Shown piece by piece: positions 1 to 64,000 of a DNA stretch of 64,000 nt. The stretch's first letter is position 1. Each line of letters starts with the position of its first letter. Position numbers and translations under genes: made by a program. The notes under the pieces were generated by a model. That model had not been told where the DNA came from. It did not search any database and saw only the letters and a list, made by a program, of their open reading frames with translations. Source of the DNA: a virus; IMG/VR virus record IMGVR_UViG_3300042890_001190, positions 1 through 64,000 of that record, one strand, 5' to 3'.

Positions 1-355
1 CAGAGCTGTCGGTATCAACCATGATCATAGAACCAACAAACTTGTCTGTGCCGTTGGTCTTCAGAGCCCACGCAGTGGCAGCAGTCTCGACCACAAACGT
101 GTAGGTAGTACCCACGTTGTTTACAGTGTTAGGGTCTTGGCCGGGGCCAGAGGTCACAGGGTTGGCTGTAGTGTTGATCGCGGGCAGCGTAATAACCAGT
201 GTAGCGTCATTGGTGCGGATAGTCTTGCCAGCGTATGTGGCGACATCCAGAGTCACGGTGTTGGTGCCGTTAGCCAAATTGACAACGGTAGCGGGACCTT
301 GGGAGATGAAGCCAGCCAACGAACGGACTGGGCCTTGGAAAGTAGTCTGAGCCAT
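1..355 (-). CDS. structural (head/decoration-like) protein, truncated by window edge
   Basis: About 118 residues are visible, starting MAQTTFQGPVRSLAGFISQG; the rest lies beyond position 1. The start at 355 is preceded by GAGGAA at good spacing. The sequence is rich in Thr, Val, Asn and Gly without charged helices, as in beta-rich decoration or head-fibre proteins. It follows the major capsid gene on the same strand, after a terminator, so it probably has its own promoter further downstream of that terminator or is read through. No family recognised; structural role is inferred from position and composition. Confidence 0.6.
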   Translation of the reverse strand, partial: MAQTTFQGPVRSLAGFISQGPATVVNLANGTNTVTLDVATYAGKTIRTNDATLVITLPAINTTANPVTSGPGQDPNTVNNVGTTYTFVVETAATAWALKTNGTDKFVGSMIMVDTDSS

Positions 356-451
356 GATGATTCCTCACATGCGAGTTGAGGCGTCCTGTCTGCATGTCGT
401 CGGCCCGGAGCCGTCAGGAACGCCGGATAGTCCGGGTTTAAACAAATATAC

Positions 452-482
452 AGCAAAAGAAAAGGCCCCACAAGGGGGCCTT
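452..482 (-). terminator. rho-independent terminator after major capsid gene
   Basis: Read on the minus strand, AAGGCCCCC-TTGT-GGGGCCTT forms an 8-bp GC-rich stem followed by TTTTCTTTT. It lies 20 nt after the capsid stop codon and would end the head operon transcript there. Confidence 0.85.
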
Positions 483-501
483 CTCAAATAATCCCGAAGG
501 A

Positions 502-1410
502 TTAAGCGCCGGGAGAACCGAACGCGCCGAGGGGATCGCTAACACCAAAAGAATAGCGCTCGCGTGCTTTGTATCTCACGTTGCCGGTGTCGAAGTCCCC
601 GTCCATGGAATTCGCCAGCGGCGAACGAACGAAGTGCTTCAGACCGTTAGGCACGTCAGTCAACAGGAACCAAGCGTTGGTGTCAGTCAAGAAGTTGTTG
701 ACTGTGTAACCACCGGGGATGGAACCGTTGTTCTTGATGGCATTGATATCGTTGTCAGCAGTGCCGACGCGGAGTTCAGTTTCCAGCAAGCGGGTTGCAA
801 CGAATTGCAGCGATGGAGGCACGATCAGCTTCTTGGGCTTAGCTGCGATCAGCAAACCGCGTTCGTCTGTCCAAGCTGCGATTTGAATGACGGCGTTTTC
901 CAACGAAGTCTCGTTCAAATCGGCTGCCGTGGCAGGACGGTTGCTGTTAACGCCACCAGACACCAGAGGGTGAGCAGTCGAGAACAGGGTCACGCCGTCA
1001 CCGTAGGTGGGGCCGCCGGAGAAACCGGTGTTCAAGATTGCAGCAGCTTTGACCTGCTTGGTGTACGCCATACCACGGGCCAGAGCTTTGGTATATCGGC
1101 TGGACAAGCTGTCATACAGGTTGTCTTCGATAGCCTCTTCAGTGATGGAGAAGCCCAAAGCGATGGTCTCGTGGGTGTAGCGAGCTGTGAAAGCTTCCTG
1201 AGCATTGTCATAAGCGATGGCTGCGCCTTCGTTCTTGACAGGAGCTGCGGAGAAGCCGGACAACTTAACTTCCTCTTCAAAGCTACGCTCTGAAGTCTCG
1301 GTCTCGTAGATTTCCTTGTGCTGTTCGCCGTACTTAGCGTACTCCAGACCGAACAAAGCGTTCAAGCCGGGGAGCAATTCTTTCAGCAGTTGTGCGCGTG
1401 AAATAGCCAT
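502..1410 (-). CDS. major capsid protein (Mu gpT-like)
   Basis: 302 residues, the expected size for a major head subunit. The region LFSTAHPLVSGG with following N-rich segment, and PKKLIVPPSLQFVATRLLETE, are typical of Mu-like major head subunit gpT proteins. The N-terminus (MAISRAQLLKELLPGL) is the usual short helical arm. The start has a strong AAGGAG seven bases upstream. It is the last gene of the packaging and head order terS-terL-portal-scaffold-capsid and is followed by a strong terminator. It would assemble on the scaffold gene product encoded upstream. Confidence 0.9.
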   Translation of the reverse strand: MAISRAQLLKELLPGLNALFGLEYAKYGEQHKEIYETETSERSFEEEVKLSGFSAAPVKNEGAAIAYDNAQEAFTARYTHETIALGFSITEEAIEDNLYDSLSSRYTKALARGMAYTKQVKAAAILNTGFSGGPTYGDGVTLFSTAHPLVSGGVNSNRPATAADLNETSLENAVIQIAAWTDERGLLIAAKPKKLIVPPSLQFVATRLLETELRVGTADNDINAIKNNGSIPGGYTVNNFLTDTNAWFLLTDVPNGLKHFVRSPLANSMDGDFDTGNVRYKARERYSFGVSDPLGAFGSPGA

Positions 1411-1420
1411 GATTTACTCC

Positions 1421-2017
1421 TTAGACACCAGTGGTGTTGTTGTACTGGTGTGTGTTGATTTTCACCAACAACTCGGTGAATGTGTCAGCAGCGGTAGCTG
1501 TTTCTGGCACAACGTCGATCACACGGATTGGGATGGTGGCAGTAGTGCCAGCGCCAGTCAAAGTGACGGCGAAAGCAGAATTACCGGTGGTGGTGTTACC
1601 AGCGTTCAGAACGAGCGCAAGGTTAGTGCCAACAACAGTACGGCCAGCGGTGCCCATGGTAGTGCCAGAGGTCACGACAGCGACCTTAAACAGCGCCATT
1701 GGGTCATCAACAACGTAGGCCAGCGCCAGATTGGTGGACGTAGATGCCAGAGCGGGGATGAACTGACCTTGAACGGTTTGGCCGCTCGAGTTCACGTACT
1801 GTCCGCCCATGCACACGCCAACAATGTTGCCAGAGTCAGTTGTGGTGGATTTAACGAGATAGCCGTCACTGTTGATCACAACGGTATCGCCATCAAAAAT
1901 GGCGGTGCCGAAGCCAGCAGCTACGGGAATCTGACGGATTGCACCTGCATACGGCATGCCATCAATACGATTGACTGGTTGCAGACCGAAGGGTGCCGAA
2001 ACGGTGGGGTAAGCCAT
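1421..2017 (-). CDS. capsid-associated structural protein
   Basis: 198 residues. The frame is open further upstream, but that part overlaps the preceding gene; the ATG at 2017 (MAYPTVSAPFGLQPVNRIDG) has GGAG upstream and gives a sensible N-terminus. The protein is Gly/Thr/Val-rich and beta-like, and sits directly before the capsid gene, the common place for a decoration or head-stabilising protein. The opening 'APFGLQPV' with 'G.PY.GA.R.IPVAAG' is familiar from phage head proteins of unknown function. Decoration role is inferred. Confidence 0.75.
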   Translation of the reverse strand: MAYPTVSAPFGLQPVNRIDGMPYAGAIRQIPVAAGFGTAIFDGDTVVINSDGYLVKSTTTDSGNIVGVCMGGQYVNSSGQTVQGQFIPALASTSTNLALAYVVDDPMALFKVAVVTSGTTMGTAGRTVVGTNLALVLNAGNTTTGNSAFAVTLTGAGTTATIPIRVIDVVPETATAADTFTELLVKINTHQYNNTTGV

Positions 2018-2036
2018 GTTTGGACTCCAAAAAAAG

Positions 2037-2498
2037 TTAAGTGCCTCTGCCGAAAGTGACCTTCGTGCTGCGCTCTTTGAAAAGCGGCATACGCGGATCA
2101 TTTTCTCGCATGTAAGCGTTATCCACTGATTGCATCTGCGACTCAGCCTGTTGGGTGTAGTACGCATTCCGCTGCTCGGTGAACTCCACAGGTGTTTTGC
2201 AAAGCAACAAACCTCCAACCTCAATGCTGTCAGTAAAACGGTTTTGGCCGCCACTGAACAATCGCACTTCGGGGTGATCCGATGCCTTAACGGGTTCCCA
2301 TCCTTCTCGCAATTTGCCGGAAACGTTCATGGCGTCATCTTTACCAAGCGTGGCAATCCGAATCCAGCGATAAGCGTAGCCCTCTTCCGGTGTCGGATCA
2401 GGCAAAAGCTGGGGTGGCGTCCATTTTTTTGGACGCTCGGCTGAGTCACGCATTTGCAGAGCACGAGGCTCGCGGTTGTCAAGTTCTGTTTTAGCCAT
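2037..2498 (-). CDS. conserved phage head-region protein
   Basis: 153 residues. Two ATGs are in frame; 2498 has AGGA seven bases upstream whereas 2504 has only one base of spacing, so 2498 is chosen. The protein is hydrophilic, with no membrane segment; features are a proline-rich N-terminal part (PKKWTPPQLLPDPTPEEG) and a repeated Trp/Tyr pattern. It starts just after the scaffold-like gene stop. No function recognised; the position suggests a minor head or maturation role. Confidence 0.7.
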   Translation of the reverse strand: MAKTELDNREPRALQMRDSAERPKKWTPPQLLPDPTPEEGYAYRWIRIATLGKDDAMNVSGKLREGWEPVKASDHPEVRLFSGGQNRFTDSIEVGGLLLCKTPVEFTEQRNAYYTQQAESQMQSVDNAYMRENDPRMPLFKERSTKVTFGRGT

Positions 2499-2500
2499 TT

Positions 2501-3457
2501 TCATTTCCTCATTTCTGCCGCAACTGCACGGGCGTACTGCTCATTCGTCAGTCCCAACCGCTTAGCGAGTTCCACCTGCGTTTTTGTCAGCACGATCTTT
2601 TTAGGCGCTGTGCTGCGTGTCGCTGGTGCAACAACATTCGATCTTTTCGGAGAAGGATTAGCATCCTCCGAGGTTTCAGTTTCACTGGACTCGAACGCAT
2701 CCGGAAAAACTTGTTTCATACGGGCGTCAATGCGCTCGTAGTATTCTTTCGATGACGGCGTAATTCCAGATTTAGCCAGCTTGTTGTGGAACCCCAATGC
2801 AAAGCTGGTCATCTCGTCGTCACTGCCAAACCATGTGTTTTTTTCTGTCCATTCTTGAGTTTTCGCATCAAGTCTGGGCCGAACTGGTTCAGCGGTAGGT
2901 ATTTGTACCTGTTTTTCTTCGGTTTGTACAGGTGCTGGCCGAAAATTGTTTACACGCTCGGCTTTCATCTTCACTACCGTCATCTCTTCTTGAGCTGCCG
3001 TTAGTGCATCTGCATCACCGCTTTCGTACGCTTCTTTGAATTTTCGCTTAGCCTGCTCCATCTCGTTGGCTACAACTTTCTTAGCCTGCTCGAGTAGGGC
3101 GCTTTGACCTTGGTGCAAGGAACCTTTGAGTTTTTTGTTCTCCTCAATGATTTGCTGGGTAAGCTTTACAGCTTCTTCGCGCTCGCGCAAGGCAGCCTCT
3201 TTGGCTCTGCGTTCTTCGTGGTAGCCTTTTGTAAAATGTTGAATGCGCTTGCGCACACCTTCGTCATACTTAGATAGCTCTTCGTCGGTTACATCCTTAG
3301 GGGCTTCTTCCATGGGCTTTCGGCCACGGTCCTGCTCAGGAGTGTCATCAATAATCTCAACTTCTGGTTCAGCTTCTACAACCTTGGAGCCAGCACGAGA
3401 TTGTTTTTCTTCCACCTCATCGGGGAAAGTAAATTCAGTTTTGTCGAGTTCAGCCAT
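2501..3457 (-). CDS. scaffolding-like protein
   Basis: 318 residues, very acidic and charged. Residues ~90-175 form a long predicted coiled coil with repeated K/E/A/Q heptads; the C-terminal third has PKKIVLTKTQVELAKRLGL followed by NEQYARAVAAEMRK, a short basic helical tail. An acidic coiled-coil protein with a helical capsid-binding tail, placed between portal and capsid genes, fits a procapsid scaffold. No protease domain is visible. The call rests on architecture and position. Confidence 0.72.
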   Translation of the reverse strand: MAELDKTEFTFPDEVEEKQSRAGSKVVEAEPEVEIIDDTPEQDRGRKPMEEAPKDVTDEELSKYDEGVRKRIQHFTKGYHEERRAKEAALREREEAVKLTQQIIEENKKLKGSLHQGQSALLEQAKKVVANEMEQAKRKFKEAYESGDADALTAAQEEMTVVKMKAERVNNFRPAPVQTEEKQVQIPTAEPVRPRLDAKTQEWTEKNTWFGSDDEMTSFALGFHNKLAKSGITPSSKEYYERIDARMKQVFPDAFESSETETSEDANPSPKRSNVVAPATRSTAPKKIVLTKTQVELAKRLGLTNEQYARAVAAEMRK

Positions 3458-3466
3458 GGTGTCTCC

Positions 3467-3868
3467 TTAAACGCGCTGAATGCCGCGAGGGTCTTCGACC
3501 ACAGCCTCAACAGAATCATCATTGATGATCCTCCACTCGGTTCCGTGAATTTTCATTCGCGTTCCAGTGTTTGGGCGCACGATGATGAAATCACCTACCT
3601 TGCAGCTTGGGCCGCTAGGGAAGCGCTTCTCATCTTTAAACGCATCTGGGCCAACCTTCGCCACAAATAGTACGGATGACAGCAGTTCTTCATACTGCAT
3701 TGTCTGGCTGGCCTTAAGTAGGCCGCCCTCGTACTCTTCTTTGGCTTCTGGAAGCATGCACAGAAGGTGATAAGTGGCGGGTTCTGGAATCTGTGTGGCT
3801 TTATCCTCAACAGTTTTGTTGAGTAGGCCAGACAGATCAACCGCCTGAACATCAAAGTTAGTCGTCAT
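3467..3868 (-). CDS. GroES-like co-chaperonin
   Basis: 133 residues. The N-terminal half has PEPATYHLLCMLPEAKEEYEGG, matching the Cpn10 opening strand and mobile-loop start (GDRVLVKP...E..T.GG). The C-terminal half has GDFIIVRPNTGTRMKIHG and then EWRIINDDSVEAVVED, matching the Cpn10 pattern GD.V.f..yaGtevk.dG.ey.....ddI.AvvE. Phage co-chaperonins such as T4 gp31 replace GroES on host GroEL so that capsid protein can be folded. The place between portal and scaffold supports that role. It overlaps the upstream gene by 11 nt. Confidence 0.8.
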   Translation of the reverse strand: MTTNFDVQAVDLSGLLNKTVEDKATQIPEPATYHLLCMLPEAKEEYEGGLLKASQTMQYEELLSSVLFVAKVGPDAFKDEKRFPSGPSCKVGDFIIVRPNTGTRMKIHGTEWRIINDDSVEAVVEDPRGIQRV

Positions 3869-4055
3869 TGTCGTCTTTCAGTTTACGCACGAGGTCGCCA
3901 ATTTCACGCTGTGCGGTCTGGAGACCTCGGATGACCCCGCACAACTCCCGGTATTGGGCGTAGTCTTTCGACTGTCCCGCTACCAAAGCCTCTGAATGAC
4001 TTTTGACATACTCCTCAATTTTCTTGTTGAGAAGTTCCAAGATTTTATTGTCCAT
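3858..4055 (-). CDS. small helical protein, unknown
   Basis: 65 residues, highly charged and predicted all-helical (MDNKILELLNKKIEEYVKSH). It begins two bases after the portal stop codon and overlaps the co-chaperonin start, so it is translated as part of the head operon. No family recognised. Its conserved placing beside the portal gene suggests a head-assembly helper. Confidence 0.65.
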   Translation of the reverse strand: MDNKILELLNKKIEEYVKSHSEALVAGQSKDYAQYRELCGVIRGLQTAQREIGDLVRKLKDDNDD

Positions 4056-4057
4056 TT

Positions 4058-6640
4058 TTAGTTCCCCGACGGTTTAGCAGTCGGTTTTGGTTGTTGAAAA
4101 GCACGTTCGGCATGGTTCAGTTTTTGCGCGTGAATTTGACCGCCGTGCGCCATTTTTTGCTGGACTTGGGCTTGCTGCATTGCGGCTTGCTGCTGGCCTT
4201 GAGCTTGCTGCTGTTGGGCCTGAGCTTGCGCCTGCTGCAAGGCCTGCTGCTTTGCTGCCATCTCCATGGCGTGGGCCTCTTGCATTTGGGAAATTTCCAT
4301 CTGCATTCTTTGCGCGGCCATCATTGGGTCTTGCCCGGATTTCTGAGCGGCCTCTTGAGCCTTAAGGCCAAGCTCTTCTGCGCGAATTTGCAGGTCGCCT
4401 TGGGCTTTCAGTTTCTTGATTTCCACTTCTTGCATCTTGATCTGCAACTCTTGCTGCTGCATCTGAATCAATGGGTCTTGCGCCTGCTGTTGGGCCTGTT
4501 GTTGAGCAACCTGACCCTTGCTTTGCGCCAGCACTTGCTGAGATGCTTGAGCCACAAGACGGGACAACTGCACCTCAACATCCTCTGGCAAGTCTTCATC
4601 AGGCTTGGGCATAGGTACGCCCAACTGCTCTTCAACCTTCTTGCGGTAGGAAAATGCCAAGTGCTCTGAGACGTGAGCCATGATCTCGGCTTGCATCTTT
4701 TGGGCTTGTGGGTTTTGCCCAATCTGCGCCGCCATCAACGGGTCTTGCATCAAAGCCATATGAACTGCGATGTGTGCGTCATGGTCTTGGTAAATAAACG
4801 CCTTGGTGGGCTTTCCGTTTAAGAAGGCCATGTTCTCGCTCACCGGATCGCGTGGCTTCATGTCGTCTTCAATCGGAACAAGCTTGTCTGCGTTGCGCAC
4901 ACCCAACACTTCAATCATCTGACGGTGCAACTGCGGCAGGTCATAAATTTGCGGCGCACTTTGCGACAACTGGATCACAGCTTGGTACTGCATGATCCTT
5001 TGGGCCATGGTCGAGCTGTTGGGGTCCGACACTGGAATAACTTCCACCATGTCGTAGTCTTCCCGCTTAGCCATGCGGTCGCCGCCTTGTGGCTCGTACT
5101 CATACTCACTTGGGGTGTTGTCCCGGATGATCTCTTTGAGGAGCTTAAACTCCTGTTTCATCGAATAGTGGACACGCGCTTGGACGGCGCTCATGGTTTT
5201 GAGCTGTCTCTCAAGCAAAGCCAGAGTCGTGCCGACAGGAGAGTTGGCACTCATGTCGCTGATGTTCATGTCAGCAATAGAACCAAGGCGTCTGCCTTCT
5301 TCTGTGATGCGCTCCAACAACGCAGCCAGAACTTGGCTTGGCTCCTTATATGGCAGCGGCATGATGTTGTCGCGCACTGTGCCACCGGGCACATCCACAT
5401 CTCGCCACTCACCCGGGGCGATTGGAGTGTCGTCTCCCTTGATCCTCAAGCCACGAGACTTTAAGCCGCCGGGTAGGTTGGACAGGGTTCCTGCATCCAC
5501 CAACTGGCGGATCAGGGATGTGCCTGCACGAGCATAGCCGCCGATCAGGTGGATGTAGCCAAAGCCATACGCACCGAATCCGGGCACGTAGTCATATTGA
5601 ACAAAATGCTGGCGCTTGAGTTTCTTGGGGTCTTTCTCGTTCCAGTTGCGGTACACCGACAGAACTTTGTTTGTACCCTTGTCGATGGTGACGATGTAAG
5701 GAAGAGCAATCTCATCCTCGTCCTCATATCCGGGCATGTCGTAGTCCACTTGAATCTCAAGGAACTGGTAACGCTCATCATCTGTTACTGAGTAGCCCTG
5801 CTCTTCGGCTTTCTTTTTTTCCACGTCGTTGTGGATCATGACGGGCTCACCCAGCTCTACATCACGGTAGAAGCCTGCGACCTGAAGCTTGCGAACATCG
5901 TTCTTGGTCTTGCGCATCACATGGGTCACTCGTTCTGCTGAGCGAGCACCAGAGGAGCCATAGGGAATAACGATGTCCTCTGCAGGACAGAAGATAGACA
6001 CTTGACGGCCAAGGTTGGGATCGAAGTAAACCTTCTTGAAGGCAGAACCTGCCAGACCCAAATTGAACAGCATGCGCTCATGCTCTGGGCGGTACTCGGG
6101 CATCCCGTCAACCAACTGGAAGTTCATGTCGGCACGAACACGTTCAGCCGCGTCTTCCTTCATCTTGTCGATTGCACCAATGATCTGCGTCTTGACTGGC
6201 CCTTGAGCGGGGAATGTCTCGATGATGGTCTCGGACTGGAACCTCACTGCGGCTTCAGTCAAGAGTGTGGAGAAAACTCCGCAGGCACCAGTCCAAGGCT
6301 CGGTGCGCTCTTCATACTTCATGCCAAGAACCTCAAGGCCCCTGACATACATCTCTACCCAGTCCTTGCGAGAAGCGATGTCGGACTCAACCTCGCCAAC
6401 CAAGTCAGAGCCAAGCTTTTCTAGCTCACCCTCGTCCATGAATTCAGCCAAGTTGGCATCAAAATCAGGCTCATCGTCTTCTGGCATCAGATCAATGGCA
6501 ATGCCATCAATCCCAATTTCAAGACCTTCCGGGTCTTCAATCATGATCTCAACCGCAGGGGTGTCGTCCTGCACAATGTCTGAGAAATCAAGACCCTCTG
6601 GGGCCTGTGCGAGGGATGAAACCATGCTGCTCGTTGCCAT
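4058..6640 (-). CDS. portal protein
   Basis: 860 residues, large for a portal because of a long Gln-rich tail. Residues ~110-140 carry WTGACGVFSTLLTEAAVRFQ, and ~330-410 carry QYDYVPGFGAYGFGYIHLIGG and GTSLIRQLVDAGTLSNLPGG, typical of podovirus-like portal/head-tail connectors. Residues ~690-850 are a coiled coil nearly made of Q, A and M. The acidic N-terminal 80 residues look disordered. The product forms the dodecameric DNA gate at one capsid vertex. It follows terL by 8 nt. Confidence 0.9.
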   Translation of the reverse strand: MATSSMVSSLAQAPEGLDFSDIVQDDTPAVEIMIEDPEGLEIGIDGIAIDLMPEDDEPDFDANLAEFMDEGELEKLGSDLVGEVESDIASRKDWVEMYVRGLEVLGMKYEERTEPWTGACGVFSTLLTEAAVRFQSETIIETFPAQGPVKTQIIGAIDKMKEDAAERVRADMNFQLVDGMPEYRPEHERMLFNLGLAGSAFKKVYFDPNLGRQVSIFCPAEDIVIPYGSSGARSAERVTHVMRKTKNDVRKLQVAGFYRDVELGEPVMIHNDVEKKKAEEQGYSVTDDERYQFLEIQVDYDMPGYEDEDEIALPYIVTIDKGTNKVLSVYRNWNEKDPKKLKRQHFVQYDYVPGFGAYGFGYIHLIGGYARAGTSLIRQLVDAGTLSNLPGGLKSRGLRIKGDDTPIAPGEWRDVDVPGGTVRDNIMPLPYKEPSQVLAALLERITEEGRRLGSIADMNISDMSANSPVGTTLALLERQLKTMSAVQARVHYSMKQEFKLLKEIIRDNTPSEYEYEPQGGDRMAKREDYDMVEVIPVSDPNSSTMAQRIMQYQAVIQLSQSAPQIYDLPQLHRQMIEVLGVRNADKLVPIEDDMKPRDPVSENMAFLNGKPTKAFIYQDHDAHIAVHMALMQDPLMAAQIGQNPQAQKMQAEIMAHVSEHLAFSYRKKVEEQLGVPMPKPDEDLPEDVEVQLSRLVAQASQQVLAQSKGQVAQQQAQQQAQDPLIQMQQQELQIKMQEVEIKKLKAQGDLQIRAEELGLKAQEAAQKSGQDPMMAAQRMQMEISQMQEAHAMEMAAKQQALQQAQAQAQQQQAQGQQQAAMQQAQVQQKMAHGGQIHAQKLNHAERAFQQPKPTAKPSGN

Positions 6641-6648
6641 ATTTGATC

Positions 6649-8163
6649 CTAATAGAATGCGGCTCTACGCCGAAAGGACAAAGGTTCGTCCTGCTCGTCG
6701 GATTCTAGTCTCAAGAACCCGCCTTGTCGAAATCTGGTGATAGCCATAACAGCCGTGTCAGCCAAGTCATCGTGGGCCGCGTTAGGGAAAGCCGCCATCT
6801 GATCAATCACTTCTCTGGCCCATCTGGTATCCGGTGCCCACACCTTGCCAGCTTGGAAAATAGCAGACACCGTATTCATCCGGGCGATCTTGTCGTTAGA
6901 CTGCTGACGTGTACCCCGACTTGGGGTGTACCCCCGGATAAAAATGTCGGCCTGCTGGTTCAACTCTTGGATCAATGAAGCACCTGCAGCCTTGGCTTCA
7001 ATGATGCAGTCATCCGGCTCCCACTCTAAATAGTGAGCCCGAGCTTTTTCCTTGAGCTCAGGAAACTCCATCCGTTTTTGAAAGGCATCAAGCAAGATTA
7101 TGTTCGCGTTGTTCGGGTCCTCATCCATATAGAACACACCCCAAGTGGTACAGGCCGAAAAGTCGGACCGTTCGTTTTTTGTAAACGCCGTGTCCCATGC
7201 TTGGATGATGAACTCACACCTCGGCGGATCATCCCTCTCCCAGATTTTCCACCAGTCGCGCTTAACAATAGCCCCCTCTTCACCGGTAGGCTGCTGCTGG
7301 TACTGCGCATTCCACTTGGCCGGAGCCAATTCTTCCTTAAGTGCCTCAAGGAGTTCAAGGGACCAGAACTCAGGCCATAAGGGATTACCAGAGGGAAGAA
7401 TGGCCGGGAACTCAATCACCCTCCACTCGTCCGTCTTGTTTCTCTCGCCCGCTTCCTTCAAGACTCTCCCAATGAGGTCGTTCTCACTCCAGCGGGTCGC
7501 AATAATGATGATCGCCCCATTAGGCTGAAGTCGCTGACGCGGGCCAGAGGTGTACCACTCATACGCCTTGTCATATATAGAAGGGTCATGCGCCGCTAAA
7601 GTCGCCTCTCCTTCAGTATGAGGATCGTCAATGATGACCAAATCCGCTCCACGGCCAGTCATCGTTCCACCTACACCAATGGCAAAGTATTCCCCCACCT
7701 CATTTACAGCCCACCGGCCAGCCGACTTCGAGTCCTGCCGAATGTTCGTGCTCGGAAACACCTCGTGGTACTGCTCACTCATCACCAAGTTCCTGACCTT
7801 ACGTCCGAAACCAACAGCCAGTTCGCCAGTGTTCGACGCCTGCATCACCTTCTTGTCAGGAAATTTCCCTAGAAACCAAGCCGGCAACATATAAGAACCA
7901 AACTCAGACTTCGTGTGCCGTGGCGGCATAGAAATTGCTAGGCGCTTTAACTTTCCCGAGGCTATATCCTCAAACGCTTTAGCCACAACCGCATGATGCC
8001 GCCCATGGATAAACCCCGGCCACATCTTCCGGACAAAAGCCATAAATGACGCTTGGCACTTCTCCCTCTCCACCGCAGCCTTGTACTCAGCCACCTGCTC
8101 CATCAGCTTCTCCTGCTCATGAATCGGCAACTGCGCTATCAACGCCTCCAAGTTCTCGTTCAC
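6649..8163 (-). CDS. terL: terminase large subunit
   Basis: 504 residues, normal length. The ATPase domain has a P-loop-like motif SMPPRHTKSE (residues 78-87) and Walker B LVIIDDP (175-181). The C-terminal RNase H-like nuclease has AWDTAFTKNERSD (~310) and the final acidic motif NAAHDDLADT (~470). It cuts concatemers and powers DNA packaging through the portal. The start is GTG in a GTGA overlap with the preceding gene, with AAGGAG upstream. Confidence 0.95.
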   Translation of the reverse strand: MNENLEALIAQLPIHEQEKLMEQVAEYKAAVEREKCQASFMAFVRKMWPGFIHGRHHAVVAKAFEDIASGKLKRLAISMPPRHTKSEFGSYMLPAWFLGKFPDKKVMQASNTGELAVGFGRKVRNLVMSEQYHEVFPSTNIRQDSKSAGRWAVNEVGEYFAIGVGGTMTGRGADLVIIDDPHTEGEATLAAHDPSIYDKAYEWYTSGPRQRLQPNGAIIIIATRWSENDLIGRVLKEAGERNKTDEWRVIEFPAILPSGNPLWPEFWSLELLEALKEELAPAKWNAQYQQQPTGEEGAIVKRDWWKIWERDDPPRCEFIIQAWDTAFTKNERSDFSACTTWGVFYMDEDPNNANIILLDAFQKRMEFPELKEKARAHYLEWEPDDCIIEAKAAGASLIQELNQQADIFIRGYTPSRGTRQQSNDKIARMNTVSAIFQAGKVWAPDTRWAREVIDQMAAFPNAAHDDLADTAVMAITRFRQGGFLRLESDEQDEPLSFRRRAAFY

Positions 8164-8444
8164 TCAAGCTCCTTCAAGTTCTTGTAATTCACCCAAGCCG
8201 GACGTATCGTCCTTCCCACCCCATCCATCTTCTTCACAACCCCCAACTTCACCAACCTCTCAACAATCTTCACCGTACTCCCCATCCCCATCTTCCCCCT
8301 CACATACGCTATATCCCGTATGGTCGGCGAAAACCCATACTTCTTCCACCACTCATCAATCACCATAAACACTTCCTTCTGCGCCGGACTCATACCCATC
8401 TCCATACACTCATCCCTCGTAGGATCGCTACGCCGAATTTTCAT
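8160..8444 (-). CDS. LexA-type winged-helix DNA-binding protein
   Basis: 94 residues from the ATG at 8444; the frame is open upstream but that part covers a repeat element and runs into terS. The core MSPAQKEVFMVIDEWWKKYG, then FSPTIRDIA and STVKIVERLVKLGVVKKMDG, matches the LexA N-terminal domain (recognition helix plus wing). There is no S24 peptidase domain, so it could not self-cleave. It sits between terS and terL, an unusual place for a regulator, and could control late genes. A longer form from 8510 is possible. Confidence 0.75.
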   Translation of the reverse strand: MKIRRSDPTRDECMEMGMSPAQKEVFMVIDEWWKKYGFSPTIRDIAYVRGKMGMGSTVKIVERLVKLGVVKKMDGVGRTIRPAWVNYKNLKELE

Positions 8445-8449
8445 GTCCC

Positions 8450-8458
8450 TGTGGATAA
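8450..8458 (-). promoter_or_regulatory. DnaA-box-like 9-mer (TTATCCACA)
   Basis: The minus strand reads TTATCCACA, an exact consensus DnaA box, six bases before the start of the LexA-like gene and next to an A-run and the inverted-repeat element. A single 9-mer can occur by chance in 64 kb, so the functional claim is weak. Confidence 0.3.
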
Positions 8459-8468
8459 CTTTTTTTAC

Positions 8469-8490
8469 GCAACCTCCACGAATAGGTTGC
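8469..8490 (-). repeat. dispersed inverted-repeat element, copy 1
   Basis: On the minus strand, GCAACCT-ATTCGTGG-AGGTTGC: a 7-bp perfect stem with an 8-nt loop. The 22-nt core is identical to copy 2 (19384-19405) and 20/22 identical to copy 3 (29242-29263). It lies in the gap between terS and the LexA-like gene. There is no T-run directly after it, so it does not look like a simple terminator. Confidence 0.8.
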
Positions 8491-8592
8491 CGCGTTGTTT
8501 TCGTAATCATCTGGACATTCCAACTAGAACTATTTATCTCATCACGTTTTTTGCAGGACTGCCTATTTTTTAAGCAATATACCCCCCGTGGG

Positions 8593-9357
8593 TCATGTTT
8601 CCAACGATGACGGGGGGGTCTCCTCAGGAGAGGGGGGTGGGGTCTCGCTGGCAGGATTTTCGGAGTCGATAGGGGATTGTTCGTGTGGAATAGCAGATTG
8701 TCCGTGTGGAATAGTATGTATATATGGCAGGGACTCCTCGCTGGCATTCGGGGTGGTGGCGGGTGGGTGGGTGTCGCTGCCGGCCAATTCTCGCATCAGG
8801 TCATCCGCCTGCGCGTCTATGACGTGAGCATCGGTGGCGCTGGCATTGCTCAGTGCTTTGAGCTGAGCCATGATCGAGGCGCGTGCATCCTCAGAGCTTG
8901 TGATGGTGCGCACTTCCTTCCGTTCGGTGAAGGCCGCGACTTCTGTAACGGTGCCAAGGACCTTCGCAGCCGCCGTGATTTGACCGGGTTTTGACTCAGG
9001 GTCAGTGATCACGCCGACAAGGGATTGAATGACCAAAGCACGCAAGGCCGAGGGGGTTTGATATTCCTGAGCCTTAATCGCCAGTTGCAGCGCTTCGATT
9101 TCCGCTTTTATTCTTTCATCCCCCTTCAGCCTTGATGCGTTATCCCCGTGGGTTTTGGGTTTGCCCTTAGGACTGTAGGCTTTGCGGTATGCGCCTGCGC
9201 CCGTTGAGCCCTTCGCCACTTCAAGAGCAAAGGCGCGTTGTTTCGGTGTTAGCTCCCTTGAAACGCTCTTACCCAAGATATGAGAGACGGGAACAGAACT
9301 GAGCCCTTCGGTTATCTGAGCCCGGGTTAACTTGGCTGGGTTGTTAGATGTCTTCAT
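8593..9357 (-). CDS. terS: terminase small subunit
   Basis: 254 residues. Residues ~35-90 hold LTPKQRAFALEVAKGSTGAG, then AYRKAYSP and ASRLKGDERIKAEIEALQ, the DNA-binding signature of small terminases (LT.KQ..F...y......A..AY......a.rLl....i...I). The C-terminal ~70 residues are Pro/Ser/Glu-rich and disordered, with a short tandem repeat (IPHGQSA/IPHEQSP). It recognises phage DNA and recruits TerL. Here terS and terL are separated by a regulator gene. It is transcribed divergently from the C-rich operon. Confidence 0.85.
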   Translation of the reverse strand: MKTSNNPAKLTRAQITEGLSSVPVSHILGKSVSRELTPKQRAFALEVAKGSTGAGAYRKAYSPKGKPKTHGDNASRLKGDERIKAEIEALQLAIKAQEYQTPSALRALVIQSLVGVITDPESKPGQITAAAKVLGTVTEVAAFTERKEVRTITSSEDARASIMAQLKALSNASATDAHVIDAQADDLMRELAGSDTHPPATTPNASEESLPYIHTIPHGQSAIPHEQSPIDSENPASETPPPSPEETPPSSLET

Positions 9358-9678
9358 GTGTGCGATTGTAGGAGAACAGCACGAGAGCCGCTACCGCTTC
9401 GCTTTAAACAAGCCCGCGACCACCTGAGCACCACCGACAGCGCCACCCGGTCAACTTACCCGGCAGCAGGCAAGCACCACCGACACGGCAGGCATCAGCG
9501 CACCGCCTGCACTGTCTCACCCTATGACAGCCCCAGAGCCGCACCGCTTCGCTGATAGGGAAAACCAATCGAAACCCGAAACGCCATAAAAACAAATCAT
9601 TGGATTTAGGGGCTTGACAAGTGATACATTTATTACCTCACAGCAACCACGTTAACCTAACAGACAGGAGCAGACAAG
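9358..9678. other. divergent intergenic region between terS and the C-rich operon
   Basis: 321 bp with no convincing gene. A 65-codon open frame from 9358 is basic and low-complexity with no ribosome site, so I do not call it. The region holds imperfect repeats (CACCACCGACA at about 9431 and 9476; ACCGCTTCGCT twice) and must carry the promoters for both directions. Only the plus-strand extended -10 near 9622 is recognisable; no good minus-strand promoter was seen. Confidence 0.6.
9622..9630 (+). promoter_or_regulatory. extended -10 promoter of the C-rich operon
   Basis: TGATACATT holds an extended -10 (TGn plus TACATT), about 50 nt before the first start codon. The same 9-mer, followed at similar distance by CTCAC, occurs in the promoter at 24453-24461. 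The nearby TTGACA (9614-9619) is too close to be its -35. Moderate confidence. Confidence 0.45.
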
Positions 9679-9900
9679 ATGACACAAGCCGAAACAATCG
9701 CAGCCATGCAGCAATGGTGCATGGACAACTACAACAAGGGAGCTGACACCATGGTCGAGTGCTGGACAGAATCAGATTATGAAGAGCTGTTCGCGTTTGA
9801 AGGCAAGGCCAAGACCGCCAAACAAGCATGGGCAACCCTTCGCGCAATCGTTGACGTATACGCCGACAGGCAAGCCGATTCCCGCAATTCAGTTTTTTAA
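9679..9900 (+). CDS. small protein, unknown (first gene of C-rich operon)
   Basis: 73 residues, acidic, predicted helical (MTQAETIAAMQQWCMDNYNK, Trp and Glu-rich middle, helical end AKQAWATLRAIVDVYADRQ). Ribosome site ACAGGAG. It opens the run of tiny plus-strand genes after the promoter at 9622. No family recognised; small helical acidic early proteins in phages are often host-takeover factors, but nothing in the sequence proves that. Confidence 0.7.
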   Translation: MTQAETIAAMQQWCMDNYNKGADTMVECWTESDYEELFAFEGKAKTAKQAWATLRAIVDVYADRQADSRNSVF

Positions 9901-9918
9901 CCCACAGGAGCCCGCACC

Positions 9919-10149
9919 ATGCAATCACTACCCACAGCATTGACCACAGCCCAACTAGAGGGCATTTTGTCTGCACTGGCAGCACTTCCCAGCGCCACAG
10001 TAAACCGCCACCCCGACATCATCACAGTGACAGCCACCCGCAAGAAAACGGGCGAGACCGTTAAGGTTTTAAGCGCAGCCACCACAGACGGCCAGCAATG
10101 GCACGTTATGACAGTGCCGGGAATCATTACAACCACATTCACCAACTAA
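9919..10149 (+). CDS. small protein, unknown
   Basis: 76 residues. N-terminal helix (LTTAQLEGILSALAALPSAT) followed by alternating beta segments (DIITVTATRKKTGETVKVLS, then HVMTVPGIITTTF). Ribosome site CAGGAGCCC twelve bases before the ATG. The small alpha-plus-beta fold with a basic strand could bind nucleic acid, but no motif is recognisable. Confidence 0.68.
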   Translation: MQSLPTALTTAQLEGILSALAALPSATVNRHPDIITVTATRKKTGETVKVLSAATTDGQQWHVMTVPGIITTTFTN

Positions 10150-10192
10150 CCAACCCGCCCGCCTAACCAGCGGGCACCAACTGGAGCCCACC

Positions 10193-10495
10193 ATGAAAAC
10201 CAGCATCACCAAATCACGCGCCGGACATTACACCGTAACCATTCATGAGAACGGATGGCCCGTATTTTCCAAGCGCCTGATTGACAACATCCACGCAGCG
10301 CGCGCAATAGCCGCCGAATTCATCGCGGCACAGGAGAGCGGAACCGACGAAGAAACCAAGACACCAGACGCCCGAGTTATCCAGCTCACACCAGAGCAGG
10401 CCGAAGAACTAACCCGCGCCATGCAATGGCCCGAAGACTTGGAACGATTCGACCGCATCGCCAAGCCCACCAACCTGACCGAAATCAAAATTTAA
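10193..10495 (+). CDS. small protein, unknown
   Basis: 100 residues. The N-terminal half is beta-like (HYTVTIHENGWPVFSKRLI) and leads into a helix (NIHAARAIAAEFIAAQE); the C-terminal half is acidic with LTPEQAEELTRAMQWPEDLE. Ribosome site TGGAGCCC. No known family. It precedes the next gene by 14 nt in the same operon. Confidence 0.68.
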   Translation: MKTSITKSRAGHYTVTIHENGWPVFSKRLIDNIHAARAIAAEFIAAQESGTDEETKTPDARVIQLTPEQAEELTRAMQWPEDLERFDRIAKPTNLTEIKI

Positions 10496-10509
10496 AGGAG
10501 CCCAGCATC

Positions 10510-10707
10510 ATGAACAACGAAACAATCGCCCGCCAACTTCGCTGCAATCTATTTGCAGAGCGGACCACCATAGAGGACGCAACCGCCTATGCCTACAACC
10601 TGATTCACACCCTCAGACCACAGGACCGCATAACAGCCCTCACAGCGCTGCACGTACTTGCCAACACCATCGCCAACACCATCGCAGCACAGGAGCCCAC
10701 AACATGA
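10510..10707 (+). CDS. small helical protein, unknown
   Basis: 65 residues, helical (ETIARQLRCNLFAERTTIED; ITALTALHVLANTIANTIAA). The ATG at 10510 with AAGGAGCCC is chosen over upstream starts that overlap the previous gene. The stop overlaps the next start (ATGA). No function recognised. Confidence 0.65.
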   Translation: MNNETIARQLRCNLFAERTTIEDATAYAYNLIHTLRPQDRITALTALHVLANTIANTIAAQEPTT

Positions 10708-10898
10708 CCACAGCCGACACCCTACGCACCATAGCCGCCCGCCTTATCGGTTACCAGACCCAAGGCCACGGATTCGACAAGGTACACCACAGCCTGACCT
10801 TAAAAAATGCCCTTCAATGGGCTCACTGCTATGACCGCGCCACCGTGACCAGACGCGGGCAGTTTATCGCCAGCACCACCACCAAGGCCCAACGATGA
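10704..10898 (+). CDS. small basic protein, unknown
   Basis: 64 residues, basic (rich in Arg, Lys, His), with a helical N-terminus (TTADTLRTIAARLIGYQTQG). The start is in an ATGA overlap with the previous stop and has ACAGGAGCCC upstream. No family recognised. Confidence 0.62.
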   Translation: MTTADTLRTIAARLIGYQTQGHGFDKVHHSLTLKNALQWAHCYDRATVTRRGQFIASTTTKAQR

Positions 10899-11110
10899 AA
10901 CGCTACACACCCGACACCATACCCGACAGCGCCGCCTATATCGGCAGCACAGAGGGCCCGGACCGCATAAGCACCCAAGTGCTCGACTTGATCGACGAAA
11001 CGACCGCCCCGGCCTACATACAAGACCCAGACGGCACACGGCATTTTTTTGAACTATGCCCGCAGGATTTCCAGCCCCGCGCCTACAGCAACGAAGCCAG
11101 CTTTTTATAA
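10895..11110 (+). CDS. small acidic protein, unknown
   Basis: 71 residues, acidic, without clear helices (MKRYTPDTIPDSAAYIGSTE; then YIQDPDGTRHFFELCPQDF). Start in an ATGA overlap. The composition (Asp, Pro, Thr) differs from its helical neighbours. Unknown function. Confidence 0.62.
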   Translation: MKRYTPDTIPDSAAYIGSTEGPDRISTQVLDLIDETTAPAYIQDPDGTRHFFELCPQDFQPRAYSNEASFL

Positions 11111-11129
11111 CCCACAGGAGAAACACACC

Positions 11130-11522
11130 ATGAAACCCCAAGACCTTCAAACACTCGCAGCCGCAGCCTTGATGCCCGCAGGTTTTCGCCACCACGACAG
11201 CGGAGAGCCAGCCGAGCCCGCAGCAGTCACCGCAGCCGCAGCAATCGCCGCCAAAGTAGACGAGCTGGGCCAGCTTCACGCGACCATGGCCGACATAAAA
11301 CGCAAGGCCGACCGTATCCGCACAGAACTAGAAAACGCCGGGTTATCAGACATAGAAGGCCAACTCTACCGGGTGAACTTTGCACAATGCGCGGGCAAGA
11401 GCTTGACCGACTGGCAAGCAATCGCCCAGCGCCTGAAAGCCAGCGCCCAACTGATACGCGCATACACCAAGACGGGCGAAGCCAGCACCCGCATGACCGT
11501 AAAAGCACGCCAGACACACTAA
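11130..11522 (+). CDS. coiled-coil phage protein, unknown
   Basis: 130 residues. An Ala-rich N-terminus leads into a helix (IAAKVDELGQLHATMADIKR) and KADRIRTELENAGLSDIEGQ, then YRVNFAQCAGKSLTDWQAIA and a basic C-terminal end. The layout resembles phage proteins of the siphovirus Gp157/host-nuclease-inhibitor type (short coiled coil plus a beta tail), but this is a loose likeness. The ATG at 11130 has CACAGGAG upstream. Confidence 0.66.
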   Translation: MKPQDLQTLAAAALMPAGFRHHDSGEPAEPAAVTAAAAIAAKVDELGQLHATMADIKRKADRIRTELENAGLSDIEGQLYRVNFAQCAGKSLTDWQAIAQRLKASAQLIRAYTKTGEASTRMTVKARQTH

Positions 11523-11534
11523 GGAGCCGACACC

Positions 11535-11891
11535 ATGACACCATTAACCGCCGCCCAACAAACCCGCATTGTGAACAACGTCACAGCAGCATGCAGGGAC
11601 ATAACCAAGCTCAATAAAACAGGATACGACTTTCTTTATTTAGCTTCCGGGTTTATCGCCCACTACAACATCGACGGGTTTAAAGCCCACTACAGCGAAC
11701 CCGGCAGCCTTCAGGCCGACATAGAAGCCAACGCACGCGCCAACCAATGGCACAACTTCCGCAAGGGTGAACGAGACGCGGATTATTACCACAGCAAGCG
11801 CGACACCTACAACGCCATCCTTGGCAGGTTTTGCGCCGCCCAGTATTTCCGCGACCACGTAATTTTCGTACGAGTTGGAGACCCAGCATGA
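11535..11891 (+). CDS. phage protein, unknown
   Basis: 118 residues, rich in aromatic residues and His (GYDFLYLASGFIAHYNIDGF; NQWHNFRKGERDADYYHSKR). A soluble mixed fold is likely. Ribosome site AAGGAGCC. It overlaps the next start by four bases. The pattern 'GFIAHYN..GF' is found in phage proteins of unknown role. Confidence 0.67.
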   Translation: MTPLTAAQQTRIVNNVTAACRDITKLNKTGYDFLYLASGFIAHYNIDGFKAHYSEPGSLQADIEANARANQWHNFRKGERDADYYHSKRDTYNAILGRFCAAQYFRDHVIFVRVGDPA

Positions 11892-12085
11892 CCCGCCAGC
11901 CCTTCACCATGAACCCCGCTTTACCGCACCCCGACAGCGACAGCGACCCCGCACCAATGCCACTAGACGAAGCAATAGCCTTCGCCCTTCGCATGCTAAA
12001 GGACCCGACCGCCACCCAATGGCAGCGCCAAAAAGCCGCCGACGAACTGCAATATTCATTCGACACACAGGAGCCCACCGCATGA
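11888..12085 (+). CDS. small protein, unknown
   Basis: 65 residues with a Pro/Asp/Ser-rich N-terminal half and a helical C-terminal half (LDEAIAFALRMLKDPTATQW). Start at 11888 in an ATGA overlap with TTGGAG upstream. Stop overlaps the next start. Unknown. Confidence 0.6.
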   Translation: MTRQPFTMNPALPHPDSDSDPAPMPLDEAIAFALRMLKDPTATQWQRQKAADELQYSFDTQEPTA

Positions 12086-12759
12086 AATACCATTTTATTC
12101 AGAGCAGCACCAACCGGAAAACCGGCCCGATACCACAGACCTACACCAGCCGCGAGAGCTGCCCGCCCTCATGCTCACATTACCGCAGCTCATGTTATGC
12201 GGAGGATTTTTACACCCGCCTGACATGGGACAAAGTACCAGCACGCGGCACCGACTTGGAGGGTTTGATTAAAGCAATCAACAGATTACCCAAGGGTCAA
12301 TTATGGCGCCACAATGTAGCCGGGGACTTGCCCGGAGACGGGGAAACAATCGACGCCTACGCACTGGGGCAGATAGTCAAAGCCAACAGAGGCCGCGCCG
12401 GGTTTACCTACACCCACAAGCACAGCCCGGACGCTATCACATGGGCAGGCCACGCGACCCGCTGGGGCTTTACCGTGAACTTAAGCGCCGACGATGTAGC
12501 GCAGGCCGACCAGCTCGCCGCCCATGGTCTCCCCGTGGTTGTTGTTGTCCCCATGGACACACCAAAGCACAGCCAGACGCCCGAAGGCCGCGCCGTTTTA
12601 GTTTGCCCCGCTCAAACAACCGATTACATGACTTGCGCGTTATGCGCACTATGCCAACGGGCAGACCGCCGCCAGATCATAGGCTTTAGAGCACACGGCA
12701 CCAAAGCAAAGCAGGCCGACCGTATCGCACGCCGGGTTATCCCAATCGCTGCAATCTGA
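12082..12759 (+). CDS. Cys-rich phage protein (DUF7227-like)
   Basis: 225 residues, the largest gene of this operon. N-terminal motif CPPSCSHYRSSCYAEDFY (C-x3-C-x6-C), middle GQLWRHNVAGDLPGDGE and GFTYTHKHSP, and a second Cys cluster TCALCALCQRADRRQIIGF with AHG. This order matches a phage family known to me as DUF7227; the first cluster also recalls the Gp37/Gp68 (DUF5131) proteins with CYAE. The clusters suggest metal or Fe-S binding. Catalytic function is unknown. Start in an ATGA overlap with ACAGGAGCCC. Confidence 0.72.
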   Translation: MKYHFIQSSTNRKTGPIPQTYTSRESCPPSCSHYRSSCYAEDFYTRLTWDKVPARGTDLEGLIKAINRLPKGQLWRHNVAGDLPGDGETIDAYALGQIVKANRGRAGFTYTHKHSPDAITWAGHATRWGFTVNLSADDVAQADQLAAHGLPVVVVVPMDTPKHSQTPEGRAVLVCPAQTTDYMTCALCALCQRADRRQIIGFRAHGTKAKQADRIARRVIPIAAI

Positions 12760-12826
12760 CAGCGCCAGCGCCAGCCCTTCGCAGAGGGTTGTCGCGGGGA
12801 TTGTCCCGACCACAAGAGAAACCAAC

Positions 12827-13024
12827 ATGAACCCAGAAAACCCCGATGAATTGAAATGCACCAACGCCGAACCGGGCACCTACAGCCACGAGTGCGGTAA
12901 GCCCGCCCAATGGACGGCAGCCAAACCCAACGGATACACCAGCGCATTTTGTACCCGATGCAAGCACGAAGGCACCGAGGCCCGCGCCTATACCAATTGG
13001 ACGGCATACGGAGACACCCAATGA
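12827..13024 (+). CDS. small zinc-finger-like protein
   Basis: 65 residues with four Cys: C11, C23, and the pair C42/C45 (FCTRCKHEG). The arrangement with GKPAQW and GYTSAFCTRC looks like a single treble-clef or ribbon zinc site. Acidic N-terminus. An unusual GC-rich gap of 67 nt lies before it. The stop overlaps the next start. Function unknown. Confidence 0.62.
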   Translation: MNPENPDELKCTNAEPGTYSHECGKPAQWTAAKPNGYTSAFCTRCKHEGTEARAYTNWTAYGDTQ

Positions 13025-13203
13025 AAAACCCCGAAGCCCAATACATCAACGCGGGCGCACGCTATGAACACGCCCGGACCCCCGGACAGGTAGCCGCAGC
13101 CAGCCAGATAATCCGCACCCTACTGGAGGCCGAAAAGCCGAACGACCAGACCGAAGGCCGCAGGCTAATCGAGCAAGGCAGGCAAGAGGCCCGGAGAGCA
13201 TGA
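13021..13203 (+). CDS. small helical protein, unknown
   Basis: 60 residues, helical and charged (YINAGARYEHARTPGQVAAA; QTEGRRLIEQGRQEARRA). Start and stop both in ATGA overlaps, so translation is coupled. Unknown function. Confidence 0.6.
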   Translation: MKNPEAQYINAGARYEHARTPGQVAAASQIIRTLLEAEKPNDQTEGRRLIEQGRQEARRA

Positions 13204-13328
13204 CGCCCCAGCCATGGCCGTTTCCACCGCCCGGAGGCCCGACACCATGGACCCCGGAGCAGGTGCGCGACTACCAGCGCCAGCAGGAGGAGCGAGCCCG
13301 ACAGGACGCGCCGCCGGCCCCGTGGTGA
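13200..13328 (+). CDS. Pro-rich microprotein (42 aa)
   Basis: 42 residues: a Pro/Trp-rich half (MTPQPWPFPPPGGPTPWTPE) and a charged helical half (QVRDYQRQQEERARQDAP) ending PAPW. The ATG overlaps the previous stop (ATGA) and GGAG lies just upstream. It is the last gene before the operon terminator. Coding potential is inferred from coupling and composition. Confidence 0.5.
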   Translation: MTPQPWPFPPPGGPTPWTPEQVRDYQRQQEERARQDAPPAPW

Positions 13329-13333
13329 CCCCC

Positions 13334-13387
13334 GGCGGGGTTAATTGCGAGAGAGCTGCCTGCCGCGAACCCCCCGCCCATTTTTTG
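13334..13387 (+). terminator. terminator of the C-rich operon
   Basis: GGCGGGGTT (13334-13342) pairs with AACCCCCCGCC (13368-13378, two bulged C) and is followed by TTTTTT. The 25-nt loop contains a copy of the TTGCGAGAGAGCTGCC repeat. Confidence 0.55.
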
Positions 13388-13399
13388 ATTGCGAGACAA

Positions 13400-13579
13400 A
13401 TGCCAAACCAAAACCACCCACTGACACGCGCCTACATGCTGGGCGCACGAGCCACCAGCCACGCATCCATGAGTGAGGCTATGCGCCTTATCCATGCTTG
13501 CGAGAGAGCTGCCGACCGACTAACCATTGACCAGTGCAAACTGGCCGCTGAAATACTTATTGAGAGGAAGATGCCGTGA
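13400..13579 (+). CDS. small helical protein, unknown
   Basis: 59 residues, helical (LTRAYMLGARATSHASMSEA; CKLAAEILIERKMP). The ATG at 13400 directly follows a repeat variant and the purine-rich GCGAGA may act as ribosome site. It is translationally coupled to the next gene (GTGA). Unknown function. Confidence 0.6.
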   Translation: MPNQNHPLTRAYMLGARATSHASMSEAMRLIHACERAADRLTIDQCKLAAEILIERKMP

Positions 13580-13764
13580 AAACCTACCGTTTGACCATCG
13601 AAAGAACCGTGCGCTTTCAGCTTGATCTCGAGGCAGATGACCGCCTTGACGCCCTCAGAAAAGTCACTGAAATGGCATTGGACTATGATGATCGAGACCT
13701 AAAGGAAACCCGTGTCATCTCTGTCCAAGAACCCACAATCCCTGTTCAGCATCCATTTGATTGA
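13576..13764 (+). CDS. small protein, unknown
   Basis: 62 residues: beta strand (YRLTIERTVRFQLDLEADDR), helix (LDALRKVTEMALDYDD), beta strand (TRVISVQEP). Starts GTG in a GTGA overlap with AGAGGAAG upstream. The ferredoxin-like strand-helix-strand order is common in small phage proteins; function unknown. Confidence 0.6.
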   Translation: MKTYRLTIERTVRFQLDLEADDRLDALRKVTEMALDYDDRDLKETRVISVQEPTIPVQHPFD

Positions 13765-13927
13765 GGGACCTGATGGCCGTGTGTCTGCCCTAGCGGAGTG
13801 GGTGGGCCACGGTCCAAACGTGCTCGACATTGGTTTCGAGATCATGCAGAAGTTGGAGCTGGCAGCCCGAGCGCACCCCGAGCGCCTAGTTGTCCAGCCC
13901 CTGACGCATTGCGTCAACTACCAGTAA
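13712..13927 (+). CDS. small protein, unknown
   Basis: 71 residues from GTG at 13712 with AAGGA upstream; overlaps the previous gene by 53 nt. Sequence: beta (LFSIHLIEGPDGRVSALAEW) then helix (DIGFEIMQKLELAARAHPE). The overlap is longer than usual here, so an internal start is possible. It is the last plus-strand gene before a terminator. Confidence 0.55.
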   Translation: MSSLSKNPQSLFSIHLIEGPDGRVSALAEWVGHGPNVLDIGFEIMQKLELAARAHPERLVVQPLTHCVNYQ

Positions 13928-13941
13928 TTGCGAGAGAGGTG

Positions 13942-13965
13942 GCCCGTCTTGTGCGGGCTTTTTTT
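13942..13965 (+). terminator. rho-independent terminator
   Basis: GCCCG-7 nt-CGGGC followed by seven T. It ends plus-strand transcription 3 nt before the stop codon of the convergent minus-strand gene. Confidence 0.85.
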
Positions 13966-13968
13966 CGT

Positions 13969-14787
13969 CTACCGAATCACCTTGCCGAGTGACTGCGAGA
14001 ACTTAAACAGCCCGTCACGCTGGTGAACGTCATTGGCATCCATGCCCACCGCGTCTGGCATCCAATACGGCCAGCCGATCTCCTTGGCTGTGCGCTCGCC
14101 CGTGACTGAGGCATCGTTGTCAGCCACCACAAAACCACTGGGCAGGGTAGCTGCGACCTTCTTCATGTTGCCTGCGCTGAAGCACGTATACAGGGTATAG
14201 CGCCGCTTGAGTGCCTTCATTGCTGCACGTATCGACAGCGCTGTGGCGTAGCCCTCGCACAGAATGTTCGGCCCCTTGTTGTCGAAGCAGAAGTAAGCGC
14301 CAGACGTGCGCTGACCGAACAAGAACTTCTTCTCACCGTCCTCCCTGATGATCTGGCAGCCGACAAGGTGATGGCCTACGCGCATAGGGATGACAAGCAG
14401 CAGGCCGTCATCAGTCTTCCACACGTTGGCTTGCTCTTCCTTGAAGCCTTTGCGCTCAAGGTACGGGTGAAAGCCGATCTGGCACTGGTTCAAGATGGAC
14501 GCGGCCTTGCGAGCGGCCTCTTGCTGCTTCTCGCGAATGTCACGCGCAGCAGCCTCGACAGCCTTGCGTGCCTTGTTGGGGTCGATCACAGCGTCACTGT
14601 CCGAATGCCAGACGCTGATCTCCGTCTCGGTGGCGTGGTTTTGCACGTAAGCATGGTCACCCATGAACTTCACAGCGCCGTTGCGGTGGTGACGCTTGTC
14701 CTCTGTGGGGTAGCGCTTCCACACGCCGATGGGCGGCTCACGGTCGATGATCACGCCATGCAGGCGGCAGAAGTCAAGGAAGTGCAT
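13969..14787 (-). CDS. Toprim-domain primase-like protein
   Basis: 272 residues. The C-terminal half is a Toprim fold: NILCEGYATALSIRAAM (catalytic Glu), SGFVVADNDASVTG (DxD-type) and DAVGMDANDVHQRDG. The N-terminal half has MHFLDFCRLHGVIIDREPPI and a WKRYPTEDKRHHRNGAVKF segment seen in P4-like phage primase/helicase N-terminal parts. No helicase domain is attached; that job may fall to the DEAD/H helicase at 16.4-17.8 kb. It likely primes or assists phage DNA synthesis. Start at 14787 has GGAGG at twelve bases. Confidence 0.85.
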   Translation of the reverse strand: MHFLDFCRLHGVIIDREPPIGVWKRYPTEDKRHHRNGAVKFMGDHAYVQNHATETEISVWHSDSDAVIDPNKARKAVEAAARDIREKQQEAARKAASILNQCQIGFHPYLERKGFKEEQANVWKTDDGLLLVIPMRVGHHLVGCQIIREDGEKKFLFGQRTSGAYFCFDNKGPNILCEGYATALSIRAAMKALKRRYTLYTCFSAGNMKKVAATLPSGFVVADNDASVTGERTAKEIGWPYWMPDAVGMDANDVHQRDGLFKFSQSLGKVIR

Positions 14788-14814
14788 CTGGTGTCCTCCA
14801 CTTGCAGTTGTGGC

Positions 14815-15354
14815 TCATGCCTGCTCCTTTGCTTTATCGGTGTCTTGGCTTTTCAGTTGCTGCTCAACCCAGTCGCGCATGATTTTCCATCGGCGATAGG
14901 GCGCTCTGTCGTCATGTATGCATATGGTTTTCTGGTGTCTACCGTAATCAGGATATCCGCGCCGCATCGGGCCGCAAATTTCCACTTCCACGTACTTGTA
15001 GTCAACACCACCATTCCACTCGTCGTTCAGCCACATGATCTCTTGCACAAGCGGGGCAGCCACGCCAAAGCGCTCGGCCACCAGTTTCTCGTCACATCCA
15101 CTGTCTTCATTCCCGAGATCATCCATCTTGGTGCCACGCGCCGCGCCCAGAACGCCGAGAGTGCAATACTCCCCGCTTTCCGTTGCGAAGCTGTTGGGGT
15201 AAAGCCTCTTGTCTGGCATGGCATCCAATGCGCCAAGCAGCTCACGCAACATGGCCTGACCCCGCTTGCCGCGAATGGAGCTGGCAACCCTGCCTCGCCA
15301 CATGATATGACCCCAGTTGTCATCAATCTCGTCCGAGTATCCGCTGCGGCTCAT
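14815..15354 (-). CDS. conserved phage hypothetical protein
   Basis: 179 residues. The N-terminus MSRSGYSDEIDDNWGHIMWR followed by GRVASSIRGKRGQAMLRELL and ALDAMPDKRLYPNSF belongs to a phage protein family found widely and of unknown function (MSRSGYS...W...RWRGAV.SAIRGKRGQA). Strong GGAGG before the ATG, in an ATGA overlap with the preceding gene. It lies downstream of helicase genes, so an early or replication-linked role is likely. Confidence 0.75.
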   Translation of the reverse strand: MSRSGYSDEIDDNWGHIMWRGRVASSIRGKRGQAMLRELLGALDAMPDKRLYPNSFATESGEYCTLGVLGAARGTKMDDLGNEDSGCDEKLVAERFGVAAPLVQEIMWLNDEWNGGVDYKYVEVEICGPMRRGYPDYGRHQKTICIHDDRAPYRRWKIMRDWVEQQLKSQDTDKAKEQA

Positions 15355-15608
15355 GACGCCTCCTTTGCTCTGGTGATGGCGGCATCAATCAACTCCATGT
15401 AGAAACTATCAAACACCTCATGCCCACTCAAAACGTGCAAGTGACAGGTATCAAGACGCTTTTTTATTTGCTGCAAAGCATCCAAAAGCTTGTCAGCGCC
15501 ATTGCTCCATGCGATCTTGCACATGCGCTTGCAGTGCTCCTCGCCATCCTCACCGGGCAGGGGTGGGGTGCTGCCCTCAAGATGCCACCATGTTTCAAAG
15601 TCGTTCAT
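15351..15608 (-). CDS. small protein, unknown
   Basis: 85 residues, acidic, with Trp and Cys (FETWWHLEGSTPPLPGEDGE; CKRMCKIAWSNGADKLLDAL). N-terminal 'FE.WW' is common in small phage proteins. It overlaps the 3' end of the GIY-YIG gene by 14 nt and its stop overlaps the next start. Function unknown. Confidence 0.65.
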   Translation of the reverse strand: MNDFETWWHLEGSTPPLPGEDGEEHCKRMCKIAWSNGADKLLDALQQIKKRLDTCHLHVLSGHEVFDSFYMELIDAAITRAKEAS

Positions 15609-16347
15609 TTCTTGCCTTCAATTGTTTTGTTGCAGATATTTTTGCTTTGGTTTCTTCCGAGCAGGGAACGCCCTTGTTGTGAGGAACGTAACCAGCCCTT
15701 GCAATACTCATCTTCTTTTTTGTGGCATCGGAATGTCTGTTGTTGCCGTTTTTAACTCGCGTCTCCCACGCCTGCTCATAGTGAGGCAAAACATCCCGCC
15801 ACTCGTCCGATGCCAGCTTAAATCTGACGCCCAACTTGCCTTGTCTTTGGCTTTCAACCAAGAACTTGATGCCGGATGGTCTGATCCCAAACTCCTTGGC
15901 GGCAGCGGAAAAGCTTTCGTACCTTTTCCCGTTGCTGCAATCAACCTGAACCCTTCTTGGCGCGACAACGCGGGTTGCAATTTCGCTTCTGCTTTTCTTC
16001 CATGATGCAGACTGGTGTACAGCGTTAAGCTTCTCTCTGGTTTCCGGGTTGCACCACACGTTGCCAACGTAATTGGTGGTGTTGAGCGATGCCTTCATTT
16101 CGCTTATGTACTTTTGCTCCAACTTCTCAAGCAAATCAATTGAGCACTCGCAAATAATTTCAAATCGAAGCTCTCCAGCGTGCTTGTTCCACGCCGCCTG
16201 AAGTCTTGCGGAGTGGTGCGAGCCACGTCGAAGGTTGCGCCTATGCTCGGACCACCTTCTGTAAATGTTGTTGCTGCTCCCGATGTACTTATTGCCTCTC
16301 GGGGTTGAGATCAAATAAATTCCACTAATGACTTTTTTGTACGGCAT
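15595..16347 (-). CDS. GIY-YIG homing endonuclease
   Basis: 250 residues. GIY at 9-11, YIG at 21-23, catalytic Arg in NNIYRRWSEHRR (~30), conserved Glu in LLEKLEQKYI (~78). The C-terminal part (PHNKGVPCSEETKAKISATK) has the repeated NUMOD3-type DNA-binding motif, and residues ~150-180 (YESFSAAAKEFGIRPSGIKF) look like a NUMOD1-type helix-turn-helix. It cuts target DNA and spreads its own gene. It is freestanding, between the helicase and an unknown gene, whose start it overlaps. Confidence 0.9.
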   Translation of the reverse strand: MPYKKVISGIYLISTPRGNKYIGSSNNIYRRWSEHRRNLRRGSHHSARLQAAWNKHAGELRFEIICECSIDLLEKLEQKYISEMKASLNTTNYVGNVWCNPETREKLNAVHQSASWKKSRSEIATRVVAPRRVQVDCSNGKRYESFSAAAKEFGIRPSGIKFLVESQRQGKLGVRFKLASDEWRDVLPHYEQAWETRVKNGNNRHSDATKKKMSIARAGYVPHNKGVPCSEETKAKISATKQLKARNERL

Positions 16348-16349
16348 GG

Positions 16350-17822
16350 CTACTTCTTTCCTTGTCCCTTCAAGTACCTAATGAGGGCGGCTTTTATGGC
16401 CTTCTCAAAGGCAATGTCGGGAGTTTTTACAGAATCGACCAAACCTTTTGGCCATACACCGAATTTATCACGGTAAGTGGCAAGCGCTCGGGAGTTTGAC
16501 CAGCCCCCGTACTTTATTTTGTACTGGCACATTGACCACCAGTCTTGCTTGCTTTCCCGAGAGGCCGCTGCTTTGAGCTCCTCCATTTCTCCCGGCACAG
16601 ACTCGACCATGCTGCGCTTCTCGCGGGTGTAGCCGCAGTGGATGCAGGTGTCCGAGCCGCCAGCCCACAGGTGACCGCACTTGGGGCACTTGGCCGCTTC
16701 CTTTTCCTTGTCGGTCTTTTCCTTCTTGGCCTTCTCGCGAGCGTCATCCAGCTCGTGCACACCGTTGCTGTAAATCTCTTCCCAGTCCTCTTGAAAACGG
16801 ATGTAATTCCCGCTGTGGCACAACCACACCGCGAACTCTTTGTCCGGGTAGCCGCGCATCACGCGCCCCATCTGCTGAACGTGAGAGGACAGCGACTTGC
16901 TGAATGGCCGAGCGCTCACGCCGATCATCACGTCAGGCACGTCAAAGCCTTTGGTCAAGATGTCCGTGGCAATCAGGCCATGAATCTCTGTGTCGGGCTT
17001 GCTGAAGTCTTCGATGACATCGCGCTTGAATTCATCATCGTCTTTGTAGGAGATGCTGATGAAGTTATAGCCCTGCTCTGCGAACTTCTTTGATAGGTCA
17101 GCGCCGTGCTCCACGCCAGAGCAGAAGATGATGGTCTTGCGGGGGCGACCAAATATCTCGTGCGTCTTCTTGATCCACTCAGACACAATGTCGCCAGTGA
17201 TCTGCATGCCGCGCTTCGTTGACTCCGCCTGACTCCACTCGCCGGCCACCTTCTTGGCACCAGTCATGTCGATCTCTTTGGCGACGAACACACGCAACGG
17301 GCACAGCACTTTCTGGTCCACCAACTCCTTGGTTGTGACCGTGCTGACAACGCTCTCGTACACATTGCCCAAGCCCTTGGTGAAGGGTGATGCACTCAGG
17401 CCAATGACCTTGATGTCAGGGTTGTTCTTGATGAACTCGATGGTCTGCTTGCGCATGGCGTGCGCTTCGTCAACGATCATCAGCGTCAAGCCCGGAAAGG
17501 AGCCGCGCTTCTCGAGCGTCTGGGCTGAGCACACTTGGATGTTCTCGTATGGCCTGTAACGCCAGTGGCCTGACTGCAGCACGCCGTGCTCGATCTTGTA
17601 CTTCTCAAGGCGCTGGCTTGTCTGATCGCACAAGATGATGCGGTCCAAAATCATGGCTGCACGATTCCCTTTCTTGTGGGTTGCATCCAGTAGCGCAATT
17701 GCCATCTCAGTCTTGCCAGCTCCCGTGGGCGCATACAGCATCTGTGCCTTATATCCCGCAGCAAAGCCGCGCCTCAAACCATCCAGCGACCCGGACTGGT
17801 ACTCTCGTAATTCCAAACTCAT
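16350..17822 (-). CDS. superfamily 2 DEAD/H helicase with zinc ribbon
   Basis: 490 residues. N-terminal Q-motif region LELREYQSGSLDGLRRG, Walker A YAPTGAGKTEMA, Walker B/DEAH MIVDEAHAMRK, motif III GLSASPF, C-terminal motif VI QQMGRVMRGYPDKE. Residues ~390-420 hold a zinc ribbon (CPKCGHLWAGGSDTCIHCGY). It would unwind or translocate on duplex DNA during phage replication or recombination. The ATG at 17822 has GGAG at eight bases; an alternative GTG at 17873 overlaps the ParB-like stop but has a poor N-terminus. Confidence 0.9.
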   Translation of the reverse strand: MSLELREYQSGSLDGLRRGFAAGYKAQMLYAPTGAGKTEMAIALLDATHKKGNRAAMILDRIILCDQTSQRLEKYKIEHGVLQSGHWRYRPYENIQVCSAQTLEKRGSFPGLTLMIVDEAHAMRKQTIEFIKNNPDIKVIGLSASPFTKGLGNVYESVVSTVTTKELVDQKVLCPLRVFVAKEIDMTGAKKVAGEWSQAESTKRGMQITGDIVSEWIKKTHEIFGRPRKTIIFCSGVEHGADLSKKFAEQGYNFISISYKDDDEFKRDVIEDFSKPDTEIHGLIATDILTKGFDVPDVMIGVSARPFSKSLSSHVQQMGRVMRGYPDKEFAVWLCHSGNYIRFQEDWEEIYSNGVHELDDAREKAKKEKTDKEKEAAKCPKCGHLWAGGSDTCIHCGYTREKRSMVESVPGEMEELKAAASRESKQDWWSMCQYKIKYGGWSNSRALATYRDKFGVWPKGLVDSVKTPDIAFEKAIKAALIRYLKGQGKK

Positions 17823-17869
17823 TTGTTTCTCCAACTGCCAGCACACATGCCCGCTGGCTTGGGCAATGA

Positions 17870-18688
17870 TCACTCAGCCTTCTTGAGTTGACGTTGCAAC
17901 ATTTTGATTTGGGACTTCATTTGATTGTTCTCTGACTGGTACTGATCACGGCTTTGCTTGACCGCGTTCAGCTCAATCTTGGTGATGCGCAGCTCCTCAC
18001 GCAGCTCGTCAATCAGGCTTGTAGCCGCTTGCTTTTCTTCTGGTGAGGCATCCATGGCTACAACTGCCACACGGGCCTTCAGCTCTTCATTCTCGGCCAG
18101 CAACATGTCGATGGCTTCTTGGTTCTGATCATCCTGCGGTGGCGTGATCTCAGGACCTTTGAGTTCCGGCTCTTTCGGTGCGCGGCCCGCAGCCTTCTTC
18201 TTCTCCATCACCTTACCGCTTGGTGTTTTGTACTTCACCGTATCGCCCGTGTCTTTGCCAACGCCCTTGCGCAGCTCAGATACAAACGATGGGGACACAT
18301 GGCAGTGCTTGGCGATCTGGCCGTTAGCCATGCCCTCCCACTCAAAGTCATCCAGCAGCGTCATCACTGCCTTGCGCTTGTCTGCATGGGTGCGGCGCAT
18401 GCCGTGGTCGGTGTTCACGCCTGTCGAATGGAATACGGCGTCCCTCAGTGTGCCCTGAACCACGCTACACAGGATGGATACCTTCTCTGCACGCTTGTGG
18501 GCCAGCAGTCGGTGATAGCCGTCCGTCAGGTAGTAGTTGATGCCATCAAAATAAACCAGCACAGGAGGAAAGTCAGCGCCAGCAGCAATTGCATCTGCAT
18601 ACTCCGATACCGTCTCCTCATTGATCTCTGTTCTCGACTGCAGGCGCTCGTCCATCACAAGAGCGCCGATGTTCATGACTTTGTTCAT
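17870..18688 (-). CDS. ParB/Srx-fold DNA-binding protein
   Basis: 272 residues. N-terminal ParB-like nuclease fold: SRTEINEETVSEYADAI then FPPVLVYFDGINYYLTDGYH and RLLAHKRA. A helix-turn-helix follows (MANGQIAKHCHVSPSFVSEL). The C-terminal third is a coiled coil (ELNAVKQSRDQYQSENNQMK). Similar phage ParB-like proteins act as regulators or nucleases rather than partition proteins, and no parA is near. The ATG at 18688 overlaps the stop of the 49-residue gene upstream, with GGAAAG as ribosome site. Confidence 0.85.
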   Translation of the reverse strand: MNKVMNIGALVMDERLQSRTEINEETVSEYADAIAAGADFPPVLVYFDGINYYLTDGYHRLLAHKRAEKVSILCSVVQGTLRDAVFHSTGVNTDHGMRRTHADKRKAVMTLLDDFEWEGMANGQIAKHCHVSPSFVSELRKGVGKDTGDTVKYKTPSGKVMEKKKAAGRAPKEPELKGPEITPPQDDQNQEAIDMLLAENEELKARVAVVAMDASPEEKQAATSLIDELREELRITKIELNAVKQSRDQYQSENNQMKSQIKMLQRQLKKAE

Positions 18689-18834
18689 TTGCTTTCCTTC
18701 ATAGTCCACCCCAAAAGAAACCAACGCCAGTAGGTCTGGATGTTGATGTTGTCGTACTTCTCGCCATCCCAACCGGGGGCTCTTTTGCCCTTGGTTAAAA
18801 GGATCGCTTCAAACTGCTTTCGCGCTTCGTGCAT
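18685..18834 (-). CDS. 49-residue protein, unknown
   Basis: A short gene: MHEARKQFEAILLTKGKRAP then WDGEKYDNINIQTYWRWFL and a short tail ending WTMKESK. AGGAGG lies six bases before the ATG, a very strong ribosome site, and the stop overlaps the ParB-like start (ATGA). The run IQTYWRWFLLGW is typical of tiny phage early proteins. Function unknown; coding is well supported by the ribosome site and coupling. Confidence 0.72.
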   Translation of the reverse strand: MHEARKQFEAILLTKGKRAPGWDGEKYDNINIQTYWRWFLLGWTMKESK

Positions 18835-18844
18835 GTTGCACCTC

Positions 18845-19303
18845 CTATAAAAAATTGATCTTTGATGACTTGCTGCGGATCATGTCCGTCACCCGCTTGA
18901 TGTGCTTTTCGTACACGCTGCGAGCCACCGAGGTCCTCTGCAATTCGTGCCACTCAATGATTTCTTGAAAGCTCTGAAGGCCAAGTGCCGTAGAGCCCAT
19001 CCTTCCGAGGCGCTTGAACCGCTCATGCGCGTCCAGCAGGTGCATCTCAGCGATCTTGCAATGCACCATGACCTCGGGTCCAATGTCCGCAGCAGCCATG
19101 CTCTCAGCTAGGCAAACCACTGCGTTGATGTTGTTCCAGTCTTGCTTGGTAGCAGAGCCATTCCTAAATGCCTCCATGCTGCCGTTCTCTTTCTTGCGCA
19201 GGATGTCTAGGCTCTCCTCGTCCGTAATGGATGCCCCCACCATGGCGTGCGTGATCGGATTGATGCCCGTGTCCCATATTTTTCGTCGTGTTTGTTTGCG
19301 CAT
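18845..19303 (-). CDS. phage protein, unknown, probably from a leaderless transcript
   Basis: 152 residues, helical and charged (MRKQTRRKIWDTGINPITHA; SFQEIIEWHELQRTSVARSV). The ATG at 19303 lies 7 nt after a consensus-like -10 box, so the transcript would start at or near the A of ATG with no room for a ribosome site. An upstream ATG at 19351 overlaps the promoter and is rejected. Related phage proteins start with basic residues and 'DPI..A'. It is the first gene of the minus-strand replication operon; function unknown. Confidence 0.72.
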   Translation of the reverse strand: MRKQTRRKIWDTGINPITHAMVGASITDEESLDILRKKENGSMEAFRNGSATKQDWNNINAVVCLAESMAAADIGPEVMVHCKIAEMHLLDAHERFKRLGRMGSTALGLQSFQEIIEWHELQRTSVARSVYEKHIKRVTDMIRSKSSKINFL

Positions 19304-19309
19304 GGCCTG

Positions 19310-19338
19310 ATCATACACACTTCTGCATTTCTTTGCAA
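19310..19338 (-). promoter_or_regulatory. promoter of the minus-strand replication operon
   Basis: TTGCAA (19338-19333), 17-bp spacer, TATGAT (19315-19310). The expected transcription start falls on the ATG at 19303, implying leaderless translation. Confidence 0.72.
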
Positions 19339-19375
19339 TAAACTGTTGCAAATTATTTTAAACTGCACTAAACTG
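19339..19375. promoter_or_regulatory. phased direct repeats (putative operator)
   Basis: TAAACTG occurs at 19339-19345, 19359-19365 and 19369-19375, spaced 20 and 10 bp, so all copies face the same side of the helix. They lie between and inside the two divergent promoters (the third overlaps the plus-strand -10). This is the pattern of an operator for a phage regulator; the protein is not identified. Confidence 0.5.
19346..19374 (+). promoter_or_regulatory. promoter of the 19.4-23.0 kb operon
   Basis: TTGCAA (19346-19351), 17-bp spacer, TAAACT (19369-19374). The start point would be near 19381, so inverted-repeat copy 2 would be the first structure of the transcript. Confidence 0.65.
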
Positions 19376-19382
19376 TAGCCTC

Positions 19383-19406
19383 GGCAACCTATTCGTGGAG
19401 GTTGCC
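19383..19406 (+). repeat. dispersed inverted-repeat element, copy 2
   Basis: GGCAACCT-ATTCGTGG-AGGTTGCC, 8-bp perfect stem. The 22-nt core is identical to copy 1. Placed between the promoter and the first gene, at the predicted 5' end of the mRNA, where it could act as an mRNA-stabilising hairpin or a protein-binding site. Confidence 0.82.
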
Positions 19407-19423
19407 GCAACACAGGAGGGGGT

Positions 19424-19519
19424 ATGACCAACTGCAAACAGCATATGTGGGAGCCTGTTGAGGGCCAACCTTTGTACAAGTGCGCCCGATGCGGTGCTTT
19501 TCTGAGGATCATCAAATGA
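19424..19519 (+). CDS. zinc-ribbon microprotein (31 aa)
   Basis: MTNCKQHMWEPVEGQPLYKC then ARCGAFLRIIK. Cys4, His7, Cys20 and Cys23 form a C-x2-H...C-x2-C zinc knuckle. AGGAGG at seven bases before the ATG; the stop overlaps the next start. A sister microprotein with the same plan (CKHRW...RCTRCGDW) is at 22417. Too short for database-style naming; the matching pair supports both. Confidence 0.68.
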   Translation: MTNCKQHMWEPVEGQPLYKCARCGAFLRIIK

Positions 19520-19998
19520 CCCCAAAACAAGAAGAAGCGTTGCGAGATTACTTGCGTGAAACTGTCGTGCCGTTAATCGAAGATGTGCTGACCAAGAAAC
19601 TGGGGCAAGCCCTGACGTTTGCAAAAAAAGAACTGGCAGAGCAGCCAGCACAGCAGGACAGTACGTGCAGCAACGCACTACGCGCTCAGGGCAAAGCATA
19701 CCCCCGCACCTGCAAGAAATGTGGGCTTGGGCCTTGCATTGAGTTGGCACAGCAAGCCCTCGACAAGAAGGCAGAGAACGCCAGAGAGTTGGGGCTGGAC
19801 TATGAGCCAGTGCAAGACAGCGGCATTGTTACCGCTGGTGGCTTTGACCCGCGCACACAGCGCACATGGGTTGGGTTGACGGATGAGGAGAGGGACGCAA
19901 TGATCGGCGTAACCGACTTATCTGGCACGTACTACTACGATGATCTGTACGCAGTTATTTTGCTTGCCGAGGGCAAACTCAAGGAGAAGAACAAATGA
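19516..19998 (+). CDS. phage protein with WVGLT module, unknown
   Basis: 160 residues. Helical N-terminus (MTPKQEEALRDYLRETVVPL), a Cys cluster RTCKKCGLGPC, a helix shared with the next gene (QALDKKAENARELGLDYEPV) and the C-terminal module RTWVGLTDEERDAMI...EGKLKEKN. The WVGLTdEE module is common at the C-terminus of small variable phage proteins and seems to be shuffled among them. Role unknown. It starts in an ATGA overlap. Confidence 0.68.
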   Translation: MTPKQEEALRDYLRETVVPLIEDVLTKKLGQALTFAKKELAEQPAQQDSTCSNALRAQGKAYPRTCKKCGLGPCIELAQQALDKKAENARELGLDYEPVQDSGIVTAGGFDPRTQRTWVGLTDEERDAMIGVTDLSGTYYYDDLYAVILLAEGKLKEKNK

Positions 19999-20539
19999 AA
20001 GAAGAATGGCTATTTCCGAACGCAGTTGTTCCGGTAGACGTTGAAACGACAGCCGCGCTGGTGGCTGAGATACACAGGCTGATTGACGTTGTGGGTGGCT
20101 TGGTATTGAAGCAAGCCCTTGCAGCACCTGACTGCAAAGAAACTGGCGTGTGTATCCAAACTGGCTTGGCTTGTTTTGGTCAGTCAGCACAGCCAGCACC
20201 TGTGCAGGCGACAATGAAGTTGGAGTCAAGTGGCCCGGGATATGGCCCCGCGCCCAAACAGAAACTAAGCGTCAGGCATGTTTCCCTCATTGATGAGGGT
20301 AAGACCTCAGCACAGCCAGCACCTGTGCAGGAGAACGCAATGATTTACAAAACCTTTGAGCAGTGGAAGAGTGGCAACGTGCTGGAGCATGGCGTTCCCC
20401 GCACCGAGCATTACAGCGAAGACCAATTCGATCTGGTTGAGATGGGCTGGAACTATGGCTACGATGCTGGCCGCGCAGTGGAGCAAGCCCTCGACAAGAA
20501 GGCAGAAAACGCCAGAGAGTTGGGGCTGGACTATGAGCC
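19751..20539 (+). repeat. 58-bp direct duplication between two genes
   Basis: 19751-19808 and 20482-20539 are identical except for one base (GAGAAC versus GAAAAC), encoding QALDKKAENARELGLDYEP in both proteins. The near identity at DNA level, unlike the rest of the two genes, shows a recent duplication or gene conversion. Confidence 0.88.
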
Positions 20540-20756
20540 TGTATGGGATAACTTGCCATCCAATAAAGATGTTGAAGACGCTATGCAGATGAAACGGCTG
20601 AATCAACTTGCCACCCCACCCGCAGCACAGCGGCAATGGGTTGGTCTGACGCATGAGGAGATTGAAAAAGCTTGTGTTCCGCTTGGTGCGGCAATGCTGT
20701 CTTTTACAGAAGTCGCCCGAGCCATCGAAGCCAAACTCAAGGAGAAGAACACATGA
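19995..20756 (+). CDS. mosaic phage protein with WVGLT module, unknown
   Basis: 253 residues built of modules: an N-terminal helix (VVPVDVETTAALVAEIHRLI), two copies of SAQPAPVQ (~69 and ~105) that act as linkers, a middle MIYKTFEQWKSGNVLEHGVP, the duplicated helix shared with the previous gene, and the C-terminal QWVGLTHEEIEKACVP with AKLKEKNT. The linkers and shared helix suggest that in-frame recombination assembles these proteins. Function unknown. Confidence 0.7.
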   Translation: MKEEWLFPNAVVPVDVETTAALVAEIHRLIDVVGGLVLKQALAAPDCKETGVCIQTGLACFGQSAQPAPVQATMKLESSGPGYGPAPKQKLSVRHVSLIDEGKTSAQPAPVQENAMIYKTFEQWKSGNVLEHGVPRTEHYSEDQFDLVEMGWNYGYDAGRAVEQALDKKAENARELGLDYEPVWDNLPSNKDVEDAMQMKRLNQLATPPAAQRQWVGLTHEEIEKACVPLGAAMLSFTEVARAIEAKLKEKNT

Positions 20757-20995
20757 CAACAATGCATAAGATTTCTTGGAACACTTTTCTTGCGTCAATG
20801 CAGGAAATCGGATATCGCAATTACATTGAAACCGACTTGGACAACTACGCCAATGTTATGCGAACAGTAAATACGCCAAAAAGCCGTAGACCAAAGGAGC
20901 TTGCTGGCAAAGAGTTCACGACCCAGTTGTTCACAGCAGTCGGATCAAAGGTTGGCGACATTCGATACCTTGTTTGTATTGAGAGGACAGCATGA
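20753..20995 (+). CDS. small protein, unknown
   Basis: 80 residues (MTTMHKISWNTFLASMQEIG; KELAGKEFTTQLFTAVGSKV), beta-rich C-terminus. ATG in an overlap with the previous stop and AAGGAG upstream; a second ATG at 20762 is possible. Coupled to the next gene. Function unknown. Confidence 0.65.
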   Translation: MTTMHKISWNTFLASMQEIGYRNYIETDLDNYANVMRTVNTPKSRRPKELAGKEFTTQLFTAVGSKVGDIRYLVCIERTA

Positions 20996-21234
20996 GAGAC
21001 ACGATAGAACTATGCAAAACAGTTGGTTTTCCGTTGATGGTCTTTGAGGGAGTGCCATACGTTTCGCCTGAACTTGAGCGCCTTGTTGCCCTTGTCCGTG
21101 CTGATGAGCGTGACAAATGGATGGAGCGTGCCCACACCATGATTCTTGGGGAACGAGAGGCGTGTGCAAAGGTGTGTGAGGAGCGCGGCTGGCATGTGAC
21201 TGCCGCCGCCATCCGAGCAAGATCGAAGGATTAA
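20992..21234 (+). CDS. small protein, unknown
   Basis: 80 residues. The C-terminal half GEREACAKVCEERGWHVTAA with AIRAR is a module seen in many phage proteins (EREACAkvCe......aAaaIR.R). The N-terminal half (MRDTIELCKTVGFPLMVFEG) is mixed. ATGA overlap with the previous gene. Role unknown. Confidence 0.68.
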   Translation: MRDTIELCKTVGFPLMVFEGVPYVSPELERLVALVRADERDKWMERAHTMILGEREACAKVCEERGWHVTAAAIRARSKD

Positions 21235-21236
21235 AA

Positions 21237-21713
21237 ATGATTACACAAGCGGAATTGAAAAACTTGTTTGACTACGTTGATGGGCAGCTTGTTGCAAAAA
21301 CAAACGCCAATAAACGAAAAGCTGGCGATGTTTTGGGTGCTGCAAACGACAAGGGCTATTTGATAGGTCGTGTCAATCAACGTCTGTACAGAGTTCACCG
21401 CTTGGTGTTTTTGTATTTTCATGGATTCATGCCGACTCAAGTTGACCATATTGACGGCAACAGGCAGAACAACCGTATTGAAAACTTGCGAAAAGCAACG
21501 TCAGCACAGAACAATCAAAACAGAATGGCAACTGGAGCCAGCAAGATCAAAGGTGTTGTATGGCACAAGCAGTCAAAGAAATGGGTGGCATCTATCTGCA
21601 TCAACAGAAAAAGCGTGCATCTTGGTTCTTTTGAAAAGATTGAAGATGCGGCGCAAGTTGCTACAGATGCTCGTAAAAAACTACACGGCGAGTTCGCAAG
21701 GGGGAACACATGA
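21237..21713 (+). CDS. HNH endonuclease with AP2 DNA-binding domain
   Basis: 158 residues. N-terminal LFDYVDGQLVAK and GYLIGRVNQRLYRVHRLVFL lead into the HNH core QVDHIDGNRQNNRIENLR (residues ~66-84). The C-terminal half SKIKGVVWHKQSKKWVASI with HLGSFEKIEDAAQVATDA is an AP2 domain. This is the usual build of freestanding phage homing endonucleases. It interrupts a run of small genes and overlaps the next start by four bases. Confidence 0.92.
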   Translation: MITQAELKNLFDYVDGQLVAKTNANKRKAGDVLGAANDKGYLIGRVNQRLYRVHRLVFLYFHGFMPTQVDHIDGNRQNNRIENLRKATSAQNNQNRMATGASKIKGVVWHKQSKKWVASICINRKSVHLGSFEKIEDAAQVATDARKKLHGEFARGNT

Positions 21714-22420
21714 CCACCCAACTTATTCGTTCCTCCATGAAATTGATGGCTGACGCTGGAGTCGATATTGTTGACATGAAATGGTTTGACATGACTGGCG
21801 CAGTTGGAGATAAGCAAAGAGCCAACCTTGATCCGGTGATGACGCATAGACCACCGTTCAACAAATGTTTTGTTGCGTGGCAGGGCAAGACAAGCCACCA
21901 CCCAAGCTACGAGGTTTTGATGCTGGTGGCGGGAGAAGACCCAGACGAGGGTATTTCTGTGTCCATGTGGAAAGGCCCATCTGGAACACGTTTGCACCCC
22001 ATCCCTGCAATGTTTTACTTCATTGAAGGTGACCAGATTCGATATGGTTCCGTCAACGAAGATGAACCCGTAGACAAAGAGCTTGCTGAGTTGATGTTGG
22101 CGCAACTTGGAGCGTGGTACGGGGCTATGGATAGTCGCATGGAGGCATACACCCCATCGGTGCGCGACACGTTCACCAACCGCCGCAAGATTCAGCAAGG
22201 GAAATTGCCAACCTACGACTGGACAACGGTCTGGATTGAGCCAGCAAAACCTCGATCAGAGGGTAAGGGGGGTACACACGCATCACCTCGCTTGCATGAC
22301 CGCCGTGGTCATTTGCGGAGGCTTGCAAGTGGTAAGAATGTCTGGGTGAAGTCTTGCAAGGTGGGAGATGCCAGCAAAGGTGCGATATTTCACGACTACG
22401 CTATCAAGGAGAACACATGA
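21710..22420 (+). CDS. conserved phage hypothetical protein
   Basis: 236 residues. The C-terminal end SPRLHDRRGHLRRLASGKNV with WVKSCKVGDASKGAIFHDY is a conserved phage segment (H..PR.H.RRGHwR....G..vwV..c.vGd...G...hdY). The N-terminal part (SSMKLMADAGVDIVDMKWFD) is mixed alpha and beta. Function unknown, possibly an early regulator. ATGA overlap at both ends. Confidence 0.72.
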   Translation: MTTQLIRSSMKLMADAGVDIVDMKWFDMTGAVGDKQRANLDPVMTHRPPFNKCFVAWQGKTSHHPSYEVLMLVAGEDPDEGISVSMWKGPSGTRLHPIPAMFYFIEGDQIRYGSVNEDEPVDKELAELMLAQLGAWYGAMDSRMEAYTPSVRDTFTNRRKIQQGKLPTYDWTTVWIEPAKPRSEGKGGTHASPRLHDRRGHLRRLASGKNVWVKSCKVGDASKGAIFHDYAIKENT

Positions 22421-22506
22421 CCTGTAAACACCGCTGGATACCCGGCGACAACCAAGACCGACCCGCATACCGTTGCACCCGCTGTGGTGATTGGAGATTT
22501 GTATGA
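22417..22506 (+). CDS. zinc-ribbon microprotein (29 aa)
   Basis: MTCKHRWIPGDNQDRPAYRC then TRCGDWRFV. Cys3, His5, Cys20 and Cys23 resemble the 31-residue protein at 19424. Start and stop in ATGA overlaps, with CAAGGAGA upstream. A single zinc knuckle; function unknown. Confidence 0.65.
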   Translation: MTCKHRWIPGDNQDRPAYRCTRCGDWRFV

Positions 22507-22628
22507 CCGATTTTGTAGAGTTTATTTGGATGTGGGCCGTGGGCATGATATTGCTGGTAACGCTGCCCATCTGGTTTATCCCGTACACCGCTTATAGGGC
22601 TTGGAAATTTTTTAAGGAAAGCACATGA
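22503..22628 (+). CDS. single-span membrane microprotein (41 aa)
   Basis: One hydrophobic segment fills most of the protein (FIWMWAVGMILLVTLPIWFI), flanked by an acidic N-terminus and a basic C-terminus (YRAWKFFKES), giving an N-out orientation by the positive-inside rule. Coupled to both neighbours by ATGA. Small membrane proteins of this kind in early operons may alter the host envelope; unproved. Confidence 0.65.
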   Translation: MTDFVEFIWMWAVGMILLVTLPIWFIPYTAYRAWKFFKEST

Positions 22629-22813
22629 AAAAAGACTCCAAAGCATGGGCCATCAAGCTCAGAGGCCGTAACTTCTACTTGTCCAGCACTGGGTATCCGT
22701 GGACATTCATGACCAAGAAAGAGGCCGAGAGCTTCGCCCGAAACGTGGCGCGGCACTACGGCACAACAGCTCAACCAATCCGCGTCAGAGTACGCATAGA
22801 GGAGCAATCATGA
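22625..22813 (+). CDS. small basic protein, unknown
   Basis: 62 residues, basic. The segment KAWAIKLRGRNFYLSSTGYP with TFMTKKEAESFARNVARHY has a strand-turn-helix plan like small nucleic-acid-binding phage proteins. AAGGAA upstream of the ATG, coupled to both neighbours. Function unknown. Confidence 0.65.
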   Translation: MKKDSKAWAIKLRGRNFYLSSTGYPWTFMTKKEAESFARNVARHYGTTAQPIRVRVRIEEQS

Positions 22814-23001
22814 TCAACGTATACCCAACCCGCATCGAGGCCGCAGACGAGGACGGCAACATCCTGTTCGCGCTTCAAATGGAAGATGCCCACTGCTGCA
22901 CCATTGAGATCAAGAACCCACTGGTACTGAGCAATGGCAACCTAGAGCAAGTGCTGACCGCCGTGCGCCGTGGCGTGCAGATGCTTGGACTGGAGGACTG
23001 A
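22810..23001 (+). CDS. small acidic protein, unknown
   Basis: 63 residues: strands (VYPTRIEAADEDGNILFALQ; HCCTIEIKNPLVL) then helix (NLEQVLTAVRRGVQMLGL). ATG at 22810 with AGAGGAG upstream. Last gene before the terminator. Unknown. Confidence 0.65.
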   Translation: MINVYPTRIEAADEDGNILFALQMEDAHCCTIEIKNPLVLSNGNLEQVLTAVRRGVQMLGLED

Positions 23002-23020
23002 GCCGCTACGCTCCGGGAAG

Positions 23021-23043
23021 CCCGCCACCGTGCGGGTTTTTTT
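23021..23043 (+). terminator. rho-independent terminator
   Basis: CCCGC-6 nt-GCGGG followed by seven T. It ends the 19.4-23.0 kb plus operon and overlaps the stop codon of the convergent DUF5710 gene by two bases. Confidence 0.88.
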
Positions 23044-23386
23044 ACGCCAGCATCTCACCCATTGCTGCTTGAGCCAAGGCGTCTGTGTGCTCGCAATCCT
23101 CCCATGGCGGAGTGGTGCAGTTGCACAGTGGCACGAAAACAGCAGGGCCGGTAATGACAGGCTTTGGGGCATGAACTTTGGGTTGGCTTTTCGGCTTCAA
23201 TTGCTTTGATGGCTTTACCCTCTTGCCGCCATACCAATCCTTGACGTCCTGACCCATCCAGAGGGCGAAGGCACGTATGTCCAAAGGGTCAATGACGTAC
23301 CAAGTTTTCCGGGCCGCATCCCAGCGAGCACCTTTGCTTTTTGCCAAGTCCTTTTGGCTGAACGGAACGTGCAAATCAACTCTCAT
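23042..23386 (-). CDS. DUF5710-domain protein
   Basis: 114 residues. The N-terminal MRVDLHVPFSQKDLAKSKGA with RWDAARKTWYV is the DUF5710 domain (..l.VpF.eKdeAK.lGArWd...k.WyV), often found alone or fused to nucleic-acid enzymes in phages. The C-terminal half is a Lys/Pro linker then a Cys/His patch (CNCTTPPWEDCEH). The ATG at 23386 has GGAG at six bases; TTG and ATG starts just upstream are less likely. It is directly downstream of the structured RNA on the same strand, so it may share its transcript. Confidence 0.78.
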   Translation of the reverse strand: MRVDLHVPFSQKDLAKSKGARWDAARKTWYVIDPLDIRAFALWMGQDVKDWYGGKRVKPSKQLKPKSQPKVHAPKPVITGPAVFVPLCNCTTPPWEDCEHTDALAQAAMGEMLA

Positions 23387-23399
23387 TTCCATCTCCAAA

Positions 23400-23996
23400 T
23401 TTTTGGACGAGTTTCCACTTACCCATGTATCCTGCCTGCCCTCCCCGTGTTCACTGGGGCGAGGGTTAGGGGCTACGTGAACCCTTTATCGACCTGACTT
23501 GCCCTGTTCGTTGCCTGCCTAAGCAGTTCCTACTGTGAGCTATCGGAGCCTAGTCCGCCTGCCTTCTGGCTTAGCGTTACAGAGAGGATGATGGCCCTCT
23601 GTACGTGCATCACAGATCGCTCTGTGAACCCAGACGTTTCCATTGCTGGAAATATGGATTTTCCCCTTGCGGGGAGGTCGTTTATTCCGTTCGCTCTCGC
23701 TACTTGGACACTCGGTTTAAAGTGGGGTTGGCCTTTTCAGTGTTCCCTTCGCTACCGCCATGGGGGACTGGTCTGGAGTGGGTGCCGGAGATTTCTGCCG
23801 CATAAGCTAACGCGCCCTGACGGGTGGGCGGCACAAATGCAAAAAGCTCTTTAGTCGGGGATCGAGCTTTAGGCTTGGTTGCCGCCAATCCGCAGTGCTG
23901 TAACACGTACGAATAGCATTGACGAAGCCCGAGCACCCACTAAAGAGCTTTCGGATGTCGCTTTACAGAGCTAAGCCGGGTTACCAATCCGACTAT
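23400..23996 (-). ncRNA. large structured non-coding RNA candidate (~600 nt)
   Basis: There is no credible gene in either strand over about 600 bp, in a genome that otherwise has almost no gaps. On the minus strand the sequence forms three perfect hairpins with GNRA loops: CCCC-GCAA-GGGG (23674-23663), TTTCCA-GCAA-TGGAAA (23652-23637) and CACAGA-GCGA-TCTGTG (23626-23611). It also has a perfect 13-bp long-range helix (23951-23939 with 23855-23843), the stem 23485-23480/23467-23462, and several GC-rich hairpins. The same hairpins read on the plus strand have no GNRA loops, which fixes the strand. A promoter lies at 24032-24003. Size, phage context and ornate folding recall GOLLD and ROOL RNAs; identity is not shown. 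The 3' end is uncertain, with no clear terminator. Confidence 0.75.
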
Positions 23997-24002
23997 GGCG
24001 TC

Positions 24003-24032
24003 AGTATATCAAAGACGTTGGTGGACGTGCAA
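24003..24032 (-). promoter_or_regulatory. promoter of the structured RNA
   Basis: Minus strand: TTGCAC (24032-24027), 18-bp spacer, extended -10 TGA-TATACT (TATACT at 24008-24003). Expected start near 23996. It begins immediately after the terminator of the upstream minus-strand gene, so the RNA is an independent unit. Confidence 0.68.
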
Positions 24033-24034
24033 GC

Positions 24035-24061
24035 AAAAAAACCCCACGTCTGAGGTGGGGT
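24035..24061 (-). terminator. terminator of the VRR-NUC gene
   Basis: Minus strand: ACCCCAC-7 nt-GTGGGGT followed by a run of T. It lies 42 nt after the nuclease stop and separates that gene from the structured RNA promoter. Confidence 0.85.
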
Positions 24062-24084
24062 AAATTCACTCAAGGAGAAACACC

Positions 24085-24165
24085 ATGAAACACGCCTGTA
24101 GTTTAGCCGCAGGTGCGCAGCAGTGCAACGGCCTCTTCTACGCTGTTCACGATGTACAGGTCTGA
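24085..24165 (+). pseudogene. vestigial plus-strand gene start
   Basis: CACTCAAGGAGAAACACC-ATG matches the start signals of true plus-strand genes in the flanking operons (CTCAAGGAGAA at about 19979, 20739 and 25618), but the frame stops after 26 codons inside the antisense 3' end of the VRR-NUC gene. It looks like the remnant of a plus-strand gene cut off when the minus-strand island arrived. It could also be a real 26-residue peptide. Confidence 0.4.
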
Positions 24166-24387
24166 TCCCGGCCACTCGTCGTGGAACTTCTGCTCCGCGT
24201 CCGTCAGCCGGCGTGCCGATGGCGACTTAGCCCCGTCCTTCACCTCAATCAGCAGGGTCTCCCCACGGTAGCTCACCAGCAGGTCAAACAGCCCCTCGTC
24301 GTTGATCTGCTTGACGTAAGCACCCTCGGCACGCATGGCTGCCACGATCTCTTTTTCGTTGTCGTCTCTGCGAGCTGCTCGTCTCAT
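24103..24387 (-). CDS. VRR-NUC (PD-(D/E)XK) nuclease
   Basis: 94 residues, a minimal single-domain nuclease. RRDDNEKEIVAAMRAEGAYV gives the conserved N-terminal Glu, FDLLVSYRGETLLIEVKDG holds the D...ExK catalytic core, and SARRLTDAEQKFHDEWPGSD with LYIVNSVEEA is the C-terminal part. Phage VRR-NUC proteins of this size resemble Holliday-junction or structure-specific nucleases. The ATG at 24387 has AGGA nine bases upstream; an upstream ATG at 24417 lacks a ribosome site. It stands opposite to the surrounding operons. Confidence 0.82.
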   Translation of the reverse strand: MRRAARRDDNEKEIVAAMRAEGAYVKQINDEGLFDLLVSYRGETLLIEVKDGAKSPSARRLTDAEQKFHDEWPGSDLYIVNSVEEAVALLRTCG

Positions 24388-24432
24388 AGGGTTTGTCCTG
24401 AGAAAAATATATTGCATTCATCGTAACAGATG

Positions 24433-24461
24433 TTGTGTTGTTGGCTTATACCTGATACATT
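24433..24461 (+). promoter_or_regulatory. promoter of the recombination operon
   Basis: TTGTGT (24433-24438), 17-bp spacer, TACATT (24456-24461) with an extended TG. The 9-mer TGATACATT is shared with the promoter at 9622. The first gene starts 31 nt downstream with CAGGAG. Confidence 0.62.
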
Positions 24462-24491
24462 AAAGGCTCACTCACCACACAGGAGCAGGGA

Positions 24492-24743
24492 ATGACACCA
24501 GAAGAAGAGCACAAGGAAGGGATGGAGACTCTTTACCGGGCAGTGCATATCGCCAACAAGTTTGGCCCACTGATCGTTGAAGACGCAGACAAACTTGGCG
24601 GCACAGCAGCCACGGCGGCAGCCATCATGCTGTCCACGTTCACAAGCGCCATGGGCATGACCTTGCACGATGCTATGGGCCTGTTCATGGCGGTGCATAA
24701 GCAGACCATGGCAATGGAGCGCGAAGATGAAGCTGACCAATAA
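24492..24743 (+). CDS. small helical protein, unknown
   Basis: 83 residues, helical with an Ala/Met-rich middle (GGTAATAAAIMLSTFTSAMG, MTLHDAMGLFMAVHKQTM). The acidic N-terminus (MTPEEEHKEGMETLYRAVHI) and amphipathic middle suggest an oligomeric helical protein rather than a membrane span. ACAGGAG upstream. Overlaps the exonuclease gene start by 17 nt, implying coupling. Function unknown. Confidence 0.68.
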   Translation: MTPEEEHKEGMETLYRAVHIANKFGPLIVEDADKLGGTAATAAAIMLSTFTSAMGMTLHDAMGLFMAVHKQTMAMEREDEADQ

Positions 24744-25635
24744 CTTCGGCATGCCTGAGACGATCCTCAACGTGATCGCACGGCCACAGTACAGCAAGGG
24801 CAAAGCCAACATGTCTGTGACGGAGCTGCTCAACAGTCCACGGATTGTCCAGCTCAAGCGCAAGCATTGGAATGACCTGACAGAGGACGCAGCCGACATG
24901 GTGTGGTCCATCTTCGGCACGGCCATTCACAACATCTTGGAGCACGGCAAGGGCGACAACCACATCGTTGAAGAGCGTATTCACATTGAACTGGACGGCA
25001 TGCACATCAGCGGCGCTATTGACCTGCAAGAGGTGGAGCCAGACGGCATCATCGTGTCGGACTACAAGACCGTCGGCGCGTGGTCGGTGCTTAACGAGAA
25101 GCAGGACTGGCACAACCAACTCAACAGCTACGCCTACCTTGTTGAAGCGGCCAAGAAGCTGCCCGTGATCAAGTTGCAGATCGTGGCTATCGTGCGCGAC
25201 TGGAGCCGCCGTGACGCAGCAACACGCGAGGGATACCCCAAGGCACCCATCGTGGTGATTGACATCCCTCTGTGGTCGTTTGAAGAGCGCGAAGCCTACG
25301 TCCGCAGCCGCATCTCTTTGCATGGCGACGCACTTTTTGAGATGGAGACTGACGGCGAGATGCCTGAATGCACGCCCGAGGAGTGTTGGGAAAAGCCAAC
25401 AATGTACGCCCTGAAGAAGGATGGCAACGTCCGGGCCAAGAGCGTACACGAAACAAGCGAGGCAGCAGACACGGCTCTGGCTGCCGCAACAGAAAAAGCC
25501 AAGAAGGGCGAGAAGTTCCTGATCGAAGTTCGTGAGGGGAACCGCACTCGCTGTTCTAGCTTTTGCCAAGTGGCTGGCATGTGCAGCCAATATCAAAAGT
25601 ATCTTTCTACCAAGCCAACTCAAGGAGAAATCTAA
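24727..25635 (+). CDS. PD-(D/E)XK exonuclease (Cas4/RecB-like)
   Basis: 302 residues. Catalytic core: IFGTAIHNILEHG (motif I His), MHISGAIDLQEV (Asp) and GIIVSDYKTVG (DxK); then QDWHNQLNSYAYLVE (QxxxY helix), all of the RecB/Cas4 type. The C-terminal CSSFCQVAGMC holds three Cys, as in the Fe-S cluster of Cas4/AddB enzymes, although no N-terminal partner Cys is visible. It probably resects DNA ends for the ERF annealing protein encoded downstream. Start at 24727 with GGAG at eight bases. Confidence 0.88.
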   Translation: MKLTNNFGMPETILNVIARPQYSKGKANMSVTELLNSPRIVQLKRKHWNDLTEDAADMVWSIFGTAIHNILEHGKGDNHIVEERIHIELDGMHISGAIDLQEVEPDGIIVSDYKTVGAWSVLNEKQDWHNQLNSYAYLVEAAKKLPVIKLQIVAIVRDWSRRDAATREGYPKAPIVVIDIPLWSFEEREAYVRSRISLHGDALFEMETDGEMPECTPEECWEKPTMYALKKDGNVRAKSVHETSEAADTALAAATEKAKKGEKFLIEVREGNRTRCSSFCQVAGMCSQYQKYLSTKPTQGEI

Positions 25636-25838
25636 TGGCAACTCGCATCTATATCGTTACCGGCCCCACAGGCACGCGCCTCATCAAAGCTGCAGCCCCA
25701 TCGCAAGCTATCACCCATGTAGCCAAATCCGCATTCGACGCAAGAGTCGCATCGCAAGATGATCTGGTCCAAGCATTGAGCAACGGCGTCAAGGTGGAAA
25801 CCTACGGCGATACAACTCAGTCTGAACTCGACATATAA
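25635..25838 (+). CDS. small phage protein, unknown
   Basis: 67 residues (MATRIYIVTGPTGTRLIKAA; THVAKSAFDARVASQDDLVQ). A strand-helix-helix plan often found in phages beside the exonuclease/ERF genes ('YiV.g..g.rLv.A.t.aqA..hva...f.v..As..dl...l..G..ve'). ATG overlaps the exonuclease stop (TAATG) and has AAGGAG upstream. Function unknown. Confidence 0.7.
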   Translation: MATRIYIVTGPTGTRLIKAAAPSQAITHVAKSAFDARVASQDDLVQALSNGVKVETYGDTTQSELDI

Positions 25839-25850
25839 CGGGAGCACCCT

Positions 25851-26000
25851 ATGGGCTGGATCATTGGCTTAACCTGCCTCGCGGCTTGGTTCAATCACAT
25901 CTTCACTTGCTTCAGTGAGGGCCTATGGGGGTTTCTCATTGCTGGAGCTCTCATGTTCCCAATCGGCATCATCCACGGCGTATGGCTGTGGTTCAACTAA
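25851..26000 (+). CDS. membrane protein, 49 aa, unknown
   Basis: MGWIIGLTCLAAWFNHIFTC then FSEGLWGFLIAGALMFPIG and IHGVWLWFN. Two hydrophobic segments with little charge, so probably a two-span inner-membrane peptide. CGGGAG upstream of the ATG. Similar short proteins ending GvWlWF occur in other phages; role unknown. Confidence 0.7.
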   Translation: MGWIIGLTCLAAWFNHIFTCFSEGLWGFLIAGALMFPIGIIHGVWLWFN

Positions 26001-26009
26001 GGACTCATC

Positions 26010-26159
26010 ATGAAAAAAGTAATCATCGCAATCGCACTGGCCGCAGCAGCAACAGCAACTTGGGCTGCTTGCACCACACACACAATCATGTCCAACGGAA
26101 GGATCGTCACATGCACGACCTGCTGTTATGGATCGAACTGCACTACCAACTGTTTTTAA
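26010..26159 (+). CDS. secreted Cys-rich microprotein, 49 aa
   Basis: Signal peptide MKKVIIAIALAAAATATWA then mature part ACTTHTIMSNGRIVTCTTCC and YGSNCTTNCF, with six Cys in 29 residues. It is probably exported to the periplasm and held by disulfides. The ribosome site and leader TAAGGACTCATC-ATG is repeated exactly before the next gene. The hydrophobic start plus Cys could be mistaken for a lipoprotein, but WAAC is a poor lipobox. Function unknown. Confidence 0.72.
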   Translation: MKKVIIAIALAAAATATWAACTTHTIMSNGRIVTCTTCCYGSNCTTNCF

Positions 26160-26168
26160 GGACTCATC

Positions 26169-26393
26169 ATGTTTATTTCAAAGGCAGAAAAAGAGGAAAT
26201 CCAAATCAAAATCCGAGGACTTGAGGCGCGGATCAGGGATTTGGAGATCGAAGCCAATCGGACAAAAAACAAAGTATCAAACAAGCGTGCCGTTATCTTC
26301 AGAACAGACGACGCACCTTGGGGCTTCAAGAAAGACGGCAACCCACGCAAGCGCCCCGGTCGCCCACTGCAAGCCATGGAGATATCAGCATGA
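26169..26393 (+). CDS. coiled-coil protein, unknown
   Basis: 74 residues. Residues 5-40 are a charged coiled coil (KAEKEEIQIKIRGLEARIRD; LEIEANRTKNKVSNK); the tail is basic and Pro-rich (NPRKRPGRPLQ), with an AT-hook-like PGRP. Possibly DNA-associated. Leader duplicated from the previous gene. Confidence 0.65.
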   Translation: MFISKAEKEEIQIKIRGLEARIRDLEIEANRTKNKVSNKRAVIFRTDDAPWGFKKDGNPRKRPGRPLQAMEISA

Positions 26394-26587
26394 AGGTCAA
26401 AGACTTCTTCCAGACATTTGACGTTGACCCAATCAGCGCCAGTCCTTTTCACGGACCAATCACGCCAGAGTTGATTGAATTCATCCAAACGCGCAACGAA
26501 GAAAAGCGCAAGGCATCCATTGAGTTCCTTGGTAACAAGTGGCTCCTTCATCCGGACAACAGAGAGCAAAGAAAGGTATTCCAATGA
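26390..26587 (+). CDS. small protein, unknown
   Basis: 65 residues (MKVKDFFQTFDVDPISASPF; ELIEFIQTRNEEKRKASIEF; GNKWLLHPDNREQRK). Mostly helical and charged. ATGA overlaps at both ends, directly upstream of the ERF gene. Unknown function. Confidence 0.63.
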   Translation: MKVKDFFQTFDVDPISASPFHGPITPELIEFIQTRNEEKRKASIEFLGNKWLLHPDNREQRKVFQ

Positions 26588-27267
26588 AAGAAATCGCATC
26601 AGCATTGGTCAAAGCTCAGAAAGAGTTTGGCCCAGCACTCAAGACCAACACCAACCCGGCATTTCGCAGCAAATATGCGGACCTGTCTGCCTGCGTTGAG
26701 GCGGTCATTGACGCGCTAAATAACAACGACATCTTCATGATGCAGCCAACTCACGAATGCGACAACGGCGTGATTGTGGAGACTGTTTTTATCCACTCCT
26801 CTGGTGAGCAGATCAGCAGCGGCAAACTGCACGTCCCGGCCACCAAGCATGATGCGCAGGGCTACGGCAGCGCACTGACTTACGCACGCAGGTACAGCCT
26901 CATGACGGCCTGTGGCATCGCCCCCGAGGATGATGACGGTAACAGCGCAGTCAAACCCAAGGCAGCGCCAGCAAAGCCAGCCGCTACGCCACCAGCCAAG
27001 GCACCCACGAAGGTCGAAGGCAAGGACACCGAGTGGCAACTGAAGGTTGTAGCTAAGCCAGAAGGCGATCACGGCGAGTGGTCACAGTTGATCATTGATG
27101 CAACCATGCTGCAACTTGAGCAAGCCAAGACAGAAGAGCAAGTCATGAACATCTTCAAGACCAACCGCAACATTTACGACGAGGTGAAGAGTGGCTCACC
27201 CACTGCCTACGACGTACTGATGTCGGAATTCAAAACAGCACGCGCTAAACACAAGGAGGCAGCATGA
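26584..27267 (+). CDS. ERF-family ssDNA annealing protein
   Basis: 227 residues. N-terminal ERF core: ALVKAQKEFGPALKTNTNPA with FRSKYADLSACVEAV, then HVPATKHDAQGYGSALTYA and RRYSLMTACGIAPEDDDGN, the ERF signature. A Pro/Ala/Lys linker (residues ~125-145) leads to a separate C-terminal helical part. It anneals complementary strands, working with the exonuclease upstream and the SSB downstream. ATGA overlaps on both sides. Confidence 0.93.
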   Translation: MKEIASALVKAQKEFGPALKTNTNPAFRSKYADLSACVEAVIDALNNNDIFMMQPTHECDNGVIVETVFIHSSGEQISSGKLHVPATKHDAQGYGSALTYARRYSLMTACGIAPEDDDGNSAVKPKAAPAKPAATPPAKAPTKVEGKDTEWQLKVVAKPEGDHGEWSQLIIDATMLQLEQAKTEEQVMNIFKTNRNIYDEVKSGSPTAYDVLMSEFKTARAKHKEAA

Positions 27268-27650
27268 ACTCGATCACCATAGCCGGGACGCTCGGCAAAG
27301 ACGCAGAAGTTAAATACTTAGCCAACGGAGATGCAATCTGCAACTTCTCTGTTGCTGACTCTCAAGGTCGCGAGAAACCAACCATGTGGTGGAACTGCGG
27401 CCTGTACGGTAAGCGTGCAGAGTCCCTATCTCAGTACCTCGTCAAAGGCCAAGCCGTCACGGTGACTGGCTCTGTGTCTGAACGCGAATGGACCAGCAAA
27501 GATGGAGAAAAGCGCAAGTCCATGGATGTGCGCGTGAACGACGTTGCGCTGCAAGGTGGACGCAAGGATGCAGAGCCGCAGGAAGAACGCCGCCAAGCAC
27601 CAAAGCCAGCACCGGTACTCTTTGAAGACGACAGCGATCTGCCCTTCTGA
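27264..27650 (+). CDS. ssb: single-stranded DNA-binding protein
   Basis: 128 residues. OB fold starting MNSITIAGTLGKDAEVKYLA, with NFSVADSQGREKPTMWWNCG and YGKRAESLSQYLVKGQAVTV. The disordered linker ends in the acidic tip DDSDLPF that recruits partner proteins. Start in an ATGA overlap with the ERF gene. Confidence 0.95.
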   Translation: MNSITIAGTLGKDAEVKYLANGDAICNFSVADSQGREKPTMWWNCGLYGKRAESLSQYLVKGQAVTVTGSVSEREWTSKDGEKRKSMDVRVNDVALQGGRKDAEPQEERRQAPKPAPVLFEDDSDLPF

Positions 27651-27652
27651 TC

Positions 27653-28078
27653 ATGGCCGTTAAGACGCTCCAATTTGAAGCCGTCAAGATCGCTATGAAG
27701 CAGGACAAGACCGGGATAATCCTGACCTTAAACATTCACCCTGACGATTTGCCCATCGACTTGATGCGCGACTTCGTTGGGGCAAGGTATCAGGTGGTCA
27801 TGGTGAGATTGAACGACGAGAACAAACCAATGAGCAGGGACACGGAATACAGCCGTGATCCTGTTCGCACCGCAGGCATCCTGTGCCGCGATAAACAGTT
27901 TGCGCAGTACCTTCACAACAAAGAGGAAATCTTTGAAATGAAAGAGGCTGACGTGATCGAATGGCTCAAGGGAGAGCTGGACATTGAGTCCCGCACTGAG
28001 CTTAAAGAAGATCAACAAAAGGCCAAGAGATTCTGGGCCATCAACGAGGAATTCCAATCATGGAAGCAAAGCGCTTGA
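27653..28078 (+). CDS. phage protein, unknown
   Basis: 141 residues. The N-terminal part is beta-like (LQFEAVKIAMKQDKTGIILT; LNIHPDDLPIDLMRDFVGAR) with YQVVMVRLND, and the C-terminal half is helical and charged. This is a recurrent phage neighbour of SSB/ERF genes ('IHP.DlP..l......GtRY...lv...d'). Role unknown, probably linked to recombination. Overlaps the next gene by 19 nt. Confidence 0.7.
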   Translation: MAVKTLQFEAVKIAMKQDKTGIILTLNIHPDDLPIDLMRDFVGARYQVVMVRLNDENKPMSRDTEYSRDPVRTAGILCRDKQFAQYLHNKEEIFEMKEADVIEWLKGELDIESRTELKEDQQKAKRFWAINEEFQSWKQSA

Positions 28079-28380
28079 TCCCGTACTCTGTACACCTGCC
28101 AGAGGATGTGTATAACAAGCTCAAGGAGGCCGCAGGAAACCGCAAGGCATCAGCCCTTGTGCGTGACGCCATCACCTTGATTGTCGAGGGCGACGACGAG
28201 TTCAATGGCGGCTACAACAAGGGTGTGCGTGACTGCATCAGGTTAATTCAACAGAACGAGTTGTGCAAGGCCATCGGCTACTACGAGGACACTCTGGCAA
28301 AGATTTTGTCAGACCAAATTGAAGAGCTGATCGTCAACCAAAACGTGAAGGGGCGCGGCAATGGCAAGAAAAAAAGCTGA
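28060..28380 (+). CDS. ribbon-helix-helix-like protein
   Basis: 106 residues. N-terminal strand then two helices: IPYSVHLPEDVYNKLKEAAG with RKASALVRDAITLIVEG, the plan of CopG/Arc-type DNA-binding proteins. The C-terminal half is helical (QNELCKAIGYYEDTLAKILS) and ends in a basic tail. Could be an early transcription regulator. Overlaps both neighbours. Confidence 0.68.
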   Translation: MEAKRLIPYSVHLPEDVYNKLKEAAGNRKASALVRDAITLIVEGDDEFNGGYNKGVRDCIRLIQQNELCKAIGYYEDTLAKILSDQIEELIVNQNVKGRGNGKKKS

Positions 28381-28585
28381 AGGCTTAGCGGCCATCGTAG
28401 CCAAGCAAGACCCTGTGTCGATCCAAGACCTGACCATGCAGGACTTCTTTGCAGCGTTCGCGTTGCAGGGCTTGCTGGCCTACTACGGCGACCGCTCTGT
28501 TGTTGAGAGCGATGACGGTATCACCAGCATCCATGCGGCGGCATTTGACCACGCAGACGAGATGCTTCAAAGGAGAGTTGCATGA
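28361..28585 (+). CDS. small protein, unknown
   Basis: 74 residues (MARKKAEGLAAIVAKQDPVS; MQDFFAAFALQGLLAYYGDR; HADEMLQRRVA). The middle-to-end pattern is common in small phage proteins ('ay.iAd.ml..R'). Coupled to both neighbours. Function unknown. Confidence 0.65.
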   Translation: MARKKAEGLAAIVAKQDPVSIQDLTMQDFFAAFALQGLLAYYGDRSVVESDDGITSIHAAAFDHADEMLQRRVA

Positions 28586-28929
28586 TCGAACTAGATGACT
28601 GGGCAGCGCACATGATGCGTGCAGAGATTCAACTCAAAGCCATTGAGCACGGTCTACTCCACAAGGACTACACCGACATCCAAGCTCGAGCCAAATCAGC
28701 AAAACACTCCATCGACAAGATGCTTGCATGGGTGGCCCGCCAAGGCTCAAGCAAGGGCGTAGACATTGTAGAAATCCTTCAGAGCAACGTGGTAGCCCTG
28801 CCTGACACAAGCCATACCAAGAGCCTTCTGATTGCCTCCATTCAGGAGATCGAGCAACTAAGGGGCGAGCGACAGTTCTGGCTCAAGTCTGGCTTCCATA
28901 TTGGCAAGTCAGATGCAGTCAAAAAATAA
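28582..28929 (+). CDS. helical protein, unknown
   Basis: 115 residues, helical (AAHMMRAEIQLKAIEHGLLH; DIQARAKSAKHSIDKMLAWV; SIQEIEQLRGERQFWLKSGF). N-terminal LDDWA.hMM is familiar from phage early proteins. Overlaps the HNH gene by 17 nt. Confidence 0.65.
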   Translation: MIELDDWAAHMMRAEIQLKAIEHGLLHKDYTDIQARAKSAKHSIDKMLAWVARQGSSKGVDIVEILQSNVVALPDTSHTKSLLIASIQEIEQLRGERQFWLKSGFHIGKSDAVKK

Positions 28930-29188
28930 GAAAGCCCCCACCGTTTTAGAGCGGGAGCACATCACACGGATCAAGGAAATGGACTGCGTGGTGTGTGGGG
29001 CATCAGGGCCAAGCGAGTGCCATGAGATCGAGCAGGGCCAGTGGTTCACATCCATGCCCCTCTGCCCGGACTGCCACAGGGGTAGCCAAAACGGAATCCA
29101 TGGGCAGAAAAGGATGTGGGCCATCCACAAGCTGGACGAGTTATCCGCCCTGAATAAAACTTACGAAACCATCTTTAAAAACCTGTAA
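28913..29188 (+). CDS. HNH-type nuclease (Ref/YbcO-like)
   Basis: 91 residues. Zinc/HNH layout: MDCVVCGASGPSECHEIEQG then SMPLCPDCHRGSQNGIHGQ. The pattern CvvCG..gpse.H.i.........pLCpdCHrG..gihG matches phage Ref/YbcO-type recombination nucleases. It closes the recombination operon, consistent with trimming of recombination intermediates. A TTG at 28901 would add four residues; the ATG is preferred. Confidence 0.8.
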   Translation: MQSKNKKAPTVLEREHITRIKEMDCVVCGASGPSECHEIEQGQWFTSMPLCPDCHRGSQNGIHGQKRMWAIHKLDELSALNKTYETIFKNL

Positions 29189-29241
29189 CTAAAATACAGC
29201 ACGCCCTGATTTCAATCAAAAATGAATACTAAAACAACGAA

Positions 29242-29263
29242 GCAACCAACTCGTGGAGGTTGC
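29242..29263 (+). repeat. dispersed inverted-repeat element, copy 3
   Basis: GCAACCA-ACTCGTGG-AGGTTGC, 20 of 22 bases as in copies 1 and 2; both changes fall in or next to the loop, so a 6-bp stem remains. It lies in the 106-bp gap between convergent operons. GTGTTTTC follows, so it might also act as a weak terminator. Confidence 0.75.
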
Positions 29264-29294
29264 CGCGTGTTTTCAGTAAGTCGCATTTTGTAAC

Positions 29295-32200
29295 TTAGTT
29301 ACGATCTTCCATCGCCTTGACCCGTTCATTGAGCACTTGCATCCTGCGGGTGATCAGCTTTTCGACGGCTTGGATTGACTCTTTAGGAGCATCGCGCTCG
29401 AGCAGTGCCTTGCGGCGCTTGCGTAACTCCTGAACATCCTTGAAGGTCTTGTTGGCTAGAGGTAACAAGCGGGCTTCTGGATTCTCTTTAAGAAAGTCCC
29501 CAAGCGGCTCCTTGCGCTCCCTGCGGCCCGTGACCACGTTGTTCAACTCGTTCAGTTCCTTCATGTTCTTGTAGAACTTGTTGGACTCTGCTGCTGCGCT
29601 TTTCGTCTCGCCTACAAATCGGCCATACAGGGGTATCTTGTAAGGCGGCAGGTCCTCACCAGTGATGGTCTTGTCGATGGTGGTTGTGAGCTTCACGAGC
29701 TCCCGGCCCACACCGCCAGTTGCTTGGCCGATCAGGTATTCGATCTGCTCTGGCGTAGGACTGATGACGCCCTGCCGATCCTTGTCACCACCACTGGCGG
29801 CGTTCAAGAACTCAGCCAAGGCCGTGGTCAGGAAGTTGGCACCCTCTCGAGCCCGCGAATAGCCCGGCGTTGGGTTTAGGGAGAACATATCCTCCTTGGA
29901 GATCGGCTTGCCTGTGAAGTCCTTGTTCTCACCAAGCGCAACCAACGGGTCAAGGATAGTTGGAGTAATGGTCTGCACCGACCAGCCAGCGTTACCCACT
30001 GGGTTGAAGGCATCAAGGAACAAGCCAGTCAAATCCGTGACGCGGCGAGCCGTATCGTCAAAGCCAGACATGGCCCACTCAGTCAAGATGCGCGAGATGC
30101 CCGGTATGACGTGAAATCCTAGAGGCATCGGGAAGGCCACGTAATTGCCATTGCCAGTTGGGATCAGGATGTTTTTGGACCGGATGAACTCTGGAGGCTC
30201 CTCGTCATCGAACCCAGCGGCAGCCAAAAGCAAAGCCTGCATGGAGCCAAGCAGCAGACCGCCGGCCATGATCTTCTTGCCCATCGGCCCCTTGAGGGTT
30301 TCTACCATACGTGCAGAACCCTGCATGGAAGCGTTGAAGAACGCATACAGTGCGCCCATCTGCGTGGCTACATCACCCTTGCGGTTGAAGTTCACAGTCA
30401 GGTTTTTTGCCAAGGACGCGGCCTTCTGCTTGGCCTCGCTGTCGCTGAAGCCATCCTTCTTAAACTTCTCTTTGGCAACCTTGTAAGCCGACAGACGGAC
30501 GGCATTCTCAAGCGAGTCGTTGTAGTCGCTGAGCCAGTCAAAGACAGCGCGAGCACCAGCCTTAGCCTTGCCCTCGGTGATCTTCTCCATCTCGTTCAGC
30601 AGGGCCTCTGTGCGGTCCTGCGTGCGGCTAAAGTTATCCCTGAAGCCCGTCTGTCCACCTTCGCTTTGAAACTCCTTCCAGAGCTTCGCCATGTCGCTGT
30701 CAACCGTCTCGCCCTTGCGGCGCTTTCTCAGGCTGGAGTAGATCGCTCCCATTGAAGGAATGACCAATTTAGCAATTTCCTTTTGCTGACCAGCCAGCTC
30801 CGTAGTGGAGAGCTGAAGAGCGCCAGCCTGAATGTCGCGCAAAAAGTTGTACGGTCCGAAGATCGGGTTGTACTGCGTGTTGACCGAGGCCATCCAGCGG
30901 GTGACCTTTGCGATCATTCCCAAAGTGGTGCCAAGGTCCTGTGCGTCAAGGTTCTTCAGCGCCGTAGCAGCGCGTGCAGAGCGAGGGTCTTTGGGGTTGA
31001 AGAGGACGTACCGCTTCTCGCCGTTGACGCGAGTAGACAAGACGAAATCGTTCTCGCGCAGCTTGGTGTTTACCCTGCTGATGACCTCGTTTTTCTTCGG
31101 GTCCAGCACGCGCTGCTTTGGCTCCTTCATTAAGAACTTAACTGCGTCCTCATCCAACCCCATGGCGCGAAGCTCGTCAATTGCATCCTCTGGAATCTTC
31201 TCGGCATCAGGGTTGATAGCCATCCAGAAGTCTGGGTTCGGAGCCTCCAAGGCAAGGCCGTACACAGCCTGTGCAACGCGGTTCTTTTCCGTCAGGGCAA
31301 TGGCGTTGTTGCGAGCGGCGATCACGTTACCGATGATGTCCACCACGTTGCGTTTCGAGCCCATGGCGGAGCGGCTAAAGTCACGGCGAACGTCAAAGCC
31401 CCGGCCAGTTCCAAAGCTGCCAAAGTTGTAGTCGAAGTCCATCTCTTCGCGCATCAGTGGAACGTAGTTAGGGAATGCTTTTTCCCAGCCCTCAACGGTC
31501 TCGGCCTTTTCGTAGCCAGTGTCCACCAGTAGTTTGCGCGTGCCCTTGGTGATGCCATCTACGCGCTTGGCTAACTCTTCGTACTTGGCCTTAGTGTCGG
31601 CGTCCAAATCAGCAAGGTACTTGCGTGCAGCCTCTGTGGTGACGCTAGAGCCGCCGTCTTGCATCTCAGGACGATTGGGATTGCGCTTGGCAACGAGCTT
31701 GTTGTAGTCCTCTGCATGGCGGTTAAGCAGGTACTTCTCCAACGCGCCAATAGTCACATCTTTCTTCTGCATGTCCTGCAAAAGAGGAAGCCACTCGTTA
31801 TCTTGGAACAGCTTGGAAGCCTCAACCGTGCGACCGTGGTACAGCTCCTCTTGCAGGTACGGGTTCCACTTAGTTGCAATCTCTTTGCCTGTGCTCTTGA
31901 CGGCTTCTATGACGCGCTTAATGTCGATGTTCTTGTCGAGCAGCTTGTAGATCAAGCCGTCTTGCAGCTCCATCTTTGGATCGGTCGTGATAGACCAAGT
32001 GCCAAGCACGGGCTCGCCAAAGATGTTCTGGTGGGCAGGGTTGACCTGCATGGCATTGATGTCAGCAGACCTGCCACCCAAAGAGTCTTGACGAATAACG
32101 GAAAAAAGTTCGCCAACATCTGAGGTGTATGTTGTCTTCACGTTGCGCGGATCGTCAAGTCGGGCATAGGAGAAAACAAAGGCATCCTCGTCATCTGTGG

Positions 32201-35200
32201 CGTCCGGCTCTTCCTCTTTGCTGACGCCGAAATACTCGCCATCGACGTTGGCGATGTAGTCCCAGTCTTGCCACAGGCTGAATGAGTTACTGTCGGTGAC
32301 GCGCTTAAGCTTGTCGTTAGGCTTCTTCAGTAGCTTCCTTGCTTCATACAGGTTGTATGCCTCTGGCCCACCGGGGAAGTCGCCAATCTCCGTGTTGTCA
32401 CGCACGTCCTCATCCATTGCGGCAATGGCGTCGGCGTCCTTGTAAATCTGGCTTTTGTTTTTGGCAGTTACTTCTCCAGCACCTCGATCTGCGAGTTGCG
32501 CAGCTCTGCCGACAGTAGCGCGTTCTGTGCCAGCTTCGGGTTGAACTGCTGCACCTTCAACAGATCTTGCGGGCTGAATTTTGATTCCAAAAGTGCTTCT
32601 CTTTGTTGTGCCTGTTGCTCTTGCTTCTTGCGATCCATCTTGAATCCTTTCGATAATGGATTGAATTTGTGAGTATGCCTCTGGCGCGTTAGTTTGTAAA
32701 TCAACGGGCGACACAAAATAGTAGGCAAACGCCTGAGCGAAAGACTCCTCCTTGGGTCGCACTCTTCCTCTAAACTGCGGAGCAAACGGATACGCCATTG
32801 GGTGCTGAAGCTTGTTTGCGCTATTGGTGTACCAACCTTGCAGCTCTGCATGAGCCTTGGCCCAGCTTGCTTTCTCGGACGGCTTTCCGCCAGCCGTGTC
32901 CACCGCATGAGCAAGTTCATGGATTAAGGTTTGCAGCTTTTCCGCTTTTGATGAATCTTTCCATTTTTTGGCGATCATCAGTGAGCCGCCTGACGACATA
33001 ACCGCAACTACATCCATGCGAGTTGAGCCGGCAGCAGTTACGTTACCAAGCACCAACGGGGGCATGCCAAGATCAAGAGCGTCAGACGCGAGCCCAACAA
33101 TTTCTTTTACCTGAGCAGAGGTGAGGTCTGCTGGCTTTAAGAGTTGAGTCTTGTTGGCGGACCGCGCTCTAAAAGGAAGGATGGGGAATCTAAGCTTTAA
33201 CGCAAAATTCTCCATAGCCTCTTTGCGCTCTTGCTCTGGGCTGATTGCAACAACCTTTGGCTCTGGCGTCGGCTCTGGCTCAGGTTGATTGAAGATGTCG
33301 CCAGTCGTATCCTGACGACCTTCTTCGCGGGTCAACTCAAACTGCCCAGCACCAGCCTCAGACTCTTTGCGAATCTGCTCGCGCTCATCAAGCTCTGGGG
33401 CTTTTGCCTTGCGCTCTTCTTCCTCAGCCACTTGATCTTTGGTCGGGCTCTCGAGCTTCAGGCGCTCCTCTTCCAAGCGCTTGCGCTCCTCCAGTAGACG
33501 AGCCTCACGCTCGTTTAGCTGCTCTTCTCGATCAAGCTGGGCTTTGCGTTTCTCGAAGTCGGAATCTGCCTTTTCCGCTTCGCGCTGTTCAGGAGTTCTA
33601 TCCGCTTCTGGGGCGGCAGGCTCCTGAGTAGCTTGATCAAGCTCTCTTTGTTCATCGGCGGCATATTGAAGCTCCTTGTTAATTTCATCATCAGACAGTA
33701 AATCTTGAATCTGACGCTCAATCGACTCAATATCATTTTCAACTTGCTGGATGGCAAGCTCTGTTTCGTAGGTGTAGGGCTGGTTATTGCGCAGCTTATC
33801 GCGGACGTATTCCGCCGACTCGCTGTTCACATAGTCGGGGCTATCCGGGCGCATCTTCACAGGCAAAAAGATGTCCAGCTTTCCGCTATCAACCATGTCT
33901 TCCATGGATGCACCGAGCTGACCTTTTGGTGCCTTCAAATTTAGGAATGGGTTCTTGCCAACTTGGCGAGCGCGGCCACCCAACTCAGACAATTCTGCGT
34001 CTCTAAGCGTGCCTCGTAGCACCTGCGAAAGACTGGTTCCGGATGTTCTCTTTTCAAGCTTGTCTCGCTCGGCAATAGCAAGCGCTTGGTCCTGCGTCAG
34101 CTTTTCAACCTCAGCCTCAACCTCGGGAATCATGGGCTGGGGCTGACCCTCCAACCTTCCAAAACCTTTGAGCTCTTTACCCGTGAGTGGATCAACAGGT
34201 GGTGCTTCGCGAGCCTGCAGTTCTCCAAGCTCCATGTTGCCAACAACCACGTTGCGGCTTTCGACAGGAGGCAGTTCAGCTTGACCAAACACACTGGTCT
34301 TTGTGGCCTCTGCGTCAGCTTCACGATTTCTCTTCAGGGTCTCGGCCTCGGAACGCAAGCGCTCAATGTCGCGCCTGAGCACTTCATCAATTTGCTCTTT
34401 AATCCTGCCCAGCAGCTTTTTGTTTTCGGGCGTCTGAGGCTCTTGAAGCAAGCGCTGTCTTTCTTGCTCAAGAACGGCGTAATCGTCACGCTGAGGAGCC
34501 ACGCCAGAAGGTCCGGCGGCTTCACGCCCACCAGAAACTGGTTCCGCTAATGGTTCTTCGCGCACACCAATCTGGTCATCCGGCTTTGTCCCAGAAATGG
34601 ATGGTGGCTTAACGTATGGCTCAGGTGTCGGCTCTTGCACGGAGCTTGGTGTGGGCGCAAGTGGAGTGCTTGGTGCGACCGGAGGTTTCTTGGCCTCCTC
34701 TTCGGCGATGCGTTTTGTTTCAGCCTCTTCGCCAAGAATCCGCTCCGCCTCGCCGCGAGCTTGCCTTCGTAGACCAGCTTCGGTTCCGCCAGTCACAGCA
34801 CCAAGGCCAGCGCCAGCAAGAGCTTCCAAAGTGCCTGAGCTTGCAACTCCACGCATGGTGGGTACATCAAAGCCCTCACGCTGCAGAGCGATGTTCTTTG
34901 CCACTTGCTCTTGTGAGCCCTGCAAAAGCTCAGGCACCGATTCGGTAACGGCAGTTCTTGCTGCACCCTCGGCCACTTCTCGCGTAGCGCCCTTGGCGGT
35001 TTCCTTGCCGGCAGCCTTGGTCAAGATGCGCCGCGCAGCACTCTCCACACCGAACCTGCCGCCTACCGCGCCAAGGCCAGCGCCCAGCAGAATCTGGTCC
35101 AAGTTTTTGCCGCCATATTCCTGCGCCTGAATGGCGGCCTGCTCCGCCTTGGCCTCGTCAATGCCAGCCTCGCGCAGTGCAGCTTTGGTTTCTTCGTAGA

Positions 35201-35708
35201 TGCCGCCCTTAATGGAGCCAGCACCCATGCCAGCACCAATGCCCACGCCAGCGGCTTTCAAGCCTAAAGCGCCAGCGCCTAGCACCTTGGCACCCAAGAT
35301 GCCCAAAACAGCGGGTGCGGCAGTACCAAAGCCTTGCGCCAGCAGGTCAACGGGAGCAACAGAGAACGCCTTAAAGCCAGCCTTAACCTGATCCATCATG
35401 CCCTTGTCTTCTGCGTCTTTGAGGATGCGGGAAACCTCTTTCTCGTCGTTCTTCGACTGAGCAGACATCAAACTTGACAGGTAACCTTCAGCACCCTTGA
35501 GGGCCTCGGATGCACCAGTGCCAGCACCAAACGCATCGGCAATCATCCTCACACCAGTTACAGCGCCGCGACCGACACTCAATGGAACGTCAGCAACTTG
35601 ACGCAGGAAGCCGGACTCTTCCTTTGGTGCAACTGGCTTTGCATCGAACTGATCAAAGAAGTTACCCGATTCGGGAGCCGTGTCAAACTGGTCGAAGAAA
35701 TTTGCCAT
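29295..35708 (-). CDS. giant polyvalent virion protein with zincin protease motif
   Basis: 2137 residues. N-terminal tandem NFFDQFD motif; residues ~100-220 are Gly/Ala-rich and hydrophobic (membrane-active type); residues ~330-850 are charged coiled coil and linkers. A zinc-protease site HELAH lies at 930-934 with a likely third ligand in PKEESFAQAFAYYF. The C-terminal ~900 residues include YNPIFGPYNFLRDIQAGALQ, typical of large polyvalent phage proteins (LPD38-like). Such proteins are packaged in the capsid and ejected with the DNA. It is last in the virion operon. Confidence 0.82.
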   Translation of the reverse strand: MANFFDQFDTAPESGNFFDQFDAKPVAPKEESGFLRQVADVPLSVGRGAVTGVRMIADAFGAGTGASEALKGAEGYLSSLMSAQSKNDEKEVSRILKDAEDKGMMDQVKAGFKAFSVAPVDLLAQGFGTAAPAVLGILGAKVLGAGALGLKAAGVGIGAGMGAGSIKGGIYEETKAALREAGIDEAKAEQAAIQAQEYGGKNLDQILLGAGLGAVGGRFGVESAARRILTKAAGKETAKGATREVAEGAARTAVTESVPELLQGSQEQVAKNIALQREGFDVPTMRGVASSGTLEALAGAGLGAVTGGTEAGLRRQARGEAERILGEEAETKRIAEEEAKKPPVAPSTPLAPTPSSVQEPTPEPYVKPPSISGTKPDDQIGVREEPLAEPVSGGREAAGPSGVAPQRDDYAVLEQERQRLLQEPQTPENKKLLGRIKEQIDEVLRRDIERLRSEAETLKRNREADAEATKTSVFGQAELPPVESRNVVVGNMELGELQAREAPPVDPLTGKELKGFGRLEGQPQPMIPEVEAEVEKLTQDQALAIAERDKLEKRTSGTSLSQVLRGTLRDAELSELGGRARQVGKNPFLNLKAPKGQLGASMEDMVDSGKLDIFLPVKMRPDSPDYVNSESAEYVRDKLRNNQPYTYETELAIQQVENDIESIERQIQDLLSDDEINKELQYAADEQRELDQATQEPAAPEADRTPEQREAEKADSDFEKRKAQLDREEQLNEREARLLEERKRLEEERLKLESPTKDQVAEEEERKAKAPELDEREQIRKESEAGAGQFELTREEGRQDTTGDIFNQPEPEPTPEPKVVAISPEQERKEAMENFALKLRFPILPFRARSANKTQLLKPADLTSAQVKEIVGLASDALDLGMPPLVLGNVTAAGSTRMDVVAVMSSGGSLMIAKKWKDSSKAEKLQTLIHELAHAVDTAGGKPSEKASWAKAHAELQGWYTNSANKLQHPMAYPFAPQFRGRVRPKEESFAQAFAYYFVSPVDLQTNAPEAYSQIQSIIERIQDGSQEARATGTTKRSTFGIKIQPARSVEGAAVQPEAGTERATVGRAAQLADRGAGEVTAKNKSQIYKDADAIAAMDEDVRDNTEIGDFPGGPEAYNLYEARKLLKKPNDKLKRVTDSNSFSLWQDWDYIANVDGEYFGVSKEEEPDATDDEDAFVFSYARLDDPRNVKTTYTSDVGELFSVIRQDSLGGRSADINAMQVNPAHQNIFGEPVLGTWSITTDPKMELQDGLIYKLLDKNIDIKRVIEAVKSTGKEIATKWNPYLQEELYHGRTVEASKLFQDNEWLPLLQDMQKKDVTIGALEKYLLNRHAEDYNKLVAKRNPNRPEMQDGGSSVTTEAARKYLADLDADTKAKYEELAKRVDGITKGTRKLLVDTGYEKAETVEGWEKAFPNYVPLMREEMDFDYNFGSFGTGRGFDVRRDFSRSAMGSKRNVVDIIGNVIAARNNAIALTEKNRVAQAVYGLALEAPNPDFWMAINPDAEKIPEDAIDELRAMGLDEDAVKFLMKEPKQRVLDPKKNEVISRVNTKLRENDFVLSTRVNGEKRYVLFNPKDPRSARAATALKNLDAQDLGTTLGMIAKVTRWMASVNTQYNPIFGPYNFLRDIQAGALQLSTTELAGQQKEIAKLVIPSMGAIYSSLRKRRKGETVDSDMAKLWKEFQSEGGQTGFRDNFSRTQDRTEALLNEMEKITEGKAKAGARAVFDWLSDYNDSLENAVRLSAYKVAKEKFKKDGFSDSEAKQKAASLAKNLTVNFNRKGDVATQMGALYAFFNASMQGSARMVETLKGPMGKKIMAGGLLLGSMQALLLAAAGFDDEEPPEFIRSKNILIPTGNGNYVAFPMPLGFHVIPGISRILTEWAMSGFDDTARRVTDLTGLFLDAFNPVGNAGWSVQTITPTILDPLVALGENKDFTGKPISKEDMFSLNPTPGYSRAREGANFLTTALAEFLNAASGGDKDRQGVISPTPEQIEYLIGQATGGVGRELVKLTTTIDKTITGEDLPPYKIPLYGRFVGETKSAAAESNKFYKNMKELNELNNVVTGRRERKEPLGDFLKENPEARLLPLANKTFKDVQELRKRRKALLERDAPKESIQAVEKLITRRMQVLNERVKAMEDRN
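32468..32638 (-). CDS. nested overlapping ORF, 56 aa (candidate)
   Basis: Inside the giant gene in another frame: MDRKKQEQQAQQREALLESK then FSPQDLLKVQQFNPKLAQNA and a helical end. AAAGGA lies seven bases before the ATG. The product reads as a normal charged helical protein, while the giant protein in the same stretch is a low-complexity linker. Could be an overprinted gene or chance; coding not proved. Confidence 0.35.
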   Translation of the reverse strand: MDRKKQEQQAQQREALLESKFSPQDLLKVQQFNPKLAQNALLSAELRNSQIEVLEK

Positions 35709-35714
35709 GGTCGA

Positions 35715-37505
35715 TTACTTTTGCAGGTATTGAGCGGCGGCACCCTTGCCGTACTTCTGGTCGAATTGTGCAGCAAGTCCGGGGTTTTTCCTAAGCGCAT
35801 CAATTGCAGCAGCAGGCGCACCACCGGTGGGGGCGGCACCAGCCTCCCCAATAGCCCGCTCAATGATCAGTTTTGACAATCTGTCGCGCTGAGCCTGCAA
35901 GGTTCCAAACTCAGGAGCCTTTGGGTCCATGAACTCAAGTCGGGAGTCGATGTCTTTTACGGCGTCACGCAGCTTTCTTGTCTGAGCGTTATCCGCGCCG
36001 ACGCCAGCAGTTCCGGAGCCACCCTTAATCTTGGACATGCGCTCCAAATAAGCGTCAGCCTCGGCTTGTTGACCCTTGGCAAGCATTGCCCTGTAGTTGG
36101 ATTCAATGCGCTCGGCCTCACTTGGGCGATTGGCTGTTGCCGCCTGCAACTTGGCGATCTGCAGTTGGGTTAAGCGTCCCTCCTCAGCCGTTTTGGCGGT
36201 AATGTCCTGACCGCGCATCTGACCAAGAGTCTGACTGCGCTCACGATTTGCGGCAGCCACGCTCTTCTGGTCTTCGCCAAACAAAGTGCTGCCAGATTTG
36301 TAGCGCTCTTTACCGACAGCAAGGTTTTCTTTGTTGATGGCATTGATGGCATTCAGCATCTCGCGCTGGCTTGCCATATCCATGTCGTAAGTCTCCCGGC
36401 CAGCACGCTCACCTGCGGCACTAGCCCCGCCGTAGCCCTGACCAAAGCCGCGCAACGTAGCGCCAAGCTCTTCCATGGGCCGACCGGCAGCCTGCTTAGC
36501 TTGACGTTGTTTCATCAGGGCCAGCAAGCCACGCTCTTCCTCGCCAAACTTCTTGTCCAAGCCGTACTGGGATGCGAACTTCCCCTCTTGCGCCATGGCG
36601 TCTTCTGGAGTCATGGCTTTGGCTTTTTCGCGAACAGCTTCCAGCGACAACTTTGCCACTTCGTCTTGCGGCGTCATAGCGGCAGCAGCACCGGGCAGTC
36701 CGGGTTGAGGCGCTGGTGCAGCGGCCACCGGGAGGCGAGGTGCAGCGGGAGGGGCTGATGGCGCTGCCTTGGCTCCCATTTGCTGAGCAGCACCGGGCAA
36801 GCCAGCGGGCATGCGCGGATCAGCAAACTTTGGGGCAGTCATTGGGCCAACGCGCTTCATGGTTTCCGCAGTGGCATTGGGGTTAGCCATCCGCGCTGCT
36901 CGCTCCGGTGCAATTTCCCGACTTTGGCTCAGCATACGTTGACGCTCACGTTGTGCAAATTCCTCTTGGTCCGCGCCCTCGGATTCACGCATTTTTTTTG
37001 CATACACCTGAACATCGGGACTAAATTGAGTGCGCTTACCCTCGCCCATCTCAATAGACTCTTGCTTGTACTTTTCCTCAACGCTGCCGCCTTCAGCAAA
37101 AGCGATGATGCCGCCACCAGCGTACTCAAACATATCGCCGCGCATAGGGATGGAGGCTAAGCCGCCACCAGCCATCATTGCTTCGGGCTGCTGCTCTGGC
37201 TGCGGAACACCAGCAGGTGTCGGCATTGGGCCGCGAGGCTGTGCTTGCTGCTGAGCAACTTGCTGCTGCTGCATCTGCTGAAGAGCCATCAAGCCAGCCT
37301 TCTGCTCGACCTGCTCCTTGATGCTGGGCTGAGGAGCTTGCTGACCGCCCTGCGCAGTAGCCATCTGCTTTTGCGACAGCTCGCGGCGCTGCAACTCACC
37401 CAGCGCCAAGTAAGGAGGCACCTCGGGGTTCATGCCGTTGGCGTACTGTTGCACCACCTGCATGGGCAGGTCTTTAAGGCGTTCGTTGATCTGTACGAGG
37501 TTCAT
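35715..37505 (-). CDS. Gln/Gly-rich virion protein
   Basis: 596 residues. N-terminal MNLVQINERLKDLPMQVVQQ with PEVPPYLALGELQRR; a Gln-rich coiled coil (~70-95); Gly motifs GGGLASIPM, YAGGGIIAFAEGG (~128-140); Pro/Ala linkers; C-terminal coiled coil. The 'AGGGI.aFA.GG' motif is shared by virion proteins of many aquatic podo-like phages. Probably an internal or ejected virion protein acting with the giant protein downstream and its neighbour upstream. Confidence 0.72.
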   Translation of the reverse strand: MNLVQINERLKDLPMQVVQQYANGMNPEVPPYLALGELQRRELSQKQMATAQGGQQAPQPSIKEQVEQKAGLMALQQMQQQQVAQQQAQPRGPMPTPAGVPQPEQQPEAMMAGGGLASIPMRGDMFEYAGGGIIAFAEGGSVEEKYKQESIEMGEGKRTQFSPDVQVYAKKMRESEGADQEEFAQRERQRMLSQSREIAPERAARMANPNATAETMKRVGPMTAPKFADPRMPAGLPGAAQQMGAKAAPSAPPAAPRLPVAAAPAPQPGLPGAAAAMTPQDEVAKLSLEAVREKAKAMTPEDAMAQEGKFASQYGLDKKFGEEERGLLALMKQRQAKQAAGRPMEELGATLRGFGQGYGGASAAGERAGRETYDMDMASQREMLNAINAINKENLAVGKERYKSGSTLFGEDQKSVAAANRERSQTLGQMRGQDITAKTAEEGRLTQLQIAKLQAATANRPSEAERIESNYRAMLAKGQQAEADAYLERMSKIKGGSGTAGVGADNAQTRKLRDAVKDIDSRLEFMDPKAPEFGTLQAQRDRLSKLIIERAIGEAGAAPTGGAPAAAIDALRKNPGLAAQFDQKYGKGAAAQYLQK

Positions 37506-37514
37506 CTTGCTTCC

Positions 37515-39443
37515 TTATGTGGGTGCTGTCTGGCCGAGGTTTGCCAGTTTGTCGTATAGCTTTTGCAAGTCCGCAAGCCCCGATCCAATCCTGCCCAACT
37601 CCGTGGTGTTGCTTGTGGTCGCAGTCGTTGTGACCGGGATGCCTTGCAGCAAGTCTTTTTGGTACTGGGGCATCTTGTAAGCAAAGTCACGCTGCTCTTC
37701 AAACTGCGCCTTGTCGGCGGCCATGCCTTCGGAGGTAATGCCGCGCTGGACAGCACCCAGACCGGACAACTGGTCAATGCTCTTCATGCCAAAGTTGGCT
37801 CCGAATTGACGCGAAGACTCTTCGTCGCCACGATCTTTCGCATACTGTTGTTGAGCCAAGTCATAGGCAGTCTTGTACCCCGTGCCGAGCACGCCAGCCT
37901 GCTTGTCCAGCAGGTTGCGACGACCCTCAGACTCCATAATGGCCTGACGACTGCCGCCGAATGCACCAGCTTTGGTCAAGCGACCGGCGTCTTCCAATCT
38001 GGCAATCTGAGACTGGCGGTTCAGCTCTTTGAGTTGCGGATCAAGTGAAGCCTGCAGGTACGGGTTCATGTACTGTTGAGCCATCTGCGGGGTAAACGTG
38101 TTGGTGAACTGACCCGGCTGGTAACCAGCTTGCGCCATCTCGCTACCGCCAGCAAACGCTTGCTGCTGAAGGTCTGACGCGCCAGCGGTAAGGGGGCCTT
38201 GGTAGGCTTGATACGGAGCATTGGCTAGTGCCGCGCCTTGAGCAAGGTAGTTGGTGACGTACTCGCCAGCCCAAGGGGATAACTGAGATGACGCCGAGGT
38301 ACCGTATGGGATGACCCCACTGCCAGCTCCACCAGCACCACCGGCGGCACCGCCGGCTGCGCCAGCGCCACCTGCAACAAGGTTGCCAGTGTTGAACTTC
38401 TGCACCGCGCCACCGCCAGCGTAAGCAGCAGCCAAGCCGCCCATGGTGAACTCGTCAGGGTTGATCTCCTTGCCCTGCTCGGTCGTGCCGGTGCGTGCCT
38501 TGCGGATTCGATTCATCATCTCATAGAGCTTTTGAGCGCCAGCATCAGAGTTACCGTTGCCCAAATGAGATACCACGTCAGCCGGAATGACAAACTCTCC
38601 GTGACTGAGCGCAGCAGGTTGTTCACCATCAATGCTACTTGGAATTTTGTCAGCCATTCCATCTGTTTCTCCTTGCAGGTAACGCCCTGCGTCAGCAATA
38701 CCACCTGCCGCCATCGGAATGCCGCCTTGCTCGGTAAGTTTGGCCGGGATTTGCGGCAAGCCCGCACCAGTCGTTTCCGTATTGGATACGGGTTGAGGGT
38801 TGTATGCCATTTTCATCTTTCCCGCCCATGGGTTGGCTGCTGGTGTCGGCGTAGTTCTTGCGGCAGCTTGTAGGCCGGAGGCTTGTGCCGTGGATGCGGC
38901 CTTTGCCGCAGACATAGCGTCCGCATCCCCTTGGGGTACATACTGAGTGTCGGTGAAATACTGACGGCCAGTGGAGCCGGGGACGCGATTGGGATCGTTG
39001 TACTGAACCTGCTCGCGCACAGCATCGAGCTTGGGGATTGGCTTGTTGTAGCCGCCAGTCTGAACCTCATTGCCGCCTGTCAGCATTTTTAAGGCTACTG
39101 CAGCGGTGCCTAAGCCAGCCAAATTAACTGATCCGCTGCTTGGGTCAAACAAGTATTTCTTTAAAAACGCGCCAGCTTTATCACCTAAAGTTGACTTGGC
39201 CAAGTTTGCTAGTGCGTTTAGCTGGTTTGAGTCGGTAATGGTGTTGAGCTTTCCAAGCTCCTCTGGGGTCAGGTTTCCGTAACCAGACCAATCCACGGCG
39301 GAGTCGTCATACGCCACCGACCCTAAGTTCAATCCAGAATCGTCAAATGCGTTTTGAGTCATGTAATTCATGAACTCTTGATCGCCAGCCGACACATCGT
39401 AATCCCGCGCACCAACCGTATCTTGTTCGTCTTCGTATGACAT
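37515..39443 (-). CDS. Gly-rich virion protein
   Basis: 642 residues. Residues ~275-330 hold LSHGEFVIPADVVSHLGNGN with AGAQKLYEMMNRIR, a signature of virion proteins in aquatic phages, then MGGLAAAYAGGGAVQKFN and an Ala/Gly tract. The C-terminal third is coiled coil with QSQIARLEDAGRLTKAGAFG and SGLGAVQRGI. No enzyme domain. Likely an internal virion or tail-tip component; the shared YAGGG motif ties it to its neighbours. Confidence 0.72.
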   Translation of the reverse strand: MSYEDEQDTVGARDYDVSAGDQEFMNYMTQNAFDDSGLNLGSVAYDDSAVDWSGYGNLTPEELGKLNTITDSNQLNALANLAKSTLGDKAGAFLKKYLFDPSSGSVNLAGLGTAAVALKMLTGGNEVQTGGYNKPIPKLDAVREQVQYNDPNRVPGSTGRQYFTDTQYVPQGDADAMSAAKAASTAQASGLQAAARTTPTPAANPWAGKMKMAYNPQPVSNTETTGAGLPQIPAKLTEQGGIPMAAGGIADAGRYLQGETDGMADKIPSSIDGEQPAALSHGEFVIPADVVSHLGNGNSDAGAQKLYEMMNRIRKARTGTTEQGKEINPDEFTMGGLAAAYAGGGAVQKFNTGNLVAGGAGAAGGAAGGAGGAGSGVIPYGTSASSQLSPWAGEYVTNYLAQGAALANAPYQAYQGPLTAGASDLQQQAFAGGSEMAQAGYQPGQFTNTFTPQMAQQYMNPYLQASLDPQLKELNRQSQIARLEDAGRLTKAGAFGGSRQAIMESEGRRNLLDKQAGVLGTGYKTAYDLAQQQYAKDRGDEESSRQFGANFGMKSIDQLSGLGAVQRGITSEGMAADKAQFEEQRDFAYKMPQYQKDLLQGIPVTTTATTSNTTELGRIGSGLADLQKLYDKLANLGQTAPT

Positions 39444-39454
39444 CTTGATTTCCT

Positions 39455-42400
39455 TTAGCGTAAGAGGTCTAGTAGTTCATCCACCGATAAATCCCCCGCC
39501 AGTAGGTCGTCAATGTACCCACCTGATGCGATTTTAGTCGTTGGCTGCTGATTTTGCTGTGGTTTTTTGCTCTGGAATCCGCTGAAGAATCCAGTGTTGA
39601 GTGGGCTGGACAGGTCAAAGCCAGCACTGGATTCGACCAACTGCACAGGCTGCGGAGCCATCCCCGCCCTTTGCATGGACTCAAGCTGCTGCATGATATC
39701 TTGGGTACTTATCTGAGCGCGATTTGTGGTGGCTTGAATGTTGGCCTGACGGTCGCGTTCTGCGGCAGCCCTCTGATCCGCCACCCGTTGAGCGGCAGTT
39801 TGTTCAGCCAACGCAGCGGCTTGCTTTTGCGCCGCAGTCTGAAACTGAGAGAACATATTGCCAAAATTGACGCCTTGCTGCTCAATCTGTGCGCCTAATT
39901 CTGTTCCTTGTTCGCCAATCAGGGCTCGCAACTCTTCTTCGGTATAACCAAGTTGTTCCAGTAACTCGTCTTTTGTAGTCCCAAGATCATCGGCTAAATC
40001 GGCAACACTGTCCTGAACACCACCCAACTGCTCGCCAAAGGCTTCTCCCTGACCCTCAATCAACGCACGCAGCTCATCTTCGGTGTAACCAAGCCGCTCG
40101 AGTAGGTTGGTTTCAGTCTCCCCCAACTGCTCGCCAAACTCCGTGCCTTGAGCGCCAATTAAGTCTCTTAGCTCCTCCTCGGTGTAGCCAAGCTGTTCAA
40201 GCAAGTCGTCTTTGGTTGTTCCCAGTTCCGCAGCCAAGTCAGCTACATCATCCCGCACACCACCCAACTGCTCACCAAACTCAACACCCTGCGCTTCGAT
40301 CTCAGCGCTCAGCTCACTCTCCGTCTTGCCAAGTTGCTCCAACAACGCCTCTTTGGTCGTGCCAAGCTCGGACGCCACAGACTCTACGGCAGAAGTGATG
40401 GCCTCATCACGGCCCAATCCAGCAGCCTCTGCGGCAGCGATGGCATCATTGAGACGAGTCTCAGCACCTGTAAGCTGTTCCTCAGCCTCAGTCCTTGCGA
40501 TCTCAATTGCCTCAGCAAGGTTGGTTCCTTGCGCCTCCAAAGCATCGACAGTCACCTTCTGCGCATCAGTCAGAGCGTTGTACTGCTCTTGCATCTGGGT
40601 CTCAAGACTTGAGATGCCGGTAGCAAATTCAGCACGAAGGTTTTCTTCTGTAGTGCCCAACTGCGCAAGCAAGTCAGCCTGATCAACACCCATCTTTTCA
40701 GATAGGCTGTTTAAACCAGCTTGCAATACTGCATCACCCTCAAGTCCGATATCTTTTGCTGCTTGAATTTCTTCGGATAAATCAGCTTGAAGTTTCTCAA
40801 ATGACGATTGAGTAGCCAAGTCACCTACTGCCGCATCAATCGCAGTGGCTACCTCGTCAATGGTTAAGCCCGGATTGGCCTCCATGTAATCTTCAAAGGC
40901 GTTTGTTACGTCAGCTTTTGACAAGCCGGGGTTGGCCTCCATGTAGGAATCTATGGCATTCTCTACGTCTGTCGGAGTTGCTCCAGTTGGCGCTTTGGCT
41001 ACCTCTTCGCTAACAATTTCCCGCACTTGATCGGCGGTCAAGTTTGGTATTGTGGCAACAGCATCCGAAACAATCTCTTGCACATCCTCCGCAGTCAAGC
41101 TTGGGTTGTTTTTAAGAGCGTCATCAACAATTGTCCTTACCTCTTCGGACGTGATGTTGGCTGTTGGCAGTGTTGCTGTGCCGTCGGCGGGTAATGTTGT
41201 ATCGGTTTTGATGGGTAGTGTTGCTGTGGCGTCGGAAGGAATGATGTCTCCGGGCGCAAGAGTGCCATCAGTGTTGTCCACCACGTTTACATTGCCATTG
41301 CCGTCAACAACGAGAGCTGTTTCCGTGTCGGGGTCAACTGACACAACTTCCCCGCCCGTTGCTGGAGGTGTTGTACCGGTGGTCGTTGTGGTATCGGTCG
41401 GTTTGACTGCCGGAAGTTCTTCAGCAAGCGGAATGGTGTTTGTAAGCGGTTGTGACCCGCTCATAATTTCTTCAAGCGTAGGAGTTCCCAGTAGACCAAA
41501 TGGGTCTTCGGTGGCTTCTTGCTCCGGGCCAACGGATTGGCCGGGCAACCTTGGTCCAACAAAGGGCTGCTCAGCAGTATCTTCCGCACGATCCCACGGG
41601 CTGGCAGGCGGGTTGCTTGCGCTAACCGACTCCATTGAATCCCCAGACATGCCGCCGTACTCGTAGGATACTGCGCCAGTTTCAGCGTCTTTAATTACCT
41701 CGTATTTGAAAACCTGAGTTGGGTCATTGGGATTGACGCGCTCAACTTGATACCTTGGCTCACCATCTGCTCCAAATTCAAGACCAACCACTTTTTCATT
41801 GGCGGACGTTTTTACCCAGTCTGGCGCAGTATTGGCAGCGGTTGTTTCCGAGGTAACATTTTTTAATGAGTCCAGCGTGCTTTCTGTTTTTTCATCAGTT
41901 TCGGTTGGACGGTATATGCCGGTGCCGCCATCAGAGGTGACATAGTTTGGGTCGTATGTAAAACCTTGAAACTCACCTTGGTAGTTGCTCCCCGCCAGTT
42001 GAGTTCCTGACGGCAAATTAACTTTGTCATCTTCTAATCCAGCATCAGTCAACTGCTGCACTACGTCGCCCTGTGGGGTAGTTTCATCCACAACACGGTT
42101 TGAAATACCCGGAGTACCCGCATATTCTTCGGGAGTAATCTTGGGGCCGTAGGCTAACTTGGCCGCCTGTTGCGTAGCGTAATCAGCCCAGCCAGCGTCT
42201 TTTGCCGCCTTGTTGTCTTTCTCTACTTTGATCTGCGTGTTTGCAGCAGAGATTGCCGAGTTAATCAAAACTTGATCAAGCGGCTTGCCAGAAATAACGC
42301 CCTTTATTGCGGTCTTTGCTGCCGCCTGCTCTGCCTTTGAGAGATCGTCAAAACCATCTATGCCTTTTGCCATGAAGTCCACAGCACCCGACACACCGCC

Positions 42401-43771
42401 GGAGACGGCCCCGGACAGTAGCGCATCTGAGATATCTTGCCCAGTCAGTATTGCTTTTGTTGCCGATGTAGCAGCGGTTTGAAATGATCTAGTTAAAACG
42501 CCAGATGAATCAATTCCGTTTAGGTACGAAGCGCCATCTTTCATAAAATCTGCGCCGGGAATGTTTGAGACCGCCAAGCTGATGGCGGCACCCTTAATGG
42601 CGTCCTCTAAGTCCCCCCCGCTCAAAACTTGAATTGCCATTTGAGCGGCAATTTGCTGCGGAATGGACAGCCCCCCAGTGGCAACCGCTATGGCGATCTG
42701 ACCAACAGGGCCAAGGTCTTGCATGAGGTTGGCTAAGTCGTTGCTCGACGCATAACTTGTATAGAAGATGGGCATGCCATCCGGCGTGAACTGCACGCGG
42801 TAGCCCGTGTTTCCTTTGCCCGCAAACGTGCCGCCCCAAGCGTTACCTGTTTGACGCTCGCTATATGTGTTGGGTACGGACTGATTTGTAAGTTTGTTGC
42901 CGTAAACAGATTGACCGGTTGCCGTAATTGGGACGCCATTGTCAAACTCAACTTTTGCTAGATCAACTGGAGTGAATTGCCCACCATCCATGTAGCCGTA
43001 CTGCGTTTGAACATTTTCTTTGCCGCCGGGAACTGGCACCTCTGTTCCAGCCTTTCTATCGCTGGGGCCTAACGTATAAGCCCAAGTTCCATCTTGCGTC
43101 TGATACGCGGGGCGACCACTGTATGAGTGGTAAGTATCTAGCTGTTCATATTGCGGGATTTGACCAAACTGACGGATATCGGTGATACCAATACTTGTCA
43201 AAATACGCGCCATATCCTCCGCGTTGGCTTGCGCGGAGCCATGCCCCTGACCAGACCACTTTGAGGTAATTCCTTGCCCTAAAATTTGCTGAACAATCCG
43301 GTCTTTATCGGCTTGTGTGGTTTCCTTGCTTGGGCCTTTATAGGATGTTTTTGAACGGAGTATTTTTTCCCGGGGAAGAGGGGCATCCCCTGTGTTGGGG
43401 CCTCCGGGCGATCCATCGGCAGAGGGTCCATCGGCGGCGGTTGAGCTGTCGCCTGTGCCGCCATCCCCGCTATTGCCCTCCCCGCCAGCAGCGTTGCCAC
43501 CACCGGGAGCGCCAGCGCCAGCACCAGCAGAACTACCGTCGCCCGTGCCAGCCGCTCCGGGTCCAGCATCACCTCCAGCGGCAGAGGAGGCAGCACCCGT
43601 GCCGCCATCTCCACCATCACCACTGGCAGCAGAACCACCATCGCCCCCGGCGGCAGCACCGCCATCACCGCCCGCAGCGCCCCCTCCATCAAAGTAGACG
43701 GTAGGCCAATTGACATCTGGAGACGCCACCAAACCAGCAGCCATTAACCGGCTAATAATATCGTTGTTCAT
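39455..43771 (-). CDS. large coiled-coil repeat virion protein
   Basis: 1438 residues. The N-terminus has ~75 residues of almost pure G/A/S/D; the middle has a DUF-like globular part (~150-420) with small hydrophobic stretches (GPVGQIAIAVATGGLSIPQQ). Residues ~960-1340 are helical repeats, ending in near-copies of LGTTKDELLEQLGYTEEELR ALIGEQG (about 39.9-40.4 kb). The tail has KIASGGYIDDLLAGDLSVDE. The repeats predict a long trimeric or dimeric rod. Position suggests a tape-measure-like or internal virion protein; not proved. Confidence 0.7.
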   Translation of the reverse strand: MNNDIISRLMAAGLVASPDVNWPTVYFDGGGAAGGDGGAAAGGDGGSAASGDGGDGGTGAASSAAGGDAGPGAAGTGDGSSAGAGAGAPGGGNAAGGEGNSGDGGTGDSSTAADGPSADGSPGGPNTGDAPLPREKILRSKTSYKGPSKETTQADKDRIVQQILGQGITSKWSGQGHGSAQANAEDMARILTSIGITDIRQFGQIPQYEQLDTYHSYSGRPAYQTQDGTWAYTLGPSDRKAGTEVPVPGGKENVQTQYGYMDGGQFTPVDLAKVEFDNGVPITATGQSVYGNKLTNQSVPNTYSERQTGNAWGGTFAGKGNTGYRVQFTPDGMPIFYTSYASSNDLANLMQDLGPVGQIAIAVATGGLSIPQQIAAQMAIQVLSGGDLEDAIKGAAISLAVSNIPGADFMKDGASYLNGIDSSGVLTRSFQTAATSATKAILTGQDISDALLSGAVSGGVSGAVDFMAKGIDGFDDLSKAEQAAAKTAIKGVISGKPLDQVLINSAISAANTQIKVEKDNKAAKDAGWADYATQQAAKLAYGPKITPEEYAGTPGISNRVVDETTPQGDVVQQLTDAGLEDDKVNLPSGTQLAGSNYQGEFQGFTYDPNYVTSDGGTGIYRPTETDEKTESTLDSLKNVTSETTAANTAPDWVKTSANEKVVGLEFGADGEPRYQVERVNPNDPTQVFKYEVIKDAETGAVSYEYGGMSGDSMESVSASNPPASPWDRAEDTAEQPFVGPRLPGQSVGPEQEATEDPFGLLGTPTLEEIMSGSQPLTNTIPLAEELPAVKPTDTTTTTGTTPPATGGEVVSVDPDTETALVVDGNGNVNVVDNTDGTLAPGDIIPSDATATLPIKTDTTLPADGTATLPTANITSEEVRTIVDDALKNNPSLTAEDVQEIVSDAVATIPNLTADQVREIVSEEVAKAPTGATPTDVENAIDSYMEANPGLSKADVTNAFEDYMEANPGLTIDEVATAIDAAVGDLATQSSFEKLQADLSEEIQAAKDIGLEGDAVLQAGLNSLSEKMGVDQADLLAQLGTTEENLRAEFATGISSLETQMQEQYNALTDAQKVTVDALEAQGTNLAEAIEIARTEAEEQLTGAETRLNDAIAAAEAAGLGRDEAITSAVESVASELGTTKEALLEQLGKTESELSAEIEAQGVEFGEQLGGVRDDVADLAAELGTTKDDLLEQLGYTEEELRDLIGAQGTEFGEQLGETETNLLERLGYTEDELRALIEGQGEAFGEQLGGVQDSVADLADDLGTTKDELLEQLGYTEEELRALIGEQGTELGAQIEQQGVNFGNMFSQFQTAAQKQAAALAEQTAAQRVADQRAAAERDRQANIQATTNRAQISTQDIMQQLESMQRAGMAPQPVQLVESSAGFDLSSPLNTGFFSGFQSKKPQQNQQPTTKIASGGYIDDLLAGDLSVDELLDLLR

Positions 43772-44412
43772 TTCAGTGGTATCCCCGCATCAATGCGCTC
43801 TTTACACTTAAAGCACGTACCGCAAACGCCGCCAAAACAGGTCAAAACAAGCGGCTTAACATCGTCAGGAATGATTTCCCACTGTTGAGCTTTGGTCAAG
43901 TGCGACAGTGGAGTCCGCAACCGGTTGTCCCCAGTCATAACTCCCATAAATGTTTCCATTTGCCCCCTCATTTGAGGGTTAACGGCTGTAGTGTCCTCGT
44001 TGTTCAGACCGTAATACAGGTTTTTAATCTGCGGGTTGTACACAGTCAGCATGCCAAGAAAGAACGAGATATACCAACGCTGAAACGAATACTTGTACTC
44101 TGGCGTTTCGTTACGGATGGTCCCCAAGTTGGTCATCTGGAGGTCTATCTCCATCATGGGGACATCCATCTTTTCGGCAATCAACCGAGCGTTAATCCGC
44201 TGAGTTGCAAGCCACACCTCAATCGGGCCATACGGCGGCTCCGGCAACGATAGCGCAAAGTTAAACGCCACAAACTTCTCACCAGTCCTCTTGAGGTGCG
44301 CCATCAACGCAGTAGACTCAACGCCCCCTGAAAAAGCAAGAATTCCCGTGTAGTCATCCAAGGGAATTGTGGCAACTTCAGGCGGGAGTGGAAAGTAATT
44401 CATCTTTGTCAT
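43768..44412 (-). CDS. QueC-like PP-loop enzyme
   Basis: 214 residues, close to QueC length. PP-loop AFSGGVESTALMAHL (SGG at 28-30), middle IDLQMTNLGTIRNETPEYKY, and C-terminal zinc Cys 192, 197, 200, 203 (CFGGVCGTCFKC) followed by KERIDAG, as in QueC. QueC makes preQ0 from CDG using ATP and ammonia, feeding queuosine or 7-deazaguanine DNA modification. No folE, queD, queE or dpdA is visible in the window. Its place inside the virion operon is odd; it may have diverged. It overlaps the next gene by four bases. Confidence 0.78.
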   Translation of the reverse strand: MTKMNYFPLPPEVATIPLDDYTGILAFSGGVESTALMAHLKRTGEKFVAFNFALSLPEPPYGPIEVWLATQRINARLIAEKMDVPMMEIDLQMTNLGTIRNETPEYKYSFQRWYISFFLGMLTVYNPQIKNLYYGLNNEDTTAVNPQMRGQMETFMGVMTGDNRLRTPLSHLTKAQQWEIIPDDVKPLVLTCFGGVCGTCFKCKERIDAGIPLK

Positions 44413-44430
44413 TTTGATCTAAGCGATGGC

Positions 44431-44760
44431 TTAGCCAACTTTCCAGTTAGTGCCATCTGAATATACAGGCACGGCCACCGCTCCGCCACCAACCACAGTA
44501 GCACCAAATGTGGGGGTCAGTGCGTCGGATACGAATGCTCTTGCACCCAAGCCAGAGGTTACTGCGCTGGGCAAAGTCGCCACAGTGTAGGGAGACTCCA
44601 CCCTCAATTGCCCAACGATCTTGTCGAGTTGATTGAAGTACAGACGGAGGATGTTGTTCAACTGGTCAAGGTAGCGAGCCTCGTACACCAGCGGCGCGTT
44701 GGGCAGGCGTGGTGCTACCACTTGGCTCAGTTGTCTTTCGGACGTAACAAGACCCGTCAT
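44431..44760 (-). CDS. small virion protein, unknown
   Basis: 109 residues: helical middle (YEARYLDQLNNILRLYFNQL) then Gly/Val/Thr-rich C-terminus (ARAFVSDALTPTFGATVVGG). This sits directly after the 700-residue tail protein in related phages. Head-tail or tail-tip role inferred from position. Confidence 0.65.
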   Translation of the reverse strand: MTGLVTSERQLSQVVAPRLPNAPLVYEARYLDQLNNILRLYFNQLDKIVGQLRVESPYTVATLPSAVTSGLGARAFVSDALTPTFGATVVGGGAVAVPVYSDGTNWKVG

Positions 44761-44762
44761 GA

Positions 44763-46865
44763 TTACCTCCGTCCATCGGTGCGAAGTTCAATACGTGGAC
44801 TTCCCAACTGCCACTGAGTACCCAGTTGAGTTGATGCAATTTTCATAGCCATCTGACGCGCCCTGACCCGAATGTTGACCTGCCCATTGTACGTATCGAG
44901 ATCAATCGGGTAACTCTGGGTTGCGGTGATCGTGGCCTCGGCATTCGTGTTTACACCACCCACGGACTTGGGGTTGTTGTACCCTGATCCTGAGTTCTTG
45001 AGCGGCAGCAACTGCATGGTGAGACTTGGAGTTGTCCCGTCCGTGGACCCGTTAAAGGTCAAGTCGGGGAGCATGCGCCACGAAAACGCCATGTTGTTGC
45101 CGTCGTCAATATCAAACTGTGCGCTGGTAATGGACGCAGAAATCCCCACGGGATCGGCTAAGGTTCCGTCATCCACGCCGTTTTCATGAGTCACCAAGTT
45201 GTTGACGTAAGTGGCTGCGATTGGGTAGTTACGCAACCCACTGTCAATCCATGCGGTTCGCTCCAACGACCCGTAGTACCAAACGCCTTCGCCGTTATTT
45301 TCTGTGTAGTTGTACACCACATATCTGTCAACCACGTTGGAATTTTCTGAACAGTAGAAGAACCAAACTTCGTTGAAGCCTTCATTTGTTCCTGAGAAAA
45401 TTTGATCCGCTTGAGTCAGGTTTATGTCGCTGTAGATGTACCGACGCAGGTCACACCGCAGGGTTGAGATACGACCGTCGTATTTGTAGAACTTGTCCAC
45501 GCCCATCCAGTACGTTACACCCGATGCTACCGCTGCCGCATTGGGGCTGATAATGGATATGTTGTCGCCTTGCAACTGTGTGCCCCACACAATCGGAGCG
45601 CCAAGGTACTGCAAGGAATACAAGGCTGAATCTGTCCAGACCAAAATTTCTTGGCGGCTCTGCAGAGCTGTGACAATCTCAGAGCCATGGGATAGCGTGA
45701 CGCTACCCGCCTGCGTTGTAGCGCTTGGGACCCAATCCAGAGCATTCTCTTGGTCCGACCACCGGATCAACATTGGGTTGAACACCGAGCTGAGATAGTC
45801 GTTTGTGCCAAAGCAAATCACGAACCTGCTGACATCTGAAACAAGAAAGTAATTTTGGCTCACCGGGGCAGAAAGAGACCCGCCCATCAATGTAAGGTCT
45901 ATGCCCCGAGGCGAAATGCTTTGAGTCCCCGACTGAGTGCCAGTAGTGGTGATCAGAGCCCCAGTAGGTGTGGCCGACAGATTAAAAGTGGTTAGCGATA
46001 CAAATCGTGTGTAATATATTGTTCCCGGCGTAAGGCCCGTGGGTAGATTCCCGGTAGTCTGGAGTGTGATCGCAGTCAAATCCGGCAGGTTTAGTGAGGT
46101 GCTCACCAGCGCAGGTGAAGCGATAGATATGGTTACCGTTGGAGCAACATAACCAATGCTGGCATCCCAATAATAGATCGGACCCCCACGCGGCCCGTAC
46201 AGCAAGTCTTCCCCAAAGTTGCCTTGGCTCCACAGACGAAGGGGGTCTGAAGATGACTCGCTGTCACCCCATACGCCCGAACTCCATGCGCCAGAACCCC
46301 AGCCGGTTTGCGGGGCAACAATGGCCGGACCCGGTGCAATCTGATACACGGCACTTACAGTGCCGCCCCCGGTTGCGGCAGTGGCGGGTGAAGCTATTGT
46401 GATGCTGTAGGACGTAGTGCTGATCAGATTGATCTGATACTCACCACTAATGATCTGGCCTCCCACTGCGGTAGCGCCAGAGAAGGTTACGTATCCGCCA
46501 TCAATATAACCACCCAAAGCATCAGTCACCGCTACTGTGGTTGTGCCGTCTGTGGTGAAGGGGTTGGTCAGCGTGCGTGCTACGCTGATTGGGGTGATGT
46601 CGTAATAAGCCCCGCCGTTCTCAATGTAAAATTTTACGTTGGTGCCCACCCCCATCAGGTTTTGGTAACCAAGGGTGGCCCAATTCCATAGTGATCTGCA
46701 AACACCCGCAAACGTGTTGGCAGAAAGACGCACCCAGCCGCCAATCTTCTCGGGAGTTCCTTGACGGAAACGCACTTTGTCGGACTCGTACCATCCGTTC
46801 TCGTTGGTGTACCGAGTGTTCTCGCGGTTGATCCCGGGCTTGAAGACAATCTTTTTTAGCGGCAT
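44763..46865 (-). CDS. tail/head-stabilising protein
   Basis: 700 residues, beta-rich. N-terminus MPLKKIVFKPGINRENTRYT with GWYESDKVRFRQGTPEKIGG, then RSLWNWATLGYQNLMGVGTN, a conserved signature of a large podovirus-type tail or stabilisation protein. Later SWRMLPDLTFNGSTDGTTPS and C-terminal VRARQMAMKIAST. It probably forms part of the tail tube or plug. Located between adhesin/lysis genes and the internal virion proteins. Confidence 0.78.
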   Translation of the reverse strand: MPLKKIVFKPGINRENTRYTNENGWYESDKVRFRQGTPEKIGGWVRLSANTFAGVCRSLWNWATLGYQNLMGVGTNVKFYIENGGAYYDITPISVARTLTNPFTTDGTTTVAVTDALGGYIDGGYVTFSGATAVGGQIISGEYQINLISTTSYSITIASPATAATGGGTVSAVYQIAPGPAIVAPQTGWGSGAWSSGVWGDSESSSDPLRLWSQGNFGEDLLYGPRGGPIYYWDASIGYVAPTVTISIASPALVSTSLNLPDLTAITLQTTGNLPTGLTPGTIYYTRFVSLTTFNLSATPTGALITTTGTQSGTQSISPRGIDLTLMGGSLSAPVSQNYFLVSDVSRFVICFGTNDYLSSVFNPMLIRWSDQENALDWVPSATTQAGSVTLSHGSEIVTALQSRQEILVWTDSALYSLQYLGAPIVWGTQLQGDNISIISPNAAAVASGVTYWMGVDKFYKYDGRISTLRCDLRRYIYSDINLTQADQIFSGTNEGFNEVWFFYCSENSNVVDRYVVYNYTENNGEGVWYYGSLERTAWIDSGLRNYPIAATYVNNLVTHENGVDDGTLADPVGISASITSAQFDIDDGNNMAFSWRMLPDLTFNGSTDGTTPSLTMQLLPLKNSGSGYNNPKSVGGVNTNAEATITATQSYPIDLDTYNGQVNIRVRARQMAMKIASTQLGTQWQLGSPRIELRTDGRR

Positions 46866-46899
46866 GAAGGGTTACCTCAGTTTCACGGCATTTTCGCAC

Positions 46900-47403
46900 T
46901 TAACTCAGGAACAGCGCAATCTCTGCTTTGCGGCGGCGCACCAGTCCCGGCAACACCTTGCCTCCAGCTTTTGACCAAGACATAAACGCTTCTGCTGCGC
47001 CTTCCCAGTCCTCTCGCAAAATTTTCTGGCGGATGGTGCTGCGCTGGAAGTTGCCCGAGCCTACATTGAAGGCCAGAGCGACGCAAGCGTCAAACTTGCA
47101 CTGATGGCCAGCCAGATTGGGAGCAAGTCGAAGAACACTGCGTTCAAAAGAAACGAGGTCATCTTTGAAAATCTCAACCAGTTCCTCTTTCGACCAGACC
47201 CGGCTGTCCTCGGGTTTGAGTTGGTAGTCATCACGGATCATCCCGGTGTATGTTCCTGTACGCACGTTGGGCAGGCGCAACTGATCGCCGTACATGGCGT
47301 GGCCCCACCCAACAGTCCAGATTTTTGCACTGCATTTGTAGGGCTTGTTTCGGTAGCCCTCAAATTCGTGCATCAAGTGGATGCCTTTGTCTGAAGTTTT
47401 CAC
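46900..47403 (-). CDS. phage lysozyme (GH24 endolysin)
   Basis: 167 residues, T4-lysozyme-like. Catalytic Glu15 (HEFEG), Cys24 in place of the usual Asp (E-8aa-C-5aa-T) and Thr30 (WTVGWGH). The C-terminal helix bundle has DACVALAFNVGSGNF and GLVRRRKAEIALF. Cys at the Asp site is a known variant in functional endolysins. No signal-arrest segment, so it needs the holin encoded just upstream in the operon; the two overlap by four bases. Confidence 0.92.
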   Translation of the reverse strand: MKTSDKGIHLMHEFEGYRNKPYKCSAKIWTVGWGHAMYGDQLRLPNVRTGTYTGMIRDDYQLKPEDSRVWSKEELVEIFKDDLVSFERSVLRLAPNLAGHQCKFDACVALAFNVGSGNFQRSTIRQKILREDWEGAAEAFMSWSKAGGKVLPGLVRRRKAEIALFLS

Positions 47404-47924
47404 TTCTTGCTCCAGCCGCGTGACCCGAACCAGAAGCCGATCACGCCACCAAGCATCGCCATCTCATCGGCGCTGAACAGCAGGTCGGCATACTTCACAA
47501 CATCGTCAATGCTGGTAATCAGGTCAGGATGGTTCCACAAGTAGACCGCCATGAAAGCGTTGATGGCACACAGCTCAAACACAAAGATGTATGTCACCGT
47601 AGGGCGCACAGTGCCCACGTAGTTAGCCACCCATGTGGACGCCTTAGCCAGCACTGCCTTGTCGTGCTCTTGAGCGCCTTGCACCATGCCAGCTTCGGCC
47701 TCGGCCATCTGCGCTTGGGTCTGCATGGCGACCTGTTCAGTGCGGATTTCCTCGATCTTGGCCTGCGCTGCAAAACCAGCAGCGGCCATTTGCAACTCAC
47801 GTTCGGTCTGCATCTGCGCCAGTGCCAGTTCGTGCTTTTGGTCAGCCTTGTTCTGGAAGTACTCCAGCAGCTTTGGCAGGCCGGAGATCAACAGACCCCC
47901 AAGAGTTGAGAATAGTGAAAGCAT
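47400..47924 (-). CDS. holin (3TM family)
   Basis: 174 residues. N-terminal hydrophobic segment (FSTLGGLLISGLPKLLEYF), a long coiled coil (~27-85), two C-terminal spans (VTYIFVFELCAINAFMAVYL; AMLGGVIGFWFGSRGW). The TVRPTVTYIFVFE region is typical of the Holin_3TM family. The ATG shares one base with the previous stop (TGATG). It makes the membrane lesion that lets the lysozyme out. Confidence 0.8.
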   Translation of the reverse strand: MLSLFSTLGGLLISGLPKLLEYFQNKADQKHELALAQMQTERELQMAAAGFAAQAKIEEIRTEQVAMQTQAQMAEAEAGMVQGAQEHDKAVLAKASTWVANYVGTVRPTVTYIFVFELCAINAFMAVYLWNHPDLITSIDDVVKYADLLFSADEMAMLGGVIGFWFGSRGWSKK

Positions 47925-48532
47925 CAATTACCCCTTTTGGTTAGCATGGCGCTGGCAATCTCCAGCATGAATTTTACTTGCTCAATGTCTTTTGGCGGTT
48001 CTGTCCAGCCGACAGTGACTTGCCCAACAAAACGATGCGAGTCAGGTGGAACGCTGACCCGGCAGGTAAACGTCACACCCTTCTCCAAGTACCACAGGCC
48101 CACCTCAGACTGAGCATAGCGGTAGTCCCCGCAGGGAATCTCGTTGGTCATCAGCTTGACCACATCAGAGTTGTTGGCAGCGTTCTGGCTGAACAGCCCC
48201 ACATCAATGTCTTCAATCGTCTTGTCGCGCCCGTCCTTGGTATAGGCTTTGTATAGCACCCGGCTGTTGAACAGCGGGTTAACCTTAAACACAGCCACCA
48301 CGGTTGCACCTGTCTTTTTGAGCAGCATGGAACTGGCATCATCGGCCCTTGCAGCGTTGATCTCCGGCAGCTTCTTTGATTCCTTGTAAGCGTCAAACAT
48401 GAAGGTCTGGTTCTGCCAAAGGAAGTACCCGGCAAAGGCCACAACGCCCATGATGAGGATGGCAAACAGCTTGAACGGGCTGTCTACATAGGTCAGCACC
48501 TTGTCAATGATGGACTCAGGTTTTTGACTCAT
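47924..48532 (-). CDS. single-span membrane protein, possible lysis role
   Basis: 202 residues. One span near the N-terminus (LFAILIMGVVAFAGYFLWQN), then a periplasmic domain with two Cys (NEIPCGDYRYAQ; FTCRVSVPP). The domain pattern is found in phage proteins beside holins. It might regulate lysis or act as an antiholin/spanin-like factor. Role inferred from position. Confidence 0.7.
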   Translation of the reverse strand: MSQKPESIIDKVLTYVDSPFKLFAILIMGVVAFAGYFLWQNQTFMFDAYKESKKLPEINAARADDASSMLLKKTGATVVAVFKVNPLFNSRVLYKAYTKDGRDKTIEDIDVGLFSQNAANNSDVVKLMTNEIPCGDYRYAQSEVGLWYLEKGVTFTCRVSVPPDSHRFVGQVTVGWTEPPKDIEQVKFMLEIASAMLTKRGN

Positions 48533-48975
48533 CGCAGGTGCTTCATGTAAAGAACGATGCCGCCTACTAGAAGGCCAGCAAGGACGATTACTCCCAATCC
48601 GATGGCTATGTACTCAACCATGTCTTCAAGCTGTTGCTGCCGCCTCTTTGCTTCTCTGGCAGCTTCTTCCTTGGCCTCCCTGCGCCTACGGGCAGCGGCG
48701 GCTTGGAACTTCTGCCAGTCTTGCCACATGCCGGGTCTACCTTCGTAGACCATGCGCTCACGCAACTCAACTTCTTGAGCGTTCAGTTGCTCCAGCGCCA
48801 TGAATTCTTCTATGTCGCTGCCGCCCCCCTTTTTGGTGGCAGATTCCTGAATCTTGGCTTTGTTGTCGAAGTAATCAAATACCCGCGAGCCGAGCGCAGA
48901 CAGCTCCTTGCCGTTAGCTAGAGCGCCTTTTATTACTGCAAAGGCCGCGTTCGCGGCGGCAAGTTCCGCCAACAT
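48529..48975 (-). CDS. coiled-coil membrane protein, possible lysis role
   Basis: 148 residues. N-terminal Ala-rich helix (AELAAANAAFAVIKGALANG), central highly charged coiled coil (AARRRREAKEEAAREAKRRQ), C-terminal span (AIGLGVIVLAGLLVGGIVLY) with a basic tip. This tail-anchored layout sits in the lysis cluster. It may be a holin partner or virion membrane factor; not proved. Confidence 0.68.
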   Translation of the reverse strand: MLAELAAANAAFAVIKGALANGKELSALGSRVFDYFDNKAKIQESATKKGGGSDIEEFMALEQLNAQEVELRERMVYEGRPGMWQDWQKFQAAAARRRREAKEEAAREAKRRQQQLEDMVEYIAIGLGVIVLAGLLVGGIVLYMKHLR

Positions 48976-48987
48976 AATGCTTGCCGT

Positions 48988-50634
48988 TCAAATAAACGCA
49001 AAGAAGTTGCCCAGTGACGGTCTAAAAACCCAGCCAGTGTTGTTGCCACCGTCAATACAGCCGTTGGTATCAAACGCCTGAAAGATGGCCCCGCCGGAAG
49101 CGTTGGAGTAGGCAATCCTTGCGTTGACGGCGTTTACAACACCCGAAGATTTGATTACAGACCACGGCAGTGGGGTAGTGCCATACAGGTCATAAGCACG
49201 GAAATCCACAATGTCACTTGCAGACGCACCAGCCAGAGTAAATGTTCCATTCACCGTTATGGTGGAGCCATTGCTGACAAGCAGACCTCCATCACCACCA
49301 CCCAAGACCGTTGTGATTGATAAGTTTGTCGTAAGAAGGTTGGTTGTTACCTGTGACGCGCCAGTGCCAGAGATATTCAAGTTTGGAACCAAAATACCGT
49401 TTGTGTTTAAAACTGCCGAGTTAATGTTGACCGTATAAGTACCCGTTACGGATGCGCCTGAAGATATACTAAAATTTATGACGGGATTAAATACCGTGCT
49501 GGATAATGAAGCTCCTGTTAACAGAAAGACAGTCCATGCGTACACCGCACCCGATCCGACTGATGCCGCACCAGTATAAAAATCCCCAATCGGGTTTGCC
49601 AAAGTGCCAAAGTTGCCAGCAATTGAAATCGTGTCTGTGCCTGCTGCAACCGTATTCCTCAGCCCAATGTTTATCCATTGGGACGTTCCGGGCACGCTCA
49701 GAGCACGAGATACATTTGGGCTTCCAGCTCTTTTGGTAATTTTAATGTAATTAAAACTTAAAGAGCCATCGTCAGATGTTACAGTTGAATTTCCGACAAT
49801 AGAAAATACGCCAAATAAATCTGTATTTGTTGCTATACGTAATTCTGCATTTGTAATTGTAATGTTGCGAAGTAGTGGTCCGGTTACATCCAAATTAGTT
49901 ATTCCTCCAGTGACATTAAAATCAATCTGCTTGGCGGTGTTTGTGCTTAAAGTTTGAGACTGTATGTAATTTATACTGGCATTTGGTGTAAGCGTCAGCG
50001 TCGTGTTAACAATGCTATCGTTTGCCCCTCCCCAGTTATCTAAAAAAGCAGTACTAGGCATTACCGCTGGGGGTGCAACGTTAATTGCCAAAGGGTAAGA
50101 TGCCGACCCCAAAACTTTAGCGGACGTAGAGTTTATTAACTCAAAACTCTCACAGTTAATTGAATATGTTCCAGACGGCACAAGCCCAACCTGCACTCGT
50201 ACAAGTGGTGATGTGATATTTGAGTTCAGTGTAATTGTGGTTGGCAACCCAAGCACGTCAAAAATTTGTAAAAACGAAATGGCTGCTATGCTGTTAAATA
50301 CAAGGCCTGATGCTGTTGACGGGTTAAGCCGCAAATCAACATTAAACCCAACGGGTCCGGGGTCCGCTAAAAGCTGGAACGAACCATATACCCTAAGCAC
50401 GCCACCAACAAAAGTTACTGGCGCAACATTTGTTGTTGAAAACGATTTGCAAATTGCAGATGAAACAGTTATTGTTGATATTGGTGATCCCGGCCCCGAG
50501 TTAATATCAAACACCACATCATCTGCGGATGTTGGAACGCCAGCACCCCCTGCCCCGCCCGACGTTGCAGACCAGTTGGTTGTGGCTGAAGCATCCCAAG
50601 TGCCGCTGCCACCTACCCAGTAGTACGTTGCCAT
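48988..50634 (-). CDS. adhesin-like virion surface protein
   Basis: 548 residues, beta-rich and low in charge. N-terminus MATYYWVGGSGTWDASATTN with NWSATSGGAGGAGVPTSADD is a repeatable phage/adhesin opening (YYWVGGtGtWd.ssa..W...sgg....p...DdV.fd). The rest is Thr/Ser/Asn/Ile repeats of a beta-helix kind. Probably a receptor-binding or tail-decoration protein. Confidence 0.75.
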   Translation of the reverse strand: MATYYWVGGSGTWDASATTNWSATSGGAGGAGVPTSADDVVFDINSGPGSPISTITVSSAICKSFSTTNVAPVTFVGGVLRVYGSFQLLADPGPVGFNVDLRLNPSTASGLVFNSIAAISFLQIFDVLGLPTTITLNSNITSPLVRVQVGLVPSGTYSINCESFELINSTSAKVLGSASYPLAINVAPPAVMPSTAFLDNWGGANDSIVNTTLTLTPNASINYIQSQTLSTNTAKQIDFNVTGGITNLDVTGPLLRNITITNAELRIATNTDLFGVFSIVGNSTVTSDDGSLSFNYIKITKRAGSPNVSRALSVPGTSQWINIGLRNTVAAGTDTISIAGNFGTLANPIGDFYTGAASVGSGAVYAWTVFLLTGASLSSTVFNPVINFSISSGASVTGTYTVNINSAVLNTNGILVPNLNISGTGASQVTTNLLTTNLSITTVLGGGDGGLLVSNGSTITVNGTFTLAGASASDIVDFRAYDLYGTTPLPWSVIKSSGVVNAVNARIAYSNASGGAIFQAFDTNGCIDGGNNTGWVFRPSLGNFFAFI

Positions 50635-50643
50635 GTCAATTCC

Positions 50644-51633
50644 TTAAAAACCGAAGTTCTTGGCAAGGACCTGCCACTTGGTGGTGGTGCTGTTGTAGAT
50701 GAAACCGAGGTAGTCCGTCTTGCTTGCGCCAGAGGTCGTAAGCGGCAAAGGAAGGTCTGCTGACCCTTGGTAGATGGCGTTCCAAGCAAAGGTCTGCACC
50801 GCAGTGCTGGACATGCGGATTACCAGCCCTTGGCCGTTTACAGCAGAGCCAGAGGGTGCGTTCATGGTCAAGGTGCCTATGGCCTGCGTGTTGGCCTGCG
50901 TCACGATGTCGGAGGTATCCGCATCTGGCGTGATGGATGTTCCGTCTGCTACCGCAACCACTCGCTTGACAACTTCCTTGTTGGTCAAGACCTGTGTGCC
51001 GGTCAATGTGGCAACTGTTGAGTCAATCGCAACAGTAACTCCAGACGACCCGTTGTAACTTGTGCCACTCAGGCCGGAACCAATTGTTAAGGCGGGCAAG
51101 TTTGAGCCCAACGCCGTTCCGGAGATTGTGCTGTTTGTCAGAGAGGCATTGCCAATGTTTGTCAGCGTGTTGCTTGATCCGCTGATTGTCTTATTGGTCA
51201 GGGTTTGCGTTCCCGTCAGGGTTGCGGCGTCTGCGTCAATCTTTACAAAATCCACGCCATTCCACGCAACAAGATACGCATTCCCGCTTGGCACTGTGAC
51301 GCCCGTGGTGGGGCCAGCCCCGCGAATCACAATGCTCTGGGTGCTGGTGGTTTTGTTGATGACCACGTAGGTCTTGCTCAGCGCTGGGGCAGTGATATTA
51401 CGGGTAACAGTCCCGCCAGCCGTCCAGAGTATGACGGCCTGACGCGCCTGATTGGCGGCAAGCGTAGTTGCGGTGAGGGTGATGTCGGCATCTGCGGAGA
51501 TTGTGGTTGTACCCGCAACCGCTGAATCCACAAGCGAGGTGATGGAGTTGTTGACCGTATCCCCCCAAGTACCCGATAGCTCACCTTGTACCGGTAGCGC
51601 CAACCCTAAAAGTGATGTTGCTGCTGTTGTCAT
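50644..51633 (-). CDS. tail fibre-like protein
   Basis: 329 residues. N-terminus TSLLGLALPVQGELSGTWGD with TVNNSITSLVDSAV is a known phage tail fibre opening (GT WGd.vN.sl..l.e.ai). Central ATLTGTQTLTNKTISGSSNT repeats are typical of fibre shafts, and the end AKNFGF of the tip. It likely attaches to the tail and contributes to host binding. Confidence 0.82.
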   Translation of the reverse strand: MTTAATSLLGLALPVQGELSGTWGDTVNNSITSLVDSAVAGTTTISADADITLTATTLAANQARQAVILWTAGGTVTRNITAPALSKTYVVINKTTSTQSIVIRGAGPTTGVTVPSGNAYLVAWNGVDFVKIDADAATLTGTQTLTNKTISGSSNTLTNIGNASLTNSTISGTALGSNLPALTIGSGLSGTSYNGSSGVTVAIDSTVATLTGTQVLTNKEVVKRVVAVADGTSITPDADTSDIVTQANTQAIGTLTMNAPSGSAVNGQGLVIRMSSTAVQTFAWNAIYQGSADLPLPLTTSGASKTDYLGFIYNSTTTKWQVLAKNFGF

Positions 51634-51642
51634 GATGCACCT

Positions 51643-52029
51643 CTACTGAGAATTATTGATGGGGGTCCACAGGGGATTCTGTGTATCGTTTATGTTTACC
51701 CAGTTTGCAACCTGCACGTCAACAATTTTAATCCAGCCAAAAACTTCAAAGCCATCTGCCATTCGCAAATTTTCTTCTATGACGATTTGAAAGGCTGCAG
51801 TAACAGTGTTGGCATCCGCGCTGTTTAAACCCTCAGTAACCTGAACAAAAACCCCTTGGCTAACCGTTGGGGTATCGGCGCTGCTCAGGTCTTCCGTCAC
51901 CGACAGAAGAATATCACTGTTGGTAAAATTTAAGTCAGCCGCACCAAAGTTTTCTGCAAGCGACAGAAAAATGTTTGCCTTTGCCAGTGAAGCAAAAGGC
52001 GCTTCTGCAAAACTTGAGGTGCCAAACAT
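51643..52029 (-). CDS. repetitive virion protein, unknown
   Basis: 128 residues built from about six imperfect ~22-residue repeats (SLAENFGAADLNFTNSDILL; SVTEDLSSADTPTVSQGVFV; QVTEGLNSADANTVTAAFQI). A regular beta repeat of pattern 'v.E.l..aD....' suggests a small solenoid or fibre piece. It ends with VANWVNINDTQNPLWTPINN, a common C-terminal W-x-N/P motif of small phage fibre proteins. Confidence 0.7.
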   Translation of the reverse strand: MFGTSSFAEAPFASLAKANIFLSLAENFGAADLNFTNSDILLSVTEDLSSADTPTVSQGVFVQVTEGLNSADANTVTAAFQIVIEENLRMADGFEVFGWIKIVDVQVANWVNINDTQNPLWTPINNSQ

Positions 52030-52045
52030 AACTTTTACCCAAACA

Positions 52046-52195
52046 TTACTGCTCAGCCTGTTCAGGTGGTTTAACTTGCAATGCTGCTTGCTCTTGAATC
52101 TTGACGATCAAAGGCCACACGCCAGACTTGGCTGGCATCTCACCCAAGACCTGCAAGATGAATTGCACTTCGTTTGGTTCAAGGTTCAAGTTCAT
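52046..52195 (-). CDS. small protein, 49 aa
   Basis: MNLNLEPNEVQFILQVLGEM with PAKSGVWPLIVKIQEQAAL. The pattern 'Ltp.Ev..il..L..lP.......li.ki..Q' is found in small phage proteins near tail genes. The ATG at 52195 has TTGGAG upstream; the open frame before it overlaps the previous gene. Function unknown. Confidence 0.68.
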   Translation of the reverse strand: MNLNLEPNEVQFILQVLGEMPAKSGVWPLIVKIQEQAALQVKPPEQAEQ

Positions 52196-52512
52196 GCTGC
52201 GCTCCAAGGAAGTGGTGTATTTTGTGGGCTGACAGGTGGGTTTGCCATCGAATCCAGTTGGCCCTGCACACAGGCTTGTGCGCTCTCGATCTGGTTGGCG
52301 GGAATCCACGCAACGACTTGAGTTTCAGTCAGCGATTCGTAAGGGATGAATGCGCCCTCTTGGTCAGCAGAACTGAACTGCGTGTTGCCGCCGATGGAGG
52401 CGGTGTTGTCGCCGTCCACCCCGGTTACCTGCCAAAGAGCATTAACGACGTACCCCGGATCGGGAGTGTCGAGCGTGTACATAGAAGTGATGGTTGTGGT
52501 AAAGGTGGTCAT
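52192..52512 (-). CDS. conserved phage protein, unknown
   Basis: 106 residues (MTTFTTTITSMYTLDTPDPG; YVVNALWQVTGVDGDNTASI; FIPYESLTETQVVAWIPANQ). The pattern 'VV..v.w.v.g.dg....s..g.......f.py..lte.qVi.WI' is a recurrent small tail-region phage protein. Start at 52512 with GGAG. Possibly chaperone-like for fibre assembly; unproved. Confidence 0.72.
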   Translation of the reverse strand: MTTFTTTITSMYTLDTPDPGYVVNALWQVTGVDGDNTASIGGNTQFSSADQEGAFIPYESLTETQVVAWIPANQIESAQACVQGQLDSMANPPVSPQNTPLPWSAA

Positions 52513-52514
52513 GT

Positions 52515-52772
52515 TCAAACTCCGGGAGTTGGTGGGTTAGGGTCATACGGCTGTGGAGATGGCTGGCTCCAAGCGTAATTGGCGATGTTGAGGTAGTAAG
52601 CCTCAGCAAGCACCTCTGGCGCACGAGGGTCATTTGGGGCAAGAATATCCCGCGAGTACGTTGACGAGATAACAGCACCATCTTTCAAAACATCCGTTGT
52701 TTTTCGGACGGCTATGCACCCGTCTGATTGGATGTTGAATTGCGAAATGTAAGTTACTTCCGAAAAAGCCAT
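52515..52772 (-). CDS. small tail-region protein, unknown
   Basis: 85 residues. MAFSEVTYISQFNIQSDGCI with AVRKTTDVLKDGAVIS; then YSRDILAPNDP, C-terminus Pro-rich (WSQPSPQPYDPNPPTPG). The segment 'i.vR..t.v..dGv.is.s..R.vl.pgd' is a conserved phage piece. AAAGGAA upstream of the ATG. Role unknown. Confidence 0.7.
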   Translation of the reverse strand: MAFSEVTYISQFNIQSDGCIAVRKTTDVLKDGAVISSTYSRDILAPNDPRAPEVLAEAYYLNIANYAWSQPSPQPYDPNPPTPGV

Positions 52773-52784
52773 GATGGTTTCCTT

Positions 52785-55700
52785 TTAATCCAAAGTTGTG
52801 TAGACAAGAGTGCCAAAAATATACGACGTGTCGTTGAAATTAGAGTGGTCAATCGCTGAAGTTGCCGACGAACCGTTTGTACAAATTGTGGCTGCGTAAG
52901 CATTGTTTTGCCCCACTACCGTTACACCATAATTTGAAGCGGGCAAGCTCATTACGCCGTAACCAGCAATTGATGTTGCATCAGCGTAAGACAGGGACTC
53001 AACTCTGAACGGCAAGTTTGTCAAGTATGCAGTGCCCGTGCTTGAACCTTTGTTGGTTATAGCAAATCCGTACCGAATGGTCACGACCTTACCGATTTTG
53101 ACGTAAGTACCAGCGCCGTAATCGTAGGTGATGCCTGTACCACTTCCTGTGTTTGACCCAAAGTTTAGGTAGTTGGTAAACGTCCCCTCCTCATAGTCAT
53201 CCAGCGTGTTGGCGTTTGCTGATGCGGATTGAGTGGCGGGGAAGGTGATGCCTGAAACCTTGTCTAATTGAATGCTTGTTCCGTTGGTTGTAAGGTTGCC
53301 GACATTAGTCCCGTTAACTGAAAACTGTATAAAAGTGCTGCTTGTGTAACCAGAAACTTTTGCTAAATAGATGTTGTTATCAACAGAATTTTGAACAACA
53401 AAATTGCCTACAGAACCACTTAATTGAAGCCCAATTTTTGCATCCGAACCAATGCCGTTCATTGTGCTTTTCGTGCCCACCAAGAAGTTATCAGAAGCAT
53501 CAAACACACCCCGTGGATTCCCAGCCCCATCAGACAGCACGATGTAGTTGTTGGCAGTGCGGATGTCGAGGCCACCTTGGTTGCCGTCGTATGCGCCAAG
53601 AATGGTGTTGCGTGAGCCTGTTGTTACTTGCGCTCCAGCAGAGCCAGCAGCGCCAGTGCCAACAAAAGTATTTGAATTTCCAGTCGTGTTGTACCCCGTT
53701 TGGATGCCAACAAAAGTGTTGTATGTCCCCGTTGTAAGGACAAATCCAGCCTGATAACCAAGCGCAGTGTTGTAGTTGCCTGTGGTGCTGGCCGGAAGCG
53801 CAAAAGACCCAAGCGCCGTATTGCCAAGGCCAGTTGTGGCAAGTCGCAATGCAGATTTGCCAACTGCTGTGTTGTCAGTACCAGTAGTCGCCGTAACAAG
53901 CGCAATTGAACCAATCGCGGTGTTATTGCCGCCAGTTGTAAGATTTTGCCCCGCAGAATCGCCCATTGCGGTGTTCTCAACTGCGGTGGTTGTTTCTTTA
54001 AGTGCGCGGTATCCGACTGCGGTGTTGTAACTGCCTGTGTTGGAATATAAAGCCTGATAGCCAACACCGACATTTTCTGTACCAGTGACGTTGCTGTAAA
54101 CCGCCTGATAACCCACAGCAGTGTTGTTAGAGGCTGTGGTGTTTGCCGCAAGTGCCTGCACTCCCACGGCAGTGTTGCTCGAGCCTGTTGTGTTTGCCCA
54201 AAGCGACAGTTCGCCAATGGCCGAGTTCAAAGTGCCAGTTGTGTTGGTGTAAAGCGCTCTGTACCCAAAAGCAGAGTTGTCTCCTGTTGTTGTACTGTAC
54301 CCCGCCTCAGTCCCGACAAAGGTTTGATAAAAACCAGTCTGGTTGCTATACCCTGCCTGATAACCCACAGCAGTGTTGTTGTTGGCTGTGGTGTTGCTCC
54401 ACAAGGCTTGGCGACCAATTGCCGTGTTGTACGAAGAGGTTGTGGTGTTGTACAGCGCCTGCTCACCAATCGCTGTGTTGTCAACACCAGTGGTCAGCGC
54501 CTGCGCAGTTCCGTTGCCCATCGCGGTGTTGTTATTTGCGGTCGTTACCGCTTGAAGGGCGTATCGGCCAACCGCCGTATTCTGAGTTCCGGTGGTGTTT
54601 GCTTGCAGCGAATAAATACCAACCGCAGTGTTGTAACTACCAGTTGTGTTCACCCTAAGTGCAGAACGCCCCAATGCGGTATTCTCAAAACCAGTAGTGT
54701 TTGAGTACAGCGCCTCACGACCAACAGCAACAAGATCATATCCGGTAGTGTTGCTGTATCCCGCCTGATAACCTACAGCGGTATTGTTGGAGGCTGTGGT
54801 GTTGGAGCGAAGCGCTTGCTGACCAAAGGCGGTGTTGTAACTTCCAGATGTATTGAGATACAAGGCCGCATTGCCCATTGCTGAATTGCTAGCCCCGGTG
54901 GTGTTAGTGTAGAGGCTACTGATACCTAATGCGGAGTTATCTGCGCCAGTCGTGTTGGCGTACAGGGACTGATAACCTACAGCAGTGTTATTTGACCCTG
55001 TAGTGTTAGCAAAAAATGCGCCCCCACCAACAGCTACGTTGCTTGCTCCTGTAGTGTTTGAGTTGCCAGCAAAACCACCTATAAAAGTCAGGTCTTGACC
55101 AGTTGTAGTCAAGTATCCCGCACGATAACCAATAAAGGTATCCGCAAAATTAGGGCTTGTTGCGGTGTGCGTGTAAGCGGCTTGATAGCCAAATGCAGTA
55201 ATACCTGTCCCAGTTGTTGTGCTATACCCCGCCTGATAACCAACAGCAGTGTTGTTGGAAGCGGTGGTGTTAAACACCAAGGCTTGATTACCAATTGCAG
55301 TGTTATTTGAGCCTGTGGTGTTGGAGTAAAGAGCGCCCCGGCCAATAGCTGTCAGGGTTGTGCCAGTTGTATTGGCGTATGCGGCGTAGAACCCGACCGC
55401 AGTGTTATCGTTGGCGGTGGTGTTATTTACCAGTGCCTCCGTGCCAATCGCTGTGTTGTAGTTGCCTGTGGTGTTGTAGTACAGCGCAGACTGCCCGATA
55501 GCCGTGTTTTTTGTGCCAGTTGTGTTGGTGTAAGCGGCGGTGTACCCGACAGCGGTGTTGTAGGCGGCGGTGGTGTTATTGCGGAGGGCTTCTGAACCAA
55601 CCCCTACGTTGGCGATGCCAGTTGTGTTGGCGTATAAAGCAGAGCCTCCAAGTGCGGAGTTGTTTGTGCCCGTTGTATTTTCATGAAGAGAAAAAGCACC

Positions 55701-58403
55701 AATAGCAGTTAAGCTGGCCCCGGTTGTGTTGCTATACCCAGCCTGATAGCCAGCGGCTGTGTTGTAGTTTGCTGTGGTGTTGAGCGCCAAAGCGCCCTCA
55801 CCGAACGCAGAGTTGTACGAACCCGTGGTGTTGAACTCCATCGGGGCGTAAGTGACATACGAGTTGCCCACCGCAGTGTTGGCAATGCCTGTGGTGTTGG
55901 CATACCCAGACTTCCAGCCAATGGCTGTGATGCTTCCGCTGGTGTTGCTGAAGGCCGTTTGGTAGCCAAGCGCCACAACCCGGCCTGTGGTGTTGAGGTA
56001 ACCAGACTGAAAGCCGACAGCGGTGTTGGCAGAAGACGTGGTGTTGGCGTTAAGAGACTGGTAGCCAACGGCAGTGTTTGAACCGCCCGTGGTGTTGTTC
56101 GCCATTGAGAACACACCAAACGAGGAATTGGACTCGCCAGTAGTTGTTGCGCCAAGCGATACGGAGCCAAATGCAGCGTTGCCACCCCCGGTTGTTGCAA
56201 CCTCAAGAGCTTGACGCCCAAAGGCGTTGTTTTCTGTCGCTGTAGTGCTTGTAGCCGATGCGCGATACCCGACTGCGGTGTTGTAGGAAGCCGTGGTGTT
56301 GGATAAAAGTGCCTGCATACCCACGGCAGTGTTGTAGCTGCCAGTGGTGTTAGCAAAAAGTGCCCCCTGCCCAACAGCAGAGTTCCGAGTGCCTCCGGCG
56401 TTTGAAAACAAGGACGACATGCCAAATGCGGCGTTGTTGTCTCCGGTGTTCAAATTGAGAGCACCGTTTCCCATTGCTGTGTTGTTTGAGGCTGTTGTAG
56501 CCGTGTATCCAGCGCCTTGACCAACATACGAGTTGTTTGTGCCTGTCGTATTGCTGTACCCCGCCTGATAACCCACAGCAGTGTTGTTGCTGGCGGTGGT
56601 GTTGGCTTGCAATGAACCCGCACCCACAGCGACGTTATTTGCGCCTGTGGTGTTGAACCGTAACGCAGCCGCCCCAACGCCGTCGTACCCTCCGATTGCC
56701 GTATTGTTAGAGCCAGTTGTCGTAGCGTAGAGTGCGCCTTGGCCAATACCGATATTACCCACGCCTGTGGCAATGGAATAGCCAGCACCAGACCCAACGC
56801 CGATGTTGGTTCCACCCCCCGTGGTATTGTTGGAGTACAAGGCATCTGCGCCAATTGCTACATGACCACCTGCTGTGGTGTTGCTATATAAAGCCCCACG
56901 ACCAACCGCCGTGCTTGATGCACCAGTAGTATTGCTAAACCCTGCCTGATAACCAACAGCAGTGTTGTTGGAGGCTGTGGTGTTGGCGTAGAGGGATAGG
57001 CTACCGAACGAAGTGTTGTTAGCGCCAGTTGTGTTGGCTTGCAACGCCCCATTGCCTACTGCGTTATTGTCAGTCCCGGTCGTGTTTGACCGAAGTGGGC
57101 CGTAGACAGAAATTTCATCTTGAGAGCCAATGGCAATATTGCGATACCCGGTTGTATTTGCAACCAAGGCGTTTCTGCCAATAGCGATATTGGCGTAGCC
57201 TGTCGTATTTGACGGAAGCGAGTTATATCCAACGGCCGTATTGGAGTTGCCCGTAGTGTTTGCGTAACCAGCAGAGTAGCCAACCGCTGTGTTAAAAAAT
57301 CCGGTAGTGTTGAGGACTAAGGCACTATTACCCACCGCTGTGTTGGTAGCCACAGCACCTGCACCACGGCCTACGGTGAGGCCGTTGACTAAGACATCTT
57401 GTGTTGCGGTAATAACGCCGGAAGAATTAATGGTAAACGGGATTGTACCTCCCGTTACATCCAAAATGCTGAAGTTGGAGTTGTTTGCTCCCGGCAGGCC
57501 TCCAACCAATTCCCAAGTGCGACCACCAGAGCCGCCGTTCTCAAGGCGCAGTCTGACGTTTGATTGATCGTTGCCGTTTAACCGTGCAGTAGCTGCGCCC
57601 CCTCCTACTGTGTTCACATCCAACTTATAAGCTGGCGAACTCGTCCCAACACCAAAATTTGTCCCATCAAACGTCAGCGCAGACCCAGTGGTCAGGACTT
57701 TGGAGCCGTTGAGGTAGGCCACTCCGTTGGCTGTGCCCCCGGAGAAAGTGCCCGTGCCGGAGAAGGACAAATCCGTAAATGCCCCCGTGTTGGGCGTTGT
57801 AGCCCCTACAGTGCCGTTGATGTTGATGGAGGCTGTGCCTGTCAGGTTAGTTACCACACCGGAGGCTGGAGTGCCCAAAGCCGGAGTGACCAGCGTGGGG
57901 CTATTGGCAAACACCAAAGCACCTGTGCCTGTTTCGTCTGTTACCGCCGAGGCAAGGTTGGCAGAGCTTGGAGTGGCTAAGAAGGTGGCAACACCAGAGC
58001 CCAAGCCCGAGATGCCTGTAGCAACTGGCAAGCCTGTAGCGTTGGTCAAAGTGGCGCTGACGGGCGTTCCCAGCGCAGAGGCGTTGCCGCTTGCATCAAG
58101 ATTGACCGACCGGCCCGACGGGTAGGTCACAAAAACATTGACCACACCGGAAAACGTCACAGCGCTGCCAGTGTTGCTGGATGCGTAGACTGTGGTTCGA
58201 GTTAGTGTTGGACCCGTTGTTGAGTACGTGCCAAGACCAACTTCCCAATTGCCCCCGTTATCGGTAGCCGAATAGTAGGTGGTGTTGGTGTCGCCAATGG
58301 TGGCAAACGTCTGAAAACCAGCCACCGCACCCGTAAGCGTAAAACTTACAGTAGTGTTTGCTGTGGCCGTTTCTTGAACACGGTTTGAGAGGACTAAAGG
58401 CAT
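52785..58403 (-). CDS. giant tail fibre with YadA-like beta-roll repeats
   Basis: 1872 residues. N-terminal ~330 residues: MPLVLSNRVQETATANTTVS, then fibre shaft with ALGTPVSATLTNATG-type repeats. Residues ~350-1660: roughly 85-90 repeats of 14-15 residues, consensus NTAVGYQAGYSNTTG, matching the left-handed beta-roll of YadA/Hia heads. The C-terminal ~170 residues begin LDDYEEGTFTNYL, a receptor-tip fold common in phage tail proteins. Probably a trimeric host-binding fibre. The repeats are also highly repetitive DNA and prone to length change. Confidence 0.85.
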   Translation of the reverse strand: MPLVLSNRVQETATANTTVSFTLTGAVAGFQTFATIGDTNTTYYSATDNGGNWEVGLGTYSTTGPTLTRTTVYASSNTGSAVTFSGVVNVFVTYPSGRSVNLDASGNASALGTPVSATLTNATGLPVATGISGLGSGVATFLATPSSANLASAVTDETGTGALVFANSPTLVTPALGTPASGVVTNLTGTASININGTVGATTPNTGAFTDLSFSGTGTFSGGTANGVAYLNGSKVLTTGSALTFDGTNFGVGTSSPAYKLDVNTVGGGAATARLNGNDQSNVRLRLENGGSGGRTWELVGGLPGANNSNFSILDVTGGTIPFTINSSGVITATQDVLVNGLTVGRGAGAVATNTAVGNSALVLNTTGFFNTAVGYSAGYANTTGNSNTAVGYNSLPSNTTGYANIAIGRNALVANTTGYRNIAIGSQDEISVYGPLRSNTTGTDNNAVGNGALQANTTGANNTSFGSLSLYANTTASNNTAVGYQAGFSNTTGASSTAVGRGALYSNTTAGGHVAIGADALYSNNTTGGGTNIGVGSGAGYSIATGVGNIGIGQGALYATTTGSNNTAIGGYDGVGAAALRFNTTGANNVAVGAGSLQANTTASNNTAVGYQAGYSNTTGTNNSYVGQGAGYTATTASNNTAMGNGALNLNTGDNNAAFGMSSLFSNAGGTRNSAVGQGALFANTTGSYNTAVGMQALLSNTTASYNTAVGYRASATSTTATENNAFGRQALEVATTGGGNAAFGSVSLGATTTGESNSSFGVFSMANNTTGGSNTAVGYQSLNANTTSSANTAVGFQSGYLNTTGRVVALGYQTAFSNTSGSITAIGWKSGYANTTGIANTAVGNSYVTYAPMEFNTTGSYNSAFGEGALALNTTANYNTAAGYQAGYSNTTGASLTAIGAFSLHENTTGTNNSALGGSALYANTTGIANVGVGSEALRNNTTAAYNTAVGYTAAYTNTTGTKNTAIGQSALYYNTTGNYNTAIGTEALVNNTTANDNTAVGFYAAYANTTGTTLTAIGRGALYSNTTGSNNTAIGNQALVFNTTASNNTAVGYQAGYSTTTGTGITAFGYQAAYTHTATSPNFADTFIGYRAGYLTTTGQDLTFIGGFAGNSNTTGASNVAVGGGAFFANTTGSNNTAVGYQSLYANTTGADNSALGISSLYTNTTGASNSAMGNAALYLNTSGSYNTAFGQQALRSNTTASNNTAVGYQAGYSNTTGYDLVAVGREALYSNTTGFENTALGRSALRVNTTGSYNTAVGIYSLQANTTGTQNTAVGRYALQAVTTANNNTAMGNGTAQALTTGVDNTAIGEQALYNTTTSSYNTAIGRQALWSNTTANNNTAVGYQAGYSNQTGFYQTFVGTEAGYSTTTGDNSAFGYRALYTNTTGTLNSAIGELSLWANTTGSSNTAVGVQALAANTTASNNTAVGYQAVYSNVTGTENVGVGYQALYSNTGSYNTAVGYRALKETTTAVENTAMGDSAGQNLTTGGNNTAIGSIALVTATTGTDNTAVGKSALRLATTGLGNTALGSFALPASTTGNYNTALGYQAGFVLTTGTYNTFVGIQTGYNTTGNSNTFVGTGAAGSAGAQVTTGSRNTILGAYDGNQGGLDIRTANNYIVLSDGAGNPRGVFDASDNFLVGTKSTMNGIGSDAKIGLQLSGSVGNFVVQNSVDNNIYLAKVSGYTSSTFIQFSVNGTNVGNLTTNGTSIQLDKVSGITFPATQSASANANTLDDYEEGTFTNYLNFGSNTGSGTGITYDYGAGTYVKIGKVVTIRYGFAITNKGSSTGTAYLTNLPFRVESLSYADATSIAGYGVMSLPASNYGVTVVGQNNAYAATICTNGSSATSAIDHSNFNDTSYIFGTLVYTTLD

Positions 58404-58415
58404 TGACGCCCCCTT

Positions 58416-59018
58416 TTAAGAAGTTGCGGTCGTGCTGTAAGTAACAGAAACGGTATCGCCTGCAGTAGTGACTCGGGCCGTTGCAAATGAGCCTGCACTG
58501 TATAGCGTGCCTGCGGTGCTGCTTTGCGTATTGACCGCGCCAGAACCCGTAACCAAGAAGCAGCCACCCACCGTGCCGCCTGCGCCCGTGATGGTGTAGG
58601 TGATGGATGTGGCGGTCTTGGTGGTCACGTTGGTGGGCGTGGTGCCTGTAGATGTGGCAGACGAGAAAGACGCCGTGCCGCGCACAGCAGAGCCGCCAAC
58701 TGTGTAATTTACAAACTCAGTCCAGCCCGCATGGGTGACCATAGTGTCCGCAGCGGCAAAAGTACCGGTGCCAGAGATCAATCCAAGGAATGGGCCAACA
58801 GTGGTGTACGCAGCGCCCGACAGTAACGTGTCCAGCATTAACTGCTTGCCCACGGCGTTGACCAAATTTGGGAAAGAGTCTTCCCACTTAACGTTGCCCT
58901 CAGCATCACGGCACACCACATGATAGCGCCCTTCCATACCCACGGACTCATTGCCAGCGGCCTTGCACTGCAAGGTAACTTCCGCATGATCGCCAAAATT
59001 AGAAAATTCGTTTGTCAT
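58416..59018 (-). CDS. virion protein, unknown
   Basis: 200 residues. N-terminus TLQCKAAGNESVGMEGRYHV with VCRDAEGNVKWEDSFPNLV and GKQLMLDTLLSG is a recurrent phage pattern (..v.crD..Gn.kW.d...N.v...G...lld.ll.g). The remainder is Thr/Ser/Gly-rich beta. Likely a minor structural or fibre-base protein. Confidence 0.74.
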   Translation of the reverse strand: MTNEFSNFGDHAEVTLQCKAAGNESVGMEGRYHVVCRDAEGNVKWEDSFPNLVNAVGKQLMLDTLLSGAAYTTVGPFLGLISGTGTFAAADTMVTHAGWTEFVNYTVGGSAVRGTASFSSATSTGTTPTNVTTKTATSITYTITGAGGTVGGCFLVTGSGAVNTQSSTAGTLYSAGSFATARVTTAGDTVSVTYSTTATS

Positions 59019-59028
59019 GAGCTACCCC

Positions 59029-59442
59029 TTAATTTGAAGAGCGAATTAATGCGGATGTCGCTGTATTGGAAGGCATGGTAATAAGGAATGTAGTCGCGGA
59101 AGTTTTGTCTGCGCCAAAATCCAAAACTGCAACTGACTTGTTGCCCTTAGACGCATTGTAAATTAGAGCGCATCGTGCAGTTAAGCTTGAAGTCCAACTC
59201 GTATTCGCCCAGTTAACATAAGCCGTGTAGCCCGAAGTGCCCAGTGCAGCCCCAGTAAGCGTGTTGCCGCCCGCCGTATATCCGGATGCCACAACTTCGT
59301 TGGAGGAACTGTAAATTGTCGTGTCCTCGTTTAAATCTGCAGCAGATGTGTACAGCGCAATTTTGATTGTGTCGGTGAGCAGGTTGTGGACTGCTTGATA
59401 CAGCTCCGCTTTAAACGATGTAGTTTGGGTTTGAACAATCAT
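59029..59442 (-). CDS. virion protein, unknown
   Basis: 137 residues, beta-rich: SFKAELYQAVHNLLTDTIKI with ALYTSAADLNEDTTIYS, then GYTAGGNTLTGAALGTSGYT and LIYNASKGNKSVAVLDFGAD. This is a familiar phage family ('fK.ell.g.hdl..dt.kiALyts.A.l...T..Y...nEv.g.GYtaGG.tL'). It is part of the baseplate or fibre-base region. Function not established. Overlaps the next gene by four bases. Confidence 0.78.
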   Translation of the reverse strand: MIVQTQTTSFKAELYQAVHNLLTDTIKIALYTSAADLNEDTTIYSSSNEVVASGYTAGGNTLTGAALGTSGYTAYVNWANTSWTSSLTARCALIYNASKGNKSVAVLDFGADKTSATTFLITMPSNTATSALIRSSN

Positions 59443-60089
59443 GAAACGGGTATCCTAACTTGACCATCGCGGTAAGCATCCATGCGCTGCTTGCCATCAC
59501 CCAGATTTTTAAGCAAAGCAACAGACTGAAGATACATCTCTTGGTACAGCTTAACCATGTCAGGCTCGCCCTTCATAAAGCGAATGGCTTCAACCAAAGC
59601 GCCGTTGAGCAACGTCGAGTCAAAGTTATCGCCAAGCCAAGTTTGACCAGCCGTCACAATGGACACGGGGTAGTAGTAGTAATGCAACTCAACCGCGTAG
59701 CTTGCGCTTGGCGTTGGGCCAACAATAAAACTCAGTTCGTTTACATCGTTTGATTGCGGTCCAAAAATAGCATAGTGCTTTGGAAGCCCCGTTGCGGACG
59801 CATTTGGATATGCTTGACGGATGAAGTTCACATCCTTGTTTAGCAAGTACGTATAGTTGCCCGATGCGTCAATAACAGCCACCGAGTAAGTGGACAAAAA
59901 ATCATCCGGCGCTTGCAGGTACTTGTTGCCAGAGGTCAGTGAGCCAGTCACGTTTTTCCGCAGGTTTGCAAGCTGCACTGTGTTGTAGATACGCTGTTCT
60001 GCCTGCTTTGCAAACAGAGCGTACTCATCCTCTGTGAAAGAGTTTTCACAGATGTCCGCAATGTTTTGCTTCAGTTCAACGTAGTTCAT
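59439..60089 (-). CDS. head-tail adaptor-like protein
   Basis: 216 residues. Helical N-terminus (NYVELKQNIADICENSFTED; FAKQAEQRIYNTVQLANLRK), central YLQAPDDFLSTYSVAVIDAS, then a beta part with YYYYPVSIV. The plan matches phage adaptor/neck proteins ('...l...i..y.e......f..li..aE.ri.r.l....'). Confidence 0.72.
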   Translation of the reverse strand: MNYVELKQNIADICENSFTEDEYALFAKQAEQRIYNTVQLANLRKNVTGSLTSGNKYLQAPDDFLSTYSVAVIDASGNYTYLLNKDVNFIRQAYPNASATGLPKHYAIFGPQSNDVNELSFIVGPTPSASYAVELHYYYYPVSIVTAGQTWLGDNFDSTLLNGALVEAIRFMKGEPDMVKLYQEMYLQSVALLKNLGDGKQRMDAYRDGQVRIPVS

Positions 60090-60092
60090 GTC

Positions 60093-60359
60093 TTATGCCA
60101 TTGGCCCACGGGCAATCGTCCCTTTTGTGGCGCAGCCATTGCCACGGGTTTTAATGCCGCTGGTTTTGGTGCCCATGCCATCAGGCTTATTGCTGATGCC
60201 GCCCACGCTCATGCAGACAGTATCCGCATTGCTTTGGTTTGGCTCTTTGCCGGGGTTGCTGGAGGCCTTAACGACCCTGCCACTCATGGTGTGAGGTTTG
60301 GCGTAGACGCTGGCATTACCAACTTCCTTACCCATCATTTTCTTGCTGAAGGTAGCCAT
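60093..60359 (-). CDS. small basic virion protein (KG motif family)
   Basis: 88 residues, Gly/Lys/Ser-rich. MATFSKKMMGKEVGNASVYA, ending GIKTRGNGCATKGTIARGPM. The GCATKG...A.GPM end resembles the C-termini of proteins at 62328 and 62577. AAGGAA upstream of the ATG at 60359. Role unknown; basic and flexible, so possibly DNA-contacting in the virion. Confidence 0.7.
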   Translation of the reverse strand: MATFSKKMMGKEVGNASVYAKPHTMSGRVVKASSNPGKEPNQSNADTVCMSVGGISNKPDGMGTKTSGIKTRGNGCATKGTIARGPMA

Positions 60360-60369
60360 GTTTTTTCCT

Positions 60370-60759
60370 TTACGTAACCGATACCGTAACTGTACCAACA
60401 AATGTCGTTGCCACCAAGTAATTCGGCGTCAACGGTGCATCAAAAAACCTTGATCCACCAACAGGGTTCCAGCCCCACTGGATGTCCCTAGAGCCGCCAG
60501 ACAGATTGCCTTCTTCATTCAATCCGGACGTTATGTAGGTCGTGTCTTTGCGCGGGTTTCTGAGTGCCTGCGGGTCATCCACCGGGAATGTTCCAAGCAT
60601 CAACTGCGGCTGGTCTGGGTCCCAGCACTCCGGGCACACCAACAGCTCGTACCTGCGCTGCTTAATGACCTCTGTTCTGAGTAGCTTGAGTTTGTATTGC
60701 TGACCACAGCGGTCGCACATGGCAATCGCTTTGTGACCCGCTGCAAAACGGTTTGACAT
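60370..60759 (-). CDS. zinc-ribbon virion-region protein
   Basis: 129 residues. Zinc ribbon C15/C18 (MCDRCGQQYKL) and C42/C45 (VCPECWDPDQPQ), then TFPVDDPQALRNPRKDT. The pattern 'iC DRCg...y....lr.e......g..vC..CwD..hPq..l' is a known small phage protein in the neck/tail region. The C-terminus is Gly/Phe-rich. Function unknown. Confidence 0.75.
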   Translation of the reverse strand: MSNRFAAGHKAIAMCDRCGQQYKLKLLRTEVIKQRRYELLVCPECWDPDQPQLMLGTFPVDDPQALRNPRKDTTYITSGLNEEGNLSGGSRDIQWGWNPVGGSRFFDAPLTPNYLVATTFVGTVTVSVT

Positions 60760-61463
60760 CAGTAGCCACCGTTTCCTATGCTGGCAGCGCGTGGAACAAA
60801 TCTAACTGCCGCCTTCTCTCTGTCTTCGGAGGAGGCCAAATCCCAAGCTTCGTCATACTGAGCCTTGAGCACCTGAAGACGTTCCATTCCGCCGGGAATT
60901 TTCAGTGCAAGGTGGTAAGCCAAGCCAGCAGTCATTGCCTCGTAGAAACGGAATGGCATGTCCATGGTGTTGACGCCAGTGCCAGTGTCTTGCATGCGGC
61001 GCAAGCGCCAGTACACAAACACGTAAGGCTGCGAGTTGTCGGGGATTGGGTAAACCGTAATTCGCGGCGCATCAGTTAGCCGCTCAATCCAAACCTGTAT
61101 GGGGCGAGCTTGCGCCAGCTTGTTGGGGATCGTGGCGTATGTGGAGACGCTGATGCGGGTGATGGTCAAGTCAGCTTGCGTAGAAGCGCTTCCTGCGCCC
61201 GTGCGAATGACGTGCTCCAGAAGGTCCACGGTGTCAGCGGGAAGGTTATACGTTGCTTGGCCGGGGACTAAATTGATGGAGCCCTGCTCGTATGTGAACA
61301 TGTTCAAGCCACGGTTGGCCCACTGGGAGAACATCAGGTTCATAGACCGACTGGCTGTGCGTAGGTCATAGCCGGTGCGCAACTCACCACCAGCGCGTTC
61401 AAACGCCTCCTCAACGATTTCCGTTAAATCCATCGAAAAAGATGCTGTTCCAGATGTCGTCAT
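60759..61463 (-). CDS. head-tail connector/adaptor protein
   Basis: 234 residues. EIVEEAFERAGGELRTGYDL with ASRSMNLMFSQWANRGLNMF, then EQGSINLVPGQATYNLPADT; this is a widespread phage neck/tail-tubular-A-like family ('...i..eA...aG.......l..a...lN.ll..w...g..lw......l..G...Y.Lp'). C-terminal LAYHLALKIPGGMERLQVLK. It links portal and tail. Overlaps the LAGLIDADG gene by four bases. Confidence 0.78.
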   Translation of the reverse strand: MTTSGTASFSMDLTEIVEEAFERAGGELRTGYDLRTASRSMNLMFSQWANRGLNMFTYEQGSINLVPGQATYNLPADTVDLLEHVIRTGAGSASTQADLTITRISVSTYATIPNKLAQARPIQVWIERLTDAPRITVYPIPDNSQPYVFVYWRLRRMQDTGTGVNTMDMPFRFYEAMTAGLAYHLALKIPGGMERLQVLKAQYDEAWDLASSEDREKAAVRFVPRAASIGNGGY

Positions 61464-62074
61464 GCGGCCTCCACCAATAAGCCCGCCGTACGGGTTCCTT
61501 TGCGCTTGGCAAAGGATACCGCAGAAATGGACACGCCCAACGCGTCTGCGGCGGCTAGAGTTGTCTCAAAAACACGGCCATCGGACAAGCGAACTTTTTT
61601 ACCGCCACCCATTTTCTTTGGGGCCATGTACGCATCAACCAACCCAACCTCTAGTATGCGGCGCTTCCCAACAGGCTTATTAATTCTGGCAATCAACTGC
61701 GCCGCCTCTACGCGAGCGCTTTTTTCCACTTGCGACAAAACTCCGCGAGTGGGATTGCTTGCCATGTTTTCAGCGGTTGGAAGTGCCGCAGCAGCAACCG
61801 CATTTTTAACCAAGCAAAGCCTTGAAAAAACATGCAAAGCTTCGACGCACTCCGCATTGAATACCGACCATGTGTAGATTTGTCTGCCTGTTTTGGTGAT
61901 CTGCTGGCCGTCCGACATGCTCCCGCCAAACCTTGCAAGCAAAGCTGCCACGGGCGCTCGGTCGCACATTGAAACTTTAACGTGAACAGACACATACCCG
62001 GCTTTTGCAAGGTGCATAGAAACACACCCCTCTCCATCAAAGAGGCCTGCTAAGTATTCATCTGATGTTGCCAT
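61460..62074 (-). CDS. LAGLIDADG homing endonuclease
   Basis: 204 residues. One LAGLIDADG motif, EYLAGLFDGEGCVS (6-19), so it should act as a homodimer. Central VHVKVSMCDRAPVAALLARF and KTGRQIYTWSVFN fit the DNA-binding sheet. The C-terminal part (LSDGRVFETTLAAADALGVS with ISAVSFAKRKGTRTAG) is a NUMOD1-type helix-turn-helix. It is freestanding, inserted between neck-protein genes. No intron signals are seen. Confidence 0.88.
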   Translation of the reverse strand: MATSDEYLAGLFDGEGCVSMHLAKAGYVSVHVKVSMCDRAPVAALLARFGGSMSDGQQITKTGRQIYTWSVFNAECVEALHVFSRLCLVKNAVAAAALPTAENMASNPTRGVLSQVEKSARVEAAQLIARINKPVGKRRILEVGLVDAYMAPKKMGGGKKVRLSDGRVFETTLAAADALGVSISAVSFAKRKGTRTAGLLVEAA

Positions 62075-62077
62075 GGT

Positions 62078-62326
62078 TTACTTCTTCGCAGTCTTGGCTG
62101 ATTGCACAAACGCATTTGCAGTTGGTGCGCCAGCGCTGCCAACCTTGCGCATTTTCTCACCAGAGCCAGCGGCAATCCGCTTTTTCTTTGCGTTGATGTT
62201 GGCATACAACCCAACTGGTCCGCCTTCAGCGTACTGCGTGAAGTCAGTGTCGTCCCGGCGAGCTTTACGTTTGCCGGAAGGCATCTTAGATGGGAGGATG
62301 TCTCCCATGCCGCGACTGGCTCTCAT
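62078..62326 (-). CDS. small basic virion-region protein
   Basis: 82 residues, basic (MRASRGMGDILPSKMPSGKR; KARRDDTDFTQYAEGGPVGL; YANINAKKKRIAAGSGEKMR). The YAEGG motif and basic tail occur in small structural proteins of aquatic phages ('R..dgt..gyaKGGlyaNI.aKrkRIaaGSGEkMRkpg'). Function unknown. Confidence 0.76.
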   Translation of the reverse strand: MRASRGMGDILPSKMPSGKRKARRDDTDFTQYAEGGPVGLYANINAKKKRIAAGSGEKMRKVGSAGAPTANAFVQSAKTAKK

Positions 62327-62327
62327 A

Positions 62328-62567
62328 TCAGCAAGCCTTGCCGCCGTGGGCCATCTTGACCATCGAGCCTTTAGTATGGCCCTTAGTCACGCAGCCGTCA
62401 GCTCGGGTCACGCCGCCGCCCTTCTTGTACCCTTTTTGGCCGCGTACTGCGTCCCGTGGGTCTTCAGATGGGGCCATCTTAGATGCCTTGTTGTAGGCTT
62501 TGTCTTCGGCTTCGGCAGCCTTCTTGTCCGCCATCATCTGACGGGCTTCTTTTTCTGCTGGGCTCAT
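62328..62567 (-). CDS. small basic virion-region protein (KG motif family)
   Basis: 79 residues. N-terminal charged helix (EKEARQMMADKKAAEAEDKA), then GYKKGGGVTRADGCVTKGHT and KGSMVKMAHGGKAC. The C-terminal motif is shared with 62577 (KGKTKGTMVKMARGGKAC). Basic and flexible; unknown role in the virion. Confidence 0.75.
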   Translation of the reverse strand: MSPAEKEARQMMADKKAAEAEDKAYNKASKMAPSEDPRDAVRGQKGYKKGGGVTRADGCVTKGHTKGSMVKMAHGGKAC

Positions 62568-62576
62568 ATCAACTCC

Positions 62577-63071
62577 TTAGCAGGCTTTGCCGCCGCGTGC
62601 CATTTTTACCATTGTGCCCTTGGTTTTACCCTTGGACGCAATACCGTCTTTGCTTGGAGCAGCGGTACGCACTGCGCCCATCTTGGTTGTGCCAACAGAG
62701 CCTCCAGCCTTCAGGCCGGCGTGAGCCTTAGAAGCGGGCATTGCAGCGTGTTTGCCAACTGCCTTGTTAATCATGGACTTGTCCATTTTTACATCCTTAT
62801 GGGCCATACCGCCTTTAGCCATTTTGCCTTGGCCGTCAGCCGCAAAAGTTGGAACCTTTTTGCCATCTTTCATGGTCATCGGCATGCCACCAGAGGCGTA
62901 GCCCTTTTTCATCATACTGTTCATATCGCCACCTTTAGAAAATTTGCGGCCCTTGTCCGCGTTGGAGAAATCTTTGCCCACGGATTGTGGGACGCCTGCT
63001 TTCTTTGCAAACTCCGGGCTGTTAGCCACCGCCGCCATAAAATTATGTTGTTTCTTGCTAACTGATGGCAC
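62577..63071 (-). CDS. basic Gly/Lys-rich virion-region protein
   Basis: 164 residues. N-terminal PSVSKKQHNFMAAVANSPEF with AKKAGVPQSVGKDFSNADKG resembles DUF3008-type small phage proteins. The middle is K/G/M-rich (KKGYASGGMPMTMKDGKKVP); the C-terminus is KGKTKGTMVKMARGGKAC. GTG start at 63071 with GGAG. Strongly basic; possibly DNA-associated. Confidence 0.75.
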   Translation of the reverse strand: MPSVSKKQHNFMAAVANSPEFAKKAGVPQSVGKDFSNADKGRKFSKGGDMNSMMKKGYASGGMPMTMKDGKKVPTFAADGQGKMAKGGMAHKDVKMDKSMINKAVGKHAAMPASKAHAGLKAGGSVGTTKMGAVRTAAPSKDGIASKGKTKGTMVKMARGGKAC

Positions 63072-63306
63072 TGCGATGCTCCTTCATAAAGTCATCAATC
63101 TTGCTCTCAAGCCGGTCTAGCCGCGCCAGAACACGATTAATATCGCCATGCACATCTGCCTTAGTCACATACTTCTCAGCATTTTCTTCGCGGGTCTTAC
63201 TCAACAAGATGCTCAGGCGCTTTACTTCATCGTGAGACACCTTTACCCAAAACAACAACGCCGCTGACGCAAACGACAACAGTACATTCCAAGCCATAAG
63301 TTCCAT
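63058..63306 (-). CDS. single-span membrane protein with coiled coil
   Basis: 82 residues. N-terminal span (LMAWNVLLSFASAALLFWVK), then a coiled coil (LSILLSKTREENAEKYVTKA; DINRVLARLDRLESKIDDFM). Similar short phage proteins act in lysis or sit in the virion membrane-contact set. The ribosome site GGAAG is formed by the RWKC codons at the end of the HNH gene, 2 nt upstream. ATG at 63306 preferred over an earlier frame opening. Confidence 0.76.
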   Translation of the reverse strand: MELMAWNVLLSFASAALLFWVKVSHDEVKRLSILLSKTREENAEKYVTKADVHGDINRVLARLDRLESKIDDFMKEHRSAIS

Positions 63307-63307
63307 A

Positions 63308-63751
63308 TCAGCACTTCCATCGCGCCAGTGACGCGGCTTGATTTGCAGTTGTTCCAAGTCTGTTGAGCTCCCCAGACTGGATCAAGGGGTGTAATTGACC
63401 GTGTTCAACAAAATGCAACACACGAAGATTCTCTACGCGATTATCACCGTGAACACCGTTTCTGTGATCAACCTGATCGCCTTTTTGAAGAGGTTTAATG
63501 AAGGCGTCTGCAACCAGTCTGTGAACTAAAAACGCCTTGCAACGCTCAGTTCTTAGTCCGCCGTTCCGGAATCGAACTTCAATGTAGGGCCTTGTCCTGC
63601 CATTGGCCTTTTTTGGGGTCAGAGCCATAATTTTTTCAGGCATAGGGACATCTGCTCCAGCTCTTCCACGGCGGACTCTGGCAAGTGACTTTACTCGCCC
63701 CATGTTGCTCACTTGGTAGCGTCCTTCGTAGTTACGAATGTCGGCCCACAT
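63308..63751 (-). CDS. HNH homing endonuclease with NUMOD4
   Basis: 147 residues. NUMOD4 at the start (MWADIRNYEGRYQVSNMGRV with KSLARVRRG), HNH core FLVHRLVADAFIKPLQKGDQ then VDHRNGVHGDNRVENLRVL. It begins one base after the preceding stop codon. Its last residues ASLARWKC repeat the end of the preceding gene (ASMQRWKC), suggesting insertion at that gene's 3' end. The longer open frame upstream overlaps the neighbour and is not used. Confidence 0.88.
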   Translation of the reverse strand: MWADIRNYEGRYQVSNMGRVKSLARVRRGRAGADVPMPEKIMALTPKKANGRTRPYIEVRFRNGGLRTERCKAFLVHRLVADAFIKPLQKGDQVDHRNGVHGDNRVENLRVLHFVEHGQLHPLIQSGELNRLGTTANQAASLARWKC

Positions 63752-63752
63752 T

Positions 63753-63995
63753 TCAACATTTCCATCGTTGCATTGATGCTCTTGCACGGCTACCCTTTTC
63801 AGACTTTTCTGCGATAGGTGCCATTCTAGCGCAGAACGAGTCCTTACGCTTGCCACCCTGCGGTTGCGGGGCTTTGAGGTTGCTGCCGGTAGCTTTGTTG
63901 TAAACAGCACGGCCTTTAGCCGTTAACCCAGCTCCCTTGGAGGCAGGCAACTTTTCACCACGACCAATTGCAAGGGATGGGGTTTTCTTAGCCAT
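63753..63995 (-). CDS. conserved small basic phage protein
   Basis: 80 residues. MAKKTPSLAIGRGEKLPASK with GAGLTAKGRAVYNKATGSNL and then KRKDSFCARMAPIAEKSEKG, ending RARASMQRWKC. The LTAKGRa.YN.atGsnLk.P......k..SFCARM pattern is a widespread phage protein of unknown role in packaging/neck regions. The end codes RWKC and doubles as the ribosome site for the HNH gene. Confidence 0.86.
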   Translation of the reverse strand: MAKKTPSLAIGRGEKLPASKGAGLTAKGRAVYNKATGSNLKAPQPQGGKRKDSFCARMAPIAEKSEKGSRARASMQRWKC

Positions 63996-64000
63996 TGACG

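Follow-up and report, generated by a model that had tools for sequence, protein, structure and literature searches.

To our knowledge, few large ornate RNAs have been recognised in bacteria and phages, and we know of no function established for GOLLD or ROOL. GOLLD forms a closed RNA cage of fourteen molecules (a 14-mer), and in ROOL kissing loops between molecules hold such a cage together. In the sections consulted of PMC12286853, GOLLD is presented as a large and ornate RNA carried by phages and prophages, of unknown function, with loop-loop contacts and with a variable and a conserved part, and ROOL as a large phage-encoded RNA with multiple pseudoknots, found near tRNA islands; a setting near tRNA genes is reported there for both. 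According to the part consulted of PMC4825925, IsrK of the Gifsy-1 prophage of Salmonella is one small RNA with two isoforms, the first arising from part of the transcripts, and it has a small-RNA function when terminated and a messenger function when longer.

The stretch of DNA analysed in this work, hereafter the window, comprises 64,000 nucleotides of an IMG/VR virus record of 65,950 bases. An earlier note, made from the letters alone, had proposed that the minus strand of positions 23400-24032 encodes a large, highly structured non-coding RNA, either a member of GOLLD or ROOL or a new class. The existence of such an RNA is supported by homologues, by covariation and by strand evidence, and every feature named in that note was found where it had been placed. 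Membership of GOLLD or ROOL found no support: neither the window's RNA nor that of 24 related loci is matched by any family of Rfam 15, even at permissive thresholds. For the RNA of the window itself, no Rfam model is matched at E<=0.04 and GOLLD is unmatched at E<=10. The covariance models of group I and group II introns, HEARO, tmRNA and RNase P are likewise unmatched, and ARAGORN detects no tmRNA in the window. Rfam matches near the RNA to Betaproteobacteria_toxic_sRNA and anti-hemB fall on terminator-like stems and were rejected. No earlier description of this RNA was found in the literature searched, most subscription papers being outside its scope. As far as Rfam 15 and this literature go, the alternative of a new class is supported.

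The locus and its promoter

The RNA lies in about 600 bases between a nuclease-like gene and a DUF5710 gene, both on the minus strand, as are all features of the window described below. The open reading frames inside this interval are short and mechanical, and none is credible as a gene, as had been claimed. The nuclease-like gene (104 aa, 24103-24417; PHROG 93 endonuclease, E 1.2e-5) stands on the 5' side, outside the RNA, and is followed by a terminator-like stem (24034-24061, stem 24041-24061) that is kept in relatives and separates the gene from the RNA. The DUF5710 gene (115 aa, 23042-23389; Pfam DUF5710, E 2e-15) stands on the 3' side; in a comparison by eye it was not seen at the equivalent position in L124, L129, L136 and other relatives.

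Just behind the terminator, the candidate promoter of the earlier note, TTGCAC-N18-extended TATACT, was confirmed at 24032-24003, which places the predicted RNA start at about 23996. The -35 box TTGCAC is weak by itself and the site was missed by a consensus promoter scan; relatives nevertheless have it, identical or nearly so, after the same nuclease gene. Of 81 homologues, 54 have a promoter with at least 9 of 12 matches just upstream of the 5' domain, where simple base shuffling predicts 5.3. The predicted RNA, of about 580 bases, would extend from this promoter to about 23418. Its body, about 23418-23997, thus falls slightly inside the interval first proposed. Single-sequence folding gave z -2.2 for the minus strand and z -0.8 for the plus strand (20 shuffles each); since the minus strand folds just mildly better than chance, folding is insufficient alone and the case rests on the homologues.

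Homologues and distribution

Relatives of the window also have this promoter behind their nuclease gene, and after it an RNA that is similar but strongly diverged; a 19-base core pattern was derived from these RNAs. At least 120 viral stretches contain the pattern. Among 84,980 genomes of bacterial and archaeal species, its matches were two contigs from metagenome bins of beta-proteobacteria, which suggest Burkholderiales as hosts, and one chance match, in Buttiauxella, which sits in an apparent coding region. The homologues that the earlier note had suggested looking for in metagenomic phages thus exist: about 100 distinct ones were gathered, nearly all from IMG/VR phage contigs. The working set consists of 98 non-redundant instances, the Buttiauxella chance match included, for some of which the script found no 5' domain with its U-run.

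A model of the core matches 30 of 50 records at E<=0.1, a proportion that is no estimate of frequency since these records were picked as related or as known carriers. Records with a strong match hold one strong copy apiece, and G037 has two weak ones besides. Six phage records with related terminases gave no match to the core model. Hundreds of metagenome contigs encode close relatives of the large terminase of the window, and phage records such as HTVC027P and DSL-LC04 encode more distant ones. Among the RNA-positive genomes tested, most belong to this terminase lineage (57-88% identity). In two others the identity is 36-37%, over part of the protein only, which argues that the RNA has probably moved between phage lineages. 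The carriers are many freshwater (lake-water) phages of one lineage together with at least two genomes outside it. When the window and five relatives were searched against a collection of phage records, only short terminator-like or weak matches were obtained, and the collection thus yielded no cultured phage that carries this RNA. The one plasmid match, of 26 nt, is due to chance.

The window contains no tRNA gene. In several relatives (L116, L303, L222, L341, L308 and others), tRNA genes lie directly upstream of the RNA, and six-tRNA-gene phage clusters are present on its strand, near the RNA gene, at L303 2343-2864 and L294 7027-8044. A tRNA-like element of about 125 nt was seen at L120 917-1043 (relative G008). 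Its acceptor-like stem has 10 bp (GGGGACUAAG/CUUAGUCCCC), GGGUUCAAAUCCC resembles a T arm, and the element ends in CCA; ARAGORN calls no gene for it in L131, the same contig region. Other open reading frames were noticed by eye within or beside the locus in some relatives. HNH-type endonuclease-like frames occur downstream of the RNA in L120/L131 and L138, and between the 5' domain and the core in L300; these may be homing genes that use the locus as an insertion site. A small frame (...VEVKHRVGIENGKPVDASMN) is inserted in the locus of L116, upstream of the core, and a similar one in L301. The contig of L310, which bears the new RNA, also contains an Rfam int-alpA RNA at 47-114 (39.6 bits, gathering threshold 35.8).

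Structure of the three domains

Comparison of the homologues shows a modular RNA whose domains can be exchanged: the 5' domain, A, exists in several types and the 3' domain, D, in at least five, with a small core, C, between them. The architecture in the window is A3-C'-D6.

Domain A follows a general plan in which a 5' hairpin precedes a long closing helix, which encloses a strand pairing with the hairpin loop and is followed by a U-run; the closing helix and its U-run were located in most homologues. The A3 domain of the window spans 23840-23997. A covariance model, R2, built from ten A3 sequences with the window left out, matches the window once, at exactly these positions (91.5 bits, E 3.1e-20). 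In nine A3 sequences, window included, 89.9% of the cells of the proposed pairs are paired and 55 cells show double changes, against 20.3 +- 3.5 in shuffled alignments. None of 500 shuffles reaches 55, and slid versions of the structure all score far lower. The compensatory changes by which the earlier note would have its RNA judged are thus present. The perfect 13-bp long-range helix that it had described (23939-23951 with 23843-23855, spanning 109 nt) is the closing helix of A, ahead of the U-run, and double changes affect seven of the eight pairs of its variable half.

Two loop contacts characterise type A3. The loop CUGUAA (23963-23968) of hairpin 2 (23960-23971) pairs with UUACAG (23898-23903), the loop of an inner hairpin (23895-23906). 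All six pairs of this loop-loop helix show double changes among the nine sequences, and it may form within or between molecules. The loop UUGGU of hairpin 1 (23983-23987) pairs with ACCAA (23875-23879) as a pseudoknot, of which one pair shows double changes, three are invariant and one is poorly paired. Over all A types, loop pairing is represented by 57 different helices, each 6 bp or longer. It is strong with the own partner in 71 of 73 cases, against about 37 when partners are swapped between phages, with mean scores of 19.8 and 15.2; the swapped set includes relatives, which makes this contrast conservative.

The core opens with a short helix and a conserved bulge (ACGAY; CACGAYAGC / CGCGUUAGC), after which come two further pairs, a hairpin that varies and a tail rich in A. 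In many members, the bases after the tail pair with the hairpin loop, forming a loop-to-tail pseudoknot; 62% of the cells of this helix are paired, and it is hence non-universal. Double-change cells number 82 in 36 core sequences, against 32.0 +- 4.5 in shuffles (0/500). In a set of 13 divergent cores, 94.5% of the cells are paired, the first helix spans C-G, G-C, A-U and U-A, and 23 double-change cells are counted against 6.0 +- 2.0 (0/500). Both core structures were drawn after viewing the sequences, which gives them some advantage over slid versions. The core of the window, C' (23779-23827), is a shortened variant with the bulge CGCGUUAGC and a truncated hairpin. It was recognised through 44 nt identical to relative G015 and as the best window match of model R1, which is weak (E 0.0068) and dependent, R1 holding a near-identical row.

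The 3' domain, of type D6, occupies 23418-23780 and has spaced blocks in common with L341 and the L208 group (GUAGCGARAGC..., GGCAGGCAGG-U-CAUGGGUAA). The three GNRA hairpins reported within 64 nt are located here, at 23611-23674: CCCC-GCAA-GGGG (23663-23674), TTTCCA-GCAA-TGGAAA (23638-23653) and TCACAGA-GCGA-TCTGTGA (23611-23628). The hairpins that first drew attention therefore fall in D6, the strongest evidence being that of the 5' domain and core. D6 is represented by about three independent lineages, and the covariation counts given above cover A and C. Within the window, strong support from an independent model goes to A3 alone, C' being weak and D6 having few diverse relatives.

Exchange of domains between related phages

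The loci L208, L244 and L340/L342 have the promoter flank and the C-D6 part in common, and differ in the type of domain A (A2, A1 and A3, respectively). L208 and L340 are 98.1% identical over C-D6 and 95.6% over the promoter flank, and their alignment breaks at domain A. L208 and L244 align without a break through A, at 89% overall, and the A1/A2 replacement is in this case read from the domain type. The front domain is swapped like a cassette among related phages that keep promoter and C-D.

Some loci (L212, L231, L237, L304 and others) have an optional extra hairpin, inserted within D or between A and C, whose stem is of the GAUGGUG/CACCAUC type. The inserted module combines D-arm-like and T-arm-like hairpins and has, by eye only, the look of a tRNA elbow. 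Neither Rfam nor ARAGORN calls a tRNA in it, and it is absent from the window.

Nature and possible roles of the RNA

The reading that we somewhat favor is that the locus is a phage non-coding RNA gene for a structural RNA of three joined domains, acting in trans. The host RNA polymerase would start at the conserved promoter and produce, presumably as one full-length molecule, the RNA of about 580 nt. In the 5' domain, the long helix would close while the loop-loop pairing and the pseudoknot keep the domain compact. The conserved bulge and, in many relatives, the loop-to-tail pseudoknot would shape the core, and the 3' domain would add further stems. The RNA could then work by itself, together with further copies, or as a scaffold to which partners from the host or the phage bind.

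That the element acts as DNA, for instance as an origin of replication or a site for packaging, with repeats that merely resemble RNA stems, is highly improbable, even if its intergenic position and its single clear copy per RNA-positive genome would suit such a role. When 59 homologous closing helices were located by Watson-Crick pairs only, the remaining cells comprised 66 G-U, 9 A-C and 33 others; the corresponding counts are 22 G-U against 3 A-C in the core and 22 against 7 in A3. The preference for G-U over A-C fixes the minus strand and identifies the molecule as RNA, such an excess being unexpected from a DNA cruciform or from the opposite strand. The conserved promoter also speaks against a DNA element, and no GC-skew extremum occurs at the locus, for which reason a replication origin was rejected. 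As an RNA, the element could still be a leader. The next supported downstream gene, as called from ORF similarity only, is on the same strand at 65 of 89 loci, where a leader role may apply, and convergent at 24, so that the RNA is often not a leader. A leader of one particular gene was rejected, since the downstream genes differ.

The main rival of a trans-acting structural RNA is attenuation at the U-run behind domain A, which looks like an intrinsic terminator and would, without read-through, end the RNA at about 160 nt. Domain A would then be a switch, its 5' hairpin pairing either with a strand in the terminator hairpin or with a strand X behind the U-run, in a mutually exclusive manner; a stop would yield a small RNA of about 160 nt, and read-through the long RNA with any gene behind it. 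In line with this mechanism, most homologues have a closing helix followed by a U-run, the gene downstream is frequently on the same strand, and IsrK (PMC4825925, in the part consulted) is a published precedent of one small RNA with two isoforms. Strand X is strongly complementary to the 5' hairpin in 28 of 53 cases against about 10 after swapping, and this complementarity often overlaps the pseudoknot strand. We consider attenuation rather unlikely all the same: many homologues have no strand X, with about 4 nt from U-run to core, the downstream genes vary and can be convergent, and core and D are themselves conserved structures, unlike plain mRNA. It is more doubtful still that the RNA is a decoy against host defence, whose exchangeable domains would mimic host RNAs and titrate a nuclease or an RNA-binding factor. 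Domain exchange would reflect an arms race, consistent with the replacement of A between phages of common promoter and C-D, with the elbow-like insert of some members and with the tRNA genes adjoining the RNA in several relatives. The tRNA likeness is however one seen by eye that Rfam and ARAGORN do not share, the window has no such insert, and the defence target is putative.

For the trans-acting structural RNA, a bolder proposal is offered tentatively: that it represents a new class of large phage RNAs, built from a constant core to which exchangeable domains are attached on the 5' and 3' sides, and that variable loop-loop pairings give each phage type a specificity of its own. If true, this specificity could serve, for example, the self-assembly of like molecules, or a regulation able to tell self from a co-infecting relative. 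The RNA is absent from every library searched, and since close relatives trade one of its domains as a complete cassette, its function is testable.

Comparison with known large RNAs

IsrK, a dual small and messenger RNA as described in the part consulted of its source, would resemble the new RNA in mechanism, under the attenuation reading, rather than through any observed relation in sequence. The likeness to GOLLD is broader: both are large and phage-borne, often have tRNA genes adjacent (here in relatives, none being in the window), and combine loop-loop contacts with variable and conserved parts. The new RNA is however shorter, many GOLLD members exceeding 800 nt. Both its 5' and its 3' domains come in unrelated types, and its constant part is a short central core, whereas GOLLD has a universally conserved 3' region. 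With ROOL it shares large size, phage origin, pseudoknots and, in several relatives, nearby tRNA genes. It does not match the Rfam model of ROOL, and the whole-domain exchange seen here is unmentioned for ROOL in the sections consulted of PMC12286853. By analogy, the new RNA may work like GOLLD or ROOL, though the present tests place it in neither family.
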